In this document: positions 1-51,971 of the stretch, one piece after another | How the letters are laid out: each line of letters starts with the position of its first letter | How positions within the stretch are numbered: position 1 is the stretch's first letter | NCBI GenBank assembly: GCA_030431875.1 | Contig: JAUIIG010000020.1 | Span: 1 to 51,971, forward strand | Source: Alphaproteobacteria bacterium | GTDB lineage: Bacteria; Pseudomonadota; Alphaproteobacteria; Sphingomonadales; Sphingomonadaceae | Direction: 5' to 3' | DNA: 51,971 nucleotides | The notes under the pieces: generated by a model | What the model saw: only the letters and a program-made list of their open reading frames with translations | Databases searched by the model: none | What the model was told of the DNA's origin: nothing | Translations under genes and position numbers: made by a program

Positions 1-119
1 CCAGCGTGATGAGCGCCACCGGCAGCTTTGACCACCGCGCCATCGATGGGGCGGACGGTGCGCAGCTGCTGAAGGCGTTCAAGGAACTGATCGAGGCACC
101 GCTGGGGCTGGTGGCCTAA
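1..119 (+). CDS. pdhC: Dihydrolipoamide acetyltransferase (E2 of pyruvate dehydrogenase), C-terminal end only
   Basis: Only the last 38 codons are present, in frame from position 3 to the TAA at 117-119. They contain the E2 catalytic-domain signature DHRAIDGADGA, whose histidine (with the aspartate) forms the acyltransferase active site. The protein transfers the acetyl group from lipoamide to CoA in the cytoplasmic pyruvate dehydrogenase complex. The E3 gene lpdA lies 1.2 kb downstream on the same strand, which favours the pyruvate rather than the 2-oxoglutarate complex. That choice is inferred from the neighbour and the motif, because the lipoyl domains lie outside the window. Confidence 0.78.
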   Translation, partial: SVMSATGSFDHRAIDGADGAQLLKAFKELIEAPLGLVA

Positions 120-127
120 GCACTGCC

Positions 128-520
128 ATGGTCCTCCGCTGTCTCCTCGCTGCCGCCTGCCTGGCCATGCCAGTGCATGTAGCTGCAAGCGAGCGTGAGC
201 AAGTGCCGCGCATCGGGCTTGATGGTCCGGAGCTGGACGCTTGCGGCGGGATTGGCTCGGTAACCCACTTCGAACCCGAGATTGCCGTGCTCGAAGCACC
301 GGACGACTATGCTCGCGAGAAGGACCGGCTACCCCTCCGCACCCTCGTCTGGCTGTGTGAGGCCGTGGGTGATTACCAGGGCATCGTCTACGCTAAGGGC
401 GAATTCCAGGACCTCGGAGATTGTCGCGTCAGCCGACCGATTGCTGCACCTCAGGCCTACGCAGGCCCTTGCGCAACCGGCTGGGTCCGGGCGCTGAACC
501 TGTCGCTGGTGTCCGAATGA
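128..520 (+). CDS. Small secreted SH3-like hypothetical protein (paralog 1)
   Basis: 130 residues with an N-terminal signal peptide (residues 1-20, ending near VAAS), so it is probably periplasmic. It shares a layout with the gene starting at 909: DACxG near residue 38, a WLC/WFC cysteine, DCxVSxP and GPCxxGWV. The four conserved cysteines suggest disulfides. The GWV ending and short beta-rich sequence resemble bacterial SH3-like domains, but I recognise no named family. It starts 8 bp after the E2 gene and its stop overlaps the thioesterase start (ATGA at 517-520), so it is probably cotranscribed with the PDH genes. The function is unknown. Confidence 0.72.
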   Translation: MVLRCLLAAACLAMPVHVAASEREQVPRIGLDGPELDACGGIGSVTHFEPEIAVLEAPDDYAREKDRLPLRTLVWLCEAVGDYQGIVYAKGEFQDLGDCRVSRPIAAPQAYAGPCATGWVRALNLSLVSE

Positions 521-912
521 CCGAAACCGTCGTCCACACGCGCCGCGATCCGGCCATGCGCGTTACCGCCATGCCCGCAGATGCCAACGCCTATGGCGAC
601 ATCTTCGGGGGCTGGCTGATGAGCCTGATGGACTCCGGCGCCGGTCTCGTGGCTGCTCGGCGAGCGAAGGGCAGGGCGGTCACCGTCGCGATGGACGCCG
701 TGGAGTTCCACAAGCCTGTGAAGGTCGGCGACGAGGTTTCGGTCTATGCCGAGATCACGCGCGTCGGACGCACCTCGATGGAAATTTGCACCGATGCCTT
801 TCGCCGCGAGCGCCATTCGGAAAACGAGGAACTAGTGACCTCGGCCAAATTCACTTTTGTCGCGGTCGACGAAAATGGCCATCCCCGCCCGGTTGACGAG
901 GTGCGGTCATGA
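517..912 (+). CDS. Acyl-CoA thioesterase, hotdog fold (YciA-like)
   Basis: 131 residues. The ATG at 517 overlaps the previous stop (ATGA). An in-frame upstream extension to 421 would lie wholly inside the previous gene, so I prefer 517. The stretch GDIFGGWLMSLMDSGAG is the hotdog helix with the conserved aspartate of YciA-type acyl-CoA hydrolases, followed by a beta-sheet with VEFHKPVKVGDEV. Members hydrolyse acyl-CoA to free acid and CoA in the cytoplasm, usually as hexamers; the chain-length preference cannot be read here. It sits between two paralogous secreted-protein genes and ends in an ATGA overlap with the second one. Confidence 0.86.
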   Translation: MTETVVHTRRDPAMRVTAMPADANAYGDIFGGWLMSLMDSGAGLVAARRAKGRAVTVAMDAVEFHKPVKVGDEVSVYAEITRVGRTSMEICTDAFRRERHSENEELVTSAKFTFVAVDENGHPRPVDEVRS

Positions 913-1318
913 GGAGCCTCGCCGCGATCACGGCGGCCGCCATGGCCGGCACACCGGCAGCCGCCCACGAACCTGCCGACGCCCAACCGGTGATGATCGG
1001 CCATGACGGCATGGACTTCGACGCTTGCGCAGGCTGGGGCGTTGTCAGCGGTCTCAACCCCGAGGGCGACAACTTCCTCGCCGTTCGCGCGGCGCCCACG
1101 ACGCAAGCCAGCAAGATGGACGAGTTGCACGAAGGCGAAGGCATCTGGTTCTGCGATGGCACCGCAGACGGTGAATGGATCGGCGTGGTCTACGGCGCCG
1201 ATCGTGAGCCCGGCGTCGACTGCGAAGTCTCTTCGCCGTACCTAATGTGGTTCCCTATATCGGCCCGTGCCGCTCCGGCTGGGTCTCCGCCCGTTACGTT
1301 ACCCTGATAGCAGGATAG
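909..1318 (+). pseudogene. Small secreted SH3-like protein (paralog 2), frame broken near its 3' end
   Basis: The frame opened by the ATG at 909 has a signal peptide and the same four-cysteine layout as the gene at 128. Near 1240 it slides out of register and stops at 1307. One frame over, 1242-1318 encodes PYIGPCRSGWVSARYVTLIAG, which aligns with the end of paralog 1 (YAGPCATGWVRALNLSLVSE). The shift equals loss of a single base, most simply one C in the run near 1243-1244. Restored, the protein would have about 135 residues and end at 1318, four bases before lpdA. It may be a sequencing error or a young pseudogene. Confidence 0.68.
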
Positions 1319-1321
1319 ATC

Positions 1322-2726
1322 ATGAGCAATTACGACGTCATCGTTCTCGGTTCCGGCCCCGGCGGCTATGTCGCGGCAATTCGCTGCGCGCAGCTGGGCC
1401 TGAAGACCGCCATTGTCGAGCGCGAGAACCTCGGCGGTATCTGCCTCAACTGGGGCTGCATCCCGACCAAGGCGCTGCTGCGTTCGGCAGAAATCCTGCA
1501 CTACGCGCAACATGCTTCGGACTATGGCCTGAAGATCGCCGGTGCCATCGAGGCCGACCTCGAAGCCGTGGTGAAGCGCAGCCGCGGCGTTGCCAAGCAG
1601 CTGAACCAGGGCGTCACGCACCTGATGAAGAAGAACAAGATCGCCGTGCACATGGGCGAGGGCACACTGACCGGCCCGACCAGCCTTACCGTGAAGGGCG
1701 AGAAGGGCGAAGAGAAGCTGACGGCCAAGCACGTGATCGTCGCCACGGGTGCCCGCGCGCGGGACCTGCCGTTCGCTCCGGCAGACGGCAAGAAGATCTG
1801 GACCTACCGCACAGCCATGACGCCGCCGGAAATGCCGAAGAAGTTGCTGGTGATTGGCTCGGGCGCAATCGGCATCGAATTTGCCAGCTTCTACAATGAT
1901 ATGGGCGCCGATGTTACCGTGGTCGAAATGCTCGACCGCATCGTCCCGGTGGAAGACAAGGACGTATCCGCACACCTCGAAAAGGCACTGACAAAGCAGG
2001 GCATGACGATCATGACCGGTGCCGGGGTCGAAGAACTGAAGGCAACGGGCAAGGGCGTTACCGCCAAGATCAAGCCGAAGGACGGCAAGGCGGCGGAGCA
2101 GGAGTTCACCCACTGCATCGTCGCCATCGGCATCGTGCCCAACACCGAGAATATCGGCATCGACAAGCTGGCGGATCTCGATCGCGGCTTCATCCAGATT
2201 GATCCCTATGGCCGCACCAAGTCGAAAGGCCTGTGGGCCATTGGCGACTGCACCCCGGGACCTTGGCTGGCGCACAAGGCGAGCCACGAAGGTGTCACCA
2301 CTGCCGAGGCAATCGCGCAGGAGCTTGGCAACAAGGACGTCCATCCGCATCCGCTCAATCGCGATGCCATTCCGGGTTGTACCTATTGCCACCCGCAGAT
2401 CGCCTCTGTCGGCCTGACCGAAGCCAAGGCCAAGGAAGCCGGGTACGAGGTAAAGGTCGGCATGTTCCCCTTCATCGGCAAAGGCCATCGCACTGGGCGA
2501 GGCCGAGGGCTTCACCAAGACTGTGTTCGACGCCAAGACCGGCGAATTGCTGGGCGCGCATATGGTGGGCGCCGAGGTCACCGAGATGATCCAGGGCTAC
2601 ACCGTCGGCAAGACGCTGGAGACCACCGAGGCCGAGCTGATGCAAACCGTGTTCCCGCACCCGACCATCAGCGAATCGATGCACGAGAGCGTGCTCGCCG
2701 CCTACGGCCGAGCATTGCACATCTGA
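1322..2726 (+). pseudogene. lpdA: Dihydrolipoyl dehydrogenase (E3), with a frameshift near 2480
   Basis: The product reoxidises dihydrolipoamide in 2-oxo acid dehydrogenase complexes using FAD and NAD+. The frame from 1322 shows the FAD fold (GSGPGG, residues 10-15) and the redox disulfide GGICLNWGCIPTK (Cys41/Cys46). After FPFIG (about residue 386) it becomes unlike the family. From 2481 the correct sequence continues one frame over (KAIALGEAEGF, then the HPTISESMHE active-site region) to the TGA at 2724-2726. The family usually reads FIGNGKAIALG here, so five bases appear to be missing (net +1). E3 is normally essential, so a sequencing or assembly error is quite possible. A class IV aminotransferase begins four bases downstream. 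Confidence 0.85.
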
Positions 2727-2730
2727 TCCA

Positions 2731-3660
2731 GTGGAAGGGCAGGGGACACACAGCTACCTTCCCGATCCGCGCAACGCGGAGATCCTGATCGACGTCAACG
2801 GCACGCATTTCCCGCGTGACGAGGCGCGGGTGAGCGTGTTCGACAGCGGCTTCATGCTGGGCGACGGCGTGTGGGAAGGGCTGCGCCTGCATGGCGGGCG
2901 GCTCGCCTTCCTCGACCGGCACCTCGACCGCTTGTGGCGCGGGGCCAAGGCCATTGCCATGGATATCGGGGTGACCCGCGAGGAGATGGAACGCCGTCTC
3001 TACGCCGTGCTCGACGCCAACGGCATGACCGACGACGGCGCCCACGTTCGCCTTATGGTGACGCGCGGTGTTCGTTCCACGCCTTACCAGGACCCGCGCG
3101 TGGTGGTGACGCCAGCCACGGTGGTGATCATTCCCGAATGGAAGCAACCGTCGCCCGAAACCGCGACGCGGATGCTCAAATTGTTCACCGTCCATGTCCG
3201 GCGCGGATATCCCGACGTGCAGGACCCGATGCTCAACAGCCATTCGAAGCTGAACTGCATCACCGCCTGCATCCAGGCGACCGAAGCTGGCGCAGACGAA
3301 GGGCTGATGCTCGACCCGCATGGGTTCGTGGCGACATGCAATTCGACGCACTTTTTCATCGTGAAGGAAGGCGAGGTCTGGACCTCCAGCGGCGACTACT
3401 GCCTCGACGGCATCACGCGCGGAATGGTGATCGAGATTGCCCGTGAGGCCGGAATTACCGTGCGCGAACGCAATTTCTCGCTGACCCACGTCTACGGAGC
3501 GGACGAAGCCTTCACGACGGGCACCTTCGCCGGTGTAGCTCCGGTGGGCAGCGTCGATGGACGGGTGTTGGGCACCGAGCGCGGCCCGATGGTCGAGCGA
3601 TTGCAGCAGCTCTATCTCAAGCGGATAGCCGAAGATGCAGCGGGGAGGGCGCGACCCTGA
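2731..3660 (+). CDS. PLP-dependent class IV aminotransferase (branched-chain/D-amino-acid type)
   Basis: 309 residues from a GTG start. Fold-type IV features are visible: SVFDSGFMLGDGVWEGLRL near the N-terminus, the PLP lysine at Lys173 in NSHSKLNC, the TEAGADEGLMLD strand, and TRGMVIEIAREAG, which binds the cofactor phosphate. The family includes branched-chain aminotransferase, D-alanine aminotransferase and aminodeoxychorismate lyase. The length and the lysine context favour an aminotransferase, but the substrate cannot be fixed from sequence. It begins four bases after lpdA, and the downstream sulfotransferase-like gene starts 15 bases later, so the three may be cotranscribed. Confidence 0.85.
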   Translation: MEGQGTHSYLPDPRNAEILIDVNGTHFPRDEARVSVFDSGFMLGDGVWEGLRLHGGRLAFLDRHLDRLWRGAKAIAMDIGVTREEMERRLYAVLDANGMTDDGAHVRLMVTRGVRSTPYQDPRVVVTPATVVIIPEWKQPSPETATRMLKLFTVHVRRGYPDVQDPMLNSHSKLNCITACIQATEAGADEGLMLDPHGFVATCNSTHFFIVKEGEVWTSSGDYCLDGITRGMVIEIAREAGITVRERNFSLTHVYGADEAFTTGTFAGVAPVGSVDGRVLGTERGPMVERLQQLYLKRIAEDAAGRARP

Positions 3661-3674
3661 CCATACGCATCGCC

Positions 3675-4388
3675 ATGTGGTCTGGCCCGCGCAACATCTC
3701 CACCGCGATGATGCGCAGCTTCGGCGCGCGCGCGGACTGCGCGGTCTCGGACGAACCGTTTTACGGTGCCTTTCTCAAGGAAACCGGCGAACCTCACCCC
3801 ATGGCACCCGAGATCATCGACGACATGGATTGCGACTGGCAATCGGTGCTGGCCACACAATCAGGCGATCCAGCGGGTGGTGAACCGGTCTGGTACCAGA
3901 AGCACATGCCGCACCACATGGAAGGCCCAGTGCACATCCAGCACATGCCGCACCACCGCCATGCCTTCCTGATCCGCAACCCTGCACGCATGGTCGCCAG
4001 CTATCGTCACAAGAACGAGCTGACCGGCCCGCAAGCGCTCGGCTACGCGCGGATGCGGCAGTATTTCGACACAGAAGCTGACCGGTTGGGCCAGGCGCCG
4101 CCTGTGGTCGATTCCGACGCGATCCTGGCCGATCCGGCTGGCGTGCTGGCGAAGCTGTGCGAGGCACTGGGAATCGCCTGGGACCCGGCGATGCTGAAGT
4201 GGAGGAAGGGCCCGCTGCCCGAAGACGGCATCTGGGGCCCGCACTGGTACGACAAGGTCAACGCTTCGACGGGCTTTGGCGCACCGCCGGGGCCGGTACC
4301 AGAACTGGACGACCATCAGCGGCAAGTCGCCGACGCCTGCCAAGCAGACTTCGCGGCGTTAGCGGCGCACAGCATCAAGGCTGATTGA
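3675..4388 (+). CDS. Sulfotransferase-family protein
   Basis: 237 residues. The N-terminus MWSGPRNISTAMMRSF looks like the 5'-phosphosulfate loop of PAPS-dependent sulfotransferases, and FLIRNPARMVASY resembles the 3'-phosphate binding motif (Arg...Ser). Bacterial proteins of this shape often sit next to, or are fused with, class IV aminotransferases, as here. The acceptor is unknown and activity is unproven. The sequence is rich in His and Met around residues 75-100 (KHMPHHMEG...HMPHHRHA), which is unusual and might bind metal. The start is the first ATG; a slightly longer form would overlap the upstream gene. Confidence 0.72.
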   Translation: MWSGPRNISTAMMRSFGARADCAVSDEPFYGAFLKETGEPHPMAPEIIDDMDCDWQSVLATQSGDPAGGEPVWYQKHMPHHMEGPVHIQHMPHHRHAFLIRNPARMVASYRHKNELTGPQALGYARMRQYFDTEADRLGQAPPVVDSDAILADPAGVLAKLCEALGIAWDPAMLKWRKGPLPEDGIWGPHWYDKVNASTGFGAPPGPVPELDDHQRQVADACQADFAALAAHSIKAD

Positions 4389-4398
4389 GGGACGCTGC

Positions 4399-4488
4399 TG
4401 GCGGACAGGGTGGGATTCGAACCCACGGTGGGCTTGCACCCACGCCGGTTTTCAAGACCGGTGCATTCAACCGCTCTGCCACCTGTCC
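4399..4488 (-). tRNA. tRNA-Ser (anticodon TGA)
   Basis: Read on the minus strand, the acceptor stem GGACAGG pairs with CCTGTCC. The anticodon arm is CCGGT-CTTGAAA-ACCGG, giving anticodon TGA. A long class II variable arm (GTGGGTGCAAGCCCAC region) and a GGTTCGAATCC T-arm follow. The CCA tail is encoded (4399-4401). Size and long variable arm agree with tRNA-Ser. It stands alone between convergently placed protein genes, and no attachment-site duplication was seen nearby. Confidence 0.96.
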
Positions 4489-4643
4489 GACCGAGCGCGA
4501 GGCGGGTAGCGCCTTCTGTCGCAATTGTCACCTACTCGCCCGCGACTGGCATGGTGACAGCACCGAAAACAGCCGTTAGAAATCTCTTTGACTATGTCCA
4601 AGGAGCGGCAGTCTAGCCGCCTGTTCGAGAGGATCGCCTGACC

Positions 4644-5528
4644 ATGACCCGCAAGTCCAAGAGCCTGAAGCTTTGCGCCGTTCTTGCTGCCACCGCTGCT
4701 TTTGTAACTGCCACGCCCGCACTGGCGCAGGGCGCCTGCACCCGCGACCAGCTGCAGGGAATGGCAGACGACTGGATCGAAGCCATCGAGCAAGGCACGA
4801 TGATGACCATGCAGCTCGGCGAGTGGGTCGATTACAACGAGAATTTCGAACGTTCGTCGCTGGGCAGCTTCCTCTACCCGGCGCGCGAAGTGAACTGGCA
4901 CCTCGCCCTGCTCGACACGACCAGTTGCCAGGTCTTCGTCGAGGCGGTGATGAAGGACGCCGAAAACCCGATCGTCTCCGCAACCACTTTCGGCAGCGGA
5001 TTTTTCGGTGTCGGCGGCTTCGAAAATATCGTCACCGACGAAGGTGACTGGCTGTTCGATGCCGAAGCGACTTACGAATATGCCCGCCGCGAGGACTGGG
5101 GTGACATCCCCGAAGGTGAGCGCGCGACACGCGAAGAACTGATAGCGGCCGCCGATGCCTATCTCGACCTGTTCAACGATCCGACGGTGGAAGTGCCGTG
5201 GGGCACGCCTTGCGCGCGCCTTGAAGGTGGCGTCTACACCGCTCGCGGCGAACCGACTGACAGCTGCAACGTCGGCGTGCCTGAAGGCGTTGAGCTGACC
5301 AATCGCCGCTATGTGGTCGACCCGGTGAAGGGCGCGGTGAACGTCTTCCTCGAATTCGGTGAGAACCGTCGTCCCGACAGCCACACGTTCCGCGTCGAAA
5401 ACGGCACGATCCGCTACATCCACACCGTAACCTATTGCGAAGAGGACAATTGCGGCTTCACCCCATTCGCGGAAATGCTGGCCAACAACCCGGACATGCA
5501 GCCGCCTTACGCCCCGCTCGACGAGTAG
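4644..5528 (+). CDS. Secreted hypothetical protein, possibly DUF8021-like
   Basis: 294 residues with a clear signal peptide (cleavage after TPALAQ, about residue 29), so it is exported. The mature protein starts with a cysteine (ACTRDQLQGMADDWI). Its C-terminal part has VVDPVKGAVNVFLEF and RVENGTIRYIHTVTYC. The layout resembles the secreted protein at 50578-51486, including the CxRxxL start and a final strand describing a 'history of use' fold similar to NTF2/SnoaL-like proteins. I therefore suspect the DUF8021 group, but this is a weak call. A candidate -35 (TTGACT, 4588-4593) precedes it with only a poor -10. Function unknown. Confidence 0.75.
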   Translation: MTRKSKSLKLCAVLAATAAFVTATPALAQGACTRDQLQGMADDWIEAIEQGTMMTMQLGEWVDYNENFERSSLGSFLYPAREVNWHLALLDTTSCQVFVEAVMKDAENPIVSATTFGSGFFGVGGFENIVTDEGDWLFDAEATYEYARREDWGDIPEGERATREELIAAADAYLDLFNDPTVEVPWGTPCARLEGGVYTARGEPTDSCNVGVPEGVELTNRRYVVDPVKGAVNVFLEFGENRRPDSHTFRVENGTIRYIHTVTYCEEDNCGFTPFAEMLANNPDMQPPYAPLDE

Positions 5529-5581
5529 GCGCACGCCAGCGGCATCTGGTCGCTTTTCCAATTTGGGGGATTCCATCTGCA

Positions 5582-5606
5582 GGGGCGGTGATCTAATCTC
5601 CGCCCC
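5582..5606 (+). promoter_or_regulatory. Perfect GC-rich hairpin ending at the start codon of the transglycosylase gene
   Basis: GGGGCGG (5582-5588) pairs perfectly with CCGCCCC (5600-5606) around an 11-base loop, and the ATG begins at 5607. The only Shine-Dalgarno-like purine stretch (AGGGG) is inside the 5' arm, 18 or more bases from the ATG. In mRNA the stem would hide that stretch and abut the start codon, so it may control translation. It could also simply be chance in GC-rich DNA. Confidence 0.4.
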
Positions 5607-6641
5607 ATGCAGTTCAGAACCCTGCGCCACCTTGGCGCTTTCGCCGCAATCTTCGCATTCACCGCAACGCCCGCCGCCGCGCAGGAGGAGCCGTTCGACG
5701 AATACCTCGCCACGGTAGCGCAGCATGCGCGAGCCGAGGGTGTTAGCCAGGCGACCATCGACGAAGTTTTCACCGGCCTGACGCCCAACGACCGCGTGAT
5801 CGCGCTGGACACCCAGAACGTTTCCTCCGGCGGCTCGGTGAACCCCGCCACCGGCTTTGCCTGGATGTCGAGCTACCTGCGCCGTCACAACACCGCCTCG
5901 CGGATCAATGGTGGCAGGCGGAAACTGGCCGAAGTGCGGCCGATCGCCGCCGAAGTGGAGCGGGAATATGGCGTCCCGGCAGAGATCATCGTCGCCATCT
6001 GGGGCCACGAAACCGCCTATGGCGCCGTCATGGGCAGCTTCGACCTGCCGCGCTCGCTGGCGACACTCGCATGGGAAGGGCGCCGCCGCGACCTGTTCGA
6101 ACGCGAGCTGATCGACGTACTCAAGATGGTCGATCAGGGCGTGCCGCGCAGCCAGTTGACCGGCAGCTGGGCAGGGGCCTTTGGCAATGGCCAGTTCCTG
6201 CCAAGCGTCTACCTCCGCCTTGCCGTGGACGGCGATGGAGACGGAGATCGGGACATCTGGAACAGCGACGTCGACACCATGCATTCGATCGCCAACTACT
6301 TCCGTGATGCCGGCTGGCGGACGGGAGAGCCTTGGGCCGTACGTGCCTATGTGCCCAATTCGGCGGATCGCAGCGGAATCGAAAATCTTGTCGATTCGCC
6401 CGTTTGCCCGCGCGTGCATGAGCGCCATAGCCGCTGGCTGACGGTGCGCGAATGGCGCGAACGAGGCATCGAACCGCGTGCACCGATTGGCGACGACGTC
6501 ATGGCTTCGCTATTCGAACCTGACGGTCCGGCAGAACCCGGCTACCTCTTAACCCAGAATTATAGGGTTATCCTCGAATATAACTGCTCGAACTATTACG
6601 CGATGAGCGTGGGGTTGCTTGCAGATGAGATTGCCCAATAG
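5607..6641 (+). CDS. Lytic murein transglycosylase (MltB-like, SLT_2 family)
   Basis: 344 residues with a signal peptide (about residues 1-25, ATPAAAQ), acting in the periplasm. The catalytic glutamate is most likely Glu135 in IWGHETAYG, matching the MltB active-site context. It is followed by the family stretches WEGRRRDLFERELI, SWAGAFGNGQFLPS (substrate-binding groove) and a DGDGDGDRD acidic loop that may bind calcium. Such enzymes cleave the MurNAc-GlcNAc bond, producing 1,6-anhydro-MurNAc. Its 3' end overlaps the next gene, an RlpA-like lipoprotein, and a D,D-carboxypeptidase follows: a three-gene peptidoglycan-remodelling group. Confidence 0.9.
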   Translation: MQFRTLRHLGAFAAIFAFTATPAAAQEEPFDEYLATVAQHARAEGVSQATIDEVFTGLTPNDRVIALDTQNVSSGGSVNPATGFAWMSSYLRRHNTASRINGGRRKLAEVRPIAAEVEREYGVPAEIIVAIWGHETAYGAVMGSFDLPRSLATLAWEGRRRDLFERELIDVLKMVDQGVPRSQLTGSWAGAFGNGQFLPSVYLRLAVDGDGDGDRDIWNSDVDTMHSIANYFRDAGWRTGEPWAVRAYVPNSADRSGIENLVDSPVCPRVHERHSRWLTVREWRERGIEPRAPIGDDVMASLFEPDGPAEPGYLLTQNYRVILEYNCSNYYAMSVGLLADEIAQ

Positions 6642-7695
6642 CCGCATAGTCCGTGCGTTTCCGCGCACTGCCTTAACCATTCTCCTCGCCGCTGGCCTGG
6701 CCGGCTGCGGGGGAGGAAACAGTGCGCCAATTGCCAGCATTTCGGCCCAGCGCGCTACCACCGGGCCGGCTGCCGACTACCCGGTGACGGTTGGCGATCC
6801 CTATACCGTAAACGGCACGCTCTACACGCCGGTCGAGACGATGAACTATGACGAGGTCGGCTACCTTGCACTGGACGAGGGGGCGATGGGTTACACCGCC
6901 GCGCACCACACGCTGGCCTTTCCGAGCTATGCCGAAGTCACTTCGCTCGAAACCGGACGCACCGTGCTGGTGCGTGTCGAGCGGCGCGGTCCGATGACCT
7001 CGAACGCGCTGATTGCGCTGTCACCGGCTGCCATGGCGCAGCTTGGTGGCAATGCCGATACGCCGGTGCGCGTACGCCGCGTGAACCCGCCAGAGGAACA
7101 CCGCGCCCTGCTACGCGCCAGCAACGCCGCACCACTGCGCATGGATACGCCCATGTCGCTCGTGAACGTCCTGCGGCGGCGCCTGCCAGAGAACGGCTCC
7201 GCATCGCTCCAGGCGAGCGCAACGCCGCGGCCCATCGAGAATGTAGAGGTTGCCGCATCGACGGCATTGGCCGCTCCGGCATTACCCGCAGCGCCTGCAG
7301 CGCCTGCCGTTCCAGCAACAGCAACTACGCCCGAACTTCCTCCGCTCGAACCGGTGACCGCTCCGGCATCACCCTCCGAGACGCTGGCAGAGGCCTTCGC
7401 CGAAGTTGCGGAACCCGAAGCGCCGACGGCAGAGCTTCCGCAGGTCGCAGAGGCCGCGCCCGAGCCCGCTGCGGCGCAGCCGGCCGAAGGCCGCTTCGTC
7501 GTGCAGGCCGCAGCATTTTCCAATCCGGACAATGCGCGCCGCGCGGCCAACGTGCTCGGCGGCGAGATCACCCAAGCGGGCGGCTTCTATCGTGTGCGCA
7601 CCGGCCCCTTCGCCACCCGTGGAGAAGCCGAAGCCTCGCTCGCCAATGTCCGGCGCGCGGGCTATACCGATGCCCGAATCCTGACCAGCGGCTGA
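6625..7695 (+). CDS. rlpA: RlpA-like septal-ring lipoprotein with SPOR domain
   Basis: 356 residues from the ATG at 6625; a TTG two codons earlier is possible but less likely. It has a lipoprotein signal with lipobox LAGC (Cys28). A double-psi beta-barrel region follows (PVETMNYDEVGYLA to LVRVERRGPM, roughly residues 65-125). A long Ala/Pro-rich linker leads to a C-terminal SPOR domain (RFVVQAAAFSNPDNARRAAN...GGFYRVRTGPF), which binds denuded glycan at division sites. RlpA proteins are septal lytic transglycosylases in some species. The DPBB core here is divergent and I cannot confirm the catalytic Glu/His pair. It overlaps the transglycosylase gene by 17 bases. Confidence 0.82.
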   Translation: MRLPNSRIVRAFPRTALTILLAAGLAGCGGGNSAPIASISAQRATTGPAADYPVTVGDPYTVNGTLYTPVETMNYDEVGYLALDEGAMGYTAAHHTLAFPSYAEVTSLETGRTVLVRVERRGPMTSNALIALSPAAMAQLGGNADTPVRVRRVNPPEEHRALLRASNAAPLRMDTPMSLVNVLRRRLPENGSASLQASATPRPIENVEVAASTALAAPALPAAPAAPAVPATATTPELPPLEPVTAPASPSETLAEAFAEVAEPEAPTAELPQVAEAAPEPAAAQPAEGRFVVQAAAFSNPDNARRAANVLGGEITQAGGFYRVRTGPFATRGEAEASLANVRRAGYTDARILTSG

Positions 7696-7731
7696 GACTG
7701 AACTTCCGCCGCGCCATGCGGTGGAGAGGCT

Positions 7732-8886
7732 GTGCAATATCCCAAGGTCCTGGCTCTGGCGGCAGCGGCGTTTGCTGCGCTCGCCAGCCATCCGGCCAGC
7801 CCGGCACCGGCTCCCGTCCCGGAAGAAATCCCGGTTGCGCTGCTGGTCGACCTGACCACCGGCCAGACGCTCTATGCCCGTGAGGCCGAGCGGCGCTTCG
7901 TCCCCGCATCGGTTACCAAGGTCATGACCGCCTACACAGCCTTCAAGCTGATCGAGCAGGGCGATCTGCATCCAGGCCAGCGCTTCCAGTACACGCCGGA
8001 ACTGGAGGATGAATGGTATGCCGAGGGCTCCAACATGTTCCTTCGCGCGGGAGAGCAGCCCACCATCGGCCAGTTGCTGTTGGGGATCACCACCGTATCC
8101 GGCAACGATGCCAGCGTGGCGCTGGCGATTGCGGCGACTGGTTCACTGGACAACTGGCTGGAGCTGATGAATGCCAATGCCGAAGAGCTTGGCATGCATG
8201 ACACGCATTTCGGCTCGGCGAACGGCTATCCCGATGGGGGACAGACCTATACCTCGGCGCGCGACCTTGCCTTGCTGGCGGAGGCCATGACGCAGGACCA
8301 TCCGACGCTCTACCGCCGCTATTTCGGCCACCGGACCCTGCGCTGGCGCGACATTACCCAGGCCAATCACGATCCGGTCACCGGCGTTGTTGCAGGCGCG
8401 GACGGGATAAAGACGGGATACACCCGCGAGTCCGGCTTCACCTTCCTCGGTTCAGGGGAGCGCGATGGCCGGCGGCTGGTCATGGTGCTGGCAGGGGCGC
8501 CCGACGGACAGACTCGCGACGAGACCGCGCGCGAATTCCTCGAGTGGGGATTTTCCGATTTCGAGCAGGCCACCCTTGTCCCCGCCGGTGTCGAAGTGGG
8601 CATGGCGCTGGTCCAGGACGGCGCAGAGCGCAGCGTTCGCCTGCGGACCGCCAACGACGTCATCGCTTCGCTGCCACGCGAAGAATCAGACGACCGCTGG
8701 ACCATGCAGGTGGTCTATCGCGGCCCCATCACGGCACCGATTACGGCAGGCGATCCTGTCGCGCGGCTGCAACTTAGCGTCGACGGCCAGCTGGCGCTGG
8801 AAGTGCCGCTGGAGGCCGCTGAAACCGTACCGCGCGCCAATGCCTTGCAACGCGTGCTCAATGCGGTGAGAAAGTGGACTTCATGA
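7732..8886 (+). CDS. D-alanyl-D-alanine carboxypeptidase (PBP5/DacF type)
   Basis: 384 residues from a GTG start, with an N-terminal export signal. All three penicillin-binding motifs are present and ordered: SxxK at Ser60-Lys63 (SVTK), SGN at 123-125 and KTG at 227-229. A C-terminal beta-rich PBP5-like domain ends in a helix (NALQRVLNAVRKWTS) that could anchor it to the inner membrane. It trims the terminal D-Ala from stem peptides in the periplasm. The stop overlaps the tmk start (ATGA at 8883-8886). It heads a run of tightly overlapping genes through the small membrane protein at 13614. Confidence 0.93.
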   Translation: MQYPKVLALAAAAFAALASHPASPAPAPVPEEIPVALLVDLTTGQTLYAREAERRFVPASVTKVMTAYTAFKLIEQGDLHPGQRFQYTPELEDEWYAEGSNMFLRAGEQPTIGQLLLGITTVSGNDASVALAIAATGSLDNWLELMNANAEELGMHDTHFGSANGYPDGGQTYTSARDLALLAEAMTQDHPTLYRRYFGHRTLRWRDITQANHDPVTGVVAGADGIKTGYTRESGFTFLGSGERDGRRLVMVLAGAPDGQTRDETAREFLEWGFSDFEQATLVPAGVEVGMALVQDGAERSVRLRTANDVIASLPREESDDRWTMQVVYRGPITAPITAGDPVARLQLSVDGQLALEVPLEAAETVPRANALQRVLNAVRKWTS

Positions 8887-9518
8887 GCACGGGACGTTTC
8901 ATAACCCTCGAAGGCGGCGAAGGTGTCGGCAAGTCGACCCAGGCGGCCATGCTGGCGGATGCCCTGCGCGCCCGCGGCATCGACGTGCTGCTAACGCGCG
9001 AACCGGGTGGCACGCCGGGCGCAGAGGCCATTCGCAAGCTGCTGCTGGACAGCGAGCTTGAAATCGGCGCCCGTACCGAAGCCTTGCTGTTCGCTGCCGC
9101 GCGTGCCGATCACGTGGAGAAGGCGATCGCGCCCGCGCTCGATCGTGGCACCTGGGTGGTCTGTGACCGCTTCATCGATTCCTCGCGCGCCTACCAGGGG
9201 GGTGGGGACGACCTGTTCGACGATGCCATCATGGCGCTGCACAACATCGGTTCGTGGGGGCTCATGCCTGACATGACCTTCCTGTTGACGGCTGACAACG
9301 AAGCGGTGGCAGAGCGCCTCGCGGCGCGCGATGGCGACAATTCGGACCGGATCGGTGGCCGTTCGGCGGCCTATCACGCCGCCGTAGCAGACCGTTTCCG
9401 CACGCTGGCCGTCAGCGATCCGGAGCGGTTCGTGTGCATTTCCGCCGACGGCACTCCGGGTGAGGTGCACGACCGCATCATGCGCGCCATGGCACCGCTG
9501 ACAGGCGAGGGCGGGTGA
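8883..9518 (+). CDS. tmk: Thymidylate kinase
   Basis: 211 residues from the ATG at 8883. An in-frame GTG three codons upstream exists, but the ATGA overlap is the common arrangement. The P-loop GGEGVGKST (residues 11-19), the DRFIDSSRAYQGGG TMP-binding/lid segment and TREPGGT are diagnostic. It phosphorylates dTMP to dTDP with ATP in the cytoplasm. The stop overlaps the GTG start of holB, a pairing of tmk and holB that is common in bacteria. Confidence 0.96.
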   Translation: MSTGRFITLEGGEGVGKSTQAAMLADALRARGIDVLLTREPGGTPGAEAIRKLLLDSELEIGARTEALLFAAARADHVEKAIAPALDRGTWVVCDRFIDSSRAYQGGGDDLFDDAIMALHNIGSWGLMPDMTFLLTADNEAVAERLAARDGDNSDRIGGRSAAYHAAVADRFRTLAVSDPERFVCISADGTPGEVHDRIMRAMAPLTGEGG

Positions 9519-10492
9519 ACCAAGACGCCGCCTCCTACATCGGCCACGATGCCGCCTGGGCCGAATGGCGCCGTGCGCTGGCGGGCGAACGCATGCACCA
9601 TGGCTGGATCCTCTCGGGGCGCAAGGGCGTGGGCAAGTCCGCCTTTGCGCTTGCCGCTGCGCGCGAGCTGGTAGCGGAGGACGGCATTCCGCAGCCTCCC
9701 GGCGATCACCCGGACATCCGCTACGTCACCCACCCGCCCAAGAACGATACCGAGGCGCGCAAGCGCGACGACGGCAAGCCCTACGAGCTGGCGCGGAACA
9801 TCAAGATCGACCAGATCCGCGAGTTGCAACGCCGCCTGACCACCCGTCCGACGCTGGGCAGCCGCCGCGTGGTTATCCTTGATCCAGCTGACGACATGGA
9901 ACCGGGCGCAGCCAACGCCCTGCTCAAGAGCCTCGAGGAGCCGCCGGTCGGTACCTATTTCATGCTGATCGCGCACCGGATCGGTCGCTTGCTGCCGACA
10001 ATCCGCTCCCGCTGCCGCGTGCTGTCGTTCCCGCGTGTTTCCGATGAAGACATGGACCGCGTCCTTGCCCGCGAGAGCCCGCAGGCCAGTGCCGACATGC
10101 GCGAAGCTGCCATTGCCGCTGCCAACGGCTCTCCCGGTGCCGCCATCGACTTTGTGGAGCTGGACCTCGGCAAGGTGCACGCACTGATGAAGAAGGTCGC
10201 GGATCGCGGCGATCCCGATTTTTCGCTGCGCGGCCAGCTCGCCAGCGCCATGGGCGCACGGCCCAGTCGCGAGAAGCAGCTTGCTGCCATCGAATTGGCG
10301 CGTGCCGTCGTGGCCGAACGGATGCGCGGCGTTTCCGGCAAGCAGATCCCCGCATTGGTCGATACCCACGCCTCCCTGGTTAGGCTGGCGGGGCAGGCGC
10401 CCACTTACAATTTCGACGCAGGATTGCTGGTGATGGAAATCGGCACCTTGCTCGCCAGTCTTGCGGCTTCTAGGGAAGCCGCCAATGTCTGA
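9515..10492 (+). CDS. holB: DNA polymerase III subunit delta'
   Basis: 325 residues from a GTG start that overlaps the tmk stop (GTGA). It has a Walker-A-like GRKGVGKSAFALAAA near residue 30. The clamp-loader stretch NALLKSLEEPP and the following IRSRCRVLSFPRV sensor-1/SRC-like region identify the AAA+ clamp-loader family. Delta' is the stator of the loader that places the beta clamp on DNA. The gene order tmk-holB-metG-tatD supports the assignment. The last codons overlap the metG start by eight bases. Confidence 0.93.
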   Translation: MNQDAASYIGHDAAWAEWRRALAGERMHHGWILSGRKGVGKSAFALAAARELVAEDGIPQPPGDHPDIRYVTHPPKNDTEARKRDDGKPYELARNIKIDQIRELQRRLTTRPTLGSRRVVILDPADDMEPGAANALLKSLEEPPVGTYFMLIAHRIGRLLPTIRSRCRVLSFPRVSDEDMDRVLARESPQASADMREAAIAAANGSPGAAIDFVELDLGKVHALMKKVADRGDPDFSLRGQLASAMGARPSREKQLAAIELARAVVAERMRGVSGKQIPALVDTHASLVRLAGQAPTYNFDAGLLVMEIGTLLASLAASREAANV

Positions 10493-12059
10493 GACCTTCT
10501 ACCTCACCACCGCGATTCACTATCCCAACGGCAAGCCGCACATTGGCCATGCCTACGAGACCATTGCGGCTGACGTCCTCGCCCGTTTCCACCGCCAGAT
10601 GGGACGCGAAGTGCGGTTCCAGACCGGAACTGACGAACACGGCCTGAAAATGGCGCAGAAAGCGCGCGACCTGGGCATGACCCCGCGTGAACTGGCGGAC
10701 GAAATGTCCGGCTATTTCCACGCCTTGTTCGACAAGCTTGATATCAGCTACGACCGGTTCATCCGCACCACGGAAGACGAGCACCACCGCGCCAGCCAGG
10801 CGATCTGGAAAGCGATGGAGGCCAATGGTGACCTCTACCTTGATCGCTACGAAGGCTGGTACTCGATCCGCGACGAAGCCTACTACGACGAGAGCGAACT
10901 CGAAGTAGGGGAAGGGGGCGAAAAGCTCTCCCCGCAGGGCACGCCCGTCGAATGGACTGTCGAGGAAAGCTGGTTCTTCAAACTGTCCGAATATGGCGAC
11001 AAGCTGCTGGCGCTCTACCGCGACAATCCGGACTTCATCCGCCCGGAAAGCCGGCGTAACGAGGTGATGCGCTTCGTTGAAGGTGGCCTGCGCGACCTGT
11101 CGGTCAGCCGCACCAGCTTTGACTGGGGCGTAAAGGTGCCTGGCAGCGAAGAGCACGTCATGTACGTGTGGGTCGACGCCCTCACCAACTATCTCACCGG
11201 CCTCGGCTATCCCGACGCAACCGAAAACATGGCCAAGTTCTGGCCGGCCGACCTGCACCTGATCGGCAAGGACATTGTCCGCTTCCACGCGGTCTACTGG
11301 CCCGCCTTCCTGATGAGCGCCGGTGTGGAACTGCCCAAGCAGGTATTCGGGCACGGTTTCCTGCTCAACCGAGACGGCAAGAAGGAAAGCAAGTCGGCAG
11401 GTAACGTCACCGATCCTGCCGAACTGGCGGACCGCTTTGGCGTAGACACCCTGCGTTATTTCCTGCTGCGCGAATTCAGCTTTGGACAGGATGGCAGCTA
11501 TTCGCAGGAAGCTATTGTAAATCGCGCTAATTCGGAATTGGCCAACAGTTTTGGCAACCTCGCGCAGCGCACCCTGTCGTTGCTCTACAAGAACTGCGAA
11601 GGCAACCTCCCGCCGATCAACGGACACAGCGACGAGGACAATGCCCTGTTCGCCCATGTCGACCGTGTGATCCACGAGGAAATGCCTGCCGCCTACGCCG
11701 ATCTCGCCTTTGCCCAGGCCCTGGAGGCATGGATGGGCGCTGTGTTCGCCTGCAACGCCTATATCGACGCACAGGCCCCCTGGGCACTCAAGAAGACCGA
11801 TCCGGAGCGGATGAAGACCGTGCTGGCCACGCTCTACATCTGCATCGCCCAACTGGCCGTGGCGGTAATCCCGGTCATGCCGTCGTCGATGGGCAAGCTG
11901 CTCGAGGCCATGGGGATTGCGCCGGACCTGCGGACGCCCGAAGGCATTCGCTCGCACTGGTATTCACCGCTCGCCGAGTCCGATTTCCAGCTCGAGAAGC
12001 CGCAGGGCATTTTTCCGCGCCTCGAGCTGCCCGAAGCCGAAGGGGAGGGGGCGGAGTGA
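10485..12059 (+). CDS. metG: Methionyl-tRNA synthetase
   Basis: 524 residues from the ATG at 10485, overlapping the end of holB; an upstream in-frame TTG at 10461 is inside holB and less likely. The class I HIGH motif is PHIGH (residues 18-22). The KMSKS loop reads KESKS at 300-304, with Glu replacing the usual Met. The WVDALTNYLTGLGYP stretch and anticodon-binding helical domain follow. There is no C-terminal dimerisation/tRNA-binding domain, so it is a short monomer-type enzyme. It charges tRNA-Met in the cytoplasm. Confidence 0.96.
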   Translation: MSETFYLTTAIHYPNGKPHIGHAYETIAADVLARFHRQMGREVRFQTGTDEHGLKMAQKARDLGMTPRELADEMSGYFHALFDKLDISYDRFIRTTEDEHHRASQAIWKAMEANGDLYLDRYEGWYSIRDEAYYDESELEVGEGGEKLSPQGTPVEWTVEESWFFKLSEYGDKLLALYRDNPDFIRPESRRNEVMRFVEGGLRDLSVSRTSFDWGVKVPGSEEHVMYVWVDALTNYLTGLGYPDATENMAKFWPADLHLIGKDIVRFHAVYWPAFLMSAGVELPKQVFGHGFLLNRDGKKESKSAGNVTDPAELADRFGVDTLRYFLLREFSFGQDGSYSQEAIVNRANSELANSFGNLAQRTLSLLYKNCEGNLPPINGHSDEDNALFAHVDRVIHEEMPAAYADLAFAQALEAWMGAVFACNAYIDAQAPWALKKTDPERMKTVLATLYICIAQLAVAVIPVMPSSMGKLLEAMGIAPDLRTPEGIRSHWYSPLAESDFQLEKPQGIFPRLELPEAEGEGAE

Positions 12060-12853
12060 CCCTCCACGCCCCCCTGATCGACAGTCACTGCCACCTCAAT
12101 TACGAGGGCCTGATAGAACGGCAAGCCGACGTCCTCGCCAATGCCCGTGCTGCCGGCGTGACCGGTTTCCTCAACATCTCCACCCGCGAAAGCGAATGGC
12201 GCGATATCGTTGCCACGGCTGAACGCGAGCCTGATGTCTGGGCCACAGTGGGCATCCATCCGCACGAAGCCGACAAGCACGCCGACCTCGGCCGCCAGGT
12301 ACTGCGCGACGCCACCAATCACCCCCGCGTAATCGGCATCGGCGAAAGCGGGCTGGATTACTATTACGACAAGTCTGACCGCGCGGTGCAGCGCGACCTG
12401 TTCCGCATGCATATCGGTATAGCGCGGGAAACCGGCTTGCCGATCGTGATCCACACGCGGGATGCCGAGGCCGATACGCTCGAGATCCTCGCCGAGGAAA
12501 TGGAGCAGGGCGCCTTTCCCGCACTGATCCACTGCTTTACCGCCTCGGCGGATTTCGGTCGCAAGGTGCTGGAACTCGGCCTCACGGTCTCGCTCTCGGG
12601 CATCGTGACCTTCAAGAACGCGCGCGAAATACAGGAATTCGCGAAGGAAATTCCGTCCGACCGACTGCTGGTCGAGACCGACAGCCCGTTCCTTGCGCCG
12701 GTCCCGCATCGCGGCAAGACCTGCGAGCCCGCCTTCGTCCGCAACACTGCCGAATTCGTCGCTGAATTGCGCGGTCAAAACGTGGAACAGATTGCCGCAA
12801 CAACTTCGCGCAACTTCTTCAACTTGTTCACGAAAGCCGAGGCCAGGGCGTGA
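12056..12853 (+). CDS. TatD-family metal-dependent hydrolase
   Basis: 265 residues from a GTG overlapping the metG stop. The TatD metal ligands are all visible: HCH in DSHCHLN near the start, Glu in GESGLDYYYD, His in IHTRDA, His in IHCFTA, and Asp in VETDSPFLAP. Family members are 3'-5' DNases or related phosphodiesterases of the amidohydrolase-like TIM barrel. The position right after metG is the usual one in proteobacteria. The stop overlaps the next gene's GTG (GTGA). Confidence 0.93.
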   Translation: MTLHAPLIDSHCHLNYEGLIERQADVLANARAAGVTGFLNISTRESEWRDIVATAEREPDVWATVGIHPHEADKHADLGRQVLRDATNHPRVIGIGESGLDYYYDKSDRAVQRDLFRMHIGIARETGLPIVIHTRDAEADTLEILAEEMEQGAFPALIHCFTASADFGRKVLELGLTVSLSGIVTFKNAREIQEFAKEIPSDRLLVETDSPFLAPVPHRGKTCEPAFVRNTAEFVAELRGQNVEQIAATTSRNFFNLFTKAEARA

Positions 12854-13617
12854 AGCTGGTCGTGCTCGGCTGTGGCACGTCGACCGGAGTCCCGCGGATC
12901 GGCAACGACTGGGGCGAATGCGACCCCAACGAGCCGAAGAACCGCCGGAGCAGGGTATCTATCCTGGTCGAAAGCAAGGCCGGCCAGCGGCTGCTGGTGG
13001 ATACTTCGACAGACCTGCGCAGCCAGTTACTTGCCAACCGTATCGAGCGCATCGACGGGGTGTTCTGGACGCATGACCATGCGGACCATTGCCACGGCAT
13101 CGACGACCTCAGGCCGCTGCGCTTCGGCCGTGGCGGACCCATTGCCGGCTATGCGTCGAAGGAAACCTGCCACAGGCTGCGCAAGCGGTTCGATTACGTC
13201 TTCGCCGGGCAATACGGCTATCCAACGATTGTCGAGCTGAATTCTCTGGAGAACGTGCGCCTTTGTGCCGGATTTTCCGTAGAGAGCGTTGAAATGCCGC
13301 ACGGGCCGATCACGACGACAGCCTACAGGTTCGAAGCTGACGACAAATCAATTGGTTATGCGACGGACTTCAGCGAGATTACCGACGACATGGTGGACCT
13401 GTTCGAAGATATCGACGTGCTTGTGACAGACTGCCTGCGCCGCGAACCACATCCGACGCACGCGCATCTCGGCATGGCGCTGGAACTGGCCGAACGTTGC
13501 GGTGCGCGAACCACAGTGCTGTCACATCTCGACAAGTCGATGGATTATGCCACCTTGAGTGGTGAAATCCCGGATAACGTCCTGGTCGGCTATGATGGAA
13601 TGGAGATTGAACCATGA
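12850..13617 (+). CDS. MBL-fold metallo-hydrolase (PhnP-like)
   Basis: 255 residues from a GTG that overlaps the TatD stop. The metallo-beta-lactamase motif THDHADH (about residues 75-81) gives the two-metal site. GCGTSTGVPRIG at the N-terminus, DLRPLR and the later VTDCLRREPHPTH agree with the PhnP/phosphodiesterase branch. Neighbours are housekeeping genes rather than phosphonate genes, so a general cyclic-phosphodiester role is more likely than phosphonate breakdown. The TatD-MBL pair recurs in alphaproteobacteria (recalled, not checked). Cytoplasmic. Confidence 0.88.
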   Translation: MKLVVLGCGTSTGVPRIGNDWGECDPNEPKNRRSRVSILVESKAGQRLLVDTSTDLRSQLLANRIERIDGVFWTHDHADHCHGIDDLRPLRFGRGGPIAGYASKETCHRLRKRFDYVFAGQYGYPTIVELNSLENVRLCAGFSVESVEMPHGPITTTAYRFEADDKSIGYATDFSEITDDMVDLFEDIDVLVTDCLRREPHPTHAHLGMALELAERCGARTTVLSHLDKSMDYATLSGEIPDNVLVGYDGMEIEP

Positions 13618-13781
13618 GCGGAGGCGCAATTGTCTCGATCGTTGCCATGCTTGGCTGGCTGGTCCTCGCATTCGCTTCATACCGGTCGTACCAGGTCGAT
13701 ACCTCGACAACGATCCGCCTGGCCTTGATCTGGGGCTGCATTTTCGTTGGTGTGGCGTTTCTTTTCAGCGTTTTCATGTGA
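13614..13781 (+). CDS. Small two-helix membrane protein, hypothetical
   Basis: 55 residues. The ATG at 13614 overlaps the MBL stop (ATGA). Two hydrophobic stretches are visible, SIVAMLGWLVLAFASY and LALIWGCIFVGVAFLFSVF, joined by a short polar loop containing RSYQVDTSTT. It is too short for routine ORF calling, but the tight overlap with the preceding gene and the coherent two-helix pattern support translation. No family is recognised. It closes the operon that starts at the D,D-carboxypeptidase. Confidence 0.7.
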   Translation: MSGGAIVSIVAMLGWLVLAFASYRSYQVDTSTTIRLALIWGCIFVGVAFLFSVFM

Positions 13782-13813
13782 GAGGGGGTGCTGAACTCAG
13801 CCCCTGAACCGCC

Positions 13814-13861
13814 ATTCTTTATTTTACATAATATATATTATCATTCCAATATTCGCGAACC
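13814..13861 (+). promoter_or_regulatory. AT-rich promoter/operator region of mazG with a 14-bp perfect palindrome
   Basis: A roughly 45-bp AT-rich island stands out in this GC-rich window. It contains the perfect palindrome ATAATATATATTAT (13828-13841), 20 bases upstream of the mazG ATG. Its TATAAT-like content fits a -10 region, and the symmetry could be an operator or simply part of a strong promoter. No clear -35 was identified. Confidence 0.45.
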
Positions 13862-14626
13862 ATGACTGACCAGATATCCCGCCTCCTCTCGATCATGGCG
13901 CGCCTGCGCGATCCGGAAACCGGATGCGAATGGGATGTCGCGCAAAGCTTCGAGACCATCGCGCCGTACACTATCGAAGAAGCCTACGAAGTCGCCGACG
14001 CCATCGAGCGCGCCGACATGGAAGACCTGCGCGGCGAGCTTGGCGACCTGCTGCTGCAAGTCGTGTTCCACGCACGCATGGCGGAGGAAGCCGGACATTT
14101 CGCATTCCAGGACGTCGCCAAGGCCATTTCCGACAAGATGGAAGCGCGGCACCCGCACATTTTTGGCGACGAAGGCGGCGTCATGGACGGCAAACGCTGG
14201 GAAGACCTGAAAGCCGCCGAACGCGCTTCCAGCGGGTCTGAAAGCGCCATGGACGGTGTTGCGAGCGCGCTCCCGGCACTGTTACGATCCGACAAGCTGC
14301 AGAAGCGCGCGGCACGCGTCGGGTTCGAATGGCACGATGTGAAAGGTCCGCGCGAGAAGTTGCTGGAAGAGATCGCCGAACTTGAAGCTGCACAGACGCC
14401 GGAAGAACGCGAGATGGAAGCCGGCGACATCCTGTTCGTCGCCGTCAACATCGTGCGCCGGTTTGGCGTTGATCCCGAATCCGCATTGCGTGCCTCCAAC
14501 GGCAAGTTCGAACGCCGCTTTCGCGAGATGGAACGCCTCGCTGCCGCGGACGGTCAGGTTTTCGCTGACCTGTCGCTCGACGAGCAGGAAGAATACTGGC
14601 AGCGCGTCAAGCGCGCAGAAGCCTAG
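13862..14626 (+). CDS. mazG: Nucleoside triphosphate pyrophosphohydrolase MazG
   Basis: 254 residues, full length for the two-domain MazG. The N-terminal domain begins LLSIMARLRDPETGCEWD. The EExxE...ExxD metal site is seen in EEAYEVADAIE and ELGDLLLQVVFHARMAEE, and again in the C-terminal domain (EEIAELEAAQTPEEREMEAGDIL). It hydrolyses NTPs to NMP and PPi in the cytoplasm and can limit aberrant nucleotides or ppGpp. It stands alone on this strand. Its TAG stop shares the bases CTAG with the stop of convergent hflX. Confidence 0.94.
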   Translation: MTDQISRLLSIMARLRDPETGCEWDVAQSFETIAPYTIEEAYEVADAIERADMEDLRGELGDLLLQVVFHARMAEEAGHFAFQDVAKAISDKMEARHPHIFGDEGGVMDGKRWEDLKAAERASSGSESAMDGVASALPALLRSDKLQKRAARVGFEWHDVKGPREKLLEEIAELEAAQTPEEREMEAGDILFVAVNIVRRFGVDPESALRASNGKFERRFREMERLAAADGQVFADLSLDEQEEYWQRVKRAEA

Positions 14627-15927
14627 GCGTCCAACACCTCGAACCGGCCGAATTCCTTTTCGGTCAGCCGCACATCGATCCGCCGCATCGGGCCATCATC
14701 GCCCTCGCCGCCATCTTCATCCGCCAGCACCTCGCCATGCGCGTGAAGCCAGGCAATGCGCGCGCCGTCGCTGGCAGGGATCAAGAGCGAATGTCGTCGT
14801 GCACCCGCGGTCAAAACCGCGCCGAGCTTTTCCTGCAAGGTTTGCAGGCCTTCGCCGGTGATCGCGGAAATGGCCAACACCTTGTCATCAGCTTCGGCCA
14901 CTGCGCCCAATTCCTCGGAGTCCTCCGGCGAGAGCAGGTCGAACTTGTTCCACACCTCGATAATCGGGGTGGTCTCCCCTTCCCCGTTGCCTTCGTCCGT
15001 GATCACACCGAGCTCGCCGAGCACGTGCAGCACCTGCTTCTTCTGCGCGGCACTGTCAGGATTGGCTATGTCGCGGACGTGGAGAATGATGTCGGTAGCG
15101 GTCACTTCCTCCAGCGTGGCGCGGAAGGCGGCGACGAGTTGCGTCGGAAGGTCGGAAATGAATCCGACGGTGTCGGACAGGATCGCCTTTTCGACGCCCG
15201 GCAACGATATCGCCCGCATGGTGGGATCGAGCGTGGCGAAAAGCAGGTCCTCCGCCATCACATCTGCGCCAGTCAAACGATTGAATAGCGTGGATTTACC
15301 GGCGTTTGTATAGCCGACCAGCGCAATGATGGGCCAGGGTGCCCTGCCCCGCCGCTTGCGGTGCAGCTCGCGCGTCTTGCGCACCTGTTCCAGCTCGCGG
15401 CGCAGCTTGCCCATCCGGTCGCGTATCATCCGGCGGTCAGCCTCGATCTGCGTTTCACCCGGGCCGCCAAGGAAGCCGAAGCCGCCGCGCTGGCGTTCGA
15501 GGTGGGTCCAGCTGCGCACCAGGCGGCTCTGCTGGTAGTCGAGGTGGGCCAGCTCGACCTGCAAGCGGCCTTCAGCCGTCGAGGCGCGTTCACCGAAGAT
15601 CTCGAGGATCAGACCGGTGCGGTCGATGACCTTTCGCTTGAGCTTGTCTTCAAGATTGCGCTGCTGGATCGGCGACAAGGCACCGTCGACGATGACGAGC
15701 TCGGCCTCGTGCAATTCGCAGTCGGCGGCGATGCGCTGCACCTGCCCTTCACCAAACAGCGTGTTCGGCCGCACTTCGCGTACCGGCAGGACGAAAGAAT
15801 GGGCGACGACAATGCCGATGGCGAGCGCCAACCCCTCCGCCTCTGCAAGACGGGCATCAGGATCGTCTTCGCGCCGGTGGCTGCGAATGTCGGGGCAGAT
15901 GACGAGGGCGCGCGCACCGCGCGTCAC
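14623..15927 (-). CDS. hflX: GTPase HflX
   Basis: 434 residues from a GTG at 15927. The HflX N-terminal domain (TLFGEGQVQRI, VIVDGALSPIQQRNLE) leads to GGFGFLGGPGETQIE and the GTPase domain with G1 GYTNAGKST near residue 205, DTVGFI (G3) and NKFD (G4). HflX splits stalled 70S ribosomes. Codons upstream of the GTG still look like family sequence (IFDDDIEGE), and the only possible start there is a CTG at 15955-15957 overlapping the hfq stop. The true start may therefore be that CTG. The hfq-hflX order is standard. Confidence 0.94.
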   Translation of the reverse strand: MTRGARALVICPDIRSHRREDDPDARLAEAEGLALAIGIVVAHSFVLPVREVRPNTLFGEGQVQRIAADCELHEAELVIVDGALSPIQQRNLEDKLKRKVIDRTGLILEIFGERASTAEGRLQVELAHLDYQQSRLVRSWTHLERQRGGFGFLGGPGETQIEADRRMIRDRMGKLRRELEQVRKTRELHRKRRGRAPWPIIALVGYTNAGKSTLFNRLTGADVMAEDLLFATLDPTMRAISLPGVEKAILSDTVGFISDLPTQLVAAFRATLEEVTATDIILHVRDIANPDSAAQKKQVLHVLGELGVITDEGNGEGETTPIIEVWNKFDLLSPEDSEELGAVAEADDKVLAISAITGEGLQTLQEKLGAVLTAGARRHSLLIPASDGARIAWLHAHGEVLADEDGGEGDDGPMRRIDVRLTEKEFGRFEVLDA

Positions 15928-15953
15928 CTCGCCTTCAATGTCATCGTCGAAAA

Positions 15954-16523
15954 TCAGTCGTCGCTTTCGTTGTCGCCGTCATCATCCAGGTCATCGGTCA
16001 GGTCGACATGACTGGCGGGCTGGATGGTCGACACGGCGTGCTTGTAGGCGAGCTGCACGTATCCGTCACGCTCCAGCAGCATGCAGAACAGGTCATAGCT
16101 GGCGATCCGGCCCTGCAGCATCACGCCGTTGACCAGGAACATGGTCACCTGCACCTCCGCCTCGCGCACACGCGACAGGAAGATGTCCTGCAACAGTCGC
16201 TGCTTGCGGCTGCCGTCGGAGCCGCCGCCGAACTGGTCGGCATCGACCGGGGTGCCCGGCATGATGGTAGAGATCGCGTGCTTGTAAACCAGCTGCGATT
16301 GCCCGTCCCGCCGCAGCAGGATGGAGAAATTGTCGAACCAGGTAACGATCCCCTGCAGCTTTACGCCCTTCACCAGGAACATGGTGACGGGGGTCTTCTC
16401 GCGCCGCAGGTGGTTGAGGAAGACATCCTGCAGATTGGCATTCTTGCCGGTTGCCTGTGCCTTGGTCGCGGTTTCCTCCTCGCGAACCGGTCGCGGACGG
16501 GCGGAAAGGGTGCCTTTGGTCAT
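15954..16523 (-). CDS. hfq: RNA chaperone Hfq with two tandem Sm domains
   Basis: 189 residues from the ATG at 16523, chosen because AGGAG lies 8 bases upstream; an ATG 22 codons earlier has no such site. Ordinary Hfq has one Sm domain in about 80-100 residues. Here domain 1 spans about 30-90 (Gln32, Phe66, YKHAIS 80-85) and domain 2 about 110-170 (Gln112, Phe146, YKHAVS 160-165), joined by a Gly/Ser linker. The proximal-face residues are kept in both. The rim arginines are kept in domain 1 (RRE) but reduced in domain 2 (VREAE). There is a basic N-terminal extension and an acidic tail. Three such chains could mimic a hexamer. Confidence 0.95.
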
Positions 16524-16581
16524 TAGCCTGACTCCTATATCTTTTTGTTGGCGAGCCGTGGCCCGCATTCTGGTTTCGTCA

Positions 16582-16644
16582 TGTGACAATCACAGGACTC
16601 ACCGGGTAACACTTCTTGTGCGTTGCAACATAACCTCGTTGCAA
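16582..16644. repeat. Short repeats in the hfq leader: TGTGA/TCACA inverted repeat and CGTTGCAA direct repeat
   Basis: In the 178-base gap upstream of hfq, TGTGA (16582-16586) and TCACA (16590-16594) form an inverted repeat with a 3-base spacer. CGTTGCAA occurs twice (16621-16628 and 16637-16644) with a 16-base period. They lie about 60-120 bases before the hfq ATG, so they could be operator or promoter elements. No transcription start can be assigned from sequence alone. Confidence 0.3.
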
Positions 16645-16701
16645 GATGGCTTACAAGATCGTTTATACAAGTTTTGTCGGAGAAGTGTGTAGCAGCTTGT
16701 A

Positions 16702-17586
16702 TCAGCCGGGCACGTTCTCGCAGGCAATCCGGGTGGTACTGTGCGAATCCCGGCGCACGCTGCCGCTTCGATCACGCAGCAGGGTGAAATCGTAAAGATT
16801 ACAACGATCCGGGTTGACTGGATCGCGTGCGGCGATGGCTGCATCCCGCCGCTGGCCAACCACGCGACCGTTCTCGATCTTGTCGCGCCAGCCCGAAGTA
16901 ACGTTGATGCGCATGATCTGCCAGTCGATGCCGCTGGTGCCCCAGGCCTGCCGGAACATGGCCTCTGCCGACGGATCGGTAGTGACCGCTGCCGGCATGC
17001 GAACGTTTCGCGCAGCCTCCAGCTCGGCAGCGTCCTCTGCGGCCAGCGCACCTGCCCGCGATCCGCCCAGTTCGTCCATTGCCGACTGCACCTGCGACCG
17101 CGCTGCGGCAAAGCTGCCATCCTGCGGAAACAGGCGCGTGGCGGCGTAAAGATAGGCATCATGGGCGAGCAGGAAGTTGTAGGCCGCATCTCCGCGGCCG
17201 ATCCCGCTGACCATTCCGCGCGCCTGCTCGATCAACTGCGGCACCGACTGTGCAGCGCCCTGGTAATGCATCTGCAAGCCCATCAGCATGGCCTGCTTCT
17301 GGGCATCCGGGAGCGCATCGTAGCGACCTCCCGCGACACGGTCGGCCAAATCGCGGTAGGCCTGCACTTCGCCGTCGATGCGCTCGTTATCTGCGGTCGT
17401 GACGGTAGTGGTGTCGATCTGGACGCCCAGTCGCTGGGTATCCATGATGAAGTCCTGCAACACCTGCCCGCCTCCCGCGCCCATTTGCGACGCCGGCAGA
17501 AGCTCGGACGCAGTAGAAGCGCCTATAGCCGGGACTGCAACAGCCAACAGTGCCACGGCCGCGCAAAAGGTAGGAAAGGAACGCAT
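16702..17586 (-). CDS. Secreted hypothetical protein between ntrX and hfq
   Basis: 294 residues from the ATG at 17586, preceded by GGAGG at a good distance; a GTG four codons upstream is possible. It has a signal peptide (about 1-24, ending AVPAIGA). The mature part is mostly helical and Ala-rich to about residue 190, then SGIDWQIMRINVTSGWRDKIENG and a C-terminal CNLYDFTLLRDRSG...CENVPG, with two cysteines that could pair. No known domain is recognised. It lies inside the ntr-hfq block on the same strand, with gaps of about 100 and 180 bases, so its own promoter is likely. Confidence 0.75.
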   Translation of the reverse strand: MRSFPTFCAAVALLAVAVPAIGASTASELLPASQMGAGGGQVLQDFIMDTQRLGVQIDTTTVTTADNERIDGEVQAYRDLADRVAGGRYDALPDAQKQAMLMGLQMHYQGAAQSVPQLIEQARGMVSGIGRGDAAYNFLLAHDAYLYAATRLFPQDGSFAAARSQVQSAMDELGGSRAGALAAEDAAELEAARNVRMPAAVTTDPSAEAMFRQAWGTSGIDWQIMRINVTSGWRDKIENGRVVGQRRDAAIAARDPVNPDRCNLYDFTLLRDRSGSVRRDSHSTTRIACENVPG

Positions 17587-17682
17587 CTCGACCTCCACGA
17601 AACTGGAAGGCCAGATGTCATTTGCTGCCGTTTCGCCTCAATACCACAAGCGTGGGATATGGCTGGCGAATGTCTGGCAGCC

Positions 17683-19071
17683 CTATTCCTTGTCCTCGTC
17701 GTTGCTGCTGCGCTCGTTCATGCCGAGCAGCTTCAGTTTGCGGTGCAGGGCCGAACGTTCCATGCCGATGAACCCGGCGGTCTTGGAGATGTTGCCCGAG
17801 AAGCGGCGGATCTGGATACGCAGGTACTCCCGCTCGAAGCTTTCGCGTGCCTCGCGCAGGGGAACACCCATCAGCGCCGAGATGCCACCGCCGCTGTCGT
17901 CCGAACCGCCGGTGATTTCCGGCGGCAGCATGTCAGGCGTAATGGTCGAAAAATCTTCACGCGGGGCAAGGATCACCGTCCGTTCGATCACGTTGCGGAG
18001 CTGGCGGACGTTGCCGGGCCAGTCGTAGGCCTGCATGGCCGCCAGCGCCTCGGGCGTGACCGTCGGCGGCTCCAGCCCCTGCTCGCGCGCGTAGCGGGTG
18101 AAGAAATGTTCGGCGAGCGCGGGGATGTCGTCCCGCCGCTCACCCAGCGGCGGGATTGCGATCGGCACGACGTTGAGCCGGTAGAACAGGTCTTCGCGGA
18201 AACGCTTTTCCTCGATCTCGGCCAACAGGTCGCGCGCGGTCGAGGAGACGACGCGGACGTCCACGCCGACCTGCCGGTTGCCGCCAACGCGCACGAAGCT
18301 CTGGTCTGTCAGTACGCGCAGGATACGCGCCTGCGTGCTCTCGGGCATGTCAGCCACCTCGTCGAGGTAGAGTGTACCGCCATCAGCCAGTTCCAGCAGG
18401 CCGGCACGAACCAGTTTGCCGTCGGCTTCCTCGCCGAACAGTTCATGCTCGAAGCGCTCAGGCGTGATGCGCGCCGAATTGACACTGACAAAGGCCTTGT
18501 CCGCACGCGGGCTCCAGGCGTGCAGCAGGCGCGCGGCGACTTCCTTGCCGGCCCCGGCGGGCCCGCTGATGAGCACGCGGCTACCGGTGTTGGCCACCCG
18601 CTTCAGCGTGGCGCGGACGCCATTGATGGCGCTGGAATTGCCGGTGAACTCGTCGGGCGAGACCATGCCTTCGCGCAGGCGTTCATTCTCGCGCCGCAAG
18701 CGTTCGGTCTCGGTTGCCCGCTCGACAAGGTGGAGCAGTTTCTCGGCTTCGAAGGGCTTCTCTATGAAGTCCATCGCACCGCGGCTGACAGCGGACACGG
18801 CCGTGTCGACATTGCCGTGGCCGGAGAAGATCAGCACCGGCAGGTTGGGCTCGCGCGCCTTGATCGCATCGAGCACTTCCAGCCCGTCCATCGGGCTGCC
18901 ATGCAGCCAGACGTCGAGCAGCACCAGGCTGGGCCGCCGTTCGTCGACCATGGCCAGCGCCGAGACGCTGTCGCCAGCAGTGCGGCATTCATAGCCTTCG
19001 TCGCTGAGCACACCGGCAACGAGGTCGCGGATGTCGCGTTCGTCGTCGACGACAAGGATGTCGAGTGCCAT
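17683..19071 (-). CDS. ntrX: Response regulator NtrX (sigma-54 activator-like)
   Basis: 462 residues: receiver domain with phosphoacceptor Asp53, AAA+ domain with Walker-A GPAGAGKE and Walker-B LYLDEVADM, and a C-terminal Fis-type HTH (ISKTAGFIGMERSALHRKLK). The GAFTGA loop that contacts sigma-54 is replaced by FGEEADGKLVRAGLL. That is usual for alphaproteobacterial NtrX and suggests it does not act as a classic sigma-54 activator. It is the partner of NtrY, whose gene ends 20 bases upstream. The pair controls nitrogen and, in several species, cell-envelope and redox genes. Confidence 0.93.
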   Translation of the reverse strand: MALDILVVDDERDIRDLVAGVLSDEGYECRTAGDSVSALAMVDERRPSLVLLDVWLHGSPMDGLEVLDAIKAREPNLPVLIFSGHGNVDTAVSAVSRGAMDFIEKPFEAEKLLHLVERATETERLRRENERLREGMVSPDEFTGNSSAINGVRATLKRVANTGSRVLISGPAGAGKEVAARLLHAWSPRADKAFVSVNSARITPERFEHELFGEEADGKLVRAGLLELADGGTLYLDEVADMPESTQARILRVLTDQSFVRVGGNRQVGVDVRVVSSTARDLLAEIEEKRFREDLFYRLNVVPIAIPPLGERRDDIPALAEHFFTRYAREQGLEPPTVTPEALAAMQAYDWPGNVRQLRNVIERTVILAPREDFSTITPDMLPPEITGGSDDSGGGISALMGVPLREARESFEREYLRIQIRRFSGNISKTAGFIGMERSALHRKLKLLGMNERSSNDEDKE

Positions 19072-19091
19072 TCAAAGGTCTCCTGAAGTAA

Positions 19092-21320
19092 TCATTCGGC
19101 GGCCTCGTTGTGCTCGCCGGTTTCGGTTGGCCGGATGGCAAACCGCAATGTGGCTTTGGTGCCGCCGTGCTCGCGCGGCGAGAATTCAAGGTCGCCCGCA
19201 TGTTCTTCGACGATCTTCTTGACGATCGCCAGGCCCAGCCCGGTGCCCTTCTCGCGGGTCGTGACATAAGGTTCGAACACGTTCACCCCGCCCTGCGGCA
19301 GGCCCACGCCATTGTCGCAAATGGTGATCGCAAGGTGCTCACCATCCAGCGCCATGCTGACGTCGATCTTGCCGCGCCAGTCAGCCGCCGCATCCGGGAT
19401 GCGCGCATCGACTGCCTCGGCAGCGTTCTTCAGCACGTTGGTCATCGCCTGGCCGAGCTGGTGGCGATCGCATTGTACCGGTGGGATATCGTCCTCCGCA
19501 CTGAAGCCGTAGGTGATCTCCGGATGGGCAACTTCCTGCAGGAACAGCGCCTGCCGCACGAGGTCGACCACGTCCTCCTGCCGGAACACCGGCTTGGGAA
19601 GCCGGGCAAAATTGGAGAATTCGTCGACCATCTTGCGCAGGTCGCCCACCTGCCGGATGATCGTGCCCGTCAGTTCGTCGAACAGCTCGACGTCCTTTTC
19701 GATCTGCTTGGAATAGCGACGCTTCAGCCGTTCGGTCGCCAGCTGGATAGGGGTCAGCGGGTTCTTGATCTCGTGCGCGATACGGCGCGCCACGTCCGAC
19801 CAAGCAGCCTGCCGCTGGTCGAGCAGCTGGCGGGTGATATCCTCGAAAGTGATCACGAAGCCGCCCGCGGCCGGAGCCAGCTGTACGGCAAGCGTCAGGA
19901 GTTCGCCACCACGGCTCATCTGGATGATTTCGCTCTGCGTGCCATCGGCCACCAGTTGCGCCAGCTGCGGGGCGACTTCGGCCAGGCCGGTCTTCACCGG
20001 CACCGGCCCTTCGCTGTCCAGCAGCAGGCGCTGGGCGGAGCTGTTCATGAGCAGGATGCGCCCTTCCCCGTCGGTCGACACGATACCGGCGGTGACCGAC
20101 TGCAGCACCGCCTCGATCAGCGCGCGGCGCTCGGCCAGCTGGTGGTTGGCACCGATCAAGGCGTCGGTCTGCCGCTCGATCTGTGCGGACATGCGGTTGA
20201 ACGCCCGGTTGAGCAGGCCGATTTCGTCGGTACCCGTCCGCCCGGATACGCGCATGGCATAGTTGCCCGCGCCGATTTCCTGCGCTGCTTCCGCCAGATC
20301 CGCGAGCGGCTTCACCTGCCGGTCGGCAAAGCGCAGCGCGGCCCAGACCGCGAGTGCCACCAGGGCGAGAGACACGCCAAACAGTGCGAGATTGAACTGC
20401 AATTGCAGCACGCGCGACCGCTGGATGAGGTCATCGTAAGACGTCACGACGTTCTGCGCCTGGCGGTACAGCTGTTCGGCTTCCGGCCGCGCATCGCGCG
20501 CCGCGTAAAGGTAGATGTCGAGCTCGCGGTCGAGCAGGGCAACGGCCTCAATCCGCTCGGGCGAGGAGCTGACCACGAACGACTGGCCCTCGCGCAGCGG
20601 CGCGGTGATCTCTGCCGATATGCGCTGGCGAGCGCGATCATCATCCGGGTCCGCGAGCGCAATCAGCCGGCTCTCGCCGTCCTCGGTCAGGCGGATGATC
20701 GCCCCTTCGCTCAGGCTGCGGTTGTAAACCTGGAGGAGGAACTGATCGATGAATTCGGGACTCGATACCGGTACGCTCTGCATGATGAAGCGCATGTCAC
20801 TGGCCATGAGCACGGTGTTGTCGCCGACATTGCGCAGGGTCTCGTCGTAGTAGCCCTGCGTCACGTTGTTCGCGTTCTCGAGCAGGCCGCGCGAATCGTC
20901 ACTGAACCAGAATGCCACGCCTGACTGGAACAGGATCGAAGCGAAAACGGCGACAAACAGCGTCGGAATGGCGGCCAGCAGCGAGAAGAAGAACACCAGG
21001 TTCACGTGCAGGCGCGCCGTGGTGCCCCCTGCCCGCTTGATCGCAATCCGCCGCCCCCAAAGGACAATAAGCCCCAGTGCTGGCAGCAAGGTTCCCACCA
21101 GCATTGCCGCAGCTTTTTCGGACGGGACGGGATCGCCGTCCGCCGGATGTCCGGAGAAGTAGATCCACACCGTCAGCAACATCGCTGCCAGCGCGACGTA
21201 GCAAATTGCTTCCAGCCACAGGAACAGGTTGATCCGGCGCGCGGTCACCGCTGCCTGGCGCATCAGGCGCGAGCGTTTGGCCGTTTGGGGTACCGGATCA
21301 GTCATGGGCTCGGACGCCAT
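19092..21320 (-). CDS. ntrY: Membrane sensor histidine kinase NtrY
   Basis: 742 residues. Membrane segments lie near residues 33-55, 72-90, 108-132 and 306-330, with a periplasmic sensor stretch at 135-305. Then come HAMP (about 330-385), PAS (395-500), HisKA with His516 in [13 protein letters not shown], and an ATPase domain (ICDNGVGLP, TTREKGTGLGLAIV). This is the standard NtrY layout. It phosphorylates NtrX. The 69-base gap to ntrC contains TTGCAAGCTTACAA and suggests a separate promoter. The ATG at 21320 is used; Met6 is an alternative. Confidence 0.94.
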   Translation of the reverse strand: MASEPMTDPVPQTAKRSRLMRQAAVTARRINLFLWLEAICYVALAAMLLTVWIYFSGHPADGDPVPSEKAAAMLVGTLLPALGLIVLWGRRIAIKRAGGTTARLHVNLVFFFSLLAAIPTLFVAVFASILFQSGVAFWFSDDSRGLLENANNVTQGYYDETLRNVGDNTVLMASDMRFIMQSVPVSSPEFIDQFLLQVYNRSLSEGAIIRLTEDGESRLIALADPDDDRARQRISAEITAPLREGQSFVVSSSPERIEAVALLDRELDIYLYAARDARPEAEQLYRQAQNVVTSYDDLIQRSRVLQLQFNLALFGVSLALVALAVWAALRFADRQVKPLADLAEAAQEIGAGNYAMRVSGRTGTDEIGLLNRAFNRMSAQIERQTDALIGANHQLAERRALIEAVLQSVTAGIVSTDGEGRILLMNSSAQRLLLDSEGPVPVKTGLAEVAPQLAQLVADGTQSEIIQMSRGGELLTLAVQLAPAAGGFVITFEDITRQLLDQRQAAWSDVARRIAHEIKNPLTPIQLATERLKRRYSKQIEKDVELFDELTGTIIRQVGDLRKMVDEFSNFARLPKPVFRQEDVVDLVRQALFLQEVAHPEITYGFSAEDDIPPVQCDRHQLGQAMTNVLKNAAEAVDARIPDAAADWRGKIDVSMALDGEHLAITICDNGVGLPQGGVNVFEPYVTTREKGTGLGLAIVKKIVEEHAGDLEFSPREHGGTKATLRFAIRPTETGEHNEAAE

Positions 21321-21389
21321 GTTGCAAGCTTACAACAGGGCTGTTGCATCAGGGCAAGTGAAAACTGTCAATTGGCCACAGTCTCGCGA

Positions 21390-22799
21390 TCAGCCGCGCG
21401 CAAAGCCTTCCGGATCGATCTCCAGCTCGGACAGGCGCTTGCGCAAGGTGTTGCGGTTGATCCCCAACATTTGCGCCGCTTTCAACTGGTTACCCCCGGT
21501 CCGCGACAAAGCGTGGGCAAAGATCGGGCGTTCCAGTTCAGCCAGCGCCGAATGGTACAATTCCCCGTCCGCAATGTCCTGCGATGCCAGCCATTGCGCT
21601 ACCTGCTCACCGATATCGCGGACATCGCTCGTGCCCGCTTCTGCCTGCCCGCTATCCAGCAGCGAGCGGACGGTGTCGGCATCGATCACGTCCTCGCGCG
21701 CCAGCAGGGCGGCACGGAAGACCAGGTTCTGCAGTTCGCGCACATTGCCGCGCCAGTACTGCGCTTCCAGCAAGCGCGCCGCATCGTCGCCCAGCATGCG
21801 TTTGGGAAGGCCCTCGCCTGCCGCACGAACAAGGAAATGGCGGGCGAGCGGTGTGACGTCGCCTGTCCGTTCCCGGAGCGGCGGCAGTTTGATCGGCACA
21901 ACGTTGAGCCGGTAATAAAGGTCTTCGCGAAAATCGCCGCGCGCGATCATTGGCTGGAGGTCGCGGTTGGTGGCGGAGATGATCCGCACGTCGACAGCGA
22001 TTTCCTCGCTGCCACCCACGCGCCGGATGCGGCCCGATTGCAAAGCGCGTAGCAGTCGCGTCTGCGCCTCGGCCGGCATATCGCCGATCTCGTCGAGGAA
22101 CAGCGTTCCCCCGCTCGCCTGCTCGAACTTGCCGATCGAGCGTGCCGTGGCGCCGGTAAAGGCACCCTTCTCGTGCCCGAACAGCTCGCTTTCGATTAGT
22201 TCACGCGGAATGGCGGCGGTGTTGACCGCAACGAACGGCCCCTGCTTGCGGTTGCCCAACTGGTGGATGGCTTCGGCCACCAGCTCCTTGCCCGTACCGC
22301 TTTCGCCGAGCACCAGCACCGTCAGGTCGTTGTGGAGCACGCGCGTAATCATGCGGAACACGTCCTGCATCGGCTGGCTGCGGCCGATCAGCGGCAAGCC
22401 CTCAACCGACTCGCCATCGTCCCCGGCCGAGGCGCTGCGCGACTGCACGGCCTGCAATGTTGCCCGCACCAGCTCGTCGAGGTCGAATGGCTTGGGGAAG
22501 TATTCGAAGGCCCCGCGTTCGGTTGCGCGCACGGCGGTATCGAGCGTGTTCTGTGCCGAGAGGATGATAACCGGCATGTCCGGATAGTTGTCGCGCACGG
22601 CACCCAGGGTTTCGATGCCATCACCGTCGAGCAGCATCACGTCGGTTAGCATGACGCTGTAGTCCTGCTTTGCCAGCGATTCATCGCGGCAGGCCACCGT
22701 GTCGCAGGTGTCGACCTCCAGCCCTTCGTCTTCCAGCGCGGCGCGGATGACCGTCGCAATCGCGTTGTCATCCTCCACCAGCAGCACGTTGTTGCTCAT
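21390..22799 (-). CDS. ntrC: Nitrogen regulation response regulator NtrC (NR-I)
   Basis: 469 residues: receiver domain (Asp53), AAA+ sigma-54 activation domain with Walker-A GESGTGKE, an intact GAFTGA loop (residues 212-217) and LFLDEIGDM, then a Fis-type HTH (GNQLKAAQMLGINRNTLRKRL). It activates sigma-54 promoters for nitrogen assimilation when phosphorylated by NtrB. The gene follows ntrB after 12 bases. The intact GAFTGA contrasts with its absence in NtrX from the same locus. Confidence 0.96.
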   Translation of the reverse strand: MSNNVLLVEDDNAIATVIRAALEDEGLEVDTCDTVACRDESLAKQDYSVMLTDVMLLDGDGIETLGAVRDNYPDMPVIILSAQNTLDTAVRATERGAFEYFPKPFDLDELVRATLQAVQSRSASAGDDGESVEGLPLIGRSQPMQDVFRMITRVLHNDLTVLVLGESGTGKELVAEAIHQLGNRKQGPFVAVNTAAIPRELIESELFGHEKGAFTGATARSIGKFEQASGGTLFLDEIGDMPAEAQTRLLRALQSGRIRRVGGSEEIAVDVRIISATNRDLQPMIARGDFREDLYYRLNVVPIKLPPLRERTGDVTPLARHFLVRAAGEGLPKRMLGDDAARLLEAQYWRGNVRELQNLVFRAALLAREDVIDADTVRSLLDSGQAEAGTSDVRDIGEQVAQWLASQDIADGELYHSALAELERPIFAHALSRTGGNQLKAAQMLGINRNTLRKRLSELEIDPEGFARG

Positions 22800-22811
22800 C
22801 TCTCGCTCTCC

Positions 22812-23882
22812 CTAGCGGGCCATGGGCAGGTGGACGCGGAAGTGCGTCCAGCCGGTCGCTTCGTCACGTTCGTGACTGATCCGCCCATCCATGTCTCGCA
22901 CCAGCTTTTGCACCAGTGCCAGCCCAAGCCCCTGCCCGTTCGTCTTGCTGGAGACGAAGGGCTCGAAAATGTCGTCGCGAATGGAGGGATCAATCCCCGG
23001 CCCGTTGTCGCTGACCGAGATCTCGATCGGCAGCTTCACCGGTCGGCCAAGGCGGATCACGTTCATCACCAGTCCGCTGACAAAGCGGGTCTGCACCGTC
23101 ACCTGCGGGGCAACACTGTCTGCGCAGGCATCGCGGGCATTGGCCATCAGGTTCACCAGCACCTGCACCAGGGCGCCTTCGTTGGCGAGCACCGGCGGCA
23201 GCGAGGGATCGAACTCCTCGCGCCAGGCAATCGCACTGTCGCTGGCGATCTTCACTGTCTCGTAGGCACGGTGGATGGCAGCATGCAGGTTGACCGGCCC
23301 GACTGGCTCCGCCCGCTCGCGTCCAAGCCGCTGCATCCGGTCGATCAGCTGGGCGATCCGGTCCACCTCGTCAGCAATCAGGTCTGTCAGTGGCTTCTGC
23401 GACTTGCCAGCCTTGCGGCCCAGCAATTGCGCCGCGCCGCGAATGGCAGCCAACGGATTCTTGATCTCGTGCGCCAGCACGGCCGGTCCGCGCAACGTCC
23501 CGCGCCGCTCGGTTTCCTCGAAGCGTTCGCCTTGTGTCGCATCGGAAAGGGTGGCCACGCGCCAGCCCGGATGGCTGTCGAGGGCGGAGAACGTGAGGTT
23601 CACGCGCAAGTCCCGCTTGCCGACTTTCACGTCCAACCCACGAGCATAAAGCTGTGCTCCGGGCATTTTCAGCCGTTCCAGCAGGTCGTCGTTCTCGAAT
23701 GTGATAACCTCGCCAAACTGGCGCCCGAGCATGCGCTGCGAGCCCAGCGCCAGCAGGTCTTCCGCCGCCGGATTGACTTCGCAGATCTCGAGATCCGGCG
23801 AGAGCAACAGCATGGCGAAGCTGAGCCCGTGAATCTGCGCCCGCGCGGCGGGTAGCGCCGGATCAGCCCCGCTCTCGCTCAC
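22812..23882 (-). CDS. ntrB: Nitrogen regulation sensor kinase NtrB (NR-II)
   Basis: 356 residues, soluble, from a GTG overlapping the dusB stop (GTGA). It has an N-terminal PAS domain ([20 protein letters not shown]), a HisKA dimerisation domain with His138 in [14 protein letters not shown], and a C-terminal ATPase with [10 protein letters not shown] and [10 protein letters not shown]. It phosphorylates or dephosphorylates NtrC under control of the PII protein in the cytoplasm. The dusB-ntrB-ntrC order (formerly nifR3-ntrBC) is typical of alphaproteobacteria. Confidence 0.95.
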
Positions 23883-24898
23883 GCGGCGCGGCGCCTCAGG
23901 AACGGCTCGTAGAACTGCTCAAGCTCTTCCAGCACCACCTTCGCATCGTCGATGAAGTTCACCTTGTTGCGGAAGTCGGCGCTGCCGTGCATTCCCTTGG
24001 TGTACCAGCCCAGGTGCTTGCGAGCGATCTTCACACCCACGTTCTCGCCGTAGTGATCGAGCATTGCGTTGTAGTGCTCCACTACGGTCTCGTACTGCTC
24101 GTCGAATGTCGGGCTTTCTAGCACCTCGCCGGTCTGCCACCAGTGCATCACCTGCCCCAGCAGCCACGGCTTGCCATAGGCGCCGCGCCCGATCATCAGC
24201 CCGTCGGCACCCGACTGTTCCAGCGCGGTGGCGGCATCGCGGATCGAGCAAATGTCGCCGTTGACGATCACGGGAATGTTCACCGCTTCCTTCACCTTGC
24301 GGACGAAGGACCAGTCGGCATTGCCCTTGTACATCTGGTTGCGCGTACGGCCGTGGACCGTGATCATCTTCACGCCCAGGTCCTCGGCAATCTTGCTCAG
24401 TTCCGGCGCGTTGAGGCTGCCATGATCCCAACCCATGCGCATCTTCACCGTCACCGGCACGTCCACCGCTTTCACGGTGGCTTCCATCAGCTTGGTCGCC
24501 AGCGGCACCTCGCGCATTAGGGCGGAACCGGCATACTGGCCAACGACCTTCCGGACCGGACAGCCGAAGTTGATGTCGATCACCGCCGCGCCATTGCCTT
24601 CCTGCAGCTTCGCGGCTTCGGCCATCGAGTGCGGGTCACAGCCGACCAGCTGCATCGACACCGGGTCTTCGCTGGGGTGCCATTCTGCCTTCTGGATCGA
24701 CTGGCGCGTTTCGCGGATCGCGGCCTCGCTGGCGATCATCTCGGTCACGTTCAGGCCCGAGCCGTAACGGCGCACCAGCGTGCGGAACGGACGGTCCGTC
24801 ACCCCCGTCATCGGCGCAAGCACGACCGGGCAATCGATCCGCACAGGACCGATGTCGATGGGCTTCACAGCCGGAGGGGTTGGGACTTCGTTACTCAT
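23879..24898 (-). CDS. dusB: tRNA-dihydrouridine synthase B
   Basis: 339 residues from the ATG at 24898; the open frame runs to 25039, but that part overlaps the divergent ispDF gene and lacks Dus sequence. The family motifs are [16 protein letters not shown] (FMN-binding start), [10 protein letters not shown] with the catalytic cysteine, [22 protein letters not shown] and [11 protein letters not shown]. It reduces uridine in the tRNA D-loop using FMN and NADPH. It heads the dusB-ntrB-ntrC operon and is divergent from ispDF across an 82-base gap. Confidence 0.95.
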
Positions 24899-24980
24899 TT
24901 TCACCAGTGTGCCTAAAATATGGGCAGGCGCATAGTGGATTGCTAGGGCGCACTCAAGCAGGTAGCGCGCGTGGCGCATT

Positions 24981-26153
24981 ATGAGTGACGCCGCCCCTCC
25001 TCCTGCTCCGGCCCCTGCCCCGCCCATCGCCGCCGTCATCGTGGCTGCCGGAAAGGGCCTGCGCGCAGGTCAACCTCTCCCCAAGCAGTTCGCGCCCTAT
25101 CGTGGCAGCACGGTGCTGCGTAGTGCCGTTGAGGCGCTTGCTGGCGCTGGTGTCACGCGCTTCGCCGTGGCCATCCCCGAAGGTGCGGACGAAATCGCTG
25201 GCAGCGTTCTGGCAGGGATCGACGGCGTCACCTTGATCACCGGCGGTGCGACCCGGCAGGAAAGCGTGGTGCGCGGGCTGGAGACGCTGGCCGCTGACGC
25301 CCCCGAACTGGTGCTGGTCCACGACGCGGCCCGACCGGATTGCCCGCCCGAAGTGGTGGAGCGGCTGGTCGAGGCACTCGCCACACACCCCGGCGCCATC
25401 CCGGTCCTGCCAGTCGTGGACAGCATGGTGGTGGCCGATGGCGAACTGATGGGCGCAAACGCCGAGCGCGAGAGGCTGCGTCGCGTCCAGACGCCCCAGG
25501 CATTCCGCTTCGCCGACATCCTCTCCGCCCATCGCGCGTGGACTGGCAAGCCAACAGCTGGCGACGATGCGCAAGTACTGCGTGCGGCTGGCGGAGACGT
25601 GGCCCTGGTCGACGGCGATGAGCGGCTGCACAAACTGACCTTTGCGGAGGATTTCGTGACTGCGAGCAAACCCGTCCCCATCCGTATCGGCACTGGCTAT
25701 GACGTCCACCGCCTGGCGGCAGGCGAAGAACTGTGGCTCTGCGGCGTGAAGATCGACCATGACAAGGGGCTCGCCGGGCATTCCGATGCCGATGTCGGCC
25801 TGCACGCCGTAGTCGACGCCGTGCTCGGGGCGATTGCGATGGGTGACATCGGCCAGCACTTCCCGCCCAGCGATCCGCAGTGGAAAGGCGCGCCCTCGGC
25901 TCGCTTTGTCGAACACGCGGTGATGCTTGCTGGCGAGGCAGGTTATACGGTCGGCAATGTCGACCTGACACTGGTCTGCGAAGCGCCCAAGATCGGCCCG
26001 CACCGCGACGCTATGCGCGCGCGGTTGGCCGAACTGCTTGACGCAAGCCTCGAACAAGTCAGTGTAAAAGCAACCACGACCGAGAAGCTCGGCTTTACCG
26101 GACGTGGCGAAGGTATCGCCGCCCAGGCCGTCGCCACGCTGGTGGCCAAGTAG
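24981..26153 (+). CDS. ispDF: Bifunctional IspD/IspF of the MEP isoprenoid pathway
   Basis: 390 residues. A Pro/Ala-rich N-terminus leads to IspD (about 15-230; [10 protein letters not shown]...[13 protein letters not shown]), which makes CDP-methylerythritol. IspF follows (about 232-390; [10 protein letters not shown] with metal-binding Asp/His, [41 protein letters not shown]), which makes the 2,4-cyclodiphosphate. The fusion skips the IspE step between the two activities and is common in alphaproteobacteria. The start is the first ATG after the divergent dusB. A secreted hypothetical follows after 12 bases. Confidence 0.96.
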
Positions 26154-26165
26154 AGGAGTCCTCGC

Positions 26166-26687
26166 ATGCAGTTCCGCCGTAAATTCGTCACCGCGCTGGC
26201 CGCAGCCGTCACCGCAGCGCTGCCTGCGACAGCCGCAGCGCAGGAAGCCTGCCTTACCGAGCAGCAGGTCAGCGCCATGGTCGTCTATGGCGTGCCGCTG
26301 GCCATGGGCGGCCTGCAGCAGAGCTGCGGCGAAGTGCTGTCGCCGGACGGGTTCCTTGCAACCGGTGCCCCGGAAATGGTGGAGCGCTATGCCGCGCAGA
26401 GCGATGTCGCCTGGCCGGATGCCTTCTCTGCCTTCCTCACCTTTGCCGGTTCGGGCAGCCAGGAAGGCGTCTCGGCCATGCGCGAAATGCCGGAGGAAGC
26501 CCTGCGACCGTTCCTCGATGCATTGCTGACCGGCATGATCGCCAACGAGGTGAAGCCCGAGAAGTGCGGCAACATTGAACGCCTCCTGGAAGTCCTGGCC
26601 CCGCTTGAACCCTTCGAGGCAGGGCGGCTGGCTGCCGTGATCGCTGCGCTGGCAGGCGTGGAAGATCCGGACATCTGCGAAGTCTGA
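26166..26687 (+). CDS. Small secreted hypothetical protein
   Basis: 173 residues with a signal peptide (cleavage near ATAAAQ, residue 26), so it is exported. The mature chain is helical with four cysteines (EACLTEQ, QQSCGEV, EKCGNIE, PDICEV), which suggests two disulfides. GAGGAG, ten bases upstream of the ATG, is a plausible ribosome site. I recognise no family. It sits between ispDF and the CinA-type gene on the same strand with very short gaps, so it is probably cotranscribed with them. Confidence 0.75.
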   Translation: MQFRRKFVTALAAAVTAALPATAAAQEACLTEQQVSAMVVYGVPLAMGGLQQSCGEVLSPDGFLATGAPEMVERYAAQSDVAWPDAFSAFLTFAGSGSQEGVSAMREMPEEALRPFLDALLTGMIANEVKPEKCGNIERLLEVLAPLEPFEAGRLAAVIAALAGVEDPDICEV

Positions 26688-26697
26688 AGGTAGAAAA

Positions 26698-27192
26698 TTG
26701 GATTCCCTCCTCCCCCCGGAAATCGTCGACCTCGCTCGCCGCGTGGTTGAAGAGAACGCTGCAGCAGGTCGCAAGGTCTCGCTGGCCGAAAGCTGCACCG
26801 GCGGCCTTGTCGCTGGCGCGATTACCGAGATTGCCGGCAGTTCTGCCGTGCTCGATCGCAGCTATGTCACCTATTCCAACGACGCGAAAATGGGCGACCT
26901 TGGTGTCGATTCGGACATCATCGAAGCCTTCGGCGCAGTCTCGGTCGCCTGCGTCTATGCCATGGCCAAGGGCGCGCTGGAGCGCAGCGGTGCCGACGTG
27001 GCCGTAGCGATCAGCGGGATTGCCGGGCCGGACGGCGGCACCGACACCAAGCCGGTCGGAACGGTCGTCTTCGCCCGCATGAAGCGCGGCGACGAACAGC
27101 CGACGGCTGAAGAGAAGCTGTTTGAAGACACCGGAAGGTCCGGTGTGCGGCGTCAGGCCACGCTTTGCGCGCTGGAGCTGTTGTTGCCGTAA
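26698..27192 (+). CDS. CinA-family nicotinamide-nucleotide amidohydrolase (PncC)
   Basis: 164 residues from a TTG start with GAAGG nine bases upstream. SLAESCTGGLVAGAITEIAGSS, YVTYSNDAKMGDLGV and ISGIAGPDGGTDTKPVGTVVFA are the signatures of the CinA C-terminal domain, which hydrolyses NMN to nicotinate mononucleotide and ammonia. It is the stand-alone short form without the N-terminal COG1058 domain. The last 40 bases overlap the convergent COQ10-like gene, so both stop codons lie inside the opposite gene. Confidence 0.92.
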   Translation: MDSLLPPEIVDLARRVVEENAAAGRKVSLAESCTGGLVAGAITEIAGSSAVLDRSYVTYSNDAKMGDLGVDSDIIEAFGAVSVACVYAMAKGALERSGADVAVAISGIAGPDGGTDTKPVGTVVFARMKRGDEQPTAEEKLFEDTGRSGVRRQATLCALELLLP

Positions 27193-27614
27193 AGCGCTTC
27201 GGCGCGGGCTTCGAAAGCGGCCACCATCTTGCGGAAGGCGCGGTCGATATATTGGCCCGCCAAAGCTTCGAACATCATGTTCTTGAACGAGAAATCGACA
27301 GAAAAGTCGATCTCGCACCCTTCGCCATCGCAGTCACGGAAAGTCCAGTTGTTATCGAGGTCGCGCAGCGGGCCGTCGATGTAGTGGACGTTGATGGTAT
27401 TCGGACGGTCCTTCACTACCCGCGAGGTGAACTTCTCCCGCAGGGCCTTGAAACCCACCAACATGTCCGCCGTCATCTCGGTATCGCTGTCGTCCCGCAC
27501 CCGCGTCGCCACGACCCAGGGCAAGAACTCTGGATACTTGTCGACATCAGCCACCAGGTCGAACATCTGTTCGGCCGTATAAGGCAGTCGGTGCGTTTCG
27601 CGGATCGAAGGCAT
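27153..27614 (-). CDS. COQ10/RatA-like SRPBCC-fold protein
   Basis: 153 residues. [33 protein letters not shown] is split here as RETHRLPYTAEQMFDLVADV and the following DKYPEFLPW; together they give the canonical start of the START-like COQ10/RatA family. KYIDRAFRKM-like text (YIDRAFRKMVAAFEARA) forms the long C-terminal helix. Relatives bind ubiquinone and assist respiration; the E. coli RatA toxin role is not implied. The ATG overlaps the lipA stop (TGATG), and lipA followed by this gene is a common alphaproteobacterial order. Its 3' end overlaps cinA by 40 bases. Confidence 0.9.
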   Translation of the reverse strand: MPSIRETHRLPYTAEQMFDLVADVDKYPEFLPWVVATRVRDDSDTEMTADMLVGFKALREKFTSRVVKDRPNTINVHYIDGPLRDLDNNWTFRDCDGEGCEIDFSVDFSFKNMMFEALAGQYIDRAFRKMVAAFEARAEALYGNNSSSAQSVA

Positions 27615-28555
27615 CAGGCTTTGGCTGCTGCCTTCGCCAGCTTGGCTTCGCGCGCGGCCTTCATCTGGGCGAAGTCGTCGCCAGCATGATAGCTGGAGCG
27701 CGTCAGCGGGCTGCTGGCGACCTGCAGGAAGCCCTTGGCGCGCGCGATTGAGCCGAAGGCGTCGAAGGCCTGCGGCGTCACGAAGTCTTCCACCTTGGCG
27801 TGCTTGGGCGTCGGCTGCAGGTACTGGCCCATTGTGATGAAATCGACATCGGCGCTGCGCATGTCGTCCATGACCTGGTGCACTTCGAGGCGCTGTTCGC
27901 CCAGCCCCAGCATGATGCCGGACTTGGTGAAGATCAGCGGATCGTGGGCCTTCACCTCTTCCAGCAGGCGCAGCGAGGCATAGTAACGCGCGCCCGGGCG
28001 GATCGTGGGATAGAGCCGCGGCACGGTTTCGAGGTTGTGATTGTAGACGTCCGGCCCGGCTTCGCAGATCGCCTCGACCGCTGCGCGCATCTTGCCGCGG
28101 AAGTCGGGCGTCAGGATTTCGATGGTTGTGTCCGGCGTCTCGCGGCGCAGGGCCTGGATGACCTTCACGAACTGCCCTGCCCCGCCGTCCGGCAGGTCAT
28201 CTCGGTCAACGCTGGTGATGACGATGTGTGACAGCCCCATCTGCGCCGCGGCAATCGCGGTATTCTCCGGCTCCATCGGATCGACGATCCGCGGCATGCC
28301 GGTCTTCACGTTGCAGAAGGCGCAGGCCCGCGTGCAGACGTCGCCCAGGATCATCACCGTGGCGTGCTTCTTGGTCCAGCATTCGCCGATGTTCGGGCAG
28401 GCGGCTTCTTCGCAGACGGTGTTGAGGCCAAGGTCGCGCATAAGCTTGCGCGTTTCCTGATAGCCCTTGCTGACCGGCGCCTTTACGCGAATCCAGTCGG
28501 GCTTGCGCTGGCGTGGCGGGCGATTGCCCTCGGGAGCGGAGGAAAGGTCGTTCAT
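27614..28555 (-). CDS. lipA: Lipoyl synthase
   Basis: 313 residues from the ATG at 28555; the open frame extends to 28672 but that part looks non-coding. Two iron-sulfur cluster motifs are visible: [12 protein letters not shown] (auxiliary cluster, CX4CX5C) and CTRACAFC (radical-SAM CX3CX2C). It inserts two sulfurs into octanoyl-protein to form lipoyl groups. Lipoate is the cofactor of the E2 protein at the start of this window. It is divergent from the carbonic anhydrase gene over a 94-base gap. Confidence 0.96.
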
Positions 28556-28649
28556 TGCGGGCCCACTTAGGAGCCTCGCTCCGCGCGGGCAAGCCGTATG
28601 GACTTTTGGCCTCTTGCCGAATCCCCGAAATCGCGGCAGCGGAGTGGAC

Positions 28650-29297
28650 ATGACTGACAAAACCCCCGCCATGAACAGCCTCGTCGATGGCTATCGCCGC
28701 TTCCGCCAGGGTGAATATTCGCGCGAACTCGATCGCTGGAAGAGACTGACCGAAGGCCAGTCGCCCAAGACCATGATCATTGCCTGTTCCGACAGCCGCG
28801 TAGACCCGGCGCAGATCTTTGACGTCTCACCCGGCGAACTCTTCGTGGTCCGCAATGTTGCCGCGCTCGTCCCGCCGTTCGAGACCACGCCCGGCCAGCA
28901 CGGTGTTTCCGCCGCGCTGGAATTCGCGGTCCAGTTCCTGAAGGTGGAGCAGGTCGTTGTCATGGGCCACGGCATGTGCGGCGGCTGCCAGGCTGCGCTG
29001 ACGCAGGACCTCCACGGCAACCGGCTAGGCGAAGGCGGCTTCGTCGCCAACTGGATCGACATGCTCGACCCGGTGCGTGACCCGATTGCAGCCGAGCTTG
29101 GCACCAAGGGCCGAGAAGCCGAACGCGCGATGGAACTGGCCGCCGTGAAGGTCAGCCTGCAGAACCTGCGTACCTTCCCCTGCATCCAGGAAAAAGAGCC
29201 GACAGGTGAATTGACCCTGCGCGGCGCCTATTTCGCCATTTCGGACGGTATCCTGCACCTGCTCGACGAAGAGAGCGGCGAATTCAGGCCTGCCTGA
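28650..29297 (+). CDS. Beta-class carbonic anhydrase
   Basis: 215 residues from the ATG at 28650, with GGAG just upstream; the longer open frame to 28467 overlaps lipA. Zinc ligands of the beta class are visible: Cys46 with the Asp48/Arg50 dyad in ACSDSRVDP, and His107/Cys110 in GHGMCGGC. It interconverts CO2 and bicarbonate in the cytoplasm. It is a single gene, divergent from lipA and facing the TIR-domain gene with a 22-base gap. Confidence 0.94.
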
Positions 29298-29319
29298 TCC
29301 CGACCAGTCTGACCTCGCG

Positions 29320-30225
29320 CTATTTCTCGCGGAAACCAGTGAGCGAAACGAGCACCAGCATCAGCAAGGTCACCACCAGCGAAGCGGTGAAGTTTGTCAC
29401 CAAGCTGATTGAGGGCAGGTCAACGTTGCGCACGGCGTAAGCGATAAACGGCGCTGTTGTGCCAAAGGTCGCCACTGCCACGCCTGCCCATGCATACTTA
29501 CGCTTGCTCTCGGCGATCATGGGCACAGACATCAGCAACATGACTCCGGCAAGGATGATGCCGAAGAAAGCCACGGCTGACTCAATCGGAGTAAACCCCG
29601 CAGCGCGTAAACCATCGGCGCCGTGCGCCCACCTAATGGCCGCGTGCGAAAAATCGGCGATGCCGTAGCTGCCCCCGACCAGCAGGCCGGCAAGCGCAGT
29701 CGTCCGCATGACATCGAGCTTTCCCTGTGTCACCGAACCGGCGACGTCGATGGCCAGCACCTTGGCCAGGCGTTCGACGTCGAACGACCAACGCTCGTCG
29801 CTAATGGTGATGGCATTGCGCATGGCGAGGTCTGCAAGCCGTTCGGGAAGCTCTTCCTTGCGCGGCATGGTGGCACCGCCGATCAGCACAGGTACGACGA
29901 CCACGCCGCCTTCCAGCGCCGCAGCGATCTCGCGCAGCACATAGTCGTTGGGATCATCCAGGCGGCGCGCGCCGGATTCGTCGGTCGCCGTCAGCCAGCC
30001 GTCGCCAATAACGACGACAATTGCGCAGGCCTGCTCGATGCGCTCGACGATGATCTTCTCGAAATCCTGCCCGTAATCGATGCCTGTCACGTCACGGAAC
30101 ACGCGGTCGCTGCCGAAATGCAGTGTCAGAGAGTCTGCCAGTCGCCCCGCAAACCCCTGGGCATCCGAGCGGCGATAGTTGACGAAGATCTTGTCTTTGC
30201 CGTCGCGTTTCCACGGAAGTTTCAT
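29320..30225 (-). CDS. TIR-domain protein with four C-terminal membrane helices
   Basis: 301 residues from the ATG at 30225. Residues 12-165 form a TIR_2-type domain: KIFVNYRRSDAQGFAGRLAD, VFRDVTGIDYGQDFEK, VVVIGDGWL and RRLDDPNDYVLREIAAAL. Glu99 in LREIAAAL lines up with the NADase glutamate of SARM1 (VHKEIVTAL), so NAD cleavage is plausible but unproven. About four hydrophobic segments follow (residues 180-300), predicting an inner-membrane anchor. Bacterial TIR proteins act in phage defence or signalling; no partner gene is obvious. The divergent neighbour is a NYN/LOTUS protein 113 bases away. Confidence 0.85.
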   Translation of the reverse strand: MKLPWKRDGKDKIFVNYRRSDAQGFAGRLADSLTLHFGSDRVFRDVTGIDYGQDFEKIIVERIEQACAIVVVIGDGWLTATDESGARRLDDPNDYVLREIAAALEGGVVVVPVLIGGATMPRKEELPERLADLAMRNAITISDERWSFDVERLAKVLAIDVAGSVTQGKLDVMRTTALAGLLVGGSYGIADFSHAAIRWAHGADGLRAAGFTPIESAVAFFGIILAGVMLLMSVPMIAESKRKYAWAGVAVATFGTTAPFIAYAVRNVDLPSISLVTNFTASLVVTLLMLVLVSLTGFREK

Positions 30226-30338
30226 CTTGGCTTGCCCCCTGTGATGCCCCGCACACGCTACAACAGCCGGAGGCATTGGGCCAACAGGCTTGGTGCACGC
30301 CCTTGCGCTATCCCCTCGCCGCCGCCATCTAACGGCCC

Positions 30339-31055
30339 ATGCCAGAAGCGAATCTCAAGAATATCGCCCTGTTGATCGACGCCGACAACGCCAGCCACGC
30401 GGGCATCGACCCGGTGCTGACCGTGCTCGCCGAACTGGGGCAAGTGAACATCCGCCGGGCCTACGGCAACTGGGCCAAGCCCGCGCTTTCCAACTGGAAC
30501 AAGATCACCCACCGGTTCGGCCTGCAGCCGATGCAGCAGTTCGACCTGACCAAGGGCAAGAACGCCACCGATATCGCCATGGCGATCGACGCCATCGACC
30601 TGCTCAACGCAGGAAAGGTCGACGGGTTCGGGATCATGAGCAGCGACAGCGACTTCACCCCGCTGGTCACGCGCCTGCGGCAGGACGGGCTGATCGTCTA
30701 CGGGTTCGGCAGCGCCAAGGCGCCCGAGGCCTTCAAGACTGCCTGCACCCGCTATATCGATGTCGACCAGTTGATCCGCACCGCCTCGCACGACGATGAC
30801 AAGAGCCCCTCGAACGGTGCTGCCATCGACGCTGACCTGATCGAACTGCTGGGAGCGGCATGGAAGGCCGCCAGCCGCGACGACGAAGGCTATGCGCGCC
30901 TCCACGAAGTCGGCCAGATCGCGGGGAACCGCTCCAGTTTCGATGTGCGCAACCACGGGTTCAAGCGCCTTTCCGACCTGATGCGGGCGGCCAGCGACAA
31001 CTTCAAGATGGAACGCCGCGACGACAAGCAGCTGTACGTGAAACGCCTGCGCTGA
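30339..31055 (+). CDS. NYN-domain (LabA/DUF88) predicted nuclease with OST-HTH/LOTUS domain
   Basis: 238 residues. The NYN (PIN-like) nuclease core spans about 5-150, with acidic residues in ALLIDADNAS, KNATDIAMAIDAIDLL and IMSSDSDFTPLV. A C-terminal OST-HTH/LOTUS domain (about 170-238; LIELLGAAWKAA, YARLHEVGQIAG, GFKRLSDLMRAA) is an RNA-binding module. The combination is widespread in bacteria and is predicted to process RNA, but its substrate is unknown. Its TGA is followed directly by the convergent lipoprotein stop (TGATCA), leaving no room for a terminator. Confidence 0.9.
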   Translation: MPEANLKNIALLIDADNASHAGIDPVLTVLAELGQVNIRRAYGNWAKPALSNWNKITHRFGLQPMQQFDLTKGKNATDIAMAIDAIDLLNAGKVDGFGIMSSDSDFTPLVTRLRQDGLIVYGFGSAKAPEAFKTACTRYIDVDQLIRTASHDDDKSPSNGAAIDADLIELLGAAWKAASRDDEGYARLHEVGQIAGNRSSFDVRNHGFKRLSDLMRAASDNFKMERRDDKQLYVKRLR

Positions 31056-31565
31056 TCAGGCGCCGCAGTTGACCACGCCGGTGCCTTGGTAAATCACGCG
31101 GTCCCAGCGGTCGCGCAGCCAGACGGTTCCTTCGTAGAAATCAGCGCCCCCGTCAGCGCTCTCTTCGCCGGTACCCTTCTCGGCAATGTCGAGACGCAGG
31201 GAATATTCGCGGCCATTGTAGAGCGAGCGGGTGGCCGCAGGCAGTTCGCGCGAGCCCGGGTCGGCCGCGAAGCGAAGCACTTCGCCGTCGATCTTCACAA
31301 AGGCATCCACCTCGCGGGCGATCACCCGCGCCCCCATGCTGGTGCCCGGCGCATAGGAGCAGGCGAGGCCATAAAGGTCATTCGCCTCGATATCGTCATA
31401 GAGCAGCGGGTCAGGCACGACCTCGACCAGCGGCGGTGCCAGGTCGTTGGCTTCGCGCACCCGCTCCACCATGGCGGCATCTTCTGCGGCGCGTTCAGCG
31501 GCCGACATCTCGTCACCGCACGCAGCCAGCAACGCCGGAGCGCAGAGAATGATGGGCCAGCGCAT
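31056..31565 (-). CDS. Hypothetical lipoprotein
   Basis: 169 residues from the ATG at 31565, which overlaps the mutL stop (TGATG). The N-terminus MRWPIILCAPALLAACGDE is a lipoprotein signal with the lipidated cysteine at about residue 16. The mature domain is beta-rich (VDAFVKIDGEVLRFAADPG, REYSLRLDIAEKG, GTVWLRDRWDRVIYQG) and ends VVNCGA. No family is recognised. It is translationally coupled to mutL but is probably unrelated in function. Confidence 0.8.
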   Translation of the reverse strand: MRWPIILCAPALLAACGDEMSAAERAAEDAAMVERVREANDLAPPLVEVVPDPLLYDDIEANDLYGLACSYAPGTSMGARVIAREVDAFVKIDGEVLRFAADPGSRELPAATRSLYNGREYSLRLDIAEKGTGEESADGGADFYEGTVWLRDRWDRVIYQGTGVVNCGA

Positions 31566-33379
31566 CAATGCCTCCCGAACAGCTTCTCGACATCTTCCAT
31601 GGACAGTTTCACCCATGTGGGGCGGCCATGGTTGCATTGCCCTGAACGCGGAGTCGACTCCATTTCGCGCAGGAGCGCATTCATCTCGGGCACGTTGAGC
31701 GTGCGCCCCGCCCGCACCGAACCGTGGCAGGCCATGGTGGCAAGCACGTGTTCGATCTTCTCGCCCAGCAGCAGCGAGGCACCGTGCTTGGCGAGATCGT
31801 CGGAAAGGTCTGTTAGCAGGGCGGCGGGGTCGGCGCGCTTGAGCGAAGCAGGCATGGCCCGCACCAGCATGGCAGAGGGGCCGAAGCGCTCGATTACCAG
31901 CCCAAGACTGGCGAAGTGATCGATCTGCTCTTCCAGCCTGTCACAGGCGGGTTCGTCCATTTCCACCACATCGGGCATCAGCAGGGCCTGGCTGGCCGCG
32001 ACCTTGTCTCCCGCACCCGCTGCCCGTAGCCGTTCGAGCACGATCCGTTCATGCGCCGCATGTTGGTCGACGATCACCAGCCCGTCCGCAGCTTCGGCAA
32101 CGATATAGGTGTTGGCGACCTGCCCGCGGGCGATGCCCAGCGGATAGTGCTCTGCCTCCTCTGGCATGGCCTCTGCGGCTTCGGCACGACCCTGCGGTGC
32201 GGCCAGGGTCTCTCCTGCCAAATCCCAGCCAACAGGCGTTTCTGCCACGCGTGACGGCGACGGAGCCGACCAGTCACGCCCGGCAAAAATCGAGCGCATG
32301 GTGGCAGCAGGTTCCGCGGCGATCGGTTCGGCCTGCCAGCGTCCCATGGCCCCGGAATCGGGAGCTTGCACACTGCGTCTATCCCCCGTCGAGAGTGCCT
32401 GCCGCAGGCCGCTGACGATAAACCCGCGCACGGCTGCCGCATCGCGGAACCGGACCTCGGTCTTGGCCGGGTGCACGTTAACGTCGACGTCGGCGAACGG
32501 GATGTCGAGGAACAGCGCCAGCACGGCGTGACGGTCGCGCGCCAGCATGTCGGCATAGGCACCGCGAACGGCGCCAGTGAGCAGCCGGTCTTTCACCGGG
32601 CGCCCGTTGACGAACAGGTACTGGTGGTCCGCCACGCCGCGGTTGTAGGTCGGCAGCCCGGCGACCCCACTGAGCCGCATGACTCCTTCCCCGCTCGGCC
32701 GCTCCAGTGCGATGGATACGCCGTTGTCGGCCAGCTCCCGCGCAACGATCTGCGCAACGCGCGCTTCGGTCTTGTCGCCAGCCTGCACCGAGAAGATGCG
32801 CCGGTCGCCATGCTGGAAAGTGAAGCCGACATCAGGGCGCGCCATGGCAAGGCGGCGAACGACATCGAGACAGGCAGCATATTCACTGCGCGGAGTGCGC
32901 AGGAACTTGCGGCGCGCAGGGATCTTGCCGAAGAGGTTTTCCACGCGGACGCGCGTTCCCGGCGGCAAGGCAGCCGGCCCCTGTTCCACTACTGAACCGT
33001 GATCGACGACCACCTTGTGCCCGTGTTCGGTTCCTCTAGGCCTGCTCTCAAGTGTCAGTTTCGATACGCTGGCGATCGAAGGCAAGGCCTCGCCGCGAAA
33101 GCCCAGGGTGCTGACCTGCTCGATAGCCTCGTCCGGCAGCTTGGACGTAGCGTGCCGCTCCAGCGCGAGGGCCATTTCGTCAGGCGACATGCCGCAGCCG
33201 TCATCGGTGACTTCGAGCGCGCCGAGCCCGCCCTCGACAATTGCGACCACGATCCGGCTGGCCCCGGCGTCGATGGCATTTTCGACAAGTTCCTTCAGCG
33301 CGGAGGCGGGGCGTTCGACCACTTCGCCAGCCGCAATGCGGTTGACCAGCGTCTCCGGAAGGCGGCGAATTTCGGGCAT
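31565..33379 (-). CDS. mutL: DNA mismatch repair protein MutL (endonuclease type)
   Basis: 604 residues. The N-terminal GHKL ATPase shows ELVENAIDAGAS, DDGCGM and GFRGEALPSIASVS, followed by the GTRVRVENLFGKIPARRKFL region. The C-terminal domain carries the metal-dependent endonuclease motif DQHAAHERIVLE (residues 438-449), which is absent from E. coli MutL but usual where MutH is lacking. It couples MutS mismatch recognition to strand incision. It is divergent from mreB across a 183-base gap and overlaps the downstream lipoprotein gene. Confidence 0.96.
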   Translation of the reverse strand: MPEIRRLPETLVNRIAAGEVVERPASALKELVENAIDAGASRIVVAIVEGGLGALEVTDDGCGMSPDEMALALERHATSKLPDEAIEQVSTLGFRGEALPSIASVSKLTLESRPRGTEHGHKVVVDHGSVVEQGPAALPPGTRVRVENLFGKIPARRKFLRTPRSEYAACLDVVRRLAMARPDVGFTFQHGDRRIFSVQAGDKTEARVAQIVARELADNGVSIALERPSGEGVMRLSGVAGLPTYNRGVADHQYLFVNGRPVKDRLLTGAVRGAYADMLARDRHAVLALFLDIPFADVDVNVHPAKTEVRFRDAAAVRGFIVSGLRQALSTGDRRSVQAPDSGAMGRWQAEPIAAEPAATMRSIFAGRDWSAPSPSRVAETPVGWDLAGETLAAPQGRAEAAEAMPEEAEHYPLGIARGQVANTYIVAEAADGLVIVDQHAAHERIVLERLRAAGAGDKVAASQALLMPDVVEMDEPACDRLEEQIDHFASLGLVIERFGPSAMLVRAMPASLKRADPAALLTDLSDDLAKHGASLLLGEKIEHVLATMACHGSVRAGRTLNVPEMNALLREMESTPRSGQCNHGRPTWVKLSMEDVEKLFGRH

Positions 33380-34609
<1,230 letters not shown>

Positions 34610-34642
34610 TTCAAACGGAAGTATCAGGAGGAGCTGGCGGTT

Positions 34643-35539
34643 ATGGCACCGCCTTCGGCAAAGCAACGATCCGGATCGAACAAGAAGGCACAGCTCGGGC
34701 TGTTTGCCGGTTATCTTGCTGCCGGATTGGGTGCGACGCTGGGCGCCTTGTTGCTGGCCCTGTCGCTCTGGCGGCCGGACACCTTCAACGGACTGCGCTC
34801 CATGGCCAGCGATGCTGCCGCACCTGTGGGTGAGGTCGGTGCTGCGGGACGCGTGAACACGCGCAGCTTCTTTGAATCGATCGCCGGATACTACGATGCC
34901 GGCAGCAAGAACGCGGAGCTGGAGCGCGAGATCGAGATCGCGCGTGTCCGGCTCGTCGAAGCCGAAGCCCTGGCCCAGGAAAACGAACGGTTGCGGGCCA
35001 TTCTCGGCCTGACCGAAGCGGACACCCGGCCTGTAGCCGTCGCCCGCCTGATCGGCTCCAGCGCGTCGAGCGCGAGGCGCTTTGCCTATCTCTCTGTCGG
35101 CCGGGATGACGGCGTGGAACGCGGCATGCCTGTAACATCGCCCATGGGCCTTGTGGGTCGCGTACTCGAAGCGGGCAGCGATACCTCGCGCGTCCTGTTG
35201 CTGACCGATACCGACAGCGTGGTGCCGGTCCGCCGCGCCACCGACAACGTGGTTGCTTTCGCTGAAGGCCGGGCTGACGGATCGCTTCGCATCCGCCTGA
35301 TCAACCTGGGCATCAACCCGCTCGAGCCGGGCGATATCTTCGTCACCTCTGGCGCCGGCGGGCTTTTCCACCCCGGCGTGGCCGTAGCCATGGTCAGCGA
35401 AGTCACTGACGACGGCGCAATCGGCCAGTTGCTCAGCAACCCCGCTGCTACCGATGTCGTGGTGGTACAGCCGATCTGGCAAGGCGAAATTCTCGAAGCC
35501 ATCGAAGAGCCGCTGGAAACCGGCGATCCGGTCGACTGA
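34643..35539 (+). CDS. mreC: Rod-shape-determining protein MreC
   Basis: 298 residues. A basic N-terminus leads to one membrane helix (about 20-45, LFAGYLAAGLGATLGALLLAL). A periplasmic coiled coil follows (NAELEREIEIARVRLVEAEA, about 90-120), then the MreC beta-barrel domain (RFAYLSVGRDDGVERGMPV, GLVGRVLEAG, VTSGAGGLFHPGVAV). It links MreB/MreD to penicillin-binding proteins. AGGAGGAG, about 10 bases upstream of the ATG, is a good ribosome site. The stop overlaps the mreD start by one base. Confidence 0.94.
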   Translation: MAPPSAKQRSGSNKKAQLGLFAGYLAAGLGATLGALLLALSLWRPDTFNGLRSMASDAAAPVGEVGAAGRVNTRSFFESIAGYYDAGSKNAELEREIEIARVRLVEAEALAQENERLRAILGLTEADTRPVAVARLIGSSASSARRFAYLSVGRDDGVERGMPVTSPMGLVGRVLEAGSDTSRVLLLTDTDSVVPVRRATDNVVAFAEGRADGSLRIRLINLGINPLEPGDIFVTSGAGGLFHPGVAVAMVSEVTDDGAIGQLLSNPAATDVVVVQPIWQGEILEAIEEPLETGDPVD

Positions 35540-36093
35540 TGGAGCGTCTGAGCGATACTGCCCGCCGCGATGCCTATGGCAGCAAGATCAATCGTCACCA
35601 CTCGCCCGTGCTGGCCTACGGCATGCCGTGGGTTTCGATCATCCTTGCATCGCTAACTCCGCTGTTGCCGATCATTGCACCGGCCCCGATCCTGCCGCCA
35701 TTCGGTTACATGCTGCTGCTTGGATGGCGCCTTTCGCGTCCAGGCCTCCTGCCGATGTGGGCAGGCCTCCCGCTGGGCCTGATCGATGATCTCTATTCAG
35801 GTCAGCCTTTCGGTAGCGGTATACTCCTGTTCAGCTTGACCATGATAGCGCTCGAACTGCTCGACGCGCGCATCCCCTGGCGCAATTTCTGGCAGGACTG
35901 GCTAACCGCATGCCTCCTGCTGCTAATCTACCTGGTTGTCGCGGCGCTGGTGTCGGGCGCTCAGATCACCCTCGGCCACCTATACCTCCTGCTTCCGCAA
36001 ATTCTGCTCTCGATGATCCTTTACCCCGTAGTTGCCCGCTTTGTTGCCTTGCTTGACCGGCTGCGCCTGACCCGCATCCGGCGGATCGGGTAG
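35539..36093 (+). CDS. mreD: Rod-shape-determining membrane protein MreD
   Basis: 184 residues with a polar N-terminus and about five hydrophobic segments (SIILASLTPLLPIIAPAPIL, LPMWAGLPLGLIDDLYS, ILLFSLTMIALELL, WLTACLLLLIYLVVAALVSG, LLPQILLSMILYPVVARFVA). This fits MreD in size and topology, although the family is poorly conserved in sequence. The assignment rests mostly on its place between mreC and mrdA and the one-base overlap with mreC (TGATG). Confidence 0.92.
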   Translation: MERLSDTARRDAYGSKINRHHSPVLAYGMPWVSIILASLTPLLPIIAPAPILPPFGYMLLLGWRLSRPGLLPMWAGLPLGLIDDLYSGQPFGSGILLFSLTMIALELLDARIPWRNFWQDWLTACLLLLIYLVVAALVSGAQITLGHLYLLLPQILLSMILYPVVARFVALLDRLRLTRIRRIG

Positions 36094-36096
36094 CCC

Positions 36097-38124
36097 ATGG
36101 AACGCAAGCTCACTTCGAACGCGCTGAAGCAGACCTTCACCAAGCGCAGCTTCATCGTAGGTTCGGTGCAAGGAGGCATCGGCGTATTGCTGGCCGCGCG
36201 CATGGGCTACATCGCCGTAGCCGAGAACGAGAAATACGAGATGGAGGCGGAGAGCAACCGGGTGAACCTCACCCTGATCCCGCCGCGTCGTGGCTGGATC
36301 CTCGATCGCAACGGGTCCCCCCTCGCCTCCAATCGCGCCGACTTCCGCGTCGACATCATCCCCGAGCGGCTGCACGACACCGAGGAGACGGTGGAGCTGC
36401 TTGGCGACCTGCTCGGCTTTACAGATCCGGAAAAGGCTGACCTGCGCGACCGGTTGGAGACCTCCGCCGGTTTTGCCGCCGTGCCGGTGGCCAGCGGCCT
36501 CGATTACGACAAGTTCGCGGCTGTCAGCGTCCGCATCCCGGAATTGCCCGGGGTGATCCCGCAGCGCGGGTTCTCGCGCTATTACCCCACCGGCCCGTCG
36601 GTCGGGCACCTGATTGGCTATGTCGGTGCACCCAGCCGCGAGGAATACGAGGAAGACCCGCAGCCGCTGCTGCTAACGCCCGGCTTCAAGCTGGGCAAGG
36701 ACGGCATCGAGAAGCAGTTCGAGCAGGAATTGCGCGGGGAGCCGGGTGCCCGCCGGGTCGAAGTCACGGCTTCGGGGCGCATCGTACGCGACCTGGAGAC
36801 GCGCGATGACGTGCAGGGCAACCCCGTCCAGCTGACCATCGACGGTCCGTTGCAGGACTATGCCGCCCGCCGCATCGGCCTCGAAAGCGGTTCGGTCGTC
36901 GTGATGGATTGCCGCACGGGTGACCTCTTGTGCATGGCTTCCATGCCCAGCTTTGATCCCAACAGCTTTTCCGACGGGATCGGCCGCGTCGAATATTCCA
37001 TGCTCAGCGAGAACGAGCGCGTGCCGCTGCGCAACAAGGTCTTGCAGGGACTCTACCCGCCGGGTTCGACCGTGAAACCCACCGTCGGCATGGCGTTGAT
37101 GGGTGCTGGTGTCGATCCGGAAGAAACCGTGATGTGCAACGGCGGCCTACAAGTGGGCAACCGCCGCTTCGGTTGCTGGAACCGCCGCGGACACGGCCCG
37201 GTCAACCTGGCCAAGGGCATTTACCAGAGCTGTGACGTCTACTTCTACGCCATGGCACAGCGCGTGGGCATGCAGCCGATTGCCGACACCTGCAAACGCT
37301 ATGGCATGCAGCAGCAGTTCGACCTGCCGGTGGTCAGCCAGTTCTACGGGACCGTGCCGGACCCGGCGTGGAAGATGGAACGCTATGGCCGCGAATGGCA
37401 GGCTTTCGACACGGTCAACGCCACCATCGGCCAAGGCTACATGCTGGCGAGCCCGTTGCAGCTGGCGGTCATGGCCTCGCGGCTGGCCACGTCCGAAGTG
37501 GTTATGCCGCGCCTGTTGCTGAACGACACGGCTCCGCGCTTCGAATCGATGGGCGTCAGCCAGGAGTACAAGGCCTATATTCGCCAGGCGATGAGCGACG
37601 TGGTCAACGGCCCCGGAACGGCCGGCCGCGCGCGCCTGCCGATCGACGACGTATTGATGGCCGGCAAGACCGGCACCGCGCAGGTGGTCGGCCTGAACGT
37701 GTCTGACGGCCGCTCGGGCCCGTGGCGTTACCGCGACCACGGCCTGTTCATCTTCTTCGCCCCGTTCGACAACCCGCGCTACGCCGGTGCTGTCGTTATC
37801 GAACATGGCGGTGGCTCGGGTGCTGCCTATCCGGTGGCTCGCGACGTCATGACCTTCCTGTTCGACCCGCAGCGCGGCCTCGACGCCTTGCATGCGCTCG
37901 AAACGCAATGGGGCGGCACGGCGCAGCAGCGCCTCGACGCGCAATATGCCGCCTATGCCGCTGCCGCAGGTGTGGACCTGCCCCCTGCCCCGCCCCCCAT
38001 TACCTTGGCCGAGCAGGTGGATGCAGAAGCGCGCGCTGCCGTGAACGAACCGGCCCAGGCCGTGACCGATGCGATCACACCGCGCGAGGAAGCCAATCCA
38101 CGCGCCGAGGACACCTCGACATGA
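36097..38124 (+). CDS. mrdA: Penicillin-binding protein 2 (elongasome transpeptidase)
   Basis: 675 residues. One N-terminal membrane helix is followed by the pedestal domain (PPRRGWILDRNGSPLASN, the usual start of PBP2 periplasmic regions). The transpeptidase domain has Ser324-Thr-Val-Lys327 in PPGSTVKP, a second-motif SCD in YQSCDVYFY, and Lys524-Thr-Gly in AGKTGTA. It crosslinks peptidoglycan during side-wall growth with RodA. The last 75 residues form an Ala/Pro/Glu-rich, probably disordered tail. The stop overlaps the rodA start (ATGA). Confidence 0.96.
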   Translation: MERKLTSNALKQTFTKRSFIVGSVQGGIGVLLAARMGYIAVAENEKYEMEAESNRVNLTLIPPRRGWILDRNGSPLASNRADFRVDIIPERLHDTEETVELLGDLLGFTDPEKADLRDRLETSAGFAAVPVASGLDYDKFAAVSVRIPELPGVIPQRGFSRYYPTGPSVGHLIGYVGAPSREEYEEDPQPLLLTPGFKLGKDGIEKQFEQELRGEPGARRVEVTASGRIVRDLETRDDVQGNPVQLTIDGPLQDYAARRIGLESGSVVVMDCRTGDLLCMASMPSFDPNSFSDGIGRVEYSMLSENERVPLRNKVLQGLYPPGSTVKPTVGMALMGAGVDPEETVMCNGGLQVGNRRFGCWNRRGHGPVNLAKGIYQSCDVYFYAMAQRVGMQPIADTCKRYGMQQQFDLPVVSQFYGTVPDPAWKMERYGREWQAFDTVNATIGQGYMLASPLQLAVMASRLATSEVVMPRLLLNDTAPRFESMGVSQEYKAYIRQAMSDVVNGPGTAGRARLPIDDVLMAGKTGTAQVVGLNVSDGRSGPWRYRDHGLFIFFAPFDNPRYAGAVVIEHGGGSGAAYPVARDVMTFLFDPQRGLDALHALETQWGGTAQQRLDAQYAAYAAAAGVDLPPAPPPITLAEQVDAEARAAVNEPAQAVTDAITPREEANPRAEDTST

Positions 38125-39239
38125 GGGGCGAGATCAGTCTTCCCCGGCCGATTGCCGAATTCCCGTGGCGCGTGGTGATCCCGCTCACCTTGCTGGTGGC
38201 CTTCGGAGCTGCCGTGCTGCATTCGGCTGCAGGCGGTTCCATGTCACCATATGCCTCGTCACACCTGCTGCGCTTCGGGGTCTTCTTGGTCATGGCCCTC
38301 GTCATGTCCTACTTCCCCGAGGACTGGGCGCGAATGGCGGCAATACCGGTTTACGCGGTCGTCGTGCTGCTGTTGCTGGCGGTCGAGGTATACGGCCAAC
38401 TTGGTGGTGGTAGCCAGCGCTGGCTGGAGCTTGGCTTCATGCGCCTGCAACCGTCTGAGCTGATGAAGCCCGGCATCGTCCTGATCGTCGCAGCCTTCTT
38501 CCATTCGCTGCCTGCGGCCATGATCGCATCCTGGCGCGCGCTCCTGGTACCGCTGGGGATCATCGCCGTGCCCATGGGCCTGGTGCTGTTACAGCCAGAC
38601 CTTGGCACGGCATTGGCCATCGGATTCGGTGGGATCGTAGTGATGTTCCTGGCGGGCATTCCGCAGAAGTGGTTCATCGGCGGCGGCGTGGCTGCTGTCA
38701 TCGCCGTGCCGATTGCGTTCTTCTTTGTCCTGAAATCCTACCAGCAGCAGCGCGTTCTTACTTTCCTCGATCCTGAAAGCGACCCGCTGGGCACAGGCTA
38801 TCACATTACCCAGTCGAAGATTGCCATCGGGTCTGGCGGCATCGTCGGCAAGGGGTTCGGCGAAGGCTCGCAAAGCCAGCTGGACTACCTGCCTGAGCCG
38901 CACACCGACTTCGTCTTTGCCACCATGGCAGAGGAATGGGGGCTTATCGGCGGGCTGTTCGTACTTCTGGTGTTCGGCATCGTGTTGCGCTGGGGCCTGC
39001 TGGTCGCGCGCGACGCGCAAACCCGCTTCGCCCGCCTGCTGGCTGCCGGCATGACAGCAACGATTTTCTTCTACGTTGCGGTCAACCTGATGATGGTGAT
39101 GGGCCTCGCCCCGGTGGTCGGGATCCCCCTCCCCTTCATGAGCCACGGCGGCTCTTCGATGATGACCAACATGATCTGCGTGGGCGCTTTGATGATGGTG
39201 GAAAGGTGGAACCGGCAGTCCGCGAGGTCAGCTTTCTAA
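38121..39239 (+). CDS. rodA: Peptidoglycan glycosyltransferase RodA (SEDS family)
   Basis: 372 residues from the ATG at 38121, overlapping the mrdA stop. About ten membrane segments are evident. SEDS signatures include GGSQRWLELGFMRLQPSELMKPG, LLQPDLGTALAI, QSKIAIGSGGIVGKGFGEG, LPEPHTDFVFATMAEEWGLIG and GIPLPFMSHGGSSM near the C-terminus. It polymerises glycan strands from lipid II together with PBP2. It is the last gene of the mre cluster; tRNA-Lys follows 92 bases later. Confidence 0.96.
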   Translation: MRGEISLPRPIAEFPWRVVIPLTLLVAFGAAVLHSAAGGSMSPYASSHLLRFGVFLVMALVMSYFPEDWARMAAIPVYAVVVLLLLAVEVYGQLGGGSQRWLELGFMRLQPSELMKPGIVLIVAAFFHSLPAAMIASWRALLVPLGIIAVPMGLVLLQPDLGTALAIGFGGIVVMFLAGIPQKWFIGGGVAAVIAVPIAFFFVLKSYQQQRVLTFLDPESDPLGTGYHITQSKIAIGSGGIVGKGFGEGSQSQLDYLPEPHTDFVFATMAEEWGLIGGLFVLLVFGIVLRWGLLVARDAQTRFARLLAAGMTATIFFYVAVNLMMVMGLAPVVGIPLPFMSHGGSSMMTNMICVGALMMVERWNRQSARSAF

Positions 39240-39331
39240 CACTACCCCTTTTCACGCGCGAAACAGCCGCTATATGGACGCCTCTCGCGATTCGCAGCGC
39301 GCATCGTGATCCAGCGGTAAATCGCCGGAAT

Positions 39332-39407
<76 letters not shown>

Positions 39408-39416
39408 TTCCCAAAC

Positions 39417-40535
39417 TTAGAAATAGCGCTCCGACGCGATCTCTGCACCCTCAGCCAGCGCGGCCAGCTTGGCCCATACCACCTCGGCATCGACCGAGTT
39501 GCTGCCGGCGTGGACCGAGAAACCGCAGTCGACACCCGCCATCACCCGCTTGCGTCCAAGCAGGTCTGCATAGCGCCCGATTCGCTGGGCAATCAGGTCG
39601 GGGTGTTCGATGTAGGGTGACTGCGGTTCGACCATGCCGGGGCAGAGAATCTTGCCTTCTGGCAGGGGGTGCTCCTCGAAATAGGCAAATTCGTGCGCGT
39701 GGCGCGGGTTGGCGCCTTCGAGCAGCACGGTCTGCGGCTTGGCGCTCCAGACGATGTCGGCGATCTCCGCAAGGTCCACGTCGCAGTGGTGCGGGCCGGG
39801 GTAATTGCCCCAGCACAGGTGCATGCGGCACTGCTCGGCGGGAATGTTCTGCAAGGCGTGGTTGAGCGCGGCAATGTTCATGCCGATGCGCTTGCGGAAA
39901 TCTTCCAGCGACAGGTGCGTGAACTGCACGTGGCGGCCCATGGCTAGGTCCGGGCAATCGACCTGCAGGGTGATCCCGGCATTGGCAATGGTCTCGTATT
40001 CGTGCCGCAGACCTTCGGCGAGCGCGAAGACATATTCCTCATCGCTGGCATAGTACTGGTTGGGGAAGAACAGCGCGGTCACGCCCGGTGAAGCCGCAGA
40101 CATGAAAGTCGCATGGCCTCCGGCGAGCCGCGTCAGGCGCTCGGCATCGAGGCGCGGGGCGTCCATGTCGATGACTTCGATGGGTCCGGTGCAGGCAGGT
40201 GCCGAGCGCTTGGCCCTGCCCTTGTTGCCAAACACCTGCGCCTTGGCGCCGGGAAAATCCTCGAGGTCCTGGAACTCGTACTGCCCCGCTTCGCCGCCAA
40301 AGCCCGAGAGGCGGTGCTTGATGTAGGTAGCGTAGCTGGGCTTCGACATCTCGCCATCGTTCACGACATCGATGCCTGCCTGTTTCTGGCGCGAAACGAT
40401 CTCGGCGGTGGCGCGTTCGACAGCCTCGTCGAATTGCTCCTGCGAGATATCCTCACCGCCTTCGCGAGCGAATACGAGATCGAGCAGGTAGTCGGGACGA
40501 GGCAGGCTGCCGGTGTGCGTTGTCTTGAAGCTCAC
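39417..40535 (-). CDS. Core-MetE-like cobalamin-independent methyltransferase, copy 1
   Basis: 372 residues, equivalent to only the C-terminal catalytic barrel of MetE. Zinc ligands are seen as His229 and Cys231 in MHLCWGNY, Glu263 in LLEGANPR and Cys327 in GVDCGF. The NDGEMSKPSYATYI segment matches the family. Short core-MetE proteins include folate-independent methionine synthases and epoxyalkane:CoM transferases, so the methyl donor and thiol acceptor are open. It lies 12 bases after copy 2, in an operon with a VOC protein and a CaiB-type transferase, which is unusual for a plain methionine synthase. Confidence 0.82.
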   Translation of the reverse strand: MSFKTTHTGSLPRPDYLLDLVFAREGGEDISQEQFDEAVERATAEIVSRQKQAGIDVVNDGEMSKPSYATYIKHRLSGFGGEAGQYEFQDLEDFPGAKAQVFGNKGRAKRSAPACTGPIEVIDMDAPRLDAERLTRLAGGHATFMSAASPGVTALFFPNQYYASDEEYVFALAEGLRHEYETIANAGITLQVDCPDLAMGRHVQFTHLSLEDFRKRIGMNIAALNHALQNIPAEQCRMHLCWGNYPGPHHCDVDLAEIADIVWSAKPQTVLLEGANPRHAHEFAYFEEHPLPEGKILCPGMVEPQSPYIEHPDLIAQRIGRYADLLGRKRVMAGVDCGFSVHAGSNSVDAEVVWAKLAALAEGAEIASERYF

Positions 40536-40547
40536 GCCAACATCACC

Positions 40548-41570
40548 TCAGGAGAGTTCTTCGCGCACGATGCGGGCACCGTCGGCCATGGCCTTCATCT
40601 TCCCGAAGGCGACATCGCGCGGCAGGTACTTGAGGCCGCAGTCCGGCGCGACGATGACGCGTTCGACATCGACGTGAGGCAAGGCCTTGCGGATACGTGC
40701 GGCGACTGTCTCGGGTGTTTCCACCTCGTGGGTCGACAGGTCGAGCACGCCAAGGATGATGGTCTTGTCGGGCAGGCTTTCCAGCACGGTACAGTCGAGG
40801 TTCTGCTGCGCAGTCTCGATGCTGATCTGGCCGACGGCAGACCCCGCGAGTTCGGGCAGGAAGGAGTAGCCTTCGGGCCGCTCGTGAATCAGCGCCGCAT
40901 AGCCGAAGCAGATATGCAGCGCGGTCATGCCTTCGACGCCTTCCAGCGCGCGGGCGAGTGCCTTGAGGCCATATTGCCGCGCCGCATCGGGCCGCGCCTG
41001 CATGTAGGGCTCGTCGAGCTGCACCACGTCGGCACCGGCGGCGTGCAGGTCCTTGATCTCCTCGTTCACGGCGGCGGCATAGGCCAGCGCGAGCGCTTCG
41101 GTATCGCCGTAGTAATCGTCCTGCGCCTGCTGGCTCATGGTGAACGGCCCTGGCACGGTGATCTTGATCGGCTTGTCAGTGAACCGCCGCATGAACTCGA
41201 CGTCGCCCACCTGCACCGGGTGCTTGCGGCTGACCTCTCCCGACACACGCGGAACGGGCACCGGTTCGCCCGAACGATCGAGCGCGGTACCGTGGTTCTC
41301 CATGTCGATACCGTTGAGCGCCGTGGCGAAACGGTTGGAGTAGGATTCGCGCCGCATCTCACCATCGGTGATGATGTCGAGGCCCGCCTTTTCCTGCTCA
41401 CGGATGGCGACAATGGTGGCATCGTCCCAGGCTTGCTCCAGCAGATCCGGCTCGACCTTCCATAGCTCCATGGCGCGGGTGCGCGGCGGAAAACGCCCCG
41501 CCAGCTTGGCGCGATCGATCAGCCAGTCGGGCTGCGAATAGGACCCGACCAGCGAACTCGGCAGCAACAT
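40548..41570 (-). CDS. Core-MetE-like cobalamin-independent methyltransferase, copy 2
   Basis: 340 residues from the ATG at 41570 (TGATG overlap with the VOC gene); the open frame to 41756 is inside that gene. It is a diverged paralog of the neighbouring copy 1. Zinc ligands are His219/Cys221 in ALHICFGY, Glu252 in ISIETAQ and Cys311 in APDCGLKYL, with TDGEMRRESYSNRF near residue 68. QLDEPYMQARPD resembles the homocysteine-site strand of MetE. Two such proteins side by side might form a heteromer or act on two substrates; this is inference. Confidence 0.82.
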   Translation of the reverse strand: MLLPSSLVGSYSQPDWLIDRAKLAGRFPPRTRAMELWKVEPDLLEQAWDDATIVAIREQEKAGLDIITDGEMRRESYSNRFATALNGIDMENHGTALDRSGEPVPVPRVSGEVSRKHPVQVGDVEFMRRFTDKPIKITVPGPFTMSQQAQDDYYGDTEALALAYAAAVNEEIKDLHAAGADVVQLDEPYMQARPDAARQYGLKALARALEGVEGMTALHICFGYAALIHERPEGYSFLPELAGSAVGQISIETAQQNLDCTVLESLPDKTIILGVLDLSTHEVETPETVAARIRKALPHVDVERVIVAPDCGLKYLPRDVAFGKMKAMADGARIVREELS

Positions 41571-42124
41571 CAGCTGGCCTTTTCGAGTTCGGAAGGACGC
41601 ACGTCGTTGTTGGGCGTGTGATCGCCCGCGAGCCAGCGCTTGAGCTCCGAATGGGCATCCTTGGCACGGATGGCGTTGATCTGCTCCGCATGCGGCGCAT
41701 CGCAACAGAACTCGCAGATCATGCCATCCGGATCGACGACATAGACGCTGCGGCAATAGCCATGTTCGAGAACGTAAGTTCCGGGAGGCTCGATACCGGC
41801 ATCGGCAATGCGCCGTTCCAGCTCGGCCTGGGTTTCGGCGTCGACGTTGAGGGCGATGTGGCGGAAGGGGCTGGAGGCCAGCTCCGGCCCGAATTCAGCC
41901 TGGTCGTCGTCATGGGCAAATTGGAAGAAGGCCAGCGCGCTGCCATCGGCGAGGCCAAAGAAGCAGTGGCAATAGGTCCGTTCCTTGCCGAACAGTTCTT
42001 CCTGCTCGCACCAGGTGGCCACCAGCGGGAAGCCGAGCACGTCTTCGTAAAAGGCCCGGGTCTTCTCCAGGTCCTTGGAAACGTAAGCGGTGTGATGCAG
42101 CCGGCTGGGCAGCGAATTGGCCAT
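41570..42124 (-). CDS. VOC-family (glyoxalase/extradiol dioxygenase-like) metalloprotein
   Basis: 184 residues with the paired beta-alpha-beta-beta-beta fold. HHTAYVSKDLEKTRAFYEDVLGF starts module 1 (shown here as HHTAYVSKDLEKTRAFYE then DVLGF). The likely metal ligands are His in LHHTAYV, His in FRHIALNVD and Glu in ICEFCCD, the usual 2-His-1-Glu set. Substrates in this superfamily range from methylglyoxal-thiol adducts to catechols, so no reaction is assigned. It is coupled to the core-MetE gene by a TGATG overlap and lies 76 bases after the CaiB gene. The C-terminal 45 residues extend past the fold. Confidence 0.8.
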   Translation of the reverse strand: MANSLPSRLHHTAYVSKDLEKTRAFYEDVLGFPLVATWCEQEELFGKERTYCHCFFGLADGSALAFFQFAHDDDQAEFGPELASSPFRHIALNVDAETQAELERRIADAGIEPPGTYVLEHGYCRSVYVVDPDGMICEFCCDAPHAEQINAIRAKDAHSELKRWLAGDHTPNNDVRPSELEKAS

Positions 42125-42200
42125 TGTCCTTCTCCCTTGTCGTCGATTCTTCGACGGGTTTTTCCGGACATTATCAAACAGCGCGGTCTGCGCAACGCTG

Positions 42201-43325
42201 CTAGCGCCCGAGAATCTCCTTGTTGTGCTGCCCGAGTTCGGGTGGAGGCGTTACTTCATCCTCGATCTCGCCGTCGAAACGGATCGGGTTGCGGATGGTG
42301 CGGAAGGTGCCGCGCTGCCCTTCACCGCTGATTTCAATGCGGTGATGCTTGGCCAGGTCGCCTTCGAGCACTTCCTTGGAGCTGAGCACGGGTGAATGCG
42401 GTACCTCACAGTCCGCCAGCCGCTGCTCCCAGTACTCGCGTGGCTTCGCCGCAAACAGGGGAGCGAGGAACTCAATCACCTTCTCGTAATTCTCGATCCG
42501 CGCTGGACGGCTTTCGAACTCGGGCCGCTCAAGCATGTCGGGCTGGCCAACTGCCGTCGCGAGGTTTTCCCAGAACTTGGGCGGGCTCGACATGTGCAGT
42601 GCCACCCAACCGCCGTCAGCGCACTCGAAGACATAGCTCTGGGAGACATGCGGGCGGCTCCACGGCCCCATGACTTCGTCGACGCTGAGGTAGTGGGTGA
42701 AATCGTCGAGGTTGAAATGCGCCATGGCCTCGAACATCGAGGTCTCGACGCGGCGGCCCTTGCCGGTCCTCTCGCGTTCGTAGAGCGCCGCAAGGATACC
42801 GTAGGCGGTATAGAAACCCGTCACCGCGTCGCCGATAGCCGGTCCCACGACGCGCGGCTTGTGCGGGTTGACCAGCAACCGCAGGAAACCACTGCACGCC
42901 TGCGAAACGGTGTCGAAGGCCGGACGATCCTTCCACGGGCCATCGTTCCCGAAGCCGGAAATGTCGGCATAGATCAGGCGCGGGTTGATCCCCTGCAGCC
43001 GCTCGGCATCGACGAACAGGCGTTCGGCGACGCCCGGGCGGAAATTCTGGATGAAGACGTCGGCGCCCTTCACCAGCTCGTCGAAGGCCGCGAGATCCTC
43101 GGGTTTCTTCTTGGTGTTGAGCTCAATGCTCTTCTTGTTGCGGTTGTAGGTCTGGTAGTGCGGCGAATAGAGATCGCCCTTGAAGGCACGGAAGGGATCG
43201 CCCGTTTCGGGCATCTCGACCTTGATCACCTCGGCCCCCAGGTCCGCCAGCAACATGCCGGCGGCAGGTCCGGTGATAAAGGTGCCCATGTCGAGCACGC
43301 GCACGCCTTCAAGCGGTCTGGCCAT
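42201..43325 (-). CDS. CaiB/BaiF-type (class III) CoA-transferase
   Basis: 374 residues. Family features are PLEGVRVLDMGTFITGPAAG at the N-terminus, ADLGAEVIKVE, the RNKKSIELN strand, and catalytic Asp138 in RPAFDTVSQACSG, which forms the acyl-aspartyl intermediate. It moves CoA between carboxylic acids in the cytoplasm. The substrate is unknown; the divergent neighbour encodes a citryl-CoA-lyase-like protein that could cleave the CoA ester. Its leader GGGAGAGAC is mirrored exactly in front of that divergent gene. It heads the minus-strand operon CaiB-VOC-MetE2-MetE1. Confidence 0.9.
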   Translation of the reverse strand: MARPLEGVRVLDMGTFITGPAAGMLLADLGAEVIKVEMPETGDPFRAFKGDLYSPHYQTYNRNKKSIELNTKKKPEDLAAFDELVKGADVFIQNFRPGVAERLFVDAERLQGINPRLIYADISGFGNDGPWKDRPAFDTVSQACSGFLRLLVNPHKPRVVGPAIGDAVTGFYTAYGILAALYERERTGKGRRVETSMFEAMAHFNLDDFTHYLSVDEVMGPWSRPHVSQSYVFECADGGWVALHMSSPPKFWENLATAVGQPDMLERPEFESRPARIENYEKVIEFLAPLFAAKPREYWEQRLADCEVPHSPVLSSKEVLEGDLAKHHRIEISGEGQRGTFRTIRNPIRFDGEIEDEVTPPPELGQHNKEILGR

Positions 43326-43327
43326 TC

Positions 43328-43404
43328 GTCTCTCCCTTGCCTCAGCCGCGCATGGCTATAGGCAGGGAGCAGACAGGGCAACCGGCTTAGGGACTGGGAG
43401 AGAC
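43328..43404. promoter_or_regulatory. Symmetric divergent control region of the CoA-transferase and citryl-CoA-lyase operons
   Basis: The 82-base gap between the two start codons has GTCTCTCCC (43328-43336) and GGGAGAGAC (43396-43404), a perfect 9-bp inverted repeat that gives both genes the same ribosome-binding leader. Inside it, GCCT-C-AGCC / GGCT-AT-AGGC (43339-43363) makes an imperfect inverted repeat around GCGCAT. It is well placed for one regulator acting on both operons. No regulator gene is adjacent. Confidence 0.5.
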
Positions 43405-43407
43405 AGA

Positions 43408-44190
43408 TTGCGCACAAGTAAGCAGGACACCGGCTATTCCGCCATCTGCACATCGGACGCCGACAGCATCACCGTGCGCGGGCGCGACCTGTGCGAGGAC
43501 CTGATCGGCAAGATCGACTTCTCCAGTTACTTCTGGCTGCTGGTGACGGGCAAGGAGCCGGACGAGAACCAGAGCTTCTTCCTCAACGCCGTGCTGGTCG
43601 CACTCGCCGAACACGGCATGGTGCCTTCGGTTGCCGCTGCCCGTATGACGCTTGCTGCTGCGCCTGAGGCCGTGCAAGGCGCGGTCGCGGCAGGCATCCT
43701 CGGCTGCGGATCGGTGGCACTGGGTAGTGCGGAGATCGCGGGCAAGTTCTACGCCAGCTGCGTCGAGGAGCAGCGCAAGAGCGGCGATCCGGTGGACCAA
43801 GTCGCCGTGCGCTGCATCGAACAATGGCGCACCTACACGAAGGCTGTACCCGGCTTCGGACATTGGCAGCACACCGAGGGCGATCCGCGCGCTCTGAAGC
43901 TGCTGGCCATGGCGGAGGCGCGGGGCGTTTGCGGCGAACACGTCGCCATGATGCGCGCCCTACAGGCCGCACTGCCCCAGACCATCGGCCGCGAGCTGCC
44001 GGTCAACGTCAACGGCCCGATCCCCGCCATCATGCTGGACCTTGGCTGGCCGCTTCCCGCGCTCAAGGGCATCGGCCTGCTCTCACGCACCGGCAGCCTG
44101 ATCGGCCACCTGACAGAAGAAGCCGAGCGGCCCGTCGGCTTCATCATGAGCGGCGCGGCCTCGGCGGCCATAGAATATGATGGCGATTGA
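43408..44190 (+). CDS. Citryl-CoA lyase / citrate synthase-like protein
   Basis: 260 residues from the TTG at 43408, chosen for the GGGAGAG site just upstream and because the longer frame runs back into the divergent gene. The sequence resembles the citryl-CoA lyase domain (the C-terminal part of ATP-citrate lyase and the short form of citrate synthase): ITVRGRDLCEDLIGKIDFSS, VPGFGHWQHTEGDPRALKLL (conserved His) and a C-terminal GLLSRTGSLIGHLTEEAERP with the binding Arg/His. Such proteins cleave citryl-CoA or similar 3-hydroxyacyl-CoA esters to acetyl-CoA and an oxoacid. Its true substrate here is unknown. Confidence 0.86.
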   Translation: MRTSKQDTGYSAICTSDADSITVRGRDLCEDLIGKIDFSSYFWLLVTGKEPDENQSFFLNAVLVALAEHGMVPSVAAARMTLAAAPEAVQGAVAAGILGCGSVALGSAEIAGKFYASCVEEQRKSGDPVDQVAVRCIEQWRTYTKAVPGFGHWQHTEGDPRALKLLAMAEARGVCGEHVAMMRALQAALPQTIGRELPVNVNGPIPAIMLDLGWPLPALKGIGLLSRTGSLIGHLTEEAERPVGFIMSGAASAAIEYDGD

Positions 44191-44238
44191 GGCGCACCAG
44201 CGTTAGTCGCCCCGGCAAAGGTTTTGGAGGAGTACTGA

Positions 44239-44967
44239 ATGTCCATTCTTGAAGGCCGCGTTGCCGTCGTCACCGGAGCCAGCTCCGGCATTGGCGAGGC
44301 CTGTGCAGTCGAATTCGTCAACAAGGGTGCCAAGGTGGTGCTCGCAGCGCGCCGCGCGGAACGCCTGTCCGGCCTGGTCGAGAAGATCGAAGGAATGGGC
44401 GGTGAAGCCCTGGCCGTAACGACCGACGTCACTGACGAAGATGCAATCGCCAACCTCTTTGCCGAAGCGGTGGCGAAGTTCGGCGGGGTCGACGTCCTCA
44501 TCAACAACGCGGGCATTGCCGAGAACACTCCGGTGCACGAGACCTCGCTGGAGCACTGGCACAAGGTGATCGACACCAACCTCACCAGCGCCTTCCTCTG
44601 CGCCAAGCATGCCTGGCCGCTGTTCCTGAAGGCGGGCCACGGCCGCATTGTGAATATCGGCTCGATCTCGGCCAAGGTGCCGCGCAGCGAGTGTCCCAGC
44701 TACACCGCCAGCAAGTTCGGCCTGCAGGGCCTGACCCATGCGCTGGCTGTCGACGGACGCGATCACAACATCGCCGTGTCGATCTTCCACCCTGGAATCG
44801 TCGCCACCGAGATCATGCCGGGTTCGGTCAAGCTGCCCGAGAACTTCGCGGCAACGCCGGAAGAGATCGCGGAAGTCATCGTGCACATGTGCAACCTGCC
44901 CGACCACCTGAACTTCTACGAAGCGCTGGTGGTGCAGAACAAGCTGCCCTTCCTCGGACGCGGATAG
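44239..44967 (+). CDS. Short-chain dehydrogenase/reductase
   Basis: 242 residues. Cofactor motif TGASSGIG (12-19), NNAG (89-92) and the catalytic set Ser142/144, Tyr155 and Lys159 (YTASK) are intact, so it should be an active NAD(P)-dependent oxidoreductase. RRAER after the second strand favours NADP, tentatively. GGAGGAG lies seven bases before the ATG. It lies 48 bases after the citryl-CoA-lyase-like gene, and its stop overlaps the next GTG by one base (TAGTG), so they form one operon. Its alcohol or ketone substrate cannot be named. Confidence 0.92.
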   Translation: MSILEGRVAVVTGASSGIGEACAVEFVNKGAKVVLAARRAERLSGLVEKIEGMGGEALAVTTDVTDEDAIANLFAEAVAKFGGVDVLINNAGIAENTPVHETSLEHWHKVIDTNLTSAFLCAKHAWPLFLKAGHGRIVNIGSISAKVPRSECPSYTASKFGLQGLTHALAVDGRDHNIAVSIFHPGIVATEIMPGSVKLPENFAATPEEIAEVIVHMCNLPDHLNFYEALVVQNKLPFLGRG

Positions 44968-46118
44968 TGGCTGGCGAAACGCTCGGCTGTTTCAATATTG
45001 CCGACCTGGCGGCCAAAGCGCGTCGCCGGTTGCCCAAAGGCGTGTGGGAATACCTTGAGCGCGGGGTCGAGGACGAGACCGGCATGGATCGCAACCGTGC
45101 CGCTTTCGATGGCCTCACCTTCAAGCCCCGCGTCCTGCGCAAGGTCGACGAGATCGACATGCGCACCACGATCCTGGGCAAGGAAAGCGCCCTGCCCTTC
45201 GCCATTGCTCCGACCGGAGCCGCTGGCATCATGTGGTATCGCGGCGATCACGACCTCGCCAATGCGGCGGCCAAGGCAGGCATTCCCTTCTGCATTTCCA
45301 GCGCCAGCACGATGGACGTGGAGGACTTCGCCGGGATTGGCGGACGGCTCTGGTTCCAGCTGTACATGTGGGAGAACCGTGAGCTCTCCTACGACGTGGT
45401 TCGGCGGGCCGAAGCCGTGGGCTGCGACACGCTGTTCGTGACGCTCGACCTGCCGGTGCCGCCAAACCGCGAATACCTGGCCCACAACGGGTTCGGCATG
45501 CCGTTCGGGTTCAATCACAAGAACGTGACCGATGTCATGCTCCACCCGCGCTGGCTGGCGGGCGTGATCGGCAGATATATGCTGAACGGCGGCATCCCCA
45601 AGCAAGCCAACCTGCCCAAGGCGATGAAGAACTCCGTCATGCGCGGAGCCAAACCGGGGGCATTGTTCAAGCAGGACGATCTAGACTGGGACGGTATCAG
45701 GCGGCTGCGGGATCTTTGGAAGGGTCAGTTCATCCTGAAAGGCATGCTACATCCCGAAGATGCCCGCATGGCGCTGGAAGCAGGCGCGGACGGCATCGTG
45801 GTCTCCAACCACGGAGCGCGCTCGCTCGATCATTCGGTCGCGGCCATTGACGCCCTGCCCGACATCGTCGCCCAGGTTGGCGGCAAGATGACCGTCTTCC
45901 TCGACAGCGGCGTGCGGCGCGGCAGCGACGTGGTGAAGGCGCTGGCGCTGGGGGCTGACGCCGTCATGGTCGGCCGCGCTACGCTCTACGGGCTGGCCGC
46001 GGCAGGTGAGCCGGGCGTTGCGCGCGCCATCGACCTGCTCGGCAGCGAGGTTTCGCGCACCATGGCCATGCTCGGCCTGTGCAGTGTGGGCGAGATAGAC
46101 GCCAGTGCCCTCGCCTAG
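44967..46118 (+). CDS. FMN-dependent alpha-hydroxy-acid oxidase/dehydrogenase
   Basis: 383 residues from the GTG at 44967. The family start IADLAAKARRRLPKGVWEYL, the FMN-site FAIAPTGAAGIMWYRGD, and catalytic His282 in VSNHGARSLDHS followed by FLDSGVRRGSDVVKALALGA are clear. The usual SNHGGRQLD is SNHGARSLD here, as in some lactate/mandelate-type enzymes. It oxidises a 2-hydroxy acid to a 2-oxo acid. The partner SDR and CoA genes suggest a catabolic role. An FMN enzyme this close to the rib genes may be coincidence. Confidence 0.9.
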   Translation: MAGETLGCFNIADLAAKARRRLPKGVWEYLERGVEDETGMDRNRAAFDGLTFKPRVLRKVDEIDMRTTILGKESALPFAIAPTGAAGIMWYRGDHDLANAAAKAGIPFCISSASTMDVEDFAGIGGRLWFQLYMWENRELSYDVVRRAEAVGCDTLFVTLDLPVPPNREYLAHNGFGMPFGFNHKNVTDVMLHPRWLAGVIGRYMLNGGIPKQANLPKAMKNSVMRGAKPGALFKQDDLDWDGIRRLRDLWKGQFILKGMLHPEDARMALEAGADGIVVSNHGARSLDHSVAAIDALPDIVAQVGGKMTVFLDSGVRRGSDVVKALALGADAVMVGRATLYGLAAAGEPGVARAIDLLGSEVSRTMAMLGLCSVGEIDASALA

Positions 46119-47088
46119 GTTGCGCCTCCGGCCTGCCCTGCTCGCGCTAGCGGCGCTGATCTGGGCACCGGCTGCACATGCCCAGGGCTGGGCCGAAGTC
46201 GAGGAGCAGGACCTGCGCCTGGCCCGTGTGGCCGAGCGAATCATGGTCGCCAATGTTGCGCTGTGTAACCAGACCATGCCGATCACCGGCCTGATCCTCC
46301 ACAGCGCAGACCAATACGGCGATGGCGTGGCGGACAATCGCTTTGCCAACGGCCAGCTGGCCATCGCATCATTGCTGCCCGGTTCGGTGGCCGCCAGTGC
46401 GGGTTTGCAGCGCGACGATGCGATTGTCGCGATCAACGGCGTGGCCACCGCCAACCTCGAACCGCAGCCCGACGGCCACCTGCGTGAAGCGGCATTTGCC
46501 GTACTGGCAGACTCTTCTGAAGCGCGCGCGGTGACGCTTTCGGTGCAGCGGGACGGGCAAGTCATTCCCGTTTCGCTCGATGGTCCGCGCGGTTGCCGGT
46601 CGCTGGTGGAAATACTGCTGGGTGACGGGCCCAATGCGCGATCGGACGGGCGGATCATCCAGCTGCGTTATGACTTCGCGCAGAGCCTTTCCGACGATCA
46701 GCTGGCAGTGGCCTTCGCCCACGAGCTGGCCCACACCGTGCTCGAACATCGTCGCCGCAAGACCGAGGCGGGTATCGACAACAGCACTTTGCTCGCCAAC
46801 CTCGGCCGCCACCGGCTCGCCAATCGACAGGCCGAGGTCGAGGCAGACCGCCTTTCGATCCACCTGCTGGCCAATGCCGGCTACGATCCGGGAATCGTCG
46901 AGCAATTCTGGCATTCCGATGCGGGCACAAGGGCCAATGGCACCATGCCCAGCTTCATCTACCCGTCTACTGGCTCGCGCGCTGACATCGTGGCGCAGGA
47001 AGTGCGCCGTTACCTGCCGCTGCAGCGCGGACCGACGTGGCCGGGCCACCTGCTGGAATGGCGGGAACGCGGATTTGCTGGCGACTAG
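46105..47088 (+). CDS. Secreted PDZ-M48 metallopeptidase
   Basis: 327 residues from a GTG, overlapping the oxidase gene by 14 bases. It has a signal peptide (to about residue 26, AAHAQ). A PDZ-like segment lies at about 85-160 (IASLLPGSVAASAGLQRDDAI...AINGVATANL). The M48 zinc motif HELAH (206-210) and third-ligand helix EVEADRLSIHLLANAGYDP follow. It should be a periplasmic zinc protease, possibly in envelope quality control. Its link with the upstream metabolic genes is not obvious. Its TAG shares CTAG with the convergent flavin reductase stop. Confidence 0.87.
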   Translation: MPSPRLRLRPALLALAALIWAPAAHAQGWAEVEEQDLRLARVAERIMVANVALCNQTMPITGLILHSADQYGDGVADNRFANGQLAIASLLPGSVAASAGLQRDDAIVAINGVATANLEPQPDGHLREAAFAVLADSSEARAVTLSVQRDGQVIPVSLDGPRGCRSLVEILLGDGPNARSDGRIIQLRYDFAQSLSDDQLAVAFAHELAHTVLEHRRRKTEAGIDNSTLLANLGRHRLANRQAEVEADRLSIHLLANAGYDPGIVEQFWHSDAGTRANGTMPSFIYPSTGSRADIVAQEVRRYLPLQRGPTWPGHLLEWRERGFAGD

Positions 47089-47603
47089 TCGCCCGGTCGG
47101 TGCGGCGGTGCCTGACTGATGTCGATATAGTCCCGGTCAAAGTAAGTTAGCGGCGTGGCGTCCTCGCGGTGGCTTGCAGCCAGCAGTTCGCCGATGAAGA
47201 TCGTATGCGTGCCATAGCTGTGCCGATCCACCGTCCCGCACACCAGGCTCGATTGCGCGCTCGCCAGGACCGGGACGTCATGTTCCTCAACCCAATCACC
47301 CACGCCGAAGCGATCGCCGCCAGGCTGCATGAACTGTGCAGCGACATCGCGATTGCCCATCCCCAGTACGTTGACGCAGAACCGCTCGGCGCGCTCGAGC
47401 GGATCGTGCAGCGATGCTGAACGGTTGATGCAGACGAGCAGCGAAGGCGGCTCGAAACTCAGCGAACTGACCGCTGTGGCGAGAATTCCGTAGCTTTGCC
47501 CCGCATGCGTTGTGGTGACAGCATAGACTGTCGCGGCGACGTGACGCATCGATTCGCGGAAGGCCTCAACCAGTTCCGCATGGCTCTGTCCTACATCGCT
47601 CAT
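47085..47603 (-). CDS. Flavin reductase-like FMN-binding protein
   Basis: 172 residues from the ATG at 47603 (an in-frame start eight codons earlier is possible). Family features are FRESMRHVAATVYAVTTTHA, GILATAVSSLSFEPPSLLVC (FMN phosphate binding), FCVNVLG and HTIFIGELL near the C-terminus. Such proteins reduce free FMN/FAD with NAD(P)H, or supply a two-component monooxygenase; no oxygenase partner is adjacent. It is divergent from ribB and shares with it the 104-base region holding the AATGTGAT operator sites, so flavin-linked co-regulation is likely. Confidence 0.88.
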   Translation of the reverse strand: MSDVGQSHAELVEAFRESMRHVAATVYAVTTTHAGQSYGILATAVSSLSFEPPSLLVCINRSASLHDPLERAERFCVNVLGMGNRDVAAQFMQPGGDRFGVGDWVEEHDVPVLASAQSSLVCGTVDRHSYGTHTIFIGELLAASHREDATPLTYFDRDYIDISQAPPHRPGD

Positions 47604-47656
47604 GCCGACTATTTGCGGCCTGCCCAATCGTGGCGCAAGAGGGAATATGCCCAGCC

Positions 47657-47696
47657 AATGTGATCTTCCAGCCTTGCGATCACATTACAATGTGAT
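47657..47696. promoter_or_regulatory. Operator array between flavin reductase and ribB (three AATGTGAT half-sites)
   Basis: AATGTGATC (47657-47665) and GATCACATT (47678-47686) form a perfect 9-bp inverted repeat with a 12-base spacer. ATCACATT (47679-47686) and AATGTGAT (47689-47696) form a second perfect repeat with a 2-base spacer. TACAAT (47686-47691), a good -10 hexamer, lies in the centre of the second palindrome, 17 bases before the ribB ATG. A protein bound there would block the ribB promoter. The likely ligand is the HTH domain fused to RibB (inference). Confidence 0.72.
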
Positions 47697-47707
47697 ACAG
47701 GGTCGCC

Positions 47708-49009
47708 ATGAACGACATCACGATAGCCCGCGTCCGCGAAATCATCGCTGACGGAAAGATGACCCGCGCCGGCCTCGCCCGCGCTGCCGGTCTCCACGCC
47801 AACACCTTGCGCGACTGCACCGACGAGGGGTGGAACCCCACGGCAGACACCCTTGGCAAGCTCGACCGCTTCCTCACGGACAATGACGAGACTCCGGTCC
47901 TCGTCGGGATCGAGGAGATCATCCAGGAAGCGCGCAACGGACGTATGTTTATCCTCGTGGATGACGAGGACCGCGAGAACGAAGGCGACCTGATCATCCC
48001 CGGCCAGATGGCGACGCCCGATGCGATCAATTTCATGGCGACCCATGGTCGCGGCCTGATCTGCCTTGCCCTGACCCGGAGCCGCGTCGAGGCGCTGGGC
48101 CTCGAACTGATGAGCCGCAAGAACCGCACTCGGCACGAGACCGCCTTCACGGTCGCAATCGAAGCCCGCACCGGTGTCACGACCGGCATCAGTGCTGCAG
48201 ACCGTGCCCGCACTGTTTCGGTCGCCATCGACGCCAGCAAGGGCGCGGACGATATCGTCACGCCGGGCCACATCTTTCCTCTCGTCGCGCGCGAAGGCGG
48301 CGTGCTGGTGCGTGCCGGCCATACCGAAGCCGCCGTCGACATTTCGCGCCTCGCCGGCCTCAACCCCAGCGGCGTGATCTGCGAGATCATGAACGAGGAC
48401 GGTTCGATGGCGCGGCTGGAAGACCTGATCGGCTTCGCCCGCAAGCACGGCCTCAAGATCGGCACCATCCGCGACCTGATCGCCTATCGCCGCCAGAACG
48501 ACCATCTCGTCGAGAAACGCGAGGAGGAGCGTTTCGCCAGCCAGTGGGGCGACGACTGGCGCGCCATCGCTTTCTACAACACCGCCACCAAGGGCGAGAC
48601 GCTGGCACTGGTAAAAGGCCACATCGACCCCGAGACCCCCACGCTCGTGCGCATGCACGCGCTGTCGCTGTTTGACGACGTCTTTGCCCGCAAGGGCGAG
48701 CGTAGCGACCTGCTGCAGGCTTCGATGCGCATGATCGCGGAAGAAGGCTCTGGCGTGGTCGTGCTGATCAACCGGCCCGGCGCGGACTATGTCAGCAGCG
48801 CCATCCGCCGCCTGGCCAAGAAACCGCCTCGCGAAGACGATATGCCACCGGAGGAACAACGCGACTACGGCGTGGGCGCACAGATCCTGACCGAACTGGG
48901 CGTGCGCGACATGGTATTGCTCACCAATACCAGCCATTCGCTTGTCGGACTGGACGGCTATGGCCTGTCCATCGTAGGCGAACGTCCGATTGTTCTTGAG
49001 GAGAAATAG
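47708..49009 (+). CDS. ribB: HTH-RibBX: DHBP synthase with N-terminal XRE-like DNA-binding domain and degenerate GTP cyclohydrolase II domain
   Basis: 433 residues in three parts. Residues 1-60 look like an XRE/Cro HTH (MTRAGLARAAGLHANTLR, then WNPTADTLGKLDRFL). Residues 65-265 are 3,4-dihydroxy-2-butanone-4-phosphate synthase, with DDEDRENEGD (85-94) and AGHTEAAVD. Residues 280-433 resemble GTP cyclohydrolase II, but the three zinc cysteines are Ser320, Glu331 and Ser333, so ring opening of GTP is unlikely; this matches the RibBX type. It makes the four-carbon unit of riboflavin from ribulose 5-phosphate. AGGG lies five bases before the ATG. The operators upstream suggest self-regulation. 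Confidence 0.93.
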   Translation: MNDITIARVREIIADGKMTRAGLARAAGLHANTLRDCTDEGWNPTADTLGKLDRFLTDNDETPVLVGIEEIIQEARNGRMFILVDDEDRENEGDLIIPGQMATPDAINFMATHGRGLICLALTRSRVEALGLELMSRKNRTRHETAFTVAIEARTGVTTGISAADRARTVSVAIDASKGADDIVTPGHIFPLVAREGGVLVRAGHTEAAVDISRLAGLNPSGVICEIMNEDGSMARLEDLIGFARKHGLKIGTIRDLIAYRRQNDHLVEKREEERFASQWGDDWRAIAFYNTATKGETLALVKGHIDPETPTLVRMHALSLFDDVFARKGERSDLLQASMRMIAEEGSGVVVLINRPGADYVSSAIRRLAKKPPREDDMPPEEQRDYGVGAQILTELGVRDMVLLTNTSHSLVGLDGYGLSIVGERPIVLEEK

Positions 49010-49012
49010 CAG

Positions 49013-49432
49013 ATGGCCCGCTTCCTGATCGTTGAGGCTCGTTTCTACGGCCATCTGAACGACATGCTGATCGACGGCGCGCGGGGCGCCCTGCGCGATG
49101 CGGGGCACGAAGTCGACGTGCTCACCGTTCCCGGTGCGCTGGAAGTGCCGGGTGCCATCGCCATGGCGGCAGAGAGCGCCCAGTACGATGGCTTCGTGGC
49201 CATCGGGGTGGTGATCCGCGGCGAAACCTATCATTTCGAGATTGTTGCAGGCGAAAGCGCGCGCGCGATCATGGCGCTGACCATGGACGGCATTCCCATC
49301 GGCAACGGCATCCTCACCACGGAGAACGAGGAGCAGGCGCTGGTGCGCGCTGATCCGGCGCAGAAGAACAAGGGCGGCGAGGCTGCGCAAGCGGCCATGC
49401 GCCTGCTCGAACTGCAGGAGCAATTCCGATGA
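49013..49432 (+). CDS. ribH: 6,7-dimethyl-8-ribityllumazine synthase
   Basis: 139 residues, starting three bases after ribB. Family motifs are [15 protein letters not shown], the [18 protein letters not shown] strand with catalytic His74, and the C-terminal [16 protein letters not shown] helix. It condenses the RibB product with 5-amino-6-ribitylamino-uracil, the step before riboflavin synthase. RibB and RibH therefore work consecutively. GAGGAG lies upstream of the ATG within the ribB tail. The stop overlaps the aldo/keto reductase start (ATGA). Confidence 0.95.
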
Positions 49433-50388
49433 GCAACCACCCCGCAATCGCTGGTATCCCGCTGGTCCTCGGCGGCAACGTCTTCGGCTGGACCGCGAAG
49501 GGCGACGAGGGGATGGCCGTGCTCGACGCCTTTTACGAGGCTGGCGGCCGTATGATCGACACTGCCGATGTCTACTCGGCCTGGATCCCCGGCCATGTTG
49601 GCGGCGAAAGCGAAAGCTTCATCGGCGAATGGCTGGCATCACGCGGTGTCCGCAAGGACATGCGCATCCACACCAAGACCGGAATGCTCAGCAAGAAGCA
49701 GCCGCTTGTGCCGGGGTCGGCTGGCGATCCCGAACTCTACCAGCCGCAGGCGGTGCAGGAGCACCTTGCGGCCTCGCTGGAGCGGCTGCAAACCGACTAC
49801 ATCGACCTCTACTACGCCCATCGCGACTTTGAGGAGCTGGAAGTGGCGCAGATCGTCGAGGTCTTTGACGCCACGACGAAGGACGGCACGGTGAAGTCCA
49901 TCGGCGCGTCGAACTTCAACGCTGATCGTCTCAACGCGGCGCTGGCCCATGCCGACAGCACGGGCGCCCAGCCGTTCCGCGCGCTACAGAACGAGTACAA
50001 CCTCGTCGCCCGAAAGGCCTACGGCGAGGACCTGCAGGCCATCTGCGTGGAGCGTGGCATCGCCATGCTGCCCTTCTTCGGCCTCGCCGCAGGCTACCTG
50101 ACCGGCAAGTACCGCAAGCCGGAAGATTTCGAGCAAGGCCAGCGCGGCTATCGCACCAAGGACTACGCCGAAGTCGGTCCGCCCGTCCTTGCGGTGATGG
50201 ACGAGATCGCCGCCGATACCGGTGCCTCGATGCCCGCCATCGCGCTTGCCTGGCTGGTTCGCCAGCCCGGCATCCCCGCCCCGATTGCGAGTGCACGAAA
50301 CGTTGAACAGCTCACCGACTTGCTCGAATTCGTGTCGCTGGAACTGGACGAAAGCCAGCTGGAGGCACTGACCGAAGCCTTGGCCTAA
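49429..50388 (+). CDS. Aldo/keto reductase
   Basis: 319 residues. The catalytic tetrad is visible: Asp and Tyr in [10 protein letters not shown], Lys in IHTKTGML and His in YYAHRDF. The NADPH-binding C-terminal stretch [17 protein letters not shown] is present. The family reduces aldehydes and ketones with NADPH; the barrel looks complete. It is coupled to ribH by an ATGA overlap, yet an aldo/keto reductase is not a known riboflavin-pathway step. It may use the shared operon for flavin-related or stress reasons. It is the last gene before the 189-base operator-rich gap. Confidence 0.92.
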
Positions 50389-50405
50389 ACTAACAGGACA
50401 TGGCG

Positions 50406-50440
50406 ACGACATTGTAATGACATGGGTACAAGCATGTCAT
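50406..50440. promoter_or_regulatory. Second operator-like cluster downstream of the rib operon
   Basis: 50406-50423 matches the reverse complement of the ribB operator at 14 of 18 positions, with CATTGTAATG (50410-50419) an exact match to its core. Overlapping it, ATGACATG (50417-50424) and CATGTCAT (50433-50440) form a perfect 8-bp inverted repeat with an 8-base spacer. No gene starts here: both neighbours end toward this gap. Confidence 0.5.
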
Positions 50441-50466
50441 GACCGGGCACTCAGAAGCGCGGGGAC

Positions 50467-50489
50467 CGGCTCGATGTGCATGCGAGCCG
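50467..50489. terminator. Hairpin between convergent genes, possible weak terminator
   Basis: CGGCTCG (50467-50473) pairs with CGAGCCG (50483-50489) around a 9-base loop. It lies 79 bases after the aldo/keto reductase stop. No T-run follows on either strand, so intrinsic termination is uncertain; it may stabilise the mRNA 3' end. Confidence 0.35.
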
Positions 50490-50512
50490 CAATCCTGAAG
50501 GCCATCACATCC

Positions 50513-50530
50513 GATCACAGTACAATGTGA
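50513..50530. promoter_or_regulatory. Near-identical copy of the ribB operator in the convergent gap
   Basis: GATCACAGTACAATGTGA matches GATCACATTACAATGTGA at 47678-47695 in 17 of 18 positions, including the TACAAT centre. The two copies are 2,835 bases apart, one at each end of ribB-ribH-AKR. Such a pair could support DNA looping, a second promoter running antisense to the gene at 50578, or a dispersed regulon site. Which of these applies cannot be told from sequence. Confidence 0.6.
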
Positions 50531-50566
50531 AACCGTAGGATTCGCAGTGTGACAAACCGTAGGATT
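50530..50566. repeat. 13-bp direct repeat AAACCGTAGGATT
   Basis: AAACCGTAGGATT occurs at 50530-50542 and 50554-50566 with a period of 24 bases. Each copy follows a TGTGA element (50526-50530 and 50548-50552), so the repeated unit seems to be TGTGA plus the 13-mer, with a two-base difference in spacing. It may be a duplicated operator module. Confidence 0.5.
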
Positions 50567-50577
50567 TCGGACCTGCC

Positions 50578-51486
50578 CTAAGGCTGTTCGATACCTTCGG
50601 CGATCGGCCAGCCGCCCAGATCCAGTTCGGGCGGGAAGATGCGGATATAGGCTTCGACCATGTGGATCTGGCCGTCATAGACCTTGAACATCTCCCACGC
50701 GGTCAACCGGTCCGAACCCGGCCCGCTGGCGTTCCATGACAGGCGCATCATGACGATGCCCATGCGTTCATCGACGACGATGTCGCGCACGGTCACGCGA
50801 CCCAGCGTGTTGAAGATGCCCAGCGACTGGTTGCCGATGTCGTTGCAGCCGGGGATGAAAGTGCAGTCCGGCCCGGCCATCATCATGCCGTTCTCGATCC
50901 GGTAGGCGTCATCCGAGAAGGGCGTACCGACGGCGTTGAAAGTCTCTGCATTGGACAGGCCGAGCGGATAGAGCATGGCAATGGCAATGGCATCCTCGCG
51001 GCTTTCCAGCTGTTCGGGCCGGGGCGCGAGGTTCATCTCCAGCGAAGGCGCGCCGCTGTAGCGGTCGATGGCGAACAGCAAGCCCTCGGCGCGGCTGCGG
51101 GTGGTGACCAGTTCGATCTCGCTCAGGCGCTGCTGGTCGTCGACTTTCACGCGCACGACAAGGATGATCGGAGCGCCAGCCTCTTCCACCATGACTCCCG
51201 CCATGCCGACACCCGCATGTTCGTCGATGATGTCCTGACGGTATCCGCGCAGCCGCGTGACCGTGCGCACCAGCCCGACCTGCGCCAGGTCCTTCTCGAT
51301 CCCGTCCTCCGTCACCCGCAGGTCCGGCGCGACGTCGAGGCTGCTGGTGTCATGATTGACCAGCGCGTGCAGCACTTCGGTGACCTTGCCGCGCAAGCAT
51401 TCGCGGTCACAACCCTGCGCATTGGCAGATGTCGCCGCCATCAAGGTCGCGAAGACAGCCAGGCAGAATGCCAGAACCTTGCGCAT
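50578..51486 (-). CDS. Secreted hypothetical protein, possibly DUF8021-like
   Basis: 302 residues with a signal peptide (to about residue 23, TSANAQ), so it is exported. The mature chain opens with GCDRECLRGKVTEVLHALVNHD and DLRVTEDGIEKDLAQ, given here in part. Two further cysteines lie in GPDCTFIPGCNDIG. The ending VYDGQIHMVEAYIRIFPPE is typical of NTF2-like or DUF8021-like scaffolds. It shares general layout, not close identity, with the protein at 4644-5528. GGGAG precedes the ATG. It lies 79 bases downstream of enolase on the same strand. Function unknown. Confidence 0.78.
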   Translation of the reverse strand: MRKVLAFCLAVFATLMAATSANAQGCDRECLRGKVTEVLHALVNHDTSSLDVAPDLRVTEDGIEKDLAQVGLVRTVTRLRGYRQDIIDEHAGVGMAGVMVEEAGAPIILVVRVKVDDQQRLSEIELVTTRSRAEGLLFAIDRYSGAPSLEMNLAPRPEQLESREDAIAIAMLYPLGLSNAETFNAVGTPFSDDAYRIENGMMMAGPDCTFIPGCNDIGNQSLGIFNTLGRVTVRDIVVDERMGIVMMRLSWNASGPGSDRLTAWEMFKVYDGQIHMVEAYIRIFPPELDLGGWPIAEGIEQP

Positions 51487-51514
51487 CGATTTTCTCCCGT
51501 TCCCTCAAATCCTT

Positions 51515-51536
51515 GGTGGCAGTCTATATCGCCACC
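51515..51536 (-). terminator. Hairpin between enolase and the secreted-protein gene
   Basis: GGTGGC (51515-51520) and GCCACC (51531-51536) form a 6-bp inverted repeat with a 10-base loop, 30 bases after the enolase stop on the minus strand. A short AAGGATTT follows instead of a strong T-run. It could attenuate read-through from eno, but the evidence is thin. Confidence 0.3.
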
Positions 51537-51565
51537 TCATGGGAAACGGAAGGAGCGGCCCCTGA

Positions 51566-51971
<406 letters not shown>

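Follow-up and report, generated by a model that had tools for sequence, protein, structure and literature searches.

The riboflavin biosynthetic protein encoded close to the end of the window (the whole stretch of 51,971 nucleotides that was analysed) is in all likelihood its own transcription factor, acting as an autogenous repressor of ribB and ribH. The best reading of the genome comparisons is that such a repressor-enzyme is typical of most, but not all, Sphingomonadaceae in the GTDB sense. At the level of sequence, the analysis showed the fused architecture of the protein, an operator in front of its gene, the co-occurrence of operator and HTH segment, linked changes of the two, and the near-uniqueness of the site; the HTH nature of this segment, DNA binding, the geometry of the dimer and repression are what we infer from the sequences.

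The HTH-RibB-X protein

The gene (47708-49009, + strand), delimited from the ORF, Pfam and NCBIfam matches and a 34-sequence alignment, specifies 433 amino acids and ends in a stop codon. Its product comprises, in this order, an N-terminal XRE/Cro-like segment of about 61 residues, a RibB domain and a degenerate RibA-like domain (X domain). The RibB domain (47912-48487, +) matched PF00926 with an E-value of 2.8e-83 and TIGR00506 with 235 bits (cut-off 177.45). Among the 34 aligned sequences its GHTEA motif showed no variation and the DDEDRENEGD motif was invariant apart from one nearly invariant residue; judged by its motifs, the domain is apparently active. The X domain (48521-48985, +) matched PF00925 (E-value 8.3e-36) and scored 59.5 bits with TIGR00505, for which the cut-off is 205.85. 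When aligned with the RibBA protein 4i14, it was found to be devoid of the SECLTGD..C.CG zinc/catalytic stretch of true RibA. A separate, intact RibA is encoded on another contig (L002) by an ORF of 345 amino acids, which scored 213.9 bits with TIGR00505 against the same cut-off of 205.85 and keeps the SECLTGD...C.CG stretch. Taking into account that RibB is intact, that the RibA-like part is degenerate and that a separate RibA is present elsewhere, the 433-aa protein can be described as a RibBX with an extra head.

RibBX proteins, in which the fusion partner of RibB is a RibA-like domain that lacks GTP cyclohydrolase II activity, are known from S. oneidensis, A. salmonicida and Bradyrhizobium ORS285, and the A. 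salmonicida protein is reported to retain RibB activity only (PMC10012899). The protein of the window resembles them in combining RibB with a degenerate RibA domain, the GTP cyclohydrolase II being encoded elsewhere, and differs from them in its head and operator, as neither an HTH nor an operator is mentioned for the known RibBX proteins in the consulted passages of that publication (PMC10012899). Among the RibBX matches listed outside Sphingomonadaceae, all those spanning RibB started at this domain or close to it, at query residue 58 or later.

A conserved palindrome in front of the gene

Three identical half-sites upstream of the RibB gene had been pointed out in the initial annotation, and their coordinates proved to be exact: AATGTGAT occurs without mismatch at 47657-47664 (+), 47679-47686 (-) and 47689-47696 (+). 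The latter two together constitute a perfect 18-bp palindrome, ATCACATTACAATGTGAT (47679-47696), composed as ATCACATT-AC-AATGTGAT, which was recognized by sequence scanning and conservation and is referred to here as the main operator, O1. The distance from the end of O1 to the ATG at 47708 is 11 nt. The four-six-four spacing of CACA-N6-TGTG is the same as in the 434 repressor operator. The third half-site, detected by half-site scan, lies 14 bp upstream of O1; a half-site at a distance of 12-14 bp was present in 101 of 180 loci, compared to 4 of 360 control windows placed at different distances. The single 8-mer with up to one mismatch occurred 21 times, where 22.4 occurrences were expected. 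Since this frequency matches chance, a half-site alone proves nothing; rarity and conservation belong to the palindrome, not to the single 8-mer. The observation of three half-sites in front of an HTH-RibB gene was confirmed as real and far beyond chance.

A TTG trinucleotide adjoining O1 (47674-47676, +) was conserved in the alignment of 157 loci with a start-proximal palindrome (base frequencies 86, 63 and 70%), 5 nt upstream and on one side only. Because it has no mirrored copy, we read it as a promoter element, probably the -35 element, and not as part of the operator. A sigma-70 consensus scan of 47560-47760 found no promoter, and it is for this reason that repression by occlusion is something we infer. 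The hexamer TACAAT, previously taken for a good -10 element, did not hold up: it is not conserved in the aligned loci, because the two centre bases of the palindrome vary, and it gave no sigma-70 match.

In 127 of the 180 loci the palindrome ended 11-14 nt before the start codon. In 15 of the 180 the best palindrome was located 42-58 nt before the start, some of these loci having another half-site nearer to the gene. This minority has to be considered in connection with the alternative that the protein does bind its own promoter but activates or merely fine-tunes transcription, as half-sites situated upstream could recruit polymerase. The predominant location, adjoining the conserved TTG and in a position to block polymerase, argues against activation, which we regard as unlikely, and is consistent with autogenous repression.

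The operator accompanies the HTH segment

The presence of the palindrome was compared in pooled distinct loci, 182 with HTH and 25 encoding RibB or RibBX without HTH; the latter comprise 22 loci from Sphingomonadaceae and three (L110, L111 and L192) from other families. Up to three of the 182 HTH loci (G304-G306) entered the sample via the palindrome pattern itself. With up to four mismatches allowed, the palindrome was found within 100 nt upstream in 180 of the 182 HTH loci and, within 300 nt upstream, in none of the 25 HTH-less loci. The operator state thus tracks the HTH state in 25/25 loci without and 180/182 loci with HTH. The fewest mismatches per HTH locus were 0 in 41, 1 in 69, 2 in 41, 3 in 22, 4 in 7 and 5 in 2 loci, the last two being L198 and L162, which have no site at up to four mismatches. 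Mononucleotide shuffles of the same upstream stretches yielded 5 to 9 mismatches, never fewer than 5, and the best match in the 300 nt upstream of the HTH-less loci had 5 mismatches at a single locus and 6 to 9 at all others. Where the site was start-proximal (157 loci), CACA did not vary and TGTG was conserved to 98-100%, values somewhat inflated by the fact that the best match was picked in each locus.

Among genomes of the same genus, a palindrome with up to two mismatches was detected in 38 of 40, whereas the reversed control sequence gave a single site (G034). One of the two exceptions (G004) is 69% complete and has no RibB match; the other (G027) is 70% complete and carries a site with three mismatches. 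In the family as a whole, 244 of 249 Sphingomonadaceae genomes had a match to the RibB query, and among the matches listed all but that of G166 started within the first eight query residues. In the order sample the HTH was found in 117 Sphingomonadaceae genomes and was absent in at least 14, which shows that it is dispensable. A single ORF joins RibB to the HTH-like segment in these 117 genomes and in the 182 distinct loci.

Sixty-six RibBX sequences, from 43 of the 182 loci with HTH and 23 of the 25 without, were placed on a tree. The HTH-less sequences were scattered among those with HTH, and the tree required ten changes of the HTH label, at least six of the changes being forced by well-supported branches. 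Not all of these changes need be losses; transfers or old duplicates may account for some. In the genomes with both kinds of copy that were compared (G012, G020, G022, G030, G209 and G390), the operator was on the HTH copy only. Second, HTH-less RibBX copies in genomes with HTH-RibB were seen at L103, L104, L105, L108, L242 and L243, and some of them are very divergent. By a start-motif test, 16 of 25 HTH-less copies and 21 of 176 HTH copies were located directly behind ribE.

Specificity of the site in whole genomes

Allowing up to three mismatches, the palindrome occurs in the 2.96-Mb genome at two places, O1 and 50514-50531, both in the same gene cluster, and the reversed control gave no site in this genome. 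A search of 119 Sphingomonadaceae genomes with up to one mismatch identified 41 sites, at most one per genome, and none with the reversed control; the other 78 genomes have weaker sites or none. Thirty-nine of the 41 sites are directly upstream of HTH-RibB (34 by coordinates, 5 by sequence). Of the remaining two, one, in G009, lies within the rib cluster as the second site there, and one, near small unnamed ORFs, is outside any rib gene cluster (G076, L342:2372). In the 40 genomes of the genus six sites were found away from the rib cluster, each single and with two mismatches. A wide regulon was rejected, as nearly all sites are at ribB in the genome of the window and in the 119 Sphingomonadaceae genomes.

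Co-occurrence, linked changes on the tree and the near-unique site together lend strong comparative support to the suggestion made in the initial annotation that HTH-RibB acts on its own promoter.

The nature of the N-terminal segment

Residues 1-61 (47708-47890, +) were assigned as an XRE/Cro-like segment from alignments, Pfam and profile matches, and the assignment as an HTH is a probable one. LARAAGLH.N.LR and WNPT are near-invariant in this head, and the presumed recognition segment is nearly invariant across 89 members. Residues 1-64 of the window protein scored 18.3 bits with HTH_26, below the Pfam cut-off of 22. Of 89 homologous segments, 56 matched HTH_3, 51 HTH_26 and 44 HTH_31 at E<=0.1, the best HTH_3 E-value being 2.2e-5. 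A profile built from the 89 members hit three same-class proteins whose HTH_26 and HTH_3 scores lie well above the cut-offs, as well as a repressor with a Peptidase_S24 domain, which is above the HTH_26 cut-off. Matches to the head profile were obtained in 8 of 288 genomes of the class: the three strong ones were all in Sphingomonadaceae and the five weaker ones were separate regulators or small proteins. Among PDB sequences, a profile search for relatives of the head gave no significant match (best E 0.14).

One AlphaFold2 model of the full-length protein, computed from a 34-row alignment, was of low quality (mean pLDDT 69.7, pTM 0.52). It contains helices at 2-14, 20-26 and 46-58, but residues 31-38, expected to form the recognition helix, are not helical, at a local pLDDT of about 85. 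The missing helix counts against the HTH reading, though the model is poor overall.

The absence of a recognition helix from this low-quality model can be cited in favour of a different explanation, namely that a transcription factor encoded elsewhere occupies the palindrome and that the N-terminus of RibB serves another purpose, such as oligomerisation or protein contacts. The usual reader of an operator is a separate regulator, and the TGTGA/TCACA half-sites resemble those of CRP. For a riboflavin gene of Wolbachia, binding of two separate regulators to the promoter has been reported (PMC3518464). A CRP/FNR-type site was rejected, however: TGTGA-N6-TCACA was found in 0 of the 180 upstream regions. 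The explanation by a separate factor is also at odds with the presence of the operator where there is an HTH and its absence where there is none, inside one family, one genus (g110) and one genome, with the near confinement of the palindrome to the HTH-RibB gene, and with the match of the head profile to XRE-type regulators. Taken together, we consider a separate factor improbable, and prefer the reading that the HTH head itself would recognize the palindrome.

A third explanation, that the HTH is a fossil of the fusion whose function has been lost, might draw on the occurrence of HTH-less RibB in several lineages of Sphingomonadaceae. Comparison of 225 pairs gave pN/pS ratios of 0.289 for the HTH segment, 0.284 for the X domain and 0.117 for RibB. 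The HTH segment thus evolves faster than RibB, and its value, close to that of the X domain, indicates purifying selection on the head. This selection, the invariant residues in the 89 members and the retention of the operator alongside the head make a fossil hardly credible and are in line with a head that would still function as a DNA-binding domain.

Related heads were also observed in other contexts. Two small ORFs of 94 and 78 amino acids, L245:2949-3230 (-) and L250:1456-1689 (-), consist mostly of the same HTH type, and it is possible that they are related to the ancestor of the fused head. A CoaBC-like protein, a flavoprotein of coenzyme A biosynthesis, carries a related HTH head in L244:1991-3484 (-) and L246:2308-3819 (-). 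This HTH-CoaBC fusion was found in 2 of 29 genomes of a sister family; no operator-like match was present upstream of either gene, one of which is preceded by a weak AT-rich 7-of-8 repeat.

Neighbouring genes and a second operator-like site

The lumazine synthase gene ribH (49013-49432, +; PF00885) starts 3 nt past the stop codon of the HTH-RibB-X gene and is followed by an aldo-keto reductase gene. In 134 of 159 HTH-RibB loci ribH was present within 1.7 kb downstream. The two rib genes are probably co-transcribed. On the other side, a flavin reductase gene (47085-47606, -; PF01613) is oriented divergently. A divergent flavin reductase within 400 nt was found in just 62 of 176 HTH-RibB loci, on which ground the palindrome was rejected as this gene's own operator; the shared control of the two genes suggested in the initial annotation is likewise not supported. 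Further away, the gene at 44691-46118 resembles, by our reading of its sequence, an FMN-dependent alpha-hydroxy-acid dehydrogenase, and a relative of it occurred in 9 of 21 regions compared.

At the 3' end of the rib gene cluster there is a second operator-like cluster, O2, consisting of three imperfect half-sites (50504-50531). The O2 region (50504-50567) adjoins a duplicated AACCGTAGGATT element and is located between convergent genes. The site frequently reads ATCACAT-cgg-ATCACATTnnAATGTGAT, with a GTTGGATT-like element after it. A palindrome with up to three mismatches downstream of ribB was detected in 14 of 36 loci of the same genus and, outside the genus, in 1 of 59 loci. Within the genus its distance from ribB was 435-594 nt in five loci and about 1.4-1.5 kb in the nine others. 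Wherever loci were mapped, the longer distance coincides with an aldo-keto reductase gene, the site being placed after the last gene of the cluster. In the window the aldo-keto reductase gene occupies 49429-50388; in some genomes of the genus this gene lies between ribH and O2, and in others it is absent there. O2 could be an auxiliary operator for loop formation, a roadblock, or the promoter of another transcript.

Search for FMN riboswitches

RF00050 had no match in the window, in the genome it derives from or in 36 other genomes of the genus (weak matches could be lost), nor in 27 further Sphingomonadaceae genomes. With no match in the 64 Sphingomonadaceae genomes searched in total, an FMN riboswitch was rejected as the means of rib control here. 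FMN riboswitches were present in four genomes from other families of the order, and autogenous control may take the place of the riboswitch.

Discussion

The results can be combined into the following model. The RibB domain makes 3,4-dihydroxy-2-butanone 4-phosphate. DHBP synthases are established homodimers, and this domain should accordingly keep the protein in dimeric form. Two HTH heads of the XRE type would then face CACA-N6-TGTG, where the half-sites are spaced by one helical turn, and the third half-site, two turns further upstream, would probably be taken by another dimer or by one of its arms. Because O1 is situated just downstream of the TTG and ends 11 nt before the ATG, its occupancy should block RNA polymerase, leading to autogenous repression of ribB-ribH. 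Given that the operator is near-unique in the genome, control would be local. A ligand (substrate, FMN or GTP, perhaps via the X domain) may release or tighten binding, or the amount of enzyme alone may be sensed.

The X domain is reported to affect RibB in S. oneidensis by an as yet unexplained mechanism (PMC10012899); this effect makes it a natural candidate for the sensor. A wider and distinctly more speculative scheme can be drawn up, in which the dead RibA domain would sense GTP, FMN or a pathway intermediate and thereby switch the HTH-RibB dimer on or off the operator, the system would replace the riboswitch, O2 would form a loop in one genus, and the HTH-CoaBC fusion would point to recurrent self-regulating vitamin enzymes. 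We offer this scheme tentatively.

Enzymes fused to, or moonlighting as, regulators are known, as exemplified by PutA, BirA and RbkR; what appears to be new is HTH-RibB with its own operator. PutA and BirA are known to be under ligand control, and RbkR controls a regulon, not one target. Archaeal RbkR consists of an N-terminal HTH fused to a riboflavin kinase and is both a flavin enzyme and a gene regulator (PMC8305020). HTH-RibB, as predicted here, would likewise be a flavin-pathway enzyme with an N-terminal HTH that doubles as a regulator, but RbkR is an archaeal kinase, whereas no kinase domain was among the Pfam matches of HTH-RibB. PutA and BirA are metabolic enzymes that directly repress the operon of their own pathway and are classed as moonlighting or trigger enzymes (PMC6978683). 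The same kind of repression is predicted for HTH-RibB, which differs from them in pathway and fold. In other bacteria the FMN riboswitch (RF00050) exerts rib control through RNA, whereas the predicted control by HTH-RibB is protein-based. The titles and abstracts listed in our literature search, which covered mainly papers outside the subscription literature and, for two queries, the first 20 of 112 and the first 15 of 123 entries, contained no description of an HTH-RibB fusion.

To our knowledge, the control of rib genes in bacteria without FMN riboswitches is mostly an open question. A large environmental bacterial family offers a single-protein answer to it, with a defined 18-bp site and a possible role for the RibX domain. 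The system is simple enough for experiments on a single protein and a single DNA fragment, and lineages that miss the HTH and the operator together provide natural controls. If the reading of HTH-RibB presented here holds, an enzyme of vitamin B2 synthesis in these bacteria probably shuts off its own production.
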